From the IMG/VR virus record IMGVR_UViG_3300007734_000556, positions 1 to 30,149 of that record: a stretch of 30,149 nt of DNA; one strand, given 5' to 3'. Below, piece after piece: positions 1 through 30,149 of the stretch (positions are counted from its first letter, which is position 1; each line of letters starts with the position of its first letter). This DNA is from a virus. The notes under the pieces were generated by a model that saw only the letters and a program-made list of their open reading frames with translations, was not told where the DNA came from and made no database searches. The translations under genes and the position numbers were made by a program.

Positions 1-1
1 A

Positions 2-1579
2 CAATTGTGGGAGACCGCAGCGCCAGCTAGTGGCGGCACGGTCACATCGGTCAGCGGTACAGGCACGGTCAGCGGTTTAACTTTAACTGGCACGGTAACC
101 ACCAGCGGCAGTTTGACCCTTGGCGGGACAATCACTGGATTTGCAACAAGCGGAGCAAATACTGACATAACCTCGGTGGCACTGACAACAGGCACGGTTT
201 CAACAGCGCCAAGCTCAAGCACCGATATTGTCAACAAGTCATATGCCGATTCAATTGCGTCTGGCGTTAATTTTCATGCTGCGGTGCAATACGCAACCAC
301 GGCGGCTTTACCGGCAAACACTTACAACAACGGATCAAGCGGAATAGGGGCAACCTTAACCGCTGTGGCTGTCGGCTCTTTAAGCATTGATGGATATACC
401 CTTGTTGTTGGTGATGTTGGCAAACGGTTGCTGATTAAGAACGAAGTAACTCAAGCCAATAACGGCGTATATACACTGACTCAAGCGGGTACTGCGTTAT
501 TGCCATACATCCTGACCAGAGCAACAGATTACGACACTAGCGGCTCAGGCACAAACGAAATTGATCAGGGTGACTTAATTCTGGTCATTAATGGAACAAC
601 CAACGCTAACACGTCTTGGGTAGAACAAACCCCATTACCGATTACGGTAGGTTCAACGGCGATTGTGTTTATCCAGTTTGCGGCGGTTCAAACCTATACC
701 GCAGGCACAGGTTTAACCTTAACAACCAATCAGTTTTCGATCACCAACGTGGGAACAGCGGGAACTTATGGATCAGCATCAACAGTCCCAGTTATCACAA
801 CAAACGCCCAAGGGCAAGTCAGCTCAGTCACGAACACCGCTATTGCTATTAGCGGCGGCGCTGTTAGTGGCAATATTGCTGGCTCTGCTGGTTCAGTAGT
901 TAACGCACTAACGGCAGGAACAGGCATAACATTAAGCTCAGGTACGACTTACGATGGGTCTGCGGCAAAAACAATCAGTTCGCTGTTGGCACAAGGTACG
1001 TCAGCATTTACAACTGGCACGGCGGCAACCTATACCGCACCTGCAAACACTCAGTGGGTTAAGGTCACGGTGGTCGGGCCAGGCGGAAACGGCGGGGCAT
1101 CCGCAACGGGTAGAGCAACTGGCGGCGGTGGTGGTGGTGTGGCTATTAAATGGCTTGCAATGACCGCAGGACAGACCTTAACGTATACCGTTGGCACAGC
1201 GTCTGGCACAGCATCCACCGTGGCATCAGGGACGTTAACCATTACCACAATAACAGCAAACTCAGGCACAAACGGCGCAAGCACGACATATGCCTTATCT
1301 CAAACGGCTGGTGGCGCTGGTGGCACAGCAACCAATGGCGATGTCAACATTACTGGTGGACAGGGTGGTTATTCGTTTGGCTCAAGTACAACAGTAACCA
1401 CTAACTTTTCTGGTAAAGGTGGCGACTGCCCTGGCTTTGGCTCTGGTGGCCCTGCTTTGGCTATGGTTGCAACCGCAGGCGTACAAGGTAACGGTTTCGG
1501 CGCTGGTGGCGGTGGTGCTCACGGCAGTGCAACCGCAGCCAACGGTCGAGGTGGGATTATTATTTTTGAGGCGTATTGA
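2..1579 (+). CDS. Tail fibre / receptor-binding protein, glycine-rich C-terminus (5' end outside window)
   Basis: The frame is open to the left edge, so the N-terminus is missing; the TTG at 5 is only the first possible start inside the window. The first ~80 visible residues are Thr/Ser/Gly/Val beta-repeats (GTVTSVSGTGTVSGLTLTG) typical of phage fibre shafts. Residues ~90-230 form a domain I recognise from phage fibres (ALPANTYNNGSSGIGATLTA ... VGDVGKRLLIKNEV ... LTRATDYD). The last ~190 residues are extremely Gly-rich (GGGGGG, GAGGGG) and end in RGGIIIFEAY, like glycine-rich adhesin tips that contact host receptors. The stop overlaps the next start (TGATG). A position upstream of scaffold and capsid is less usual for a fibre; a second fibre lies at 15835. 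Structural role is confident, receptor role is inferred. Confidence 0.75.
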   Translation, partial: QLWETAAPASGGTVTSVSGTGTVSGLTLTGTVTTSGSLTLGGTITGFATSGANTDITSVALTTGTVSTAPSSSTDIVNKSYADSIASGVNFHAAVQYATTAALPANTYNNGSSGIGATLTAVAVGSLSIDGYTLVVGDVGKRLLIKNEVTQANNGVYTLTQAGTALLPYILTRATDYDTSGSGTNEIDQGDLILVINGTTNANTSWVEQTPLPITVGSTAIVFIQFAAVQTYTAGTGLTLTTNQFSITNVGTAGTYGSASTVPVITTNAQGQVSSVTNTAIAISGGAVSGNIAGSAGSVVNALTAGTGITLSSGTTYDGSAAKTISSLLAQGTSAFTTGTAATYTAPANTQWVKVTVVGPGGNGGASATGRATGGGGGGVAIKWLAMTAGQTLTYTVGTASGTASTVASGTLTITTITANSGTNGASTTYALSQTAGGAGGTATNGDVNITGGQGGYSFGSSTTVTTNFSGKGGDCPGFGSGGPALAMVATAGVQGNGFGAGGGGAHGSATAANGRGGIIIFEAY

Positions 1580-1932
1580 TGTTTGGCTACGCCGCCTTTG
1601 CTGAGTTACCGTTTGCCACTATCGGCGTTACGGTAACCCCATCGCCAGAGGTTTTACTTGGTGGACACTTTGGCTTTGATGAGCGTGATAAACATTGGGA
1701 AGAAGAAAAGCGGCAAGAGGAAAAACGCAGGGAAAGAATCAAGACCGCCTTGTTTGGCTTACCGCCTGACGAGCGTGAAAAGATCACCACAGCGCCAGCT
1801 CAAACAATAAATATTGCGGCGCAAACAGTAATCACTTATGATGCGATCATGGTTCAGATTGAGACGCTAAGAAAGCGCATCGAATTTGAGCAAGATGAAG
1901 AAGATTTTGAAACACTACTGGAGTTGCTTTGA
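1579..1932 (+). CDS. Small phage protein with charged coiled-coil, unknown function
   Basis: This 117-residue protein starts at the ATG overlapping the fibre stop (TGATG), so translation is probably coupled. The N-terminus (MFGYAAFAELPFATIG) matches a pattern I know from small phage proteins encoded just after tail fibres. The middle (~34-56) is a run of Glu/Lys/Arg likely to be helical (EEEKRQEEKRRERIK), and the C-terminus is acidic and Leu-rich (EQDEEDFETLLELL). There is no signal peptide or membrane segment. A fibre-associated or chaperone role is only an inference from position. Confidence 0.6.
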   Translation: MFGYAAFAELPFATIGVTVTPSPEVLLGGHFGFDERDKHWEEEKRQEEKRRERIKTALFGLPPDEREKITTAPAQTINIAAQTVITYDAIMVQIETLRKRIEFEQDEEDFETLLELL

Positions 1933-2351
1933 GAACTACATGGGTTTTTCCCTCGGATGGCAGTGAGCCTTACGAAAAATCTAAAGGTCGGGCTGGTGAG
2001 TACACCACCGTGATGGGTGACATTGCTCCATTTATGTCGCCTGATGGTGTAATGATTGAGGGCAGAAAGCAGTGGCGTGACCACTTAAAGCGCACCGATT
2101 CGATTGAGATGGGGCATTCTGATGTTAAGTATGCACAGCAAGAATGGAATAAAAAGAAAGAAGCGCACCGAGACAGGTTGCGTGGTCAATTGCAGACCGT
2201 ACAAGAGTTTGACCGACCAGGCGCACCGATAGCACCTGTTAAGATGTCTAATCTGAATGTGGAAATGGCAAATCGGTTGCATAATCGGCCTATGCCAGAG
2301 CGCAAAGAGATGATTAAAATGACCCTTGAACAAATGAAAAGGATGAAGTGA
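1929..2351 (+). CDS. Conserved phage head-region protein (DIxPFxSPDG motif family)
   Basis: The likely start is TTG at 1929, which overlaps the upstream stop (TTGA); the reading frame supports no better upstream start. About residues 30-60 carry the pattern DIAPFMSPDGVMIEGRKQWR plus HLKRTDSIEMG. I recognise this from small phage proteins encoded between portal and scaffold genes, where the pattern reads roughly DIxPYxSxxxGxxIxSRSxHRxHL. The rest is basic and helical. The stop overlaps the scaffold start, forming one head operon. Function is not established. Confidence 0.7.
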   Translation: MRTTWVFPSDGSEPYEKSKGRAGEYTTVMGDIAPFMSPDGVMIEGRKQWRDHLKRTDSIEMGHSDVKYAQQEWNKKKEAHRDRLRGQLQTVQEFDRPGAPIAPVKMSNLNVEMANRLHNRPMPERKEMIKMTLEQMKRMK

Positions 2352-3388
2352 TGGAAAACGAAGTTGTCGCACCCGACACAGTAGAAACACCAGCACCCGA
2401 AACCCCGTCAGTAGAGACCCAAGCGGTAGATGAGCCGCAAAGCCGTGCGGACACAATCCGCGAGGCATTATCTAAAAACCCCACCAATCGGGGTAAACAC
2501 GCTGCAAGCCAGCCTCGTGAATCGGGCAAGTTTGCGCCTAAAGAACCCAAGTTTCCAACCGCTGATGCGCCAACCCGCGCAGAAATGCCCAAGTCATTGC
2601 GGCTTGAGTTAAAAGATCATTGGGAAAAAGCCCCAGCAGAACTCCAACAAGCCATTGCCCAGCGTGAGGCCGACTTTGAGCGTGGAATTAACACCTACAA
2701 GAGCCGGGATGCCGAGGCCAAGGCGATTACTGAGTTATTCCAGCCCTATGAATGGATGCTGAGAAACGAGAATGCAACCCCGGCAACGGCGATTGGGCCA
2801 TTGCTCCAGACGGCGGCATTGCTGAGAACGGGCACACCACAGCAAAAAAGCCATGCTGTAGCCCAGATGATCCAGCAGTTTCAGATTCCCTTGGATCAGG
2901 TGGCATCCTATTTTGGCGGTGAGCAACCACAACCCCAAGATAATCAATATAATCAGTTAGCGCAACAGGTACAACAGCTTACGGCACACATCACGCAAAG
3001 CCAGTTCCAAGCGCAGAAACAGAATGAAAGCCGGGCACTCTCGGTTATCCAGCAGTTTGCGAGCGACCCCGCAAACTTGCATTTTGAGGCAGTCTCTGAC
3101 CGAATGTTGCAGCTTCTCCAAGCGCCACAAGTGTTAGGTGACACAAGTCAAATGTCAGAACGCGAGAAATTGCAACTGGCTTATGACACGGCGGTAAGGC
3201 TTGACCCAACCACGGCGCAACAGATATATGCTCAACAGCAACAATCGATGCAAGCGGCAAATCAAGTTCAACGAGCAAAAACGGCGGCAGTTCAAGTGAG
3301 GGGCGCACCCAGCGCAACTCCTAGTTTTGTCACAAATCAATCTGACAGACGAGCCGTGATAGCCAATGCGCTCCGGCAAGTCGGTTAA
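2351..3388 (+). CDS. Capsid scaffolding protein
   Basis: This 345-residue protein starts at ATG 2351 (TGATG overlap with the upstream gene; the in-frame GTG at 2348 is less likely). It has an acidic Pro/Glu-rich N-terminus (~1-30), a Lys/Pro linker, then long Gln/Ala-rich helical segments (QLAQQVQQLTAHITQSQFQAQKQNE; QQIYAQQQQSMQAANQ) and a basic C-terminus. Scaffolding proteins have this composition and sit directly before the major capsid gene, 13 nt away here. They drive procapsid assembly and leave before DNA packaging. The call rests on position and composition. Confidence 0.75.
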   Translation: MENEVVAPDTVETPAPETPSVETQAVDEPQSRADTIREALSKNPTNRGKHAASQPRESGKFAPKEPKFPTADAPTRAEMPKSLRLELKDHWEKAPAELQQAIAQREADFERGINTYKSRDAEAKAITELFQPYEWMLRNENATPATAIGPLLQTAALLRTGTPQQKSHAVAQMIQQFQIPLDQVASYFGGEQPQPQDNQYNQLAQQVQQLTAHITQSQFQAQKQNESRALSVIQQFASDPANLHFEAVSDRMLQLLQAPQVLGDTSQMSEREKLQLAYDTAVRLDPTTAQQIYAQQQQSMQAANQVQRAKTAAVQVRGAPSATPSFVTNQSDRRAVIANALRQVG

Positions 3389-3401
3389 AAAGGAGTAAGT
3401 T

Positions 3402-4382
3402 ATGGCATACGCCAATAGTAATTACTCAGACGTTTTGGCAACTACCATTGAATCACGCTCCGGCATTGTTGCCGACAACGTGACCAAAAACAATGCGTTG
3501 CTGACCCGTCTGCGCGAGAAAGGCCGTTACAAGCCCTTCTCTGGTGGTTCGACAATCTTGCAAGAATTGTCATTCCAAGCAAACAGCACAGCCATGTATT
3601 ACTCGGGCGCTGAAACCCTGAACATTTCCCCTGCGGATGTGATCAGCGCGGCTCAATTCCCGATTAAACAGGCAGCGGTTGCGGTCACGATCAATGGCCT
3701 TGAAATGTTGCAAAACAGCGGCGAAGAACAGATCATCGATTTGTTTGATGCCCGTTTGGACGTTGCAGAGGCATCTATTGAGAACTTGATCTCTACTGGT
3801 ATTTACTCGGACGGCACAGCCAACAACGGCAAGCAGATCACTGGTCTGCAAGCTATGGTGGTTGCAAGCCCAAGCACGGGTGTGGTTGGCGGTATTGACC
3901 GGGCAACTTGGTCATTCTGGCAAAACCAGACCTTTGACTTTTCCACCGACCTTGGCGCAAGCGCATCTAGTTCCAACATTCAGACTGGTTTTAACCGCCT
4001 GTATGCCAAGACTAGTCGCGGCTCTGACGTTGTTGACTTAATCCTGTTGGATAACAACTTGTGGGGATTCTTCATGTCTTCCCTGCAAAACATCCAGCGT
4101 TTCCCCGGTTCATCGAAGATGGCAGAGCTTGGCTTTGTTGCATCAAAGTACATGAACGCTGATGTGGTCTTGGACGGCGGTATTGGCGGCAACATTCCGA
4201 CCTCTACTGGTTATTTCCTTAACACGAAATACATCTTCTTCCGACCCCATCAAAACCGCAATTTCGTCCCAATCGGCGATGAGCGTATGAGTACCAACCA
4301 AGATGCCATCGTGCGCTTGATTGGATGGGCTGGCAATATGACTGCCTCGGGACTCCAGTTCCAAGGCATCATGACTGAATAA
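3402..4382 (+). CDS. Major capsid protein
   Basis: This 326-residue protein has a strong ribosome site (AAAAAGGAGTAAGTT before ATG). It matches a capsid family I recognise from podovirus-like environmental phages: VADNVTKNNALLTRLREKG near the N-terminus, then FSGGSTILQELSF, YYSGAETLNISPADVISAAQFPIKQ and LEMLQNSGEEQ. The C-terminal half has KYMNADVVLDGGIGG and TNQDAIVRLIGWAGN. The fold is expected to be HK97-like. It lies directly after the scaffold and before a probable decoration protein, the usual head-gene order. Confidence 0.93.
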   Translation: MAYANSNYSDVLATTIESRSGIVADNVTKNNALLTRLREKGRYKPFSGGSTILQELSFQANSTAMYYSGAETLNISPADVISAAQFPIKQAAVAVTINGLEMLQNSGEEQIIDLFDARLDVAEASIENLISTGIYSDGTANNGKQITGLQAMVVASPSTGVVGGIDRATWSFWQNQTFDFSTDLGASASSSNIQTGFNRLYAKTSRGSDVVDLILLDNNLWGFFMSSLQNIQRFPGSSKMAELGFVASKYMNADVVLDGGIGGNIPTSTGYFLNTKYIFFRPHQNRNFVPIGDERMSTNQDAIVRLIGWAGNMTASGLQFQGIMTE

Positions 4383-4393
4383 GGAGCATAAAA

Positions 4394-4927
4394 ATGCCTG
4401 ATTACGTCACAGACGGAAAAATTGGTATTGACTTGACGGCTACCTATGCGTCAACCAGTGCTGGTTCTACGACCCTTTTTCCGGTTACTCCGGGAACTCG
4501 GGTCAACACCTCCAACAACGGCGTGTATATTTTCGCCCGTGCGGAGTCTGACATTGCGGCTTATGACGCTGTGGTCATGTCAACGTTTAGTGATAGTGCG
4601 TCACCAACGCCTGTCCTACGCGCTGTGCCTGTCACAACGACTAATGCCGCTGCGTTGGGCTTCCCTATGGTTGGCTTTGCACAAAATGCCATTGCCTCTA
4701 GCTATTACGGCTGGATCGGCATTAACGGCGTTTTGAAGGTCAGCTTGCTGATTGCTTGCCAACCTAAAGTGCCTTTGTACACCACGGCTACGGCGGGTAA
4801 GCTGGACGACACTACTGTGTCGGCTGGTTTCATCCAGGGTATTGTGGCTAACACCTCGGCAACGAGCGCATCCGCGCCTTTCTGTGTGGTTAACAACGCT
4901 GGCCTGATGATGGTTGGTGCTGGTTAA
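4394..4927 (+). CDS. Probable capsid decoration / head protein (DUF2190-like)
   Basis: This 177-residue protein follows the capsid gene by 11 nt with a good ribosome site (AAGGAGCATAAAA before ATG). It is rich in Ala, Thr, Ser, Val and Gly, with predicted short beta strands and no membrane segment. The C-terminal part (KLDDTTVSAGFIQGIVANTSATSASAPFCVVNN) resembles small decoration/cement proteins that are encoded after capsid genes and cover the shell. The gene is followed immediately by an intrinsic terminator. Decoration is inferred from position, size and composition. Confidence 0.6.
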   Translation: MPDYVTDGKIGIDLTATYASTSAGSTTLFPVTPGTRVNTSNNGVYIFARAESDIAAYDAVVMSTFSDSASPTPVLRAVPVTTTNAAALGFPMVGFAQNAIASSYYGWIGINGVLKVSLLIACQPKVPLYTTATAGKLDDTTVSAGFIQGIVANTSATSASAPFCVVNNAGLMMVGAG

Positions 4928-4933
4928 ACCTAG

Positions 4934-4959
4934 CCCCCTCTCACAAGGAGGGGGTTTTT
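4934..4959 (+). terminator. Intrinsic terminator after capsid/decoration genes, arm doubles as SD
   Basis: A perfect 7-bp stem CCCCCTC (4934-4940) / GAGGGGG (4948-4954) with a 7-nt loop is followed by TTTTT. The 3' arm AGGAGGGGG also lies 9 nt before the ATG at 4964 and is the only good Shine-Dalgarno for that gene. Termination and hairpin folding would therefore both limit expression of the downstream cassette relative to the capsid genes. Confidence 0.85.
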
Positions 4960-4963
4960 CTTA

Positions 4964-6598
4964 ATGAGTTTTTTACCTCTCAAGATAACTGGTAAATGTG
5001 TCGCAGATGATGAGACACTATTTACAAACATGGAATCCGCAATAGCGCGGGGACTGCCACAAGTCAAGCAAAGCGAACCCCCCAAGGATGGGACGATTGT
5101 TTTGGTAGCTAGTGCGCCAAGTGTCAAGGGACAGATAGAACTCATTAAAAAGATGAAAGCCCAAGGGTTGCCCATAGTGGCGATCAAAGGGGCGCACGAT
5201 TGGTTAATTGACAACGGGGTGATGCCAGATTACGCATTGGCAATCGACCCTCAAGAACACCGCATTTCCTTTTATAAGCCCCAAGACGGGGTGCATTACA
5301 TGATTGCCTCACAATGCCATCCGGCAATGTTTGACAACTTGGAAGGCCGCAAAGTCACAATCTGGCATCCTTATGTGATGAAGGGCCAAGACCGCCCCGC
5401 TAAGTCTTTGCTGATTGGCGGTGGGACTACCTCGGGTCTTAGGGCTATATCGCTGTTTTATGTTTTGGGCTGGCGGCATTTTGCTTTGTTTGGGTTTGAT
5501 TCCTGTAATGATGGCGAGACTCTCAGGGTTAACGGGGACGGGTTAAAAGAGGGCGATAAGCTACTGGAGGTCAGGATTGAGCCTGATGGTGAGCCGTTCT
5601 ATTGCAATGCGTCTATGGCCTTGCAAGCCGAGCATTTCCAGACTTATTACGACTATTTGCCCGATGCCACTTACGAGGCGTATGGGCATGGACTGATTCA
5701 AGCAATCATTAAAAAACGCACAGAAAATGGCGCGGCATTGCAGCAGATCATTGATCAAAATCACAAACCCAATGACCGAGTTTCGTTCATTCATTGGGGA
5801 GATAAGACCTCGGCAAGCTGGCGTTACCGGGCCAAAATCCCAAGTGCGGGATGGGCCAACATTAACGATTTGCTGGCAGATACTTTAATCTTTACCAAGC
5901 CCCAGGCCAATGAATTGATGGACATGGCACGGGCAAAAGCCCGAGGCGCATGGATTGTGGTGGATTTCTGTGATGACCATTTTGATTGGACGCACTATGC
6001 CGAGGCATTGCGCCTTGCCGATGTGGTGACCTGTCCCACCGATGAGATGGCCCGTAGGATCAAGGCATTGGGCCGAGATGCGGTGGTTATTCCAGACCCA
6101 TTTGAATACCCCGAGGCCGTGCCCCATTGCAAGGGGACTAACTTGTTATGGTATGGACACGCTGTCAACAAACACAGCTTGCAGAAAATATTGCCGGACT
6201 TGGAGGGTTACCCGTTGCGGGTGGTTTCCAATTTTGGGGGCACAATTCCTTGGTCTTATGAGACCATGTTAGAAGAATTTGCTCGGGCCGATATAGTAGT
6301 GATCCCGGCAACCGAAACCTACAAAAGCGCTAATCGTGCGATTGAGGCGACCAGACAAGGTTGTTTTGTGGTGGCAGAACCGCACCCATCACTCAAGGGT
6401 TTTCGCGGGATTTATATCGGCAACATCAAAGAAGGCATTGAATGGACACGACAACAGAACGTCAGGAGCGATATTTTGGTGGCACAACAATACGTGAAGG
6501 AAAAATATACGCCGCAAATACTGATCGAAATGTGGAAGACAGCTACGAAACGGCCTATAACCTCGGATGTGGAACTAAGAAATGGGACGGCTGGATAA
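4964..6598 (+). CDS. DUF115 (MptE/Maf-like) domain fused to GT-B glycosyltransferase
   Basis: This 544-residue protein has two domains. Residues ~40-250 match the DUF115/MptE-like fold: GTIVLVASAPS, KGAHDWLIDNGVMPDYALAIDPQ (76-97) and LLIGGGTTSGLRA (149-161). This family includes archaeal 6-hydroxymethylpterin pyrophosphokinase MptE and the Maf flagellin-glycosylation factors. Residues ~270-530 look like a GT-B glycosyltransferase (SWRYRAKIPSAGW, VVDFCDDHFD, ADVVTCPTDEM, WYGHAVNKHSLQKILP, ADIVVIPATETYKSANRAIEATRQG). Its last 157 nt overlap the next gene in another frame. A second DUF115 copy is at 7026. Glycosylation of a virion protein is plausible from position next to capsid genes, but this is inference; substrate and donor are unknown. 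Confidence 0.8.
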   Translation: MSFLPLKITGKCVADDETLFTNMESAIARGLPQVKQSEPPKDGTIVLVASAPSVKGQIELIKKMKAQGLPIVAIKGAHDWLIDNGVMPDYALAIDPQEHRISFYKPQDGVHYMIASQCHPAMFDNLEGRKVTIWHPYVMKGQDRPAKSLLIGGGTTSGLRAISLFYVLGWRHFALFGFDSCNDGETLRVNGDGLKEGDKLLEVRIEPDGEPFYCNASMALQAEHFQTYYDYLPDATYEAYGHGLIQAIIKKRTENGAALQQIIDQNHKPNDRVSFIHWGDKTSASWRYRAKIPSAGWANINDLLADTLIFTKPQANELMDMARAKARGAWIVVDFCDDHFDWTHYAEALRLADVVTCPTDEMARRIKALGRDAVVIPDPFEYPEAVPHCKGTNLLWYGHAVNKHSLQKILPDLEGYPLRVVSNFGGTIPWSYETMLEEFARADIVVIPATETYKSANRAIEATRQGCFVVAEPHPSLKGFRGIYIGNIKEGIEWTRQQNVRSDILVAQQYVKEKYTPQILIEMWKTATKRPITSDVELRNGTAG

Positions 6599-7044
6599 AC
6601 GTTGATTTGCATTCAGACGTTTCTGATCTGAAATGCGATCTACGAAAGCTGGAGATTGCAAGCGATAGCGCCGATGCTGTGGCGGCAATCCATGTCCTAG
6701 AGCATTTCTACGAATGGGAAGTGCGCGACTTGCTGATTGAATGGATGCGGGTTCTTAAGCCCGGTGGCAAGATGATTCTAGAATTGCCATGTATGGATAA
6801 AGTGTTTGCTTACATCCATAACTGTGTGGTCAGCAAAGAACCAATACAGCCGTTTATGTCGTTGTTTGCTCTTTATGGTGACCCCAAATACAAAGCCGAG
6901 GCTATGTGCCACAGGTGGGGATGGTTTCAGACCCCTTTGCGTTTGATGCTGGAATCGGCTGGGTTACAGCGCATAGAGTTTTGCGAGCCTCGCTACCATT
7001 TTCCATTTAGAGACATGAGGATTGAATGCTACAAGGGGTCTTGA
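6442..7044 (+). CDS. SAM-dependent methyltransferase (class I, type-11-like)
   Basis: The core motif I is YNLGCGTKKWDGWINVDL, followed by SADAVAAIHVLEHF (motif II/III region) and LLIEWMRVLKPGGKMILELP. This is the standard pattern of small class I methyltransferases acting on sugars, lipids or small molecules. The start is uncertain: ATG 6442 gives 200 residues and overlaps the upstream gene by 157 nt, while GTG 6532 gives 170 residues and still overlaps by 67 nt and keeps the whole fold. Between two DUF115 genes, it probably methylates a sugar made or attached by the same cassette (inference). Confidence 0.85.
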   Translation: MDTTTERQERYFGGTTIREGKIYAANTDRNVEDSYETAYNLGCGTKKWDGWINVDLHSDVSDLKCDLRKLEIASDSADAVAAIHVLEHFYEWEVRDLLIEWMRVLKPGGKMILELPCMDKVFAYIHNCVVSKEPIQPFMSLFALYGDPKYKAEAMCHRWGWFQTPLRLMLESAGLQRIEFCEPRYHFPFRDMRIECYKGS

Positions 7045-7760
7045 GCAACGATCAGCGCCACGCACAAATGGCCCTAGCAAAAGGCCAAATGCTTAAAAAG
7101 CGGGGCAAATTTAACGACAAGTGGGCATCCATTGTCTGCTACGGGCCAAGCCTTGCAGACACTTGGAAAGTGATAAAGCGCCCGATTGTGACTGTCTCAG
7201 GGGCGCATGACTATCTGGTGGACAAAGGCATAGTGCCCGATTTTCACGTGGATTGCGACCCCAGAGCGCACAAAGCCAGAATGCTTAAAAAGCCCCAGAA
7301 GGGCACGACATACCTTATGGCATCTGTGTGCCACCCAGACTTTTGGGAGGTCTTAAAAGGCCATAAGGTGCGTTTATGGCACTTGATTAACGGGGATGAT
7401 TTGGAGACTGTGGCATGGGTTGCCCAACACCACTCCGAGGGCATGAAGTGTTTAATCGGCGGGGGGTCTAGCGTGGGTATGCGGTCTATGAATGTGATGG
7501 CAGCGCTGGGTTACAGGCGTTTCCAGATTCATGGGATGGATTGCAGTTACACCACCCATAGACACGCCGGGGAACATTTGGGCAAAGAACAAGATAAAAT
7601 ATTTGCCAGGGCTGGGGACAGGGTTTTTCAGACCACAAAGCAAATGTTACAAGCGGCGATGGAGATGGAGAAATTCATCAAAACTCAGGATGCAGAGGTT
7701 GCATTTTTCGGTGATGGTCTGATGCAAGAGACCGCAATTCAACTTAAAGGATTAACATGA
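7026..7760 (+). CDS. Second DUF115 / MptE-like protein (paralogue of upstream N-terminal domain)
   Basis: This 244-residue protein is clearly related to residues ~40-250 of the fusion at 4964. Compare GAHDYLVDKGIVPDFHVDCDP with GAHDWLIDNGVMPDYALAIDP, MASVCHPDFWEVLKG with IASQCHPAMFDNLEG, and CLIGGGSSVGMRSMNV with LLIGGGTTSGLRAISL. There is no glycosyltransferase domain. The start may be ATG 7026 (18-nt overlap with the methyltransferase) or TTG 7041, which overlaps the upstream stop and has AAGGGG before it. The stop overlaps the next start (ATGA). Nucleotide-sugar or pterin-type chemistry follows from the family, not from a visible catalytic residue. Confidence 0.8.
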   Translation: MLQGVLSNDQRHAQMALAKGQMLKKRGKFNDKWASIVCYGPSLADTWKVIKRPIVTVSGAHDYLVDKGIVPDFHVDCDPRAHKARMLKKPQKGTTYLMASVCHPDFWEVLKGHKVRLWHLINGDDLETVAWVAQHHSEGMKCLIGGGSSVGMRSMNVMAALGYRRFQIHGMDCSYTTHRHAGEHLGKEQDKIFARAGDRVFQTTKQMLQAAMEMEKFIKTQDAEVAFFGDGLMQETAIQLKGLT

Positions 7761-8344
7761 AGAACGAAGGCGCTGGCTGGACAGATGAGAACTTTGCCGA
7801 CAACAATCGGGGCAAGATGCACATTTTCTTTCATGCGGTACAGGTGCAAAACAACCACAAAACCGCATTAGAAAAGCGCCCGATCTTTGAAGAGCGCGTT
7901 TTTATCAAGAAACTTGTCCCAGGTGACTCGACTTTGGTGGTTGACCGCCCCATGCGTATGCAAGACATGGAAGATTTCCCTGTGGAATGGGCGCGGTACG
8001 AGCAAAAGAAAGAGCAAAAAGTGTCGGGTACGCCGATTGATGCTTGGGCCGCTATTTCTGACACGCAAAAAGCCGAATTTAAGGCTTTGCACATTTTTAC
8101 CATTGATCAGTTTGCCCAGCTTGCAGACTCGGCTGGCAACAAAATCATGGGTTTTAACGAATTGAGGGCTAAAGCACGGGCATTTATTGACGCTGCCCAA
8201 GATTCTCAGTTGATGGACAGAATCCGCGCCGAAACCGATGAAAAATTACAGGCCCAAGAGGTTGAAATGGCGAAACTCCGTGCGATGATTGACGAATTGT
8301 CAGCCAAGAAAGCTGGCAGACCCAAAAAAGAAATGGTGGAGTAA
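7757..8344 (+). CDS. Conserved phage structural-module protein, unknown function
   Basis: This 195-residue protein starts by ATGA overlap with the upstream gene. The N-terminal half contains VDRPMRMQDMEDFPVEWARYEQKKEQKVSG. The middle (SGTPIDAWAAISDTQKAEFKALHIFTIDQFAQL) looks like the two-helix segment seen in a conserved podovirus protein encoded near the adaptor gene. The last ~45 residues form a coiled coil ending in a basic KKAGRPKKE tail, which contains an AT-hook-like GRP core. It may be a minor capsid or assembly factor; I cannot name a function. Confidence 0.65.
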   Translation: MKNEGAGWTDENFADNNRGKMHIFFHAVQVQNNHKTALEKRPIFEERVFIKKLVPGDSTLVVDRPMRMQDMEDFPVEWARYEQKKEQKVSGTPIDAWAAISDTQKAEFKALHIFTIDQFAQLADSAGNKIMGFNELRAKARAFIDAAQDSQLMDRIRAETDEKLQAQEVEMAKLRAMIDELSAKKAGRPKKEMVE

Positions 8345-9262
8345 ATGTCCTACACGTTGCTGGAGTTGGTTGATCAAGTCTCGGGCGAACTCGGGTTAGT
8401 TCAACCGACCTCAGTTATCGGGTCAGCGACTAACCAAACCCAGCAATTCTTGGCCTTGGCCCAGCGCCTTGGCAAAGACTTGGTAAGGGATTTTGAATGG
8501 CAGCGCTTGGTGCAAGCCTACATCTGGCAAACCCAAGCCGCCATCACCACCACAGGCAACATTACCGCTAACTCTAGCGTCATCACCGCAATCCCATCAA
8601 CCGCTGCATTACAAGTTGGTAATGTTGTGACCGGGACGGGCCAAGCGCCATTTGCTGAGATTTTGACCATTGACAGCAGTACGCAAGTGACGCTGAACAT
8701 GCCTGTGACCACTAGCACGGCCTCAGTTAGCCTCACATTTGCCAAACAGGACTATCCCTTACCCGCTGGGTATGACCGCATGATTTCAGACACAAACTGG
8801 GATCGTACAGACCATTGGCGCAATTTGGGAACAAAATCAAGCCAAGATTGGCAATTCTTGCAAGGCGGCATTATCAGTATCGGGCCACGTGAAAGATACC
8901 GAATTTATAACCAAAAATTTCGCATATTTCAAGCGCTGACCACAGTCTATAACTTCTCTTTTGAATACGTTTCAAACTATTGGGTTTGTGCAACCGGGTC
9001 TAGTTTGGGCACAAAAGCCGAATTTACAGCGGACACAGACACTTGCATTTTCCCCGATGACCTAATGATGGCGGGTCTGAAGTTTTACTTCTTAAAAGCC
9101 AAAAAGCTAGATTTTGGGGTGGAACTAGGTGAATTTACCCGTGCGCTAAGTTACTCAAAAGCGCAGGATGTGCCTGTGTCTAGCATGAGCCTTGCCCCGA
9201 TTGGTATGAATCAATTGGTAGGCCCGTGGAGTGTGCAAGATGGCAACTGGCCCACAGTCTAA
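8345..9262 (+). CDS. Head-tail adaptor / connector protein (P22 gp4-like)
   Basis: This 305-residue protein begins with the helical pattern of adaptor proteins (LLELVDQVSGELGL ... QFLALAQRLGKDLVRDFEWQRL) and continues with YPLPAGYDRMISDTNWDR, FPDDLMMAGLKFYFLKAKKLDFG. These are hallmarks I associate with the gp4-like adaptor that closes the portal in podoviruses. Residues ~65-135 are a Thr/Val-rich beta insertion (TTTGNITANSSVITAIPS ... VTLNMPVTTSTASVSLTF), probably a surface-exposed accessory fold. The gene abuts the upstream stop (TAA then ATG) and its own stop overlaps the next start. Confidence 0.78.
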   Translation: MSYTLLELVDQVSGELGLVQPTSVIGSATNQTQQFLALAQRLGKDLVRDFEWQRLVQAYIWQTQAAITTTGNITANSSVITAIPSTAALQVGNVVTGTGQAPFAEILTIDSSTQVTLNMPVTTSTASVSLTFAKQDYPLPAGYDRMISDTNWDRTDHWRNLGTKSSQDWQFLQGGIISIGPRERYRIYNQKFRIFQALTTVYNFSFEYVSNYWVCATGSSLGTKAEFTADTDTCIFPDDLMMAGLKFYFLKAKKLDFGVELGEFTRALSYSKAQDVPVSSMSLAPIGMNQLVGPWSVQDGNWPTV

Positions 9263-10818
9263 TGCTGAATCAATTTAGCAGATACGGGAAGATGCGTACT
9301 CAAACGAGTACGACTGTTAGCATTCCCGCGCCTATAGGGGGCTGGAACGCCCGAGATTCTTTGGGTGCAATGGCAGTTGAAGATGCGGTAACCCTGACTA
9401 ATTGGTGGCCCGGTACAAACTCGGTCATTCTTAGAAATGGCTATACCAAGTACGCCACGGGAATTACAGGGCAAGTTGAGAGCGTTATGGCCTATGCCGG
9501 GGGCACATCAAACAAGCTGTTTGCCGCTGCCACAACCAAGGTTTACGACATAACGGCGGGTGGTGCGGTGGGGTCACCAGACCTAACCAGTTTGACCAAT
9601 GCGCGGTGGCAGTACGTGAATATGCGAACCACGGCGGGGTCATATCTGATGATGGTTAACGGCGCTGACAAGCTGAGATTTTATGATGGGTCAGCTTGGC
9701 ACAAGGATGGGGACGGCGCTGGTTGGGACATAACCGGGGTGGATACCTCTAATTGCGTCAACATTAACCTGTTTAAAAACCGCGTTTGGTTGGTGGAAAC
9801 TGGGTCAATGAAGGCTTGGTATCTTCCGATTAACTCAATTGCTGGGGCGGCTACAGCGCTGGACATGAGCAGTCTGGTGATGATGGGCGGCTACATCATG
9901 GCGGGGATGAATTGGACGCTAGATGCTGGCTATGGTATGGATGACTATTTGGCCTTCATTACAAGCAATGGTGAGGTTTTGGTGTGGCGATTGACTGACC
10001 CCACCACCCCGTCAGGCATCAGTTTGATTGGGGTCTACAACATTGGATCACCTATAAATCGGCGGTGCTGGACTAAGTTTGGCGGGGATTTGTTGATTAT
10101 TACGCAAGATGGCGTTGTGCCCATGTCGGGCGCTTTGCAGTCATCTAGGCTTGATCCAAGGGTTAGCATCACCAATAAGATTCAGTACGCCATGAGCGCG
10201 GCTATATCGACTTATGGGTCTAATTTTGGGTGGCATTTGCTGTATTACCCAAAAGAAAATCAGCTAATCCTTAACGTGCCGATCCAAGAAGGCGACCAGC
10301 AACAGCAATATGTGATGAACAACATCACTAAATCTTGGTGTAATTTTACGGGCTGGAACGCTAACTGTTGGGAACTCTACGAGGATAATCCTTACTTTGG
10401 CGGTGATGGGTTTGTGGGTTTGGCGTGGAATGGTCAAGTTGACGATACTGACAACATCCAGAGTTTTGCAATCCAGAGTTTTCAGACCTATGGAGTGCCA
10501 GCCCAAAAGCAATGCCAGATGATCAGGTTTCACCTATTCACCAATGGGTCACCAGCACTTTACGGCAACGTAAACGTGGATTACAACTTAGCAGATTTGA
10601 GCACTCAATTGGGTACATCACCGACTGAGTACGGGTTATGGGATGTAGGACTGTGGGATCAAGCAAATTGGGGTGCTGGGTTGATGCCTAGCGCGGAGTG
10701 GCAGGGTGTAACCGAAATCGGCTACACATTTGCGCCAATTATCAAGACAGCGACAAACGGGATTCAAGTTCAATGGGTAGCATCTGACTTGGTTTTCCAA
10801 GGCGGCGGCACTCTTTAA
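9262..10818 (+). CDS. Packaged-DNA stabilisation / tail hub protein (P22 gp10-like)
   Basis: The start is the ATG overlapping the adaptor stop (TAATG); ATG 9292 is an alternative, and the frame stays open upstream to 9226 but within the adaptor gene. The protein (518 residues from 9262) opens with SIPAPIGGWNARDSLGAMAVEDAVTLTNW, a signature of phage stabilisation/beta-propeller proteins, followed by repeated blade-like segments such as GTSNKLFAAATTKVYDI, WHLLYYPKENQLILNVP and SWCNFTGWNANCWELYEDNPYFGG. In P22 this protein seals the tail after packaging. It lies right after the adaptor, the expected order. Confidence 0.75.
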   Translation: MLNQFSRYGKMRTQTSTTVSIPAPIGGWNARDSLGAMAVEDAVTLTNWWPGTNSVILRNGYTKYATGITGQVESVMAYAGGTSNKLFAAATTKVYDITAGGAVGSPDLTSLTNARWQYVNMRTTAGSYLMMVNGADKLRFYDGSAWHKDGDGAGWDITGVDTSNCVNINLFKNRVWLVETGSMKAWYLPINSIAGAATALDMSSLVMMGGYIMAGMNWTLDAGYGMDDYLAFITSNGEVLVWRLTDPTTPSGISLIGVYNIGSPINRRCWTKFGGDLLIITQDGVVPMSGALQSSRLDPRVSITNKIQYAMSAAISTYGSNFGWHLLYYPKENQLILNVPIQEGDQQQQYVMNNITKSWCNFTGWNANCWELYEDNPYFGGDGFVGLAWNGQVDDTDNIQSFAIQSFQTYGVPAQKQCQMIRFHLFTNGSPALYGNVNVDYNLADLSTQLGTSPTEYGLWDVGLWDQANWGAGLMPSAEWQGVTEIGYTFAPIIKTATNGIQVQWVASDLVFQGGGTL

Positions 10819-10828
10819 GGGGTAAAAA

Positions 10829-12034
10829 ATGGCAAATCCATATTGGGGTAATTTATTTGGTAGCGATCCAACACCGCCACCAGCGCCGGACTATGCGGGT
10901 GCGGCGGTTGCACAAGGTGCTGCTAACAAAGAAACAGCAATTGCCCAGGCAAAGCTAAACAATCCCAATGTTGTTAGCCCTTATGGTAATCAAAATGTGG
11001 TGTGGAGTTCGCCTGATGCCAATGGTGTATCGCAAGCAACGATTACCCAAAGTCTTACCCCTGATGCCCAAAGGACGTTGGAAGCGCAGCAAAAACTGCA
11101 ATACAACATGGCAAATCTGGCGGGGACGGGGTACACAAATGCTTTTGAAACGCTAAACAAACCTTTTTCTTTTGGTGGGCCAGCGGTACAAACGTCTTTG
11201 GCAGCGCCAGGGGCATTGCAAGCTGGGCCAGCAGCGGGGGCTTATGGTATGGCGCAAGGCGGTGTTAATGCGCCTACATTGCAATCAAACCTAGATTTAA
11301 GCGGTGTGGCTAAAATGCCTGTAAACGCTGGGATGACGGCGCAAGAAGCAATCATGGCCCGGTTAGAGCCTAATTTGGCAAGAAACCGGGTAAGCACAGA
11401 AACCCAACTGATTAACCAAGGTCTGCGTCCCGGTACAGAGGCTTATGACAATGCCGCCAGATTGTTGGGACAGCAAGAAAACGATCAGCGCACACAGGCC
11501 GCTTTGCAGGGTATTAACCTTGACATTAGCGCTAACCAACAAGGTTTTGGTCAGGCATTGGACACGGGGCAATTCCAAAACAATGCAAACCTTGCAGGGT
11601 TTACGGCTGGCCTACAAAACCAGCAAGCTGGAAATCAAGCCATAAGCCAAAACTTTGGTCAAGGTCAATCGGCGGCACAAATGCAAAATGCAATGGTTGC
11701 CCAGCAAGCCAATCAAAACTTGCAACAAGGTCAGTTTGCCAACACCGCCCAGCAACAGGCTTTGGCCCAAGCGTTACAGCAACGACAAATGCCGATTAAC
11801 GAAATTAGCGCATTGATCAGTCAATCGCAAATTCAAAATCCTACATTTGGGGCTTACCAAGGATCAAACATTGCGGCAGCGCCAATTGCTAATGCAACGG
11901 CAATGCAAGGCGCATTTGATCAAAACATTTACAACCAACAAGTTGGCACGGCAAACGCTAACACGGCGGGTTTGTATAGCTTGGGTGGTGCGGCAATGCG
12001 AGCAGCGGGTGGTAATAAAGGCTTTATGGGGTAA
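10829..12034 (+). CDS. Probable virion ejection / internal protein, Gln- and Ala-rich
   Basis: This 401-residue protein starts with MANPYWGNLFGSDPTPPPAP. The central region (~185-235) has EAIMARLEPNLARNRVSTETQLINQGLRPGTEAYDNAARLLG, which I have seen in podovirus proteins between tail and ejection genes. The rest is a long Gln/Ala/Asn-rich helical stretch. Composition and position (between the stabilisation protein and two other large Gln/Ala-rich proteins) suggest a DNA-ejection protein. The ribosome site is AAGGGG, and the GGGGTAAAAAATGGCA start context recurs at the next gene. Confidence 0.55.
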   Translation: MANPYWGNLFGSDPTPPPAPDYAGAAVAQGAANKETAIAQAKLNNPNVVSPYGNQNVVWSSPDANGVSQATITQSLTPDAQRTLEAQQKLQYNMANLAGTGYTNAFETLNKPFSFGGPAVQTSLAAPGALQAGPAAGAYGMAQGGVNAPTLQSNLDLSGVAKMPVNAGMTAQEAIMARLEPNLARNRVSTETQLINQGLRPGTEAYDNAARLLGQQENDQRTQAALQGINLDISANQQGFGQALDTGQFQNNANLAGFTAGLQNQQAGNQAISQNFGQGQSAAQMQNAMVAQQANQNLQQGQFANTAQQQALAQALQQRQMPINEISALISQSQIQNPTFGAYQGSNIAAAPIANATAMQGAFDQNIYNQQVGTANANTAGLYSLGGAAMRAAGGNKGFMG

Positions 12035-12037
12035 AAA

Positions 12038-13768
12038 ATGGCAGAAATTAACTTATCCCCCTACACCGCCGAATCGGAAGCGATTGCGCGGAAATTGAGA
12101 TTGGCAGAGGCGCTTAGTCAGCAAGCAAATCAGCCAATTGAATTGCCACAACAACCAGGGGTAAAAGTAAGCCATTTGGCGGGTTTAGCCAAAATGCTTG
12201 ATGCATTTACCGCTGGCAGATCAGAGCGTGAGGCACGGCAAGAGTCCAAAGCCTTAGCAGAAAAATACCAAACCGAAACATCTGGCGATTTTCAAAGTTT
12301 GTTGAAAGCATTGACCGCACCAGGGACGGCGGCTGTGCCAGAGGGCGCACCAACTTACACCCCAGATGTGAACCCCGCTGATATAACTGATAACAGCAGA
12401 ATGCAAATCAGGCCAGAAAGGGATGAAAACAATGCAATCATTCCTACTGGTGAAATGGGCGCAGGATCGTATGGTGTATCACCGGGTACGCCAGCAATCC
12501 CGGCTAGGGCGGCTGGTGAGTTGACCCCAGAGGGTTTTGCGTCAATGCGAACCCCAATGGGACAACAACAGTACATGGCCCAATTGTTAGCCCAAGTAGC
12601 ACCTAAAGAGGGGACAGTTTTGCCAGAGGGAGCAAGCTACATCAGCAAATCTGGAAAAGTGTTAATTCAAGGCCAAGGCAAAGAAGATTTCCATATTCCT
12701 AAAAACGAATTTGACCCAATTTCAGGACAGACGCTAACTGTTGCTTACAGCAATAAAGGCAATCGAAAAGTCATTGACACAAAAGGCGCATACACACCAG
12801 ATCAATGGAACTCAATACCTGTTGCAGAACGAGCAAAAATGGTGTTTGACCAATACAAATTTGGCAATGTTAGCGCCACCGATCTTATGCAAGCAGCCCA
12901 GAAAAATGTGCAGCTTGGGCAAGAACTTGCAAAACTTGGTTTTGATATTGGCCCAAGCGCAGCAGGTGGCGGCGTTAATTTGCCCAAAAATCAACCCATG
13001 CCAACTATCCCTGCTAATGGCCCACAAAATGTGCCTTTGCCGGGGGCGGGGATGGGGCAACCTACAGGTCAGCCTACAAGTCAACCTACAGGTCAACCAA
13101 TGGGCCAAGGTGCGCCAGCTAGACCGGGATATACGCCTTTGGGCCAGATGCCAACGGCAAGAGTTGCGCCACCTGTTGCACCAACGGCGGCAGCGCCCAT
13201 TGCGCCAACAGCGGCGACTGCAAATAAGCCAATCATTGATCAAGTAACGCCAAAAGAACGACAATCTTTGCTGGTTGCACAGCCCAAATCTCAAGCCGCT
13301 GCCACTACATCATTGCAGAATATTGATCGATTGGTGAATGTGGCTAAAGAATTGTCAGATCACCCCGGTTTAGAAAGAATCACGGGCAAAGTTGGGCAAT
13401 TTTCATCCCTTGATTTTCACCCAGAGGCTACAGCGGCTCGGGGCTTGCAAAGCACATTGGTCAAACAAGCGGCGGTTAATGCGTTGCAAGCCATGCGCGA
13501 GGCATCGACAACTGGGGGCGCGGTTGGTAGTGTTACCGAGGGCGAATGGCCTATCCTTGAGCAACAGCTTGCCGCCTTAAATGGCGCACAAAGTGCCAAG
13601 GATTACAAAGTAGCTTTAACTAATTTGCAAAATCAACTTACAGCAACGTCAGCAAAAATCAAATCAGCTTATGAGATGACCTATGGGCCGTTAAAATACA
13701 CAGCGCCAGAGTATCAAAGGCAAGATCAAAATCAAGCGCCACCCGGTGCTGTCAGGAGAATCAGATAA
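12038..13768 (+). CDS. Probable internal virion / ejection protein
   Basis: This 576-residue protein starts 3 nt after the previous stop. The N-terminal ~90 residues are helical (SEREARQESKALAEKYQTE). A Pro/Ala/Gln-rich low-complexity linker runs from ~310 to 400 and contains four QPTG-type tetrapeptide repeats. The C-terminal ~170 residues are helical again, with a conserved-looking segment PGLERITGKVGQFSSLDFHPEA followed by NALQAMREASTTGGAVGSVTEGEWPILEQQLAAL. That C-terminal pattern is shared by phage internal proteins that accompany lytic transglycosylases. No catalytic domain is visible. The role is inferred from order and composition. Confidence 0.55.
   Translation: MAEINLSPYTAESEAIARKLRLAEALSQQANQPIELPQQPGVKVSHLAGLAKMLDAFTAGRSEREARQESKALAEKYQTETSGDFQSLLKALTAPGTAAVPEGAPTYTPDVNPADITDNSRMQIRPERDENNAIIPTGEMGAGSYGVSPGTPAIPARAAGELTPEGFASMRTPMGQQQYMAQLLAQVAPKEGTVLPEGASYISKSGKVLIQGQGKEDFHIPKNEFDPISGQTLTVAYSNKGNRKVIDTKGAYTPDQWNSIPVAERAKMVFDQYKFGNVSATDLMQAAQKNVQLGQELAKLGFDIGPSAAGGGVNLPKNQPMPTIPANGPQNVPLPGAGMGQPTGQPTSQPTGQPMGQGAPARPGYTPLGQMPTARVAPPVAPTAAAPIAPTAATANKPIIDQVTPKERQSLLVAQPKSQAAATTSLQNIDRLVNVAKELSDHPGLERITGKVGQFSSLDFHPEATAARGLQSTLVKQAAVNALQAMREASTTGGAVGSVTEGEWPILEQQLAALNGAQSAKDYKVALTNLQNQLTATSAKIKSAYEMTYGPLKYTAPEYQRQDQNQAPPGAVRRIR
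13058..13105 (+). repeat. Four 12-bp tandem repeats coding QPTG/QPTS/QPTG/QPMG
   Basis: CAACCTACAGGT occurs at 13058-13069 and 13082-13093, with variants CAGCCTACAAGT (13070-13081) and CAACCAATGGGC (13094-13105). The repeats are in frame inside the ejection-type protein and extend its flexible linker. Copy number may vary between relatives. Confidence 0.85.
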
Positions 13769-15831
13769 TGTCTACCTTTCAAGTTGACATTGGCAATGCC
13801 ACTTATGAGGTAGATGCGCCTGATGAAACTACAGCATGGAAAATGGCTAACCAAGTTCATGCTAATGCCCCATCTGTTGCGCCCAAGCAAAACATCAATG
13901 ATGCAATTCTCCAGCAATTAAAACCCAAAGCCAATGCCTCGGCAAGCGGGGTTTTAATGGGTATGACAGACCCAATCAATGCGGCGGCACAAATTGTTTC
14001 TAGAAATGTCCCCGAATCGGTCAACCGAGCGTTAGATTTTCCATCTTTGCGGGAAAGCGATAACCCGTTAGTCAAAGCCTTGGCAAACAGGGTTTTAGCC
14101 AATCCAAGGCCAGAGGCTATTGATCAGGCTATAAGAGATCAGGAACGGGCCTACCAACAAGAACGTCTGCAAGCTGGGGACACGGGGTTTGATGCGGCTC
14201 GGATGGTGGGCAATGTAATTCCTACTATGGCGGCGGGTGTAACTGCTTTGCCACGGGCGGCAATGGCAACCATTCCCAGATTCTTGGGTTCAACGGCGGC
14301 ATTGGGCGCAGCATCAAGTCAATTGACTCCGGCAATCAGTATTGAAGAACAGCAAAACTTTCCACAAACAAAAGAAAGTCAAGCCAAATTAGGCGCAATG
14401 CTTGGGCCAGCCGGGACAATTATTGGCAAAGGGTTGGGCGCTGGTGCAAGCAACATTGCACAACGATTTAGCGAATCATCCGCAGCAGATGCGGCAAAAC
14501 TCAAACTTGCCGAATTGTTGGCTAAAAGCGGCGTGGGTGAATTTTTTACTACAGGCGGCGGTAACCCTTTAACGCAAATTGAGGCAAAATTGGCAACCCG
14601 TGGGCCAGAATCCACACTTGCTGGTGCGGCGGGTGAGTACGCCAAAGCAAAGCTAGATATGCTTGCCACATTGCCAGGACAAGCCAAAACCTTGGTAGAG
14701 CAGTTTATCCACAATCAACAAGCCACCAGACCCAAGCGATTGATCACGGCGGCTGATGACGCATTGGGTACTGGCGGCAAAACCTACACCGGGACAATTG
14801 CTGACCTAATTGAACAAAAGAAAACCGCAGCAGGGCCGTTATACGACCAATTGCGGGGGGTATCTTTTAAGGTTGATGATGAGTTAGCCTCTATCATTCA
14901 AGCCTCTAAAAGCGCTCATGGTAGTGCTGAATTGTTGGCTCAATTGAAACAATCAACGCCCATTGATATATCCAAAATTAAAAAAGGTGACGATATACCT
15001 TTAGATGCTTTGGATAAGGTCAAGCAAGCGCTTTACACTTTGGAAATAAACACAAAAGGCGACTTTGGTAAAAGCACTCCAATCAGTAGCGCATACAGCG
15101 AATTGCGTAATGCCTTGACTAAAAAACTGGATGACATTAGTCCTAAAGACAAAACGTTAGTAAGCAAAACAAACCCATTGGGTAGCGTATATAAAGAGGC
15201 TAGAGATGCGTTTGCTGGGCCAAGCCAGCTTGAGGATGCGGTGAGAATTGGGCGCGATGCAATGAAACAAGATGCCATTGCGGTTGCTGATGCCACAAAA
15301 GGCATGGCCCAAAGCGAACTTGATGCGTATCGGATTGGCGTATTGCAAGCCTTGAAAGACAAAGTGGGCACAGAAGCTGGGCAAACCTCATTGTTGAAAA
15401 TGTGGAAAGAACCCGCCACTAGCAACAAACTCAAAGAAATTTTTGGCAATGATTACCGACAATTTGCCGCTGATGTAGCGCGAGAGGCTCGGCTAAAAGA
15501 AATTGAAGCGGTAGGCCGTGGGACACAAACAGCAAGCAGATTAGCCCAGATGGAAGAGGACAAGTTAAGCAATGCTGTCCAAGTGGGTCAAGCGGGTGCG
15601 GCGGCGGCGGGTGGTAATCCTTTTCCGGCATTGGGCACATTGTCTAAGATGATCACTAAGGCAAGCACCCCAGAGGCAACCCGCAATGAGTTGGCTAAAT
15701 TGCTACTCCAGCAAGGGCCAATGGCAACAAGGACAATACAACAACTTCCCGCCCAAGTACGGGCCTACAACGAAAAACTTGCAAACCAAGCGGCTTTAGC
15801 GAATGCTTTGGCCCAACAACAGCAAAGGTAA
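13768..15831 (+). CDS. Large internal virion / ejection protein
   Basis: This 687-residue protein starts by TAATG overlap. The first ~40 residues (FQVDIGNATYEVDAPDETTAWKMANQVHA) match a short N-terminal module found at the start of many phage ejection proteins. Residues ~135-215 are Ala/Gly-rich and could insert in membranes (GNVIPTMAAGVTALPRAAMATIPRFLGSTAALGAASS; LGAMLGPAGTIIGKGLGAG). The remainder is helical and Ala/Lys/Gln-rich with coiled-coil character. Such proteins pass through the tail to form a channel across the cell envelope. No lysozyme or transglycosylase motif is seen. It is the last of three consecutive candidates for ejection proteins. Confidence 0.6.
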   Translation: MSTFQVDIGNATYEVDAPDETTAWKMANQVHANAPSVAPKQNINDAILQQLKPKANASASGVLMGMTDPINAAAQIVSRNVPESVNRALDFPSLRESDNPLVKALANRVLANPRPEAIDQAIRDQERAYQQERLQAGDTGFDAARMVGNVIPTMAAGVTALPRAAMATIPRFLGSTAALGAASSQLTPAISIEEQQNFPQTKESQAKLGAMLGPAGTIIGKGLGAGASNIAQRFSESSAADAAKLKLAELLAKSGVGEFFTTGGGNPLTQIEAKLATRGPESTLAGAAGEYAKAKLDMLATLPGQAKTLVEQFIHNQQATRPKRLITAADDALGTGGKTYTGTIADLIEQKKTAAGPLYDQLRGVSFKVDDELASIIQASKSAHGSAELLAQLKQSTPIDISKIKKGDDIPLDALDKVKQALYTLEINTKGDFGKSTPISSAYSELRNALTKKLDDISPKDKTLVSKTNPLGSVYKEARDAFAGPSQLEDAVRIGRDAMKQDAIAVADATKGMAQSELDAYRIGVLQALKDKVGTEAGQTSLLKMWKEPATSNKLKEIFGNDYRQFAADVAREARLKEIEAVGRGTQTASRLAQMEEDKLSNAVQVGQAGAAAAGGNPFPALGTLSKMITKASTPEATRNELAKLLLQQGPMATRTIQQLPAQVRAYNEKLANQAALANALAQQQQR

Positions 15832-15834
15832 ATC

Positions 15835-17199
15835 ATGTCTTACAACGGCTCTGGAACATTCCAAATCAACACATCTGGGCAACCAGTAGTTACGGGCACA
15901 TCCATCAGCAGCACAGTTTTTAATGCGTTGACCGCTGACCTTGCCACGGGTTTATCGACTGCCATTACCAAGGATGGACAGACCACTACCACGGCGCGGA
16001 TTCCATTTGCATTGGGGATTAACTCTACGTTGGTGACAGATGCGACAAACACCACATCTGGGTCAATTATTACGGCTGGTGGTGTAGGCATAGCCAAAGC
16101 GCTGTACGTGGGCACTACGGCTAACGTAGCGGGTGCTGTGACCCTTGGCGGTGTGGCTACATTTAGCGCTCAACCAATCTTTTCTAGCCTGACTGCATCC
16201 AGCGCGGTGGCTACAGATGCGTCTAAGGGGCTTGTGAGTGTTACCAATACAGGCACAGGCAACAATGTATTGGCTACAGCGCCCACCATTGCATCTTTAA
16301 ATTTAACGACTGCGCTAACTATTGCAAGCGCGTCTGGCACAGTTGGTCAAGCATTAACATCTGGCGGCTCCGGTAATGCGCCTACATGGTCAACTATTGC
16401 CGCAACCCCTGGCGGCTCTACCACTCAAGTTCAATACAACAATGCTGGTGCATTTGGCGGCATTTCTGGTGCTACAACTAACGGAACAGCATTAACCTTA
16501 ACAGGTGCAATTCTTAACGGTACTATTGGCGCAACCACTCCGGCTACGGGTGCGTTCACTACAGTCAGTGCGGCAGGGAAAATTTCTTCACTGTGGTCAA
16601 TTAGTACCGGTGATGGAATATTGGTAAGAGATACCGGAGACACATCTGGCGCATCTTTTTTAGCATTCCAAAATAGCTCGGGTGGGTATATTGGGTTAAT
16701 ATCTAGAGATGCCTTAACCAACAATATGCAACTGAAACAGGTGTCGGGCATCACCTTCCCCGCAACCCAATCAGCATCTACTGACGCAAACACGTTGGAT
16801 GACTATGAAGAGGGGACTTGGACACCAGTTATAGGTGGAAGCGGGGGAACATCTGGTCAAACATATTCAACGCAAACAGGAACATATACCAAAATTGGGC
16901 GGCAAGTAACTTGTAATTTTGTTGCGACACTTTCAGCCAAAGGAACAATAACAGCAAATTTACAAATTCAAGGATTGCCGTTTACATCTGGAATTGGTTA
17001 TTCAGCCATTTGTTTTGCTTGGTGGTATTTGGCTGCATCAACTACTGTTGTTTGGCTTGGAGGATCAACAGCCGCAAGCAACACGGTTGCAACAATATAT
17101 GCAGCAACAGTAGCAACAGCATCATCGGGAAATAATTTGACAACAGCGGATATAGGTAATTCTTGTCAATTACAAGGAACAATTATCTATACTGTTTAA
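15835..17199 (+). CDS. Tail fibre protein with YEEGTWTP-type C-terminal domain
   Basis: This 454-residue protein has an N-terminal region (SYNGSGTFQINTSGQPVVTGTSISSTVFNALTADLATGLSTAITKDGQTT) that I recognise as the virion-attachment part of podovirus fibres. It is followed by Thr/Ala/Gly beta-repeats and a segment TPATGAFTTVSAAGKIS. The C-terminus carries DDYEEGTWTPVIGG ... YTKIGRQVTCNF ... IQGLPFTSG, a common receptor-binding tip in environmental phages. The C-terminal ~130 residues are visibly AT-richer than the shaft, as expected of an exchanged tip. It follows the ejection genes by 3 nt. Confidence 0.82.
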   Translation: MSYNGSGTFQINTSGQPVVTGTSISSTVFNALTADLATGLSTAITKDGQTTTTARIPFALGINSTLVTDATNTTSGSIITAGGVGIAKALYVGTTANVAGAVTLGGVATFSAQPIFSSLTASSAVATDASKGLVSVTNTGTGNNVLATAPTIASLNLTTALTIASASGTVGQALTSGGSGNAPTWSTIAATPGGSTTQVQYNNAGAFGGISGATTNGTALTLTGAILNGTIGATTPATGAFTTVSAAGKISSLWSISTGDGILVRDTGDTSGASFLAFQNSSGGYIGLISRDALTNNMQLKQVSGITFPATQSASTDANTLDDYEEGTWTPVIGGSGGTSGQTYSTQTGTYTKIGRQVTCNFVATLSAKGTITANLQIQGLPFTSGIGYSAICFAWWYLAASTTVVWLGGSTAASNTVATIYAATVATASSGNNLTTADIGNSCQLQGTIIYTV

Positions 17200-17240
17200 T
17201 TAACTTGGCCTAAATAGGGCGCTTAACCAAAGGAAATACC

Positions 17241-17492
17241 ATGTCACTCACCAAAACTACCACAGTCGATCAAATTACTGTTTGCGAAAACGGCATCGTG
17301 CTGTACCGTGAAGCCACCCGCATCATGGAAGACGGCAACGAACTGAGCAAGACTTTTCATCGTTCAAGCCTCCAGCCTGGGCAAGACTTGACGGGCATCC
17401 CTGCCAATGTCGTTGCAATCTGCAATGTGGCTTGGACTGCTGATGTTGTTGCGGCATATCAAGCGGCACAAGCTGAAACTGCTGCATCGTAA
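17241..17492 (+). CDS. Short conserved protein following tail fibre
   Basis: This 83-residue protein has a clear ribosome site (AAAGGAAATACC before ATG). The pattern TTTVDQITVCENGIVLYREATRIMEDGNELSKTFHRSSLQPGQDL followed by an AVCxxxWTxxVVAAYQAA-like tail matches short proteins that I have seen encoded after fibre genes in many phages. It may be a fibre chaperone or minor tail component; the function is not established. Its stop overlaps the next start (TAATG). The 41 nt before it hold no obvious promoter or terminator. Confidence 0.7.
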   Translation: MSLTKTTTVDQITVCENGIVLYREATRIMEDGNELSKTFHRSSLQPGQDLTGIPANVVAICNVAWTADVVAAYQAAQAETAAS

Positions 17493-17689
17493 TGTCTGAC
17501 AGCACAGATACCCGTTTGGCGGTGCATGAGGCTGTGTGTCTGGAAAGATACAACAGCATTGACCGATCATTGCGGGAAGGCGACAAGCGCATGACCAAGA
17601 TTGAGGTGCTTTTGTACATCTTGATTGTTGCTGTGCTGTTTGGGCCTGGGGTAGCTGGAGAGTTTGTCAAAAAGCTGTTAGGGATATGA
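17492..17689 (+). CDS. Small single-pass membrane protein, holin-like candidate
   Basis: This 65-residue protein starts by TAATG overlap. Residues 1-36 are charged (HEAVCLERYNSIDRSLREGDKRMTKIE) and residues ~38-55 form one hydrophobic helix (VLLYILIVAVLFGPGVAG), followed by a short basic tail (FVKKLLGI). This is the layout of a small phage membrane protein of the lysis region. It opens a set of four overlapping membrane-protein genes before the endolysin. It could be a holin, a holin regulator or a fibre-associated membrane protein; the sequence alone does not decide. Confidence 0.6.
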   Translation: MSDSTDTRLAVHEAVCLERYNSIDRSLREGDKRMTKIEVLLYILIVAVLFGPGVAGEFVKKLLGI

Positions 17690-17691
17690 AA
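17686..17691 (+). other. Probable frame disruption at the start of the following gene
   Basis: ATG 17686 overlaps the upstream stop (ATGA), the usual coupled-start layout here, but its frame stops after five codons (ATG AAA TCG ACC CCA TAA). The frame of the downstream gene is open from 17682 to 17751 and encodes IDPITAFALCKSAYEGIKGC, the expected N-terminus of its family, yet holds no ATG, GTG or TTG before 17751. One extra A in the AAA run at 17689-17691 would join ATG to this segment as MKIDPITAF. A base error, a real indel or a rare start codon would each explain it. Confidence 0.6.
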
Positions 17692-17750
17692 TCGACCCCA
17701 TAACGGCGTTTGCCTTATGCAAGTCGGCCTATGAAGGCATAAAAGGCTGT

Positions 17751-18260
17751 GTGGCTGTCTATCAGGACTTGAAAAAGACGGGCAACGATTTATCCAAAAT
17801 AACAAGCGAGGTTGGCGGGGCTTTATCATCTTTTTTTAAGGGTCAGGCAGAACTTGAATCAAGCCATGAAAAAGCCGAGGTGCAACGGGAAGAAAACAAA
17901 CGCAAAGGAATCAAGGACGATTTAGCCACCCAAGCAATCGACAATGTAATGTTTCTCAGGCAGACTAAACAGTTTTACGCTGACTTGGAAAGAATGGTGC
18001 GCTGGGAGATGGGGCAACCCGATCTTTGGCGTGAGATTGTTGAAGAGTATCAGCGGCTACTTGAGCAAAAGGCCGAGGACAACGCAAGGGAACTGCACAA
18101 AAAACGGGTGGCTGAATGGCGGCGACAAAGGTTAAAAAATCGGATAGTGGACAGGGCGCTGGAAACGGCGCTGGTTCTTTTCGTAGCCGCATACCTGATT
18201 ATCCTAATGTGGATGATAAATCTCCATCACAAGGGCCGCTTGGGTACGTTTTTATCCTGA
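17751..18260 (+). CDS. DPITA-family phage membrane protein of lysis region (N-terminus uncertain)
   Basis: From GTG 17751 the product has 169 residues, but the open frame extends upstream and encodes IDPITAFALCKSAYEGIKGC, matching the N-terminus of a family I recall from aquatic phages (pattern DPITAxAxxKxAxxxIKxG). The true start is therefore probably at 17686 after one frame correction. The middle is a charged helix (SSHEKAEVQREENKRKGIKDD), then EMGQPDLWREIVEEYQRLLEQKAED, a basic stretch RRQRLKNR and one C-terminal membrane helix (ALVLFVAAYLIILMWMI). The last 145 nt also encode the next gene. A role in lysis is likely by position; mechanism unknown. Confidence 0.7.
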   Translation: MAVYQDLKKTGNDLSKITSEVGGALSSFFKGQAELESSHEKAEVQREENKRKGIKDDLATQAIDNVMFLRQTKQFYADLERMVRWEMGQPDLWREIVEEYQRLLEQKAEDNARELHKKRVAEWRRQRLKNRIVDRALETALVLFVAAYLIILMWMINLHHKGRLGTFLS

Positions 18261-18463
18261 TAATTTTTGTGATTGTTTTTGCGATGTTGTTGCCGCTGAT
18301 TGGCATGATGTACGTGGATACTATGGTGACCAAGCGCGAGGCCAAAGCGCAAATGGAAAAAGTGGAAAAACTGCGAAAGCAAATTGAAGAGGAACGAAAA
18401 AATGCTAACCCTATTCTCAAGCCTAATATCATTCCTGATGGGCGGTCTCCCCAAAATCCTTGA
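18116..18463 (+). CDS. Single-pass membrane protein with coiled coil, i-spanin-like
   Basis: This 115-residue protein starts at ATG 18116 inside the previous gene (145-nt overlap in another frame); a GTG in VDDKSPSQ is a later alternative. The first ~40 residues are Gly/Ser-rich (SGQGAGNGAGSF), followed by one membrane helix (GYVFILIIFVIVFAMLLPLIGMM) and a charged coiled coil (TKREAKAQMEKVEKLRKQIEEERK) with a Pro-rich end. An inner-membrane helix followed by a periplasmic coiled coil is the layout of an i-spanin (Rz). I found no partner with a lipobox, so spanin is only a candidate call. Confidence 0.6.
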   Translation: MAATKVKKSDSGQGAGNGAGSFRSRIPDYPNVDDKSPSQGPLGYVFILIIFVIVFAMLLPLIGMMYVDTMVTKREAKAQMEKVEKLRKQIEEERKNANPILKPNIIPDGRSPQNP

Positions 18464-18908
18464 CTTTATACAAGACAAGTCTGACAAAAAGCATGAATTG
18501 GCATTGGCGGCAATGCAGACAGAAAGGGAACTAACCCTTAAAAAAGCTGGCTTAGAGGCGCAGGAGCGCATTGAGCATATCCAGACCGAGCAAATTCAGA
18601 TAACTGCTGATGTGCAAATGGTTCAAGCCCAGATGCAGGAGCGCCAAGCCCTGTACGCGCACGATATAGCCTTGGGTCAAGGAGCAAGTACTTGGGTGAT
18701 CAACATGAGGGCGGCAACCCGTTCAGTCATCACTTACGGGATGTTTGTGATGTTTATGTTTGTCGAGGTGTTTGGGTTTTACTACGCTTGGCACACCGGG
18801 GTAGCCTTTGACGTTGCTTTAAACCAATTGTGGGATGACGATACACAAATCATCTGGTCTTGTATCGTTAGCTTTTGGTTTGGCGGTCAAGCGTTTAAAT
18901 CTAAATAG
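18402..18908 (+). CDS. Holin-like membrane protein
   Basis: The start is ATG 18402 with GAGGAACGAAAA upstream; the in-frame TTG at 18384 is less likely. The product has 168 residues. The N-terminus MLTLFSSLISFLMGGLPKILDFIQDK is amphipathic, followed by a long charged helix (KKHELALAAMQTERELTLKKAG) and two C-terminal hydrophobic helices (SVITYGMFVMFMFVEVFGFYY and IIWSCIVSFWFGGQAF). This architecture recurs in aquatic phages just before the endolysin and is often labelled holin-like. The cytoplasmic endolysin downstream has no signal peptide and needs a holin. It overlaps the previous gene by 62 nt. Confidence 0.65.
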   Translation: MLTLFSSLISFLMGGLPKILDFIQDKSDKKHELALAAMQTERELTLKKAGLEAQERIEHIQTEQIQITADVQMVQAQMQERQALYAHDIALGQGASTWVINMRAATRSVITYGMFVMFMFVEVFGFYYAWHTGVAFDVALNQLWDDDTQIIWSCIVSFWFGGQAFKSK

Positions 18909-19006
18909 GGGCTTGATTTGGTCTTTGACATGGCGTAGAAGAAAGCCAGAAAACTCTACACATCGACATCCTCAAATGCTGGCTTAACACCCCAAATAAA
19001 TATAGC

Positions 19007-19486
19007 ATGAACATAAGCCCCCAAGCTATTGAGATGATCAAGCACCATGAAGGCGTGAGGTTTAAGCCTTACCGCTGCCCAGCAAAACTTCACACTGTAG
19101 GAGTAGGCCATGTTTTATACCCAGATCAAGGCAAAATGCCAATCGATCAAAGAGACAGTTATGCGTTACGCCCAGAGGATAACCGCACGTTTTCAGCGGA
19201 AGAAGTAAATGGAATTCTTAGAGCCGATCTGCAACGTTTCGAGCGTGGGGTGCGTCTTTTCTGTCCTGTCGATCTTACACAAGGTATGTTTGACGGGCTT
19301 GTTTCTTTTTCTTTTAATGTCGGTCTGGGGACACTCCAGCGTTCTACGCTACGCCAGAAAATGCTGCGAGGCGATAAAACGGGCGCTGGTGAGGAATTCT
19401 TAAAATACTGCATGGCGGGTGGCAAAATCTTAAAAGGCTTGCAAAACCGCCGTATGGACGAACGGGCGCTATTCCTCCATCCATAG
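19007..19486 (+). CDS. Endolysin, GH24 phage lysozyme
   Basis: This 159-residue protein hydrolyses the glycan strands of peptidoglycan. Its catalytic block is HHEGVRFKPYRCPAKLHTVGVGH with Glu15, Cys24 and Thr30. The spacing equals the Glu11/Asp20/Thr26 triad of T4 lysozyme, with Cys replacing Asp as in several phage and P21-type lysozymes. Downstream, LTQGMFDGLVSFSFNVGLGTLQRSTLRQKML and GLQNRRMDERALF are family-typical. There is no signal or SAR sequence, so release depends on the holin. The ribosome site is weak. The 98 nt before it (18909-19006) hold no gene; one TTGACA there lacks a convincing -10. Confidence 0.93.
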   Translation: MNISPQAIEMIKHHEGVRFKPYRCPAKLHTVGVGHVLYPDQGKMPIDQRDSYALRPEDNRTFSAEEVNGILRADLQRFERGVRLFCPVDLTQGMFDGLVSFSFNVGLGTLQRSTLRQKMLRGDKTGAGEEFLKYCMAGGKILKGLQNRRMDERALFLHP

Positions 19487-19564
19487 GATGATTTGAACGA
19501 ATAGCCACCCCACCACTATGGCAATGGCAGCGCCCAGACACAAGACTAAAAACAATCCAATCAC
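19469..19564 (-). CDS. Tiny single-pass membrane protein (31 aa), end of leftward operon
   Basis: GTG at 19562-19564 overlaps the upstream stop (GTGA within ATGTGA), and the product reads as a nearly pure membrane helix (IGLFLVLCLGAAIAIVVGWLFVQIIL) ending in WMEE. The coupled start and the clean hydrophobic helix argue that it is real, but it is short and could be chance. Its 3' end overlaps the endolysin 3' end by 18 nt in convergent orientation. Function unknown. Confidence 0.45.
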   Translation of the reverse strand: MIGLFLVLCLGAAIAIVVGWLFVQIILWMEE

Positions 19565-19713
19565 ATAACCCCCCGCATTTCCCAGCCCAGCAAAAAGTAG
19601 TTCCAGCGGGTTGTCATGTTTTGATTGGCGAACTTTTCACCGTCCCATTCCAACTCTGATTTTGCATATCCTTTGCCTGTCATCAGGGCAATAAAGACTT
19701 GTCTTGCTTTCAT
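19561..19713 (-). CDS. Small hypothetical phage protein (50 aa)
   Basis: The product begins MKARQVFIALMTGKGYAKSE and contains LEWDGEKFANQNMTTRWNYFLLGWEM. The ...TTRWNYFLLGWEM pattern resembles short phage proteins with a terminal TxWxYFLLGWEM segment. AGAGGAA precedes the ATG, which overlaps the upstream stop (ATGA). Function unknown. Confidence 0.65.
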   Translation of the reverse strand: MKARQVFIALMTGKGYAKSELEWDGEKFANQNMTTRWNYFLLGWEMRGVM

Positions 19714-19928
19714 TTCTTCATTCCTCTTACATAAGCTGCAAACGATTGAACTGTATCCCTGCCAAACGGCCCAGCAAACTTGTCTAGTTCTTGGGCAACC
19801 TCCTCAATCACGGCATTGCGTTCGGCGTTCTCAGCGAACCTCATGATTTGGTGCTTGCGTGACCCTTGCAATCCCCAATCCCCTTGGCGCTTGGCAAGGT
19901 CTTCAAAAGCCTCATCTTCATCAGTCAT
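19710..19928 (-). CDS. Small hypothetical phage protein (72 aa)
   Basis: The start is ATG 19928, which overlaps the stop of the winged-helix gene (ATGA); the longer reading from 19949 is not needed. The product is acidic at the N-terminus (MTDEDEAFEDLAKRQGDWG), then has GSRKHQIMRF and a helical Glu/Ala stretch. The C-terminal QSFAAYVRGMKK is basic. It belongs to the recombination operon by tight overlap; the function is unknown. Confidence 0.65.
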   Translation of the reverse strand: MTDEDEAFEDLAKRQGDWGLQGSRKHQIMRFAENAERNAVIEEVAQELDKFAGPFGRDTVQSFAAYVRGMKK

Positions 19929-20221
19929 AAATCCCCCAGAATGCGCCATTCCCTTTCCTGGCGCTTAGATTTTGACGCTACTGTTTTGCCTGTCAAGCCA
20001 ATCAAGCCCAGCGTTTCTAGTTCTTTCAAACGCCTAGCCACTTGGTTGCCATCCAGACCTGTGTGGGCGGCAATGCCGTCTTTACCTTGCGGCCCGTGCT
20101 GGACAAGACAGGCCACAATTAGCGACCCGTGTTTTTTAGCCAATTCCTTGGCGTTGTCCGCTGCCACAAACGAGGTCAGCGGGTCAGATTTACGCACTCT
20201 TGGAAATATGAATTCAAACAT
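19925..20221 (-). CDS. Winged-helix (MarR-like) DNA-binding protein
   Basis: This 98-residue protein has KSDPLTSFVAADNAKELAKKHGSLIVACLVQHGPQGKDGIAAHTGLDGNQVARRLKELETLGLIGLTG. The GIAAHTGLDGNQVARRLKELETLGLI segment is a typical winged-helix recognition unit with its wing (LTGKTVASKSKRQEREWRIL). I have seen this arrangement in small phage wHTH proteins beginning SDPxTS. It could regulate the operon or assist replication. It starts 2 nt after the SSB-like gene. Confidence 0.75.
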   Translation of the reverse strand: MFEFIFPRVRKSDPLTSFVAADNAKELAKKHGSLIVACLVQHGPQGKDGIAAHTGLDGNQVARRLKELETLGLIGLTGKTVASKSKRQEREWRILGDL

Positions 20222-20223
20222 GG

Positions 20224-20472
20224 TCAGAAGGGCATATCGTCATCATTATCTGCTGGTAAACCCTGCATTTTGGGTTCGTAGGGGCGCGGATCATTGAGGT
20301 ATGCCCAGCCGTCCCACCCGTTTTCTTTGAGTGGGATAACGTCTAGTTTCAGCATTTCGCCATTGCGGGTTTCAATGATTGACCCGATGCGTTGATAGCG
20401 GTTTTTGGTCTGCCCCTCTTTGTTAGTGTACTGACCGACAATTGCGGTGACTTCTTTTTTGATCTTGCTCAT
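20224..20472 (-). CDS. SSB-like protein with acidic DDDMPF tail
   Basis: This 82-residue protein has alternating beta strands (EVTAIVGQYTNKEGQTKNRYQRIGSIIETRNGEMLKLDVIPL, WDGWAYLND) and a disordered end finishing in DNDDDMPF. That tail is nearly the SSB C-terminal tip (DDDIPF) that recruits SSB-interacting proteins. Together with ERF and exonuclease genes in the same operon, a single-stranded DNA-binding role is the best reading. It is shorter than canonical SSB, so a distinct compact family is likely. The start overlaps the exonuclease stop (ATGA). Confidence 0.65.
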   Translation of the reverse strand: MSKIKKEVTAIVGQYTNKEGQTKNRYQRIGSIIETRNGEMLKLDVIPLKENGWDGWAYLNDPRPYEPKMQGLPADNDDDMPF

Positions 20473-21101
20473 GGTTGGCTTTCAATGTATTGGTTGAGTT
20501 GGTTTACTTGGGATTGGACTTCAGCAAGAAATTTCACAATCTCTGCCTCAATCTCTGCGATGTATGTGTCATCACGGTCAACCCGTTTGACAAACAATTG
20601 CGCTTTGGCTGGCATTCGTGGGTCAAACACCACATAGTCACACCACTTTCGCCCTGTGCAAGCAAGTTGGAACTGCATCTGGGTAAAGTATTTCCCAGGC
20701 ACTTTTTGGGATAGCAGCGTTTCAATCATGGTGAGAGTATTTGGGCATTTGATTTCAACGCATCCATCGTCCGCAACAAGGCCATCAGGGGACGCACCAG
20801 CCCACTCAATTGTTGGATGACGCACAAACCCCACTTCTTCAACCATTACGCCCTGTGCGGCCTCATAAGCTGCCCTAGCAAATGGTTCTTGGTCTGTGCC
20901 CCACTGCATGGCGGCGTTGGTGTAAGACTCTTGTTTGGTAAAGGTTAGGCGTTCCACCACAAGCTGGGCCATGTAGTTATCGCGGCTGGTGCTGTAACCC
21001 GTCTTTGTCTTGGCGATTACGTCTGCCACCCTGCTGGCGGTAACCTTGCCCAAACGTTGGTAAAACCATTCGGTTGAACCTTGGATGATCTCAGTTTCCA
21101 T
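20469..21101 (-). CDS. YqaJ-family (lambda Exo-like) recombination exonuclease
   Basis: This 210-residue protein starts METEIIQGSTEWFYQRLGKVTASRVADVI, the standard YqaJ opening. The active site is GASPDG (Asp106) and VEIKCP (Glu116, Lys118), with the same D-x9-E-x-K spacing as lambda exonuclease (Asp119/Glu129/Lys131). YFTQMQFQLACTGRKWCDYVVF follows as expected. It would degrade the 5' strand of dsDNA ends to make 3' tails for the ERF annealing protein encoded two genes upstream. It overlaps its neighbours by 11 and 4 nt. Confidence 0.93.
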   Translation of the reverse strand: METEIIQGSTEWFYQRLGKVTASRVADVIAKTKTGYSTSRDNYMAQLVVERLTFTKQESYTNAAMQWGTDQEPFARAAYEAAQGVMVEEVGFVRHPTIEWAGASPDGLVADDGCVEIKCPNTLTMIETLLSQKVPGKYFTQMQFQLACTGRKWCDYVVFDPRMPAKAQLFVKRVDRDDTYIAEIEAEIVKFLAEVQSQVNQLNQYIESQP

Positions 21102-21267
21102 TTCGTGCCTCCATCATTGCGTCTGCCCATTTGTACGCACTTTCTGTAATTGGTGCGGACATATCATCTTTATCGTCAATGCTCATAATGATTGCTTGCA
21201 TGGCAAAGATGGCAATAAAGTCTTTAAGGGTCATTTCCTCAAGACCAATTTCTTTCTTTTTTCTCAT
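21091..21267 (-). CDS. Small phage protein (58 aa), MTLKDFIAxxAMQ family
   Basis: The start is ATG 21267, which overlaps the ERF stop (ATGA); the longer frame is not needed. The core MTLKDFIAIFAMQAIIMSI ... SAYKWADAMMEAR matches a widespread small phage protein whose pattern is MTLRDxFAAxAMQ ... AYxxADAMLxAR. It sits between the annealing protein and the exonuclease. Function unknown. Confidence 0.75.
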   Translation of the reverse strand: MRKKKEIGLEEMTLKDFIAIFAMQAIIMSIDDKDDMSAPITESAYKWADAMMEARNGN

Positions 21268-21845
21268 GCTTTCTCCTTTGCTTTTGCAATGCGGTCTGCC
21301 TTGGCCCTGATAACCTTGGCAATCCAAGCCTGATCACCTTGGCAAGCCTCATAAGCTGATTTGTAGGCGGTTTGCAATTCCTCTTTGTTGGCGCTGGCAT
21401 CAATGGCGGCGATGTGGTCTGCCATCATTCCAGCGTCAATTTGTGGCGCTTCTGGGCGGCGTGAACCAGCATTGCCATCATCATCTTCTGGTGCAAGACC
21501 TGTGGCGGCAAGCAAGCTGTAACGTCTTGCATAAGTCAGCGCCGAGCCATAGCCTTGGGGGTCTTGTTTGGCGGCTGGCACATTAAGCAAACCGCACTCC
21601 ATAACTTCCCCAGATTCATGGACAAAAATTGTCTCAACCATCACGCCATTTGGACAGTCATAGGTGCGTTGCATCAAGCCTATGCCGTTGTCGTTTAAAG
21701 CCCCGATAACGGCCTCAATGCAGTTGGAGAGGTCAGCATACTTGCTACGAAAATGCGGGTTCGTGCTGGTCTTTAAAGCTGGCCCAAACTGGCGTTGTGC
21801 TTTGACAAATGCGGCGGCTATTTTTGGGCCAATTGGGGTTTCCAT
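21264..21845 (-). CDS. ERF-family single-strand annealing recombinase
   Basis: This 193-residue protein contains FGPALKTSTNPHFRSKYADLSNCIEAVIGALNDNGI near the N-terminus and DPQGYGSALTYARRYSLLAATGLAPEDDDGN in the centre, both diagnostic of the P22 Erf/ERF superfamily. It anneals complementary single strands during recombination and genome circularisation, and works with the exonuclease at 20469 and probably the SSB-like protein. The C-terminal ~60 residues are a helical, Ala/Lys-rich tail. It overlaps the upstream gene (TAATG). Confidence 0.93.
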   Translation of the reverse strand: METPIGPKIAAAFVKAQRQFGPALKTSTNPHFRSKYADLSNCIEAVIGALNDNGIGLMQRTYDCPNGVMVETIFVHESGEVMECGLLNVPAAKQDPQGYGSALTYARRYSLLAATGLAPEDDDGNAGSRRPEAPQIDAGMMADHIAAIDASANKEELQTAYKSAYEACQGDQAWIAKVIRAKADRIAKAKEKA

Positions 21846-22042
21846 TATTCTGAATCCTTTGCTGTTAATTGAGTTTGCAATTCTTTGATGTATTCCTGGG
21901 CGATTTCGGCGGTCTGAATGTAGCCCCGTAAATGGGATTCCAACAGGCCAACGTGATATGCCAAGCGGTTTTGTGCGGGTTCGCCTTCATACTGGCGGTC
22001 AGCAATGAATTTGATGTTGTCAATAAGTTCGTCTGCGTTCAT
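21845..22042 (-). CDS. Small hypothetical phage protein (65 aa)
   Basis: The start is ATG 22042, which follows the upstream stop by 1 nt. The product is helical: MNADELIDNIKFIADRQYEG, AQNRLAYHVGLLESHLRGYI, EIAQEYIKELQTQL. There are no membrane or catalytic features. It lies directly before the ERF gene and may assist it, but nothing in the sequence proves this. Confidence 0.65.
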   Translation of the reverse strand: MNADELIDNIKFIADRQYEGEPAQNRLAYHVGLLESHLRGYIQTAEIAQEYIKELQTQLTAKDSE

Positions 22043-22043
22043 T

Positions 22044-22193
22044 TCATGGCCTCCAGACCAAAACATCTAGCAAAACAACAATCAAGCCAAGCAAAGCAAT
22101 GGCCCTGATCCATCTTTCGCCAATGCTTGTTTGAGCAACGTGGATTTCAATGGCAGCGCCATATTGCACAGTCTTAGGGAATGCTTCATTCAT
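22044..22193 (-). CDS. Small C-terminal-anchored membrane protein (49 aa)
   Basis: The ATG at 22191-22193 overlaps the upstream gene by 8 nt (ATGAATGA). The N-terminal 30 residues are soluble (NEAFPKTVQYGAAIEIHVAQ, TSIGERWIR), followed by one hydrophobic helix (AIALLGLIVVLLDVLVW) ending in RP. An in-frame start 18 nt upstream is also possible. Function unknown; a membrane protein inside a recombination operon is unusual but common in phage early regions. Confidence 0.6.
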   Translation of the reverse strand: MNEAFPKTVQYGAAIEIHVAQTSIGERWIRAIALLGLIVVLLDVLVWRP

Positions 22194-22305
22194 CGTTCGT
22201 GGGTGTTTCATCTTGTTCATCCTCTGGTTGGTTGTCGGGGTTGTAGTCTGTTTGGCGGGTGAGGATTTGCCCCCACCGCCATTCTTCATAATCTTCTGTG
22301 TACAT
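22186..22305 (-). CDS. Small acidic hypothetical protein (39 aa)
   Basis: The ATG follows the stop of the upstream gene directly (TAAATG). The product starts MYTEDYEEWRWGQILTRQTD and ends in a Pro/Asp/Glu-rich tail. The aromatic, acidic composition and exact abutment of both neighbours support a real gene. Function unknown. Confidence 0.6.
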   Translation of the reverse strand: MYTEDYEEWRWGQILTRQTDYNPDNQPEDEQDETPTNDE

Positions 22306-22566
22306 TTAATTTTTTTGCAGTTTGGCAATGCGTTCACGGGCTGTTGCATAAGCCCACAAAGTTGCCGATGGTTGATCAGCAAAAGACTTGCTACGCTGTT
22401 GTGTACCAAAGTCTTTCCACACGCCAAATTCACGCCGTGCGTTTTGCACATAAGCGCGAAAATCTGTGCCGTTGTCGCGGAAGGCAACAATAAAGCCAAT
22501 CTCACGGCCTTTGTTATCTAGCTTTCCGCTGTTCATGTAGGTTTCAGTAATTACGCCGTATTCCAT
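22306..22566 (-). CDS. First gene of leftward operon, hypothetical (86 aa)
   Basis: The ribosome site AGGAG lies 8 nt before the ATG. The product begins MEYGVITETYMNSGKLDNKGREIGF and continues with strands and helices (VAFRDNGTDFRAYVQNARRE, GVWKDFGTQQRSKSFADQPSATLWAYATARERIAKL). It looks like a compact DNA- or nucleotide-associated fold, but I do not recognise the family. A good promoter (22611-22640) precedes it, so it should be the first early product of this strand. Confidence 0.7.
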   Translation of the reverse strand: MEYGVITETYMNSGKLDNKGREIGFIVAFRDNGTDFRAYVQNARREFGVWKDFGTQQRSKSFADQPSATLWAYATARERIAKLQKN

Positions 22567-22610
22567 CTTGCTACTCCTAAAAGACCCCGAGAAGTTCAGG
22601 GCATGGGCAA

Positions 22611-22640
22611 ATCATAAGCCAACTTATATATCCCAGTCAA
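22611..22640 (-). promoter_or_regulatory. Leftward sigma70-like promoter of recombination operon
   Basis: On the minus strand, TTGACT (22635-22640) and TATGAT (22611-22616) are separated by 18 nt. Each hexamer matches the consensus at five of six positions. It would start transcription about 40 nt before the gene at 22566. Confidence 0.75.
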
Positions 22641-22647
22641 CTGTGGG
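22632..22647. promoter_or_regulatory. Candidate operator dyad over the leftward -35
   Basis: CCCAGTCAACTGTGGG is an imperfect dyad (core CAGT-CA-ACTG) lying on the TTGACT -35 box of the leftward promoter and next to the Cro-like gene. Binding here would shut the leftward operon. Site assignment is inference. Confidence 0.35.
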
Positions 22648-22677
22648 GGTATTAGCGGTCTTATGTACAATGTGCGG

Positions 22678-22827
22678 ATGAACAAGGACAAATTTATCGC
22701 ATTGGCTGGCTCACAGACTGAGCTTGCCAAGATTTTGGGCATCCATCAATCGGCGGTTTCCCAATGGAAATCCGTGCCCCAGGCAAGAATTTGGCAATTG
22801 ATGGTATTGCGTCCAGATTGGTTTTAA
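22678..22827 (+). CDS. Cro-like helix-turn-helix repressor
   Basis: This 49-residue protein (ATG 22678; the in-frame ATG 22663 would add MYNVR) contains the HTH QTELAKILGIHQSAVSQWKSV at about 13-33 and ends in RIWQLMVLRPDWF. The size and layout match phage Cro-type repressors. It is divergent from the recombination operon and probably represses the promoters in the 110-nt gap. TACAAT at 22666-22671 would place a transcript start at the ATG, so this mRNA may be leaderless; no clear -35 or Shine-Dalgarno is present. No CI-like partner or integrase is visible. Confidence 0.85.
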   Translation: MNKDKFIALAGSQTELAKILGIHQSAVSQWKSVPQARIWQLMVLRPDWF

Positions 22828-22838
22828 AAGGAGAAAAC

Positions 22839-22988
22839 ATGAAAAAAGCACTTTTGGCTTTGTGGATTGCCGTTAGCACCACGATGGTTTGGGCATCTTG
22901 CACTTACAGCACCTACACAATGAACGGGCGCATGGTGACTTGCACAACATGCTGTTATGGCAGTACTTGCAACACCACTTGCTACTAA
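22839..22988 (+). CDS. Secreted cysteine-rich peptide
   Basis: This 49-residue protein has a strong ribosome site (AAAAGGAGAAAAC before ATG). Residues 1-19 are a classic signal peptide (MKKALLALWIAVSTTMVWA) with a likely cleavage after Ala19. The mature ~30 residues contain six cysteines (SCTYSTYTMNGRMV then TCTTCCYGSTCNTTCY), so disulfides in the periplasm are expected. I recall similar peptides in betaproteobacterial phages and genomes, without known function. It lies between the Cro-like gene and the structured RNA and may act on the host envelope or superinfecting phage (inference). Confidence 0.8.
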   Translation: MKKALLALWIAVSTTMVWASCTYSTYTMNGRMVTCTTCCYGSTCNTTCY

Positions 22989-23006
22989 CAAAAAACTGTG
23001 TATAAT
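22979..23006 (+). promoter_or_regulatory. Promoter of the structured RNA
   Basis: TTGCTA (22979-22984) and a perfect TATAAT (23001-23006) are 16 nt apart. The expected transcript start (~23012-23014) coincides with the first base pair of hairpin 1 of the RNA. Confidence 0.7.
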
Positions 23007-23012
23007 TCAAAG

Positions 23013-23168
23013 CGTCTTGAGTGGCATCGAGACGTTGAGGTCAATTTAAACCCCGCAGGTTTCTGTGTGGTCTTGTCGTACAGCATGACGAGTCTTTTGA
23101 TTGACCTCAATCGTCTTGTTGTTGCTCTCGCCAAGAGCCAAGACCACAGAGCATCTTGCGGGGTTTTT
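23013..23168 (+). ncRNA. Pseudoknotted structured RNA with terminal U-tract
   Basis: Hairpin 1: CGTCTTGA (23013-23020) pairs with TCGAGACG (23027-23034). Stem A: TTGAGGTCAAT (23035-23045) pairs perfectly with ATTGACCTCAA (23100-23110). Stem C: AAACCCCGCA (23048-23057) pairs perfectly with TGCGGGGTTT (23157-23166). Stem B: TCTG+TGGTCTTG (23062-23075, TG bulge) pairs with CAAGACCACAGA (23139-23150). Stems A and B/C cross, so the fold is a pseudoknot. Small hairpins fill both loops (23076-23091 and GCTCT/AGAGC at 23124-23138). The 3' arm of stem C runs into TTTTT (23164-23168), which could terminate transcription. With its own promoter this is either an independent phage RNA or a leader controlling the genes from 23274. 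I cannot assign a known family. Confidence 0.75.
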
Positions 23169-23273
23169 GCATTTGGCAGACCGAGTGACTCGCGTTACGT
23201 TACCGGCCCTGCATGGGGTGACAAGTCAAGAAACACCGACAGCAGGACACACCCCCTGATTTGCCGAACAGCG

Positions 23274-23456
23274 TTGATTGAGCGACTGTTAAAGGATTGG
23301 GTACAACGGTGGAAACAAGGCCCAATTCATAAGCGAATCAATCCGTCCAGCGCACTTGGGGCTTTTATGTTTAACAGCAATATAAAGCCTGGAGAGGGAA
23401 GGAAAGACACAGGTCTATCCACCCTTGTCAGAACTATGGAGAAATCAAATGGATGA
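23274..23456 (+). CDS. Small basic protein before replication gene (60 aa, start uncertain)
   Basis: From TTG 23274 the product reads LIERLLKDWVQRWKQGPIHK ... SSALGAFMFNSNIKPGEGRK ... LSTLVRTMEKSNG. It looks like a compact, basic helical protein. Its stop overlaps the next gene start by 8 nt (ATGGATGA), the coupled layout seen elsewhere here. The frame stays open through the structured RNA upstream, but that part does not look like protein. The segment 23169-23273 between the RNA and this gene holds only a short palindrome (CGAGTGACTCG, 23182-23192) and no clear promoter. Function unknown. Confidence 0.45.
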   Translation: MIERLLKDWVQRWKQGPIHKRINPSSALGAFMFNSNIKPGEGRKDTGLSTLVRTMEKSNG

Positions 23457-23841
23457 CTTATTTGGAATGCCGCAGTTACCCAAAATCACCGATCAAGGCT
23501 TTGAAGAATTTTGGGAGGCTTACCCCAGATGTGACCGCAAAGGGGAAAAGTCTGCTTGCAAGAAAAAATGGGCTGAGAACTATTACTTTTACCAAGTCAA
23601 CATCATTTTGAAACACCTTGATTGGATAAAAACAACCCCTCAATGGTTACGGGACAACGGGGCGTATATTCCAGCCCCCAAGGTCTATTTGAATCAGCAA
23701 AGATGGGATGGGGCTGAGATACCCGAGGCCAAGCCAGAGCGCGACCCTGTGCTGGTGAAACTGGAAGAAGACAGGAAAAAAGCCGCCCCCATGCCAGAAC
23801 ATATCCGCGAACGTTTAGCGCAATTGCGGGGTAGCAAATGA
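23449..23841 (+). CDS. Replication-associated protein, C-terminal-domain type (130 aa)
   Basis: The start is ATG 23449, within the coupled ATGGATGA overlap. FEEFWEAYPRCDRKGEKSACKKKWAE followed by HLDWIKTTPQWLRDNGAYIPAPKVYLNQQRWDGAEIP is the pattern at the C-terminus of phage replication initiators and helicase-loader-type proteins (FWxxYPRKxxKxxAxxxW ... FIPxPxxWLNxxRWxD). Here it stands alone, without the N-terminal winged-helix domain. The tail is charged. Most likely it assists loading of the host helicase; the exact role is inferred. Confidence 0.7.
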   Translation: MDDLFGMPQLPKITDQGFEEFWEAYPRCDRKGEKSACKKKWAENYYFYQVNIILKHLDWIKTTPQWLRDNGAYIPAPKVYLNQQRWDGAEIPEAKPERDPVLVKLEEDRKKAAPMPEHIRERLAQLRGSK

Positions 23842-24077
23842 CTTATTTTGAGGCCCACCAATTGTTAGACAAATTGAAAGATGGAAATGAGAATTACTCC
23901 CGTTTCGTTATCAACCGAGCGCTTGCGCTTACTGGAGACCATGAGGCACACCGAGGCGAAAGAATGGTTACAGAGGCACAACCAGAAAATCAAGGATTTG
24001 GGCAAAGAAAAGGCGACTGCTTGGTGGCAAGCAACGATTGCGGACATTGCACGGCGCAGGGGCGAGGTTGCCGCTGA
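23838..24077 (+). CDS. Short MTYxEAHxLLD-type phage protein, C-terminus possibly run-on
   Basis: The ATG overlaps the upstream stop (ATGA). Residues 1-34 (MTYFEAHQLLDKLKDGNENY, VINRALALTGD) match a small phage protein that normally ends right after the RALxLTGD motif. Here the frame continues for ~45 more residues (HEAHRGERMVTEAQPENQGF ...) that overlap the next gene in another frame and look non-functional. The gene has probably lost its original stop, or the extension is a by-product of dual coding. Confidence 0.5.
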   Translation: MTYFEAHQLLDKLKDGNENYSRFVINRALALTGDHEAHRGERMVTEAQPENQGFGQRKGDCLVASNDCGHCTAQGRGCR

Positions 24078-24120
24078 TGACTTACGAAAGCGCATGAATG
24101 CGATACGCCGCCAGGGTTGA
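23941..24120 (+). CDS. Small basic phage protein (MRHTEAKEWL family)
   Basis: From ATG 23941 (GGAGACC before it) the product has 59 residues: RHTEAKEWLQRHNQKIKDLG, KATAWWQATIADIARRRGEV, AADDLRKRMNAIRRQG. The pattern EAxxWLxRxxxxxxxxGxxxAxxWWxxxxxxIxxxRGxxAADDLRxRMN is one I recognise from phage early regions. Starts at 23881 or 23887 are possible but would only add sequence overlapping the previous gene. It may bind nucleic acid, given its basic helices; function unknown. Confidence 0.65.
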   Translation: MRHTEAKEWLQRHNQKIKDLGKEKATAWWQATIADIARRRGEVAADDLRKRMNAIRRQG

Positions 24121-24364
24121 TGCCAACCAAGACCAGATTGTTAGCGCTTTGCGAGCCGCTGGCGCTTATGTCTGGGTTATTGGCCTACCAGTTGACCTTT
24201 TGGTGGGGTACAACGGGCATACCTTTCTGGTTGAGGTCAAAAATGGCCCCAGAAAGCGTTTAACGGCCCTACAAGCCGACTTTTTTGAAAGTTGGGGCGG
24301 AGGTACGCTGGCAAGGATTGACGGCCCTGACGGGGCTTTGAGGATGATTGGTGTTTTAAAATGA
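24098..24364 (+). CDS. VRR-NUC / resolvase-like PD-(D/E)XK nuclease
   Basis: This 88-residue protein has RVDANQDQIVSALRAAGAYVW, then PVDLLVGYNGHTFLVEVKNG with Asp33, Glu46 and Lys48 forming the D-x12-E-x-K nuclease core, and LTALQADFFESWGGG near the end. This is the compact phage nuclease family often placed near replication genes. A Holliday-junction or structure-specific endonuclease role is likely. It starts inside the preceding gene (23-nt overlap). Downstream, 24365-24393 is AT-rich and non-coding. Confidence 0.8.
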   Translation: MRYAARVDANQDQIVSALRAAGAYVWVIGLPVDLLVGYNGHTFLVEVKNGPRKRLTALQADFFESWGGGTLARIDGPDGALRMIGVLK

Positions 24365-24393
24365 AAAAAATTGAAACATTGGAGTAATAAATA

Positions 24394-25191
24394 ATGATTA
24401 CATTAATTGGTCATGGTTACATTGGCAATTACATTAAAAAAGAATTAGAGCTTAAAAATATTCATTACGAATGGATAACCCATAAACAGACTGTCCATGT
24501 TAATACGACAGCAATCATCAATGCCGCAGGGTACACAGGTTTTCCAAATGTTGATGCTTGTGAAAAATACAAACAAGAAACCATTAATGGAAATGTATTG
24601 TTTCCATTGCAATTAGAGCAAACAAACCTTGCAATTCCTATTGTTCACATTACAAGTGGTTGCGTATACACAGGATACAAAGACAATGGATGGACGGAAG
24701 AAGACGCACCTAATTTTGATTTTAGCAATGGGTCTTTTTATAGCGGGTCAAAAGTTTTGTTTCAAAAATTAATGACTCCTTACCTTAATAAATCGTATTT
24801 ATTAAGAATTCGTATGCCGTTTAGCAATACGCCACAACAAAAAAACATTCTTACAAAACTGTCAAAATATCAAAAATTAATTGATTATGAAAATTCATTT
24901 AGTGATGTGACTGATGTGGCTAGGGTTGCTGTCCATTTTGCATTGAACAAACCAACCAGCGGAATTTATAACGTTTGCAACCCAGGTTCAGTTACCACAA
25001 AACAAATTGCTAATAAACTTAAATTAAACAAAGAGTGGTTTACAAAAAATGAATTTAATGCGGCAACAATTGCGCCAAGGTCAAACTGCGTTATGAATGT
25101 TGAAAAGCTATCTGCAATTTTTCCAATAAAACACATTGATGATGCGCTAGATGCAGCTATCGGTAAATATATGATGTCAAGCCACACTTAA
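24394..25191 (+). CDS. NAD(P)-dependent sugar-nucleotide reductase/epimerase (RmlD-like SDR)
   Basis: This 265-residue protein has a Rossmann start MITLIGHGYIGNYIKKEL (GxGxxG), INAAGYTGFPNVDACE, VHITSGCVYTGY and the SDR catalytic pair Tyr116-x3-Lys120 (YSGSK). The order resembles dTDP-4-dehydrorhamnose reductases and related extended SDRs. It makes or changes an activated sugar for surface glycans. The gene is visibly AT-richer than its neighbours, with many AAA, AAT and ATT codons, suggesting recent acquisition. A ribosome site GGAG lies 13 nt upstream. It sits among replication genes and is not linked to the other sugar genes. Confidence 0.75.
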   Translation: MITLIGHGYIGNYIKKELELKNIHYEWITHKQTVHVNTTAIINAAGYTGFPNVDACEKYKQETINGNVLFPLQLEQTNLAIPIVHITSGCVYTGYKDNGWTEEDAPNFDFSNGSFYSGSKVLFQKLMTPYLNKSYLLRIRMPFSNTPQQKNILTKLSKYQKLIDYENSFSDVTDVARVAVHFALNKPTSGIYNVCNPGSVTTKQIANKLKLNKEWFTKNEFNAATIAPRSNCVMNVEKLSAIFPIKHIDDALDAAIGKYMMSSHT

Positions 25192-25195
25192 AAAA

Positions 25196-25525
25196 ATGAA
25201 ACCAGAAGAAGCGGCGCAAGCCATAAGAGACAAAGCCCAAGCCTATGGCAATGCCAAAGCCCAGCGGGTTTACCTTGATGAATTTCGCAAGGCTAAAAAA
25301 GCCCTGTTGATGAAAGATGCCCTGACTATGGGGTTTGAGGCGGCAAACGCCCAAGAGCGTGAAGCCTACGCAGACCCCGAATATCACACCCTGCTTAAAG
25401 GGCTGGGAACGGCAATAGCCCAAGAGGAAACGCTACGCTGGGAGATTGAGGCTGCAAGGCTTGACATTGAGATTTGGCGAACTCGAGAGGCCACCAACCG
25501 ACTGCAAGACAGGGCGCACCAATGA
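25196..25525 (+). CDS. Conserved phage protein, helical (109 aa)
   Basis: The product carries VYLDEFRKAKKALLMKDAL, NAQEREAYADPEYHTLLKGLGTAIAQEETLRWEIEAARLDIEIWRTREA. I recognise this as a conserved phage family with the pattern (S)KALLMxxA ... AQExxAYADPxYxxLLxGLxxAVxxEExLRWxxxAAxxxxExWRxxEA. It is a long antiparallel coiled coil by appearance. It is found near recombination and replication genes, but the function is not established. Its stop overlaps the next start (ATGA). Confidence 0.75.
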   Translation: MKPEEAAQAIRDKAQAYGNAKAQRVYLDEFRKAKKALLMKDALTMGFEAANAQEREAYADPEYHTLLKGLGTAIAQEETLRWEIEAARLDIEIWRTREATNRLQDRAHQ

Positions 25526-25707
25526 AGTGTCCAGAATGCGAGACATGGACAAGTGTGCTGGAATCTAGACAATCCACAGGCAACACCCGCAAAAGGCGAT
25601 ATGAATGTGCCAATATGCACAGGTTTTCCACATTGGAGACAATAATTGTTCGCAAAACACCAATACATAAGGTCAAAAAAGCTGCTGAAACTGGTGGCAA
25701 GCCTTGA
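25522..25707 (+). CDS. Zinc-ribbon protein (NrdR N-terminus-like, 61 aa)
   Basis: The start ATG 25522 overlaps the upstream stop (ATGA). The sequence MKCPECETWTSVLESRQSTG continues as NTRKRRYECANMHRFSTLE and resembles the NrdR zinc ribbon (CPxC ... DSR ... RRRxEC ... RFTTxE). Putative zinc ligands are Cys3, Cys6, Cys29 and His33; the last replaces the usual Cys. There is no ATP-cone domain. It probably binds DNA and may regulate transcription in the early region (inference). Confidence 0.7.
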   Translation: MKCPECETWTSVLESRQSTGNTRKRRYECANMHRFSTLETIIVRKTPIHKVKKAAETGGKP

Positions 25708-25969
25708 TTGCCAAAACTGCGGGTCTGGGAACATGGTGCAAGCGGCACACACAAACTGGGGCGGCGGCAAAGGCCGTGGGGTTAAGGCTGATGACAATCT
25801 GGTGGCTGCGCTGTGTCTGGGTTGCCATTACGCCATTGATCAAGGCAAGGATTTGAGCCGCCAGGAACGCCAAGAAATGTGGCTAAGGGCGCACATGGGA
25901 ACGATTCATGCTTTAACTGGCGCTGGACTTTGGCCTATTGACATTCCGCTACCAGATGCGAAAATGTAG
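25646..25969 (+). CDS. DUF1364 / HNH-like nuclease-domain protein
   Basis: The core is SLDCQNCGSGNMVQAAHTNWGGGKGRGVKADDNLVAALCLGCHYAIDQGKDLSRQERQEMWLRAHMGTI, reported here only by its key parts: Cys pairs (CQNC, CLGCH), a central AAH, and KADDNLVAALC. This matches the DUF1364/Ref-like phage nuclease family, in which Cys/His residues bind zinc next to an HNH-type site. The start is unclear: TTG 25646 gives 107 residues with a 62-nt overlap, while an in-frame GTG near 25691 would remove most of the overlap. It probably takes part in DNA recombination. Confidence 0.75.
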   Translation: MFAKHQYIRSKKLLKLVASLDCQNCGSGNMVQAAHTNWGGGKGRGVKADDNLVAALCLGCHYAIDQGKDLSRQERQEMWLRAHMGTIHALTGAGLWPIDIPLPDAKM

Positions 25970-26163
25970 GCGTAAAGCTGAATGGTTCATGTGGTTGCCG
26001 CTGAAAAGTTTGCGCCATCTCTGGTAATTCCTCCTCCAGCTTTCAACACGATTGGGAATTGTCACCAGTCACCTAGTGACTATTGTGGAATAGTCACCAG
26101 CCGTGTTGGTAGCAGTTGCCAGCATTAGGGGGGCTGTGTCCCCCCTTTTTTTTAGGGGTAGTT
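25970..26163 (+). promoter_or_regulatory. Intergenic control region with nested inverted repeats
   Basis: This 194-nt gap has no convincing gene. AGTCAC (26067-26072)/GTGACT (26076-26081) and the 9-bp perfect repeat GTGACTATT (26076-26084)/AATAGTCAC (26089-26097) share the middle arm, so the two hairpins exclude each other. GTCACCAG also occurs directly twice (26061-26068, 26093-26100). A terminator follows at 26128. Attenuation or operator binding is possible. Confidence 0.6.
26128..26153 (+). terminator. Strong intrinsic terminator
   Basis: GGGGGG (26128-26133) and CCCCCC (26140-26145) form a 6-bp GC stem with a 6-nt loop, followed by eight T. The AGGGG just after it (26154-26158) is the ribosome site of the next gene. 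Confidence 0.88.
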
Positions 26164-26532
26164 ATGGCAGTTGAAGACAAAGATGTAGCGGATTTTGTAA
26201 GTACGCTACTGCATTCCGGCACAGTTGCCCACTTTATGCACCTTGGCACAGACAGCCTTGGGGTGCATCTGGCGACTGGGGACTACTACACCACAATCAT
26301 TGACTTGGTAGACCAGTTTGCCGAGGCTTATATGGGGTGCTACGGGAAAAAGATAAAAAACTTTCCTGAGAATTTTCACAATGCAAAAGACCCAATGAAA
26401 TACTTTGAAAGCCTGTCAAAGTACGTGGAGACCAATCGTAAGGCTATGCCTGATGACACTCAATTGCAAAACATCATTGATGAAATTGCCCAATTGATTG
26501 ACTCAACCCTATTCCGCTTGACGCTGAAATGA
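26164..26532 (+). CDS. DUF5856 family, ferritin-like helical protein
   Basis: The start ATG 26164 has AGGGG 5 nt upstream; the frame is open 48 nt further up, but through the terminator. The 122-residue product has FVSTLLHSGTVAHFMHLGTDSLGVHLATGDYYTTIIDLVDQFAEAYMGCYG and a C-terminal LQNIIDEIAQLIDSTLFRL. This is the DUF5856 pattern known from T4-like and aquatic phages, a four-helix fold that recalls Dps/ferritin. His and Glu/Asp residues in the helices could bind metal. Function in phage is not established. Its stop overlaps the next start. Confidence 0.75.
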   Translation: MAVEDKDVADFVSTLLHSGTVAHFMHLGTDSLGVHLATGDYYTTIIDLVDQFAEAYMGCYGKKIKNFPENFHNAKDPMKYFESLSKYVETNRKAMPDDTQLQNIIDEIAQLIDSTLFRLTLK

Positions 26533-27209
26533 TCAGGATATTTGCAGGATATGACCCCCGAGAGGCCATTGGCTATCACGTTTTCTGCCAAAGCCTGATT
26601 GAAAGGTCAACCGATGGGATAGCGGTAACTCCCCTATTTGGTAAGCAAAGGGACGGGACAAATGCCTTTACCTACCAAAGATTCCTGATTCCTTACTTCA
26701 TGGGGTTTCAAGGACGGGCCATATTCCTAGATGGCGCTGATATGCTGATGCTGGGTGACATTGCCGAACTAGACAAGCTGTATGACCCCACCAAGGCGGT
26801 CCAAGTGGTCAAACACGATTATCAGACAAAGCACCCGAGAAAATATATCGGCACACCAATGGAATCGGCAAATCGGGACTATCCGCGCAAAAACTGGTCA
26901 AGTTTGATACTTTGGAACTGCGCCCATCCCCGAAACAAAGTGCTGACACCTGAATTTATTGAGGAAAACAGCGGGGCAGACCTACACCGATTCGGTTGGT
27001 TGCCTGATTCACTTATCGGTGAAATACCGAGAGAATGGAACGTGCTGGTGGGTGAGCAAGACCATTTGAGAATCAAAATTGCCCACTACACGCTGGGAAT
27101 CCCAGAATTTGAGTATTATGAAGACTGCGATTATTCGGAAGAATGGAAACGCACCAAAGGCAGAATGATCAACGGCCTAATCAAAATGAAGGATACCCAA
27201 GATGCCTAG
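26529..27209 (+). CDS. GT8-like glycosyltransferase (GT-A fold)
   Basis: This 226-residue protein opens with IRIFAGYDPREAIGYHVFCQSLIERS, a common start of phage GT8-like enzymes. FQGRAIFLDGADMLML contains the metal/nucleotide-sugar site (Asp68-x2-Asp71, a DxD variant), and WSSLILWNCAHPRNKVLTPE and the C-terminal HYTLGIPEF follow. It would move a sugar from a nucleotide donor to an unknown acceptor, which could be host surface, virion protein or DNA. It is coupled to the DUF5856 gene by ATGA overlap and overlaps the next gene by 8 nt. It is unlinked from the 4964 glycosylation cassette. Confidence 0.8.
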   Translation: MIRIFAGYDPREAIGYHVFCQSLIERSTDGIAVTPLFGKQRDGTNAFTYQRFLIPYFMGFQGRAIFLDGADMLMLGDIAELDKLYDPTKAVQVVKHDYQTKHPRKYIGTPMESANRDYPRKNWSSLILWNCAHPRNKVLTPEFIEENSGADLHRFGWLPDSLIGEIPREWNVLVGEQDHLRIKIAHYTLGIPEFEYYEDCDYSEEWKRTKGRMINGLIKMKDTQDA

Positions 27210-27345
27210 CACCTCAAAGAAACAAGAGAAATTCATGGCGGCAGCGGCGCATAACCCCAAATTTGCAAAGATGGCAGGGATTCCTGTGAAGGTTGCCAAG
27301 GAATACAACAAGGCCGATCAAGCTAAAGCGCCGCCCAAAAAGTGA
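27202..27345 (+). CDS. DUF3008 family small basic protein (47 aa)
   Basis: The product is MPSTSKKQEKFMAAAAHNPK, FAKMAGIPVKVAKEYNKADQ, AKAPPKK. The pattern SKKQxKFMxAxAHNPKFAKKxGIPxxVxxEFxxAD is that of DUF3008-type phage proteins. Both ends overlap neighbours (8 nt upstream, 4 nt GTGA downstream), which supports a coupled operon. Function unknown. Confidence 0.85.
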   Translation: MPSTSKKQEKFMAAAAHNPKFAKMAGIPVKVAKEYNKADQAKAPPKK

Positions 27346-28004
27346 AAATTGTACAAAAAAAGGTTGACAGCCTTATTCCATACATAAAGAACAGCCGCAC
27401 CCACTCTGACGAACAAGTGGCCCAAATTGCGGCAAGCATAAAAGAGTTTGGCTGGACTAACCCAATCTTGGTTGACGGGACAAACGGCATTATTGCAGGG
27501 CATGGAAGGCTATTAGCCGCTCGTAAGCTGGGCTACAAAGAAGTGCCCACCATTGAATTGTCGGAATTGACAGAAACCCAAAAGAAAGCCTACATCATTG
27601 CCGACAACAGGCTGGCGCTAAACGCTGGTTGGGACAATGAAATGCTGACCATTGAGTTGAACGACTTGCTGGCAGACGGGTTTGCCTTGGAAATGCTGGG
27701 CTTTGATCAAGCTGAAATTGATGCGCTGCTGATGCCAGATAGCGATGATATTGATAATGTTATTGGCGCAGGGGCGGGTAGCTTATCTGCTCGCTTTTTA
27801 ATACCCCCATTTAGCGTTTTAAATGCCCGTGAAGGCTGGTGGCAAGATCGCAAGCGTTTCTGGCTTGGTTTGGGCATTAAAAGCGAATTAGGCAGGGGCG
27901 AAGATGGGGGCGCAGCGCCTGGCGGCTCAATAATGGTTGCAAACTATGACAAAAGCGGCAAAAGGTTAGTTGGCTTGCAAAATATAGGTAAATCAAATGG
28001 CTAA
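27342..28004 (+). CDS. ParB-like nuclease-domain protein, partner of downstream methyltransferase
   Basis: GTG 27342 overlaps the previous stop. Residues ~1-75 form a ParB/sulfiredoxin N-terminal domain (IKNSRTHSDEQVAQIAASIKEFGW, IIAGHGRLLAARKLG). Helices follow (LTETQKKAYIIADNRLALNAGW). Residues ~145-190 have ARFLIPPFSVLNAREGWWQDRKRFWLGLG, a linker I know as the junction inside single-chain ParB-methyltransferase proteins. Here the chain ends at 28004, and the methyltransferase continues as a separate overlapping gene, so an ancestral fusion appears split. ParB domains in this context probably guide DNA recognition. Confidence 0.8.
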   Translation: MKIVQKKVDSLIPYIKNSRTHSDEQVAQIAASIKEFGWTNPILVDGTNGIIAGHGRLLAARKLGYKEVPTIELSELTETQKKAYIIADNRLALNAGWDNEMLTIELNDLLADGFALEMLGFDQAEIDALLMPDSDDIDNVIGAGAGSLSARFLIPPFSVLNAREGWWQDRKRFWLGLGIKSELGRGEDGGAAPGGSIMVANYDKSGKRLVGLQNIGKSNG

Positions 28005-28788
28005 AGGTTTGGCAACTTGCTTAGAAACAGGCATTGGCAAAAAATATGGCCGCGAGGAAGTAAGTGGCACAAGCATATTTGACCCAGTATTGTGTGAATT
28101 GGCTTACGCATGGTTTTCTGCGCCAGGCCATTTGGTGCTAGACCCATTTGCAGGCGGTAGCGTTAGGGGCATAGTTGCTTCTAAGTTGGGCAGGCAATAC
28201 ATTGGCCACGAACTGCGGCAAGAACAAGTTAATGCTAACCGCCAACAGGCCAGCGACATTTGCCTAGACGATGCAACACCGCCTGCTTGGATATGCGGAG
28301 ACAGCCGCAACATAGACAGCACTTGCAAAGATGTTCAAGCGGATTTTTTGTTTAGTTGTCCCCCTTATGCTGACTTAGAAGTTTACAGCACAGACCCTAA
28401 AGATTTAAGCACTTTGGGGTACGCTGAATTTAAAGCGGCTTATTTTGAAATTATCAAAAAAACCTGCGCTTTGTTAAAGCAAGACCGATTTGCCTGCTTT
28501 GTTGTTGGCGAGGTAAGGGACAAAAAAGGCAACTATTACAACTTTGTTGGCGATACAATTCAAGCATTTCAAGACGCTGGTTTAAACTATTACAACGAGG
28601 CTATTCTAATAACTGCCGTTGGTAGTTTGCCAATAAGGGCTGGCAAGCAATTTAGCGCAAGCCGCAAATTAGGCAAAACGCACCAAAATGTATTAATATT
28701 TGTTAAAGGCGATGGGAAAAAAGCTGCCCAAGCCTGCGGCAATGTAGAAGTTTACTTGCCAGAATTAGAACTTGTAACGGAGGGCTAA
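27997..28788 (+). CDS. DNA N4/N6 methyltransferase
   Basis: This 263-residue protein starts by ATGGCTAA overlap (8 nt). It has IFDPVLCELAYAWFSAPGHLVLDPFAGGSVRG (SAM motif DPFAGGS at ~49-55), GHELRQEQVNANRQQ, and the catalytic motif FSCPPYADLEVYS (CPPY at 121-124, a variant of (D/N/S)PPY). DRFACFVVGEVRDKKGNYYNF and SRKLGKTHQNVLIFVKGD complete the family pattern. It probably methylates phage DNA against host restriction. No cognate endonuclease is seen. The target site is unknown. Confidence 0.85.
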   Translation: MAKGLATCLETGIGKKYGREEVSGTSIFDPVLCELAYAWFSAPGHLVLDPFAGGSVRGIVASKLGRQYIGHELRQEQVNANRQQASDICLDDATPPAWICGDSRNIDSTCKDVQADFLFSCPPYADLEVYSTDPKDLSTLGYAEFKAAYFEIIKKTCALLKQDRFACFVVGEVRDKKGNYYNFVGDTIQAFQDAGLNYYNEAILITAVGSLPIRAGKQFSASRKLGKTHQNVLIFVKGDGKKAAQACGNVEVYLPELELVTEG

Positions 28789-28989
28789 AGCCTGTATGCC
28801 TGCATCAATAGATTGGTTAATATCTTTGCCAAGCCCAACCATCCAGCGTGGGTTAGTTATTGCAAGGTTCGCATCAAGTATTGCATTGCGCTGGTCACCC
28901 AAATCATGGAATTTTGCAGCTATGCGAATGGCTTTGTTAAAGTCGCCTGATTCAAAGGCTTGCTTGACTTGGTTGAGTTTGGTTTGCAT
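28765..28989 (-). CDS. Small helical phage protein (74 aa), AILDANLAIxNPR family
   Basis: The start is ATG 28989 with AGGACG upstream; the longer frame from 29049 is unnecessary. The product QTKLNQVKQAFESGDFNKAIRIAAKFHDLGDQR, then NAILDANLAITNPRWMVGLGKD, then SIDAGIQALALRY matches a small phage protein with helix repeats of TPR appearance. It is alone on this strand between rightward operons. Its 3' end overlaps the methyltransferase 3' end by 24 nt in convergent orientation. Function unknown. Confidence 0.75.
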   Translation of the reverse strand: MQTKLNQVKQAFESGDFNKAIRIAAKFHDLGDQRNAILDANLAITNPRWMVGLGKDINQSIDAGIQALALRYKF

Positions 28990-29017
28990 TTGCGTCCTAA
29001 TGTTTAGCTGGCTTAAC

Positions 29018-29065
29018 TGAAGTATAAAGGAAAATTGTGCAAGTTGCATTCTTTTTGGTTATGAT
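29018..29065. promoter_or_regulatory. Candidate divergent promoter pair (low confidence)
   Basis: The 109-nt gap has TATGAT (29060-29065, rightward) and TATACT on the minus strand (AGTATA at 29021-29026). Each has only a half-matching -35 at 17 nt spacing. They could drive the terminase genes and the leftward small gene. Confidence 0.3.
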
Positions 29066-29098
29066 TAACCCTGACTTAAGCAAATTCCCCTCTATAAA

Positions 29099-29425
29099 AT
29101 GAATATCACTCATAAGCCAACCGCCGAAACCTGTAGATTGGTTGAATCCAGTAGCGGGTTGGGCTTGCCGCATGAATCAATAGCGGTGCTTATAGGCATA
29201 GATGACAAGACTTTGCGAAAGTATTACCGCCATGAGTTGGACATGGGCAAGGCCAAAGCTAACGGGCAGATTGCCAAGACGCTGTTTAGCAAAGCCACCG
29301 CGGGAGATACCACGGCTCTTATTTGGTGGACTAAAACACAAATGCGATGGGCCGAGACAGTCAAGCAAGAGGTTACAGGCGCAGACGGCAAGGACTTGGT
29401 GATCAAGTGGGCAGCAGGGAAATAA
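29099..29425 (+). CDS. Probable terminase small subunit
   Basis: This 108-residue protein has ETCRLVESSSGLGLPHESIAVLIGIDDKTLRKYYRHELDMGKAKANGQIAKTLFSKATAGDTTALIWWTKTQMRW. The middle is a helix-turn-helix (HESIAVLIGIDDKTLRKYYRHEL), and the rest is a helical oligomerisation region. This is the pattern of small terminase-like proteins encoded directly before TerL, where they recognise the packaging site. It overlaps the terminase large gene by 19 nt. The upstream gap carries a weak promoter candidate. Confidence 0.75.
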   Translation: MNITHKPTAETCRLVESSSGLGLPHESIAVLIGIDDKTLRKYYRHELDMGKAKANGQIAKTLFSKATAGDTTALIWWTKTQMRWAETVKQEVTGADGKDLVIKWAAGK

Positions 29426-30149
29426 TACTGCCCTACAGCCCAAGGGCGGCATTCATGCCATTTCATGAGCGCACCGAGCGCTGGTCTTGTTTGGTTGCAC
29501 ACCGTAGGGCTGGCAAGACCGTAGCCGCCATCAACGACCTGATCAAGCGAGCCATAACCGAGGGCAACCGACAAGCCCAGTATGCTTACATAGCCCCGTT
29601 TAGAAGTCAGGCCAAGCGGGTGGCATGGGATTACATCAAGTATTACGCCGCGCCGATCACCAAATCCACCAATGAAAGCGACCTAATGGTGGAATTGGTC
29701 AACGGGGCAAAGATCATGTTATTTGGGTCAGATAACGCCGATGCCATGCGGGGACTGGGGTTTAACGGGGTTTACCTTGACGAATACGGCGACTTCAAGC
29801 CTAGCGTTTGGGGCAATGTCATACGGCCTACGCTGTCAGACCGATTGGGCTGGGCGGTGTTTGGGGGCACACCCAAGGGTAAAAACCAATTCCATGACAT
29901 ATACAGGGTCAGTCAGGCTACACCAGATTGGTTCTTGCTGAGACTTCCGGCCTCAGTCTCCAAGCTATTGCCAGACACAGAACTGCGAGCCGCCCGAGAG
30001 CAATTGAGCCAAGACCAGTACGATCAAGAGTATGAATGCTCATTTGATGCCGCCATTTTGGGGGCGTACTACGGGCTTGAGATGCGCCAAGTGGATGAAG
30101 AGGGCCGCATCAAAGAGTTGCCATTTGAGCCAGAAAGCCCGTTTATACA
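29407..30149 (+). CDS. Terminase large subunit (3' end outside window)
   Basis: The frame is open from GTG 29407 to the right edge, giving MGSREIILPYSPRAAFMPFH and onward; 247 codons are visible. The Walker A motif is VAHRRAGKT (30-38) and the Walker B is GVYLDEYGD (121-129), with the downstream coupling motif VFGGTPKGKNQFHDIY. This is the ATPase motor that packages DNA; the nuclease domain lies beyond the window. The GTG start is chosen because it keeps the conserved REIxLPYxPR opening seen in related terminases. The portal gene should follow in the missing part. Confidence 0.93.
   Translation, partial: MGSREIILPYSPRAAFMPFHERTERWSCLVAHRRAGKTVAAINDLIKRAITEGNRQAQYAYIAPFRSQAKRVAWDYIKYYAAPITKSTNESDLMVELVNGAKIMLFGSDNADAMRGLGFNGVYLDEYGDFKPSVWGNVIRPTLSDRLGWAVFGGTPKGKNQFHDIYRVSQATPDWFLLRLPASVSKLLPDTELRAAREQLSQDQYDQEYECSFDAAILGAYYGLEMRQVDEEGRIKELPFEPESPFI

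What the first reader, a model, noticed from the sequence alone, without database searches (positions are those of the whole stretch)
22979..23168. Self-contained phage RNA with a large interleaved pseudoknot
Directly visible: two sets of long complementary arms that cross. Stem A (23035-23045 with 23100-23110) is 11/11 bp. Stem C (23048-23057 with 23157-23166) is 10/10 bp. Stem B (23062-23075 with 23139-23150) is 12 bp with a 2-nt bulge. A further hairpin lies at 23013-23034, plus small hairpins in both loops. A TATAAT box ends 6 nt upstream of hairpin 1, and the 3' arm of stem C leads into five T. Such long perfect crossing pairs are very unlikely by chance, so a folded RNA is strongly supported. 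Because stem C is followed by U residues, folding could decide termination before the replication genes at 23274-25969. Two readings: an independent regulatory RNA, or a pseudoknot attenuator/riboswitch-like leader.
Basis: partly seen in the sequence, partly recalled or inferred. Interest (0 to 1): 0.88.

Follow-up and report, generated by a model that had tools for sequence, protein, structure and literature searches.

The report
Pseudoknotted RNA in mobile phage cassette
A small phage RNA with its own start and stop signals folds into a knotted shape that over a hundred different phage sequences preserve, and it is the first half of an undescribed two-RNA cassette that sits at different places in different phage genomes, so it is real, widespread and of unknown function.

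Summary
All three long stems are at the stated coordinates, and two perfect crossing stems of 10 bp or more occurred in 1 of 2000 shuffles. Homologues settle that it is an RNA: 125 distinct relatives in IMG/VR, 92 different stem-A sequences that still pair, and significant covariation against a tree-aware null. A TGTATAAT box lies exactly 6 nt upstream in 97 of 118 relatives, and the closing stem doubles as an intrinsic terminator, so this looks like an autonomous noncoding RNA gene of about 155 nt. No Rfam family matches.

The 'replication gene' start at 23274 is not a gene: that stretch is a second structured RNA (RNA2). An RNA2-like element followed in 121 of 121 testable relatives. The RNA1+RNA2 cassette is modular and moves: it lies after cro, after rep, after terminase and elsewhere, and is absent from close relatives. 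In some phages other RNA families, also with a covarying loop-strand pseudoknot, take RNA1's place. An attenuator specific to replication genes is therefore unlikely; a portable leader/attenuator role is not excluded. The biochemical function is unknown. I favour a discrete trans-acting structured RNA.

The parts
22999..23006 (+). -10 promoter element TGTATAAT (weak -35-like TTGCTA at 22979-22984)
   Evidence: box exactly 6 nt upstream of hairpin 1 in 97 of 118 distinct relatives, full 8/8 match in 60; sequence further upstream unconserved
23013..23034 (+). Hairpin H1, 8 bp, invariant loop GUGGCA (23021-23026)
   Evidence: 5 of 8 pairs covary significantly against a tree-aware null
23035..23045 (+). 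5' arm of pseudoknot stem A (pairs 23100-23110)
   Evidence: 92 distinct arms among relatives, 6 of 9 tested pairs significant
23048..23057 (+). 5' arm of closing stem C (pairs 23157-23166)
   Evidence: compensatory changes such as CCCCGC/GCGGGG to CCCCAT/ATGGGG and CCCTAC/GTAGGG
23063..23075 (+). 5' arm of stem B (pairs 23139-23149, 2-nt bulge)
   Evidence: nearly invariant in sequence; T-A to C-G change at 23068/23146 in some relatives (p=0.013, not below 0.01)
23081..23091 (+). 5' arm of helix D (pairs 23111-23121)
   Evidence: largely paired across relatives, only 1 of 11 pairs individually significant; alignment has a 1-nt register shift here
23092..23099 (+). Conserved apical linker (CUUUUGA-type) in the loop of D
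23100..23110 (+). 3' arm of stem A, inside the loop of helix D
23111..23121 (+). 3' arm of helix D
23124..23138 (+). Hairpin H4; loop GCCA (23130-23133) can kiss UGGC of the H1 loop (23022-23025)
   Evidence: kissing complement invariant in all 122 rows, so no covariation either way; analogous pairing covaries in RNA1 family 2
23139..23149 (+). 3' arm of stem B
23157..23168 (+). 3' arm of stem C plus U-run: intrinsic-terminator-like 3' end of RNA1
23175..23445 (+). RNA2 (type I): second structured noncoding RNA directly downstream (boundaries approximate); includes the spurious ORF 23274-23456
   Evidence: 19 of 27 predicted pairs have compensatory changes; reading frame broken by stops in relatives

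Best explanation
Window 23013-23168 is an autonomous noncoding RNA gene (RNA1). Shown computationally: it is on the + strand, is preceded at fixed distance by a sigma70-type -10 box, and folds into hairpin H1, a closing stem C continued by B, a junction carrying helices D and H4, and a pseudoknot A between the loop of D and the strand between H1 and C. The closing stem C runs into a U-run and looks like the terminator. Also shown: RNA1 is always followed by a second structured RNA (RNA2), and the RNA1-RNA2 pair is a modular cassette found at different, co-oriented intergenic sites in tailed phages and absent from close relatives. Inferred: transcription starts near 23012-23013 and mostly stops at about 23168, releasing a compact RNA of about 155 nt that acts in trans, most likely by binding a host or phage protein or RNP rather than by pairing with phage mRNA; read-through supplies RNA2. 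Stem A appears to be a structural strut (free in sequence, fixed in pairing), while B, C, the H1 loop and H4 carry the conserved recognition surface. In short, an RNA-only 'moron'-like cassette.
For: Stem A: own helix 7-17 bp against mostly 5-8 when arms are swapped between relatives. Tree-aware null: A 6/9, H1 5/8, C 2/10 pairs significant. 356 G-U against 67 A-C cells fixes the strand. Promoter spacing. Synteny and alternative positions. 121 of 121 followed by RNA2-like elements. Presence/absence after closely related terminases. No excess of RNA1 11-mers elsewhere in the same contig, sense or antisense, which argues against pairing with phage mRNA.
Against: No transcript data. RNA2 has no visible promoter of its own and abuts the next gene, which favours a cis leader role for the pair. 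The cassette was co-oriented with the next gene in every context inspected, which a cis role predicts, though compact phage genomes predict it too. Short seeds (<11 nt) and host targets were not tested. Stem A could be an intermolecular contact: covariation cannot distinguish the two. Mobility is inferred from position, not observed. The classification of RNA2 types rests on simple sequence patterns.
Confidence: 0.55

Rival explanations
1. Portable cis-acting leader: promoter, RNA1 conditional terminator (attenuator) and RNA2 together control transcription and translation of whichever gene follows. RNA1 folding decides whether polymerase stops at stem C.
For: RNA1 ends in a terminator-like stem directly before RNA2; RNA2 lies between it and the RBS of the next gene; RNA2 type II carries an internal copy of the sequence flanking its 3' end, often close to the RBS; cassette co-oriented with the next gene in every context inspected.
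Against: No conserved alternative (antiterminator) fold seen; downstream genes are unrelated (rep, HNH, zinc-ribbon-like, large virion-region genes, ParB-like), so no common signal; in L121 a small ORF separates RNA1 and RNA2.
Confidence: 0.28
2. Homo-oligomerising RNA: stem A (or the H1-H4 kiss) forms between molecules, giving an RNA-only assembly; its fast change keeps RNAs of co-infecting phages apart.
For: 92 different A sequences, mid-stem columns with up to 39 inferred changes while B and the H1 loop have almost none; GOLLD/ROOL form such assemblies with covarying intermolecular contacts (PMC12286853).
Against: A 1-2 nt connection between A and D and comparable A+D and B+C lengths fit an intramolecular fold (my geometric estimate); drift without sequence constraint explains the variation equally well.
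Confidence: 0.1
3. DNA-level element (palindromic protein-binding site or replication origin) rather than RNA.
For: Near rep in most members.
Against: G-U pairs outnumber A-C five to one on the + strand; fixed promoter and terminator; occurs far from rep.
Confidence: 0.03

Closest known systems
GOLLD and ROOL RNAs (large ornate phage RNAs)
   Same: Phage-encoded, highly structured noncoding RNAs with pseudoknots/kissing loops and no known protein partner
   Different: No Rfam match at all; about 155 nt rather than several hundred; comes as a two-RNA modular cassette; oligomerisation untested
Phage morons and moron-region sRNAs (EcOnc/AgvB anti-sRNAs, PMC4104026)
   Same: Small RNA gene inserted between phage genes
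   Different: Those are 51-60 nt Hfq-bound sRNAs in prophages that antagonise host sRNAs; this is a large pseudoknotted fold and carries a second RNA
HK022 put RNA / attenuator leaders
   Same: Structured RNA in the early region that could affect termination
   Different: put is two small hairpins acting in cis without its own terminator (own knowledge); this has its own promoter and terminator-like end and occurs outside the early region too
Polynucleobacter-1 RNA motif (RF01718)
   Same: Listed from Burkholderiales and fresh water (PMC2864571)
   Different: Not reported by cmscan for this region even at E<=10

Membership tests
Any Rfam 15 family | Score at or above the curated gathering threshold | tested here: not met
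   no gathering match in the window or 18 related loci; only chance-level miRNA, CRISPR-repeat, lncRNA and snoRNA matches at E 0.4-5
GOLLD/ROOL ornate RNAs | Match to the Rfam model and length of several hundred nt | tested here: not met
   RNA1 about 155 nt
GOLLD/ROOL ornate RNAs | Assembles into homo-oligomers | not testable with these tools
   needs native gels or cryo-EM
Moron (independently expressed insert between phage genes) | Own promoter and terminator | tested here: met
   (sequence evidence only)
Moron (independently expressed insert between phage genes) | Present in some and absent from other close relatives at the same junction | tested here: met
   cassette-bearing and empty junctions after terminases, most 86-91% identical to the query
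Moron (independently expressed insert between phage genes) | Expressed independently of the surrounding operon | not testable with these tools
   no transcript data
Riboswitch/attenuator leader of replication genes | Always precedes the same gene or gene class | tested here: not met
Riboswitch/attenuator leader of replication genes | Mutually exclusive terminator/antiterminator folds | tested here: inconclusive
   no conserved alternative seen in the alignment; not searched exhaustively
Phage anti-sRNA (EcOnc/AgvB) | 51-60 nt | tested here: not met
   about 155 nt from the fixed -10 box to the terminator-like end
IS110 bridge RNA (considered for RNA2) | Encoded with a DEDD recombinase | not tested
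   none noticed among the neighbouring ORFs listed, but no recombinase-specific search was run; direct flank copy found on the 3' side only
Group I intron (considered for RNA2) | Match to the Rfam group I model | tested here: not met
   no match; the element is intergenic

The most novel reading that the evidence does not exclude
The RNA1-RNA2 cassette is an RNA-only mobile element: RNA2 carries an internal guide copying the flank of its own insertion site and directs insertion or homing (perhaps with an HNH protein supplied by a neighbouring gene), while RNA1 is its transcribed, self-terminating partner whose pseudoknot gives element-specific identity.
Probability: 0.12. Interest if true: 0.96.

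Novelty: categorically new. Interest (0 to 1): 0.85.

Why it matters
It points to a large, unannotated class of phage noncoding RNA that travels as a two-RNA cassette with interchangeable parts, present in over a hundred environmental phage contigs but in no Rfam family and found by these searches in no sequenced bacterial species. It would show that phages exchange structured RNAs as modules, as they do protein morons, and it gives a well-defined covarying fold that can be tested directly by probing and mutation.

Tried and rejected
Rfam at gathering and at permissive E-values: nothing. Base-pairing targets in the phage's own genome: no 11-mer excess over other phages' contigs in either orientation. 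Protein-coding reading of 22998-23456 or 23274-23456: rejected because the stems covary and relatives have in-frame stops. Prophage hosts: two whole-collection genome scans found none. Known phages: no RNA1 family 1 in INPHARED; one spring-water phage, MW202484, has RNA1 family 2 plus RNA2 type I. Plasmids: none. Complement of the RNA2 flank repeat inside the cassette: not above the swapped control. Flank copies on the 5' side or in type I: not above control. Literature searches for such a phage RNA: nothing that describes it in the open-access library; subscription papers and preprints were not searchable.

Full report
Observation. Stem A is 11/11, stem C 10/10, and stem B pairs with a two-base bulge; A crosses B and C. 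The region folds at -77.7 kcal/mol by nested folding, z = -7.1. Two crossing perfect stems of 10 bp or more appeared in 1 of 2000 dinucleotide-preserving shuffles. So it is more than chance from the single sequence alone.

Relatives. A pattern built from stem C with a variable 85-114 nt interior hit 49 IMG/VR contigs; by my own arithmetic about one or fewer would be expected. The matches span 117-124 nt. Together with the other fetched loci these give 125 distinct sequences. None was found among one genome per bacterial or archaeal species, in INPHARED or in PLSDB (tested with a relative's cassette). No Rfam family matches. A covariance model built without stem A finds more divergent members, down to 90 bits.

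Fold. Stem A has 92 different 5' arms, yet each pairs with its own partner over 7-17 bp; swapping partners between relatives gives mostly 5-8. Substitutions in the middle of A reach 39 per column on the tree while pairing stays at 93%. Against a null that evolves columns independently on the tree, 6 of 9 A pairs, 5 of 8 H1 pairs and 2 of 10 C pairs are significant at p<0.01, at the floor p=0.003 allowed by 300 simulations. Stem C changes in a compensatory way in the set not selected on it, for example CCCCGC/GCGGGG, CCCCAT/ATGGGG and CCCTAC/GTAGGG. Stems B and H4 hardly vary, so their support is mostly consistency plus a few compensatory changes that do not reach p<0.01. Helix D (23081-23091/23111-23121) holds the 3' arm of A in its loop; it is mostly paired, but individually weakly supported because of a register shift in the alignment. 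The H1 loop UGGC and the H4 loop GCCA are complementary in every row, invariantly, so covariation cannot test that contact in this family. G-U cells outnumber A-C cells 356 to 67, which places the RNA on the + strand. My structural reading, not tested: A stacks on D, B stacks on C, and the two stacks of about 21 bp lie side by side.

Transcription unit. A TGTATAAT-like box lies exactly 6 nt before H1 in 97 of 118 sequences with enough upstream DNA, and sequence further upstream is essentially unconserved. The closing stem C runs into T5. The gene therefore has start and stop signals and should give an RNA of about 155 nt. This is inferred from sequence; no transcript has been seen.

Second RNA. 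In relatives its frame carries stops and its changes are compensatory: 19 of 27 predicted pairs show changes on both sides. It is a second structured RNA (RNA2). All 121 distinct RNA1 loci with at least 330 nt downstream are followed by such an element (in L121 a small ORF intervenes). RNA2 comes in several types that look unrelated in sequence; 72 loci have type II and 28 type I, by simple sequence patterns. Rep itself begins at about 23452.

Modularity and mobility. In most contigs the pair lies between cro and rep. It also lies after rep (L108; L173), after the terminase large subunit (L004, L009, L019, L121), and at other operon heads or junctions (L017, L024, L156, L165, L204). Among phages whose terminase is about 80-91% identical to that of L009, some carry a cassette directly after the gene and others do not. 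In several phages RNA1's slot holds a different RNA with the same plan: promoter, 5' hairpin, closing terminator stem, and a 7-bp pairing between the hairpin loop and a strand just before the 3' closing arm. That pairing has 17 loop sequences and is complete in 30 of 33 distinct cases. This makes the invariant H1-H4 contact of the present family more credible.

Function. I favour a discrete trans-acting RNA: own signals, compact fold, invariant paired sequence in B that suggests recognition, unrelated downstream genes, and no excess of matches elsewhere in the same contigs. The main rival is a portable cis leader, because RNA2 has no visible promoter and abuts the next gene. These can both be true if termination is partial. 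The fast change of stem A fits simple drift under a pairing constraint; diversifying selection is possible but not shown.

Unexplained. In RNA2 type II, the 7-8 nt after an internal GGCTCC are repeated directly after its 3' end (TTCACC), in step, across 57 distinct loci (mean match 7.65 against 4.93 when swapped). No complement of this repeat is enriched in the cassette and no such match exists on the 5' side. The flank is often close to the RBS of the next gene. It may be a guide, a decoy RBS or a remnant of insertion.

Limits. IMG/VR contigs are fragments without hosts; only open-access literature was searched, and it holds no description of this RNA. The claim 'categorically new' refers to the two-RNA mobile cassette, not to the existence of phage noncoding RNAs.

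Noticed in passing
window 23175-23445: Second structured RNA (RNA2 type I) downstream of the finding; the ORF 23274-23456 is spurious. In MW202484 the corresponding stretch is annotated as hypothetical protein UOF77725.1.
   Followed up: partly
L005, L009, L118, L140 and other type II loci (57 distinct): RNA2 type II carries an internal 7-8 nt copy of the DNA immediately 3' of its own end, changing in step with the flank.
   Followed up: partly
L053, L055, L057, L060, L074, L226 and others: Different RNA1 families occupy the same slot, with hypervariable covarying loop-strand pseudoknots (family 2: 17 loop sequences).
   Followed up: partly
L119, L173, L140, L189 downstream of RNA2: HNH endonuclease genes (Pfam HNH for the two tested) directly follow some cassettes; a small CxCGG zinc-ribbon-like protein (MRVCKCGG...) follows many others.
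   Followed up: no
window 22839-22988: Small cysteine-rich, apparently secreted peptide gene just upstream of RNA1, with homologues (about 43-84% identity) near the cassette in several relatives.
   Followed up: no
window 23452-23841: Rep protein of about 130 aa matches only residues around 170-255 of longer phage replication initiation proteins (PHROGs), so an N-terminal part may be missing.
   Followed up: no
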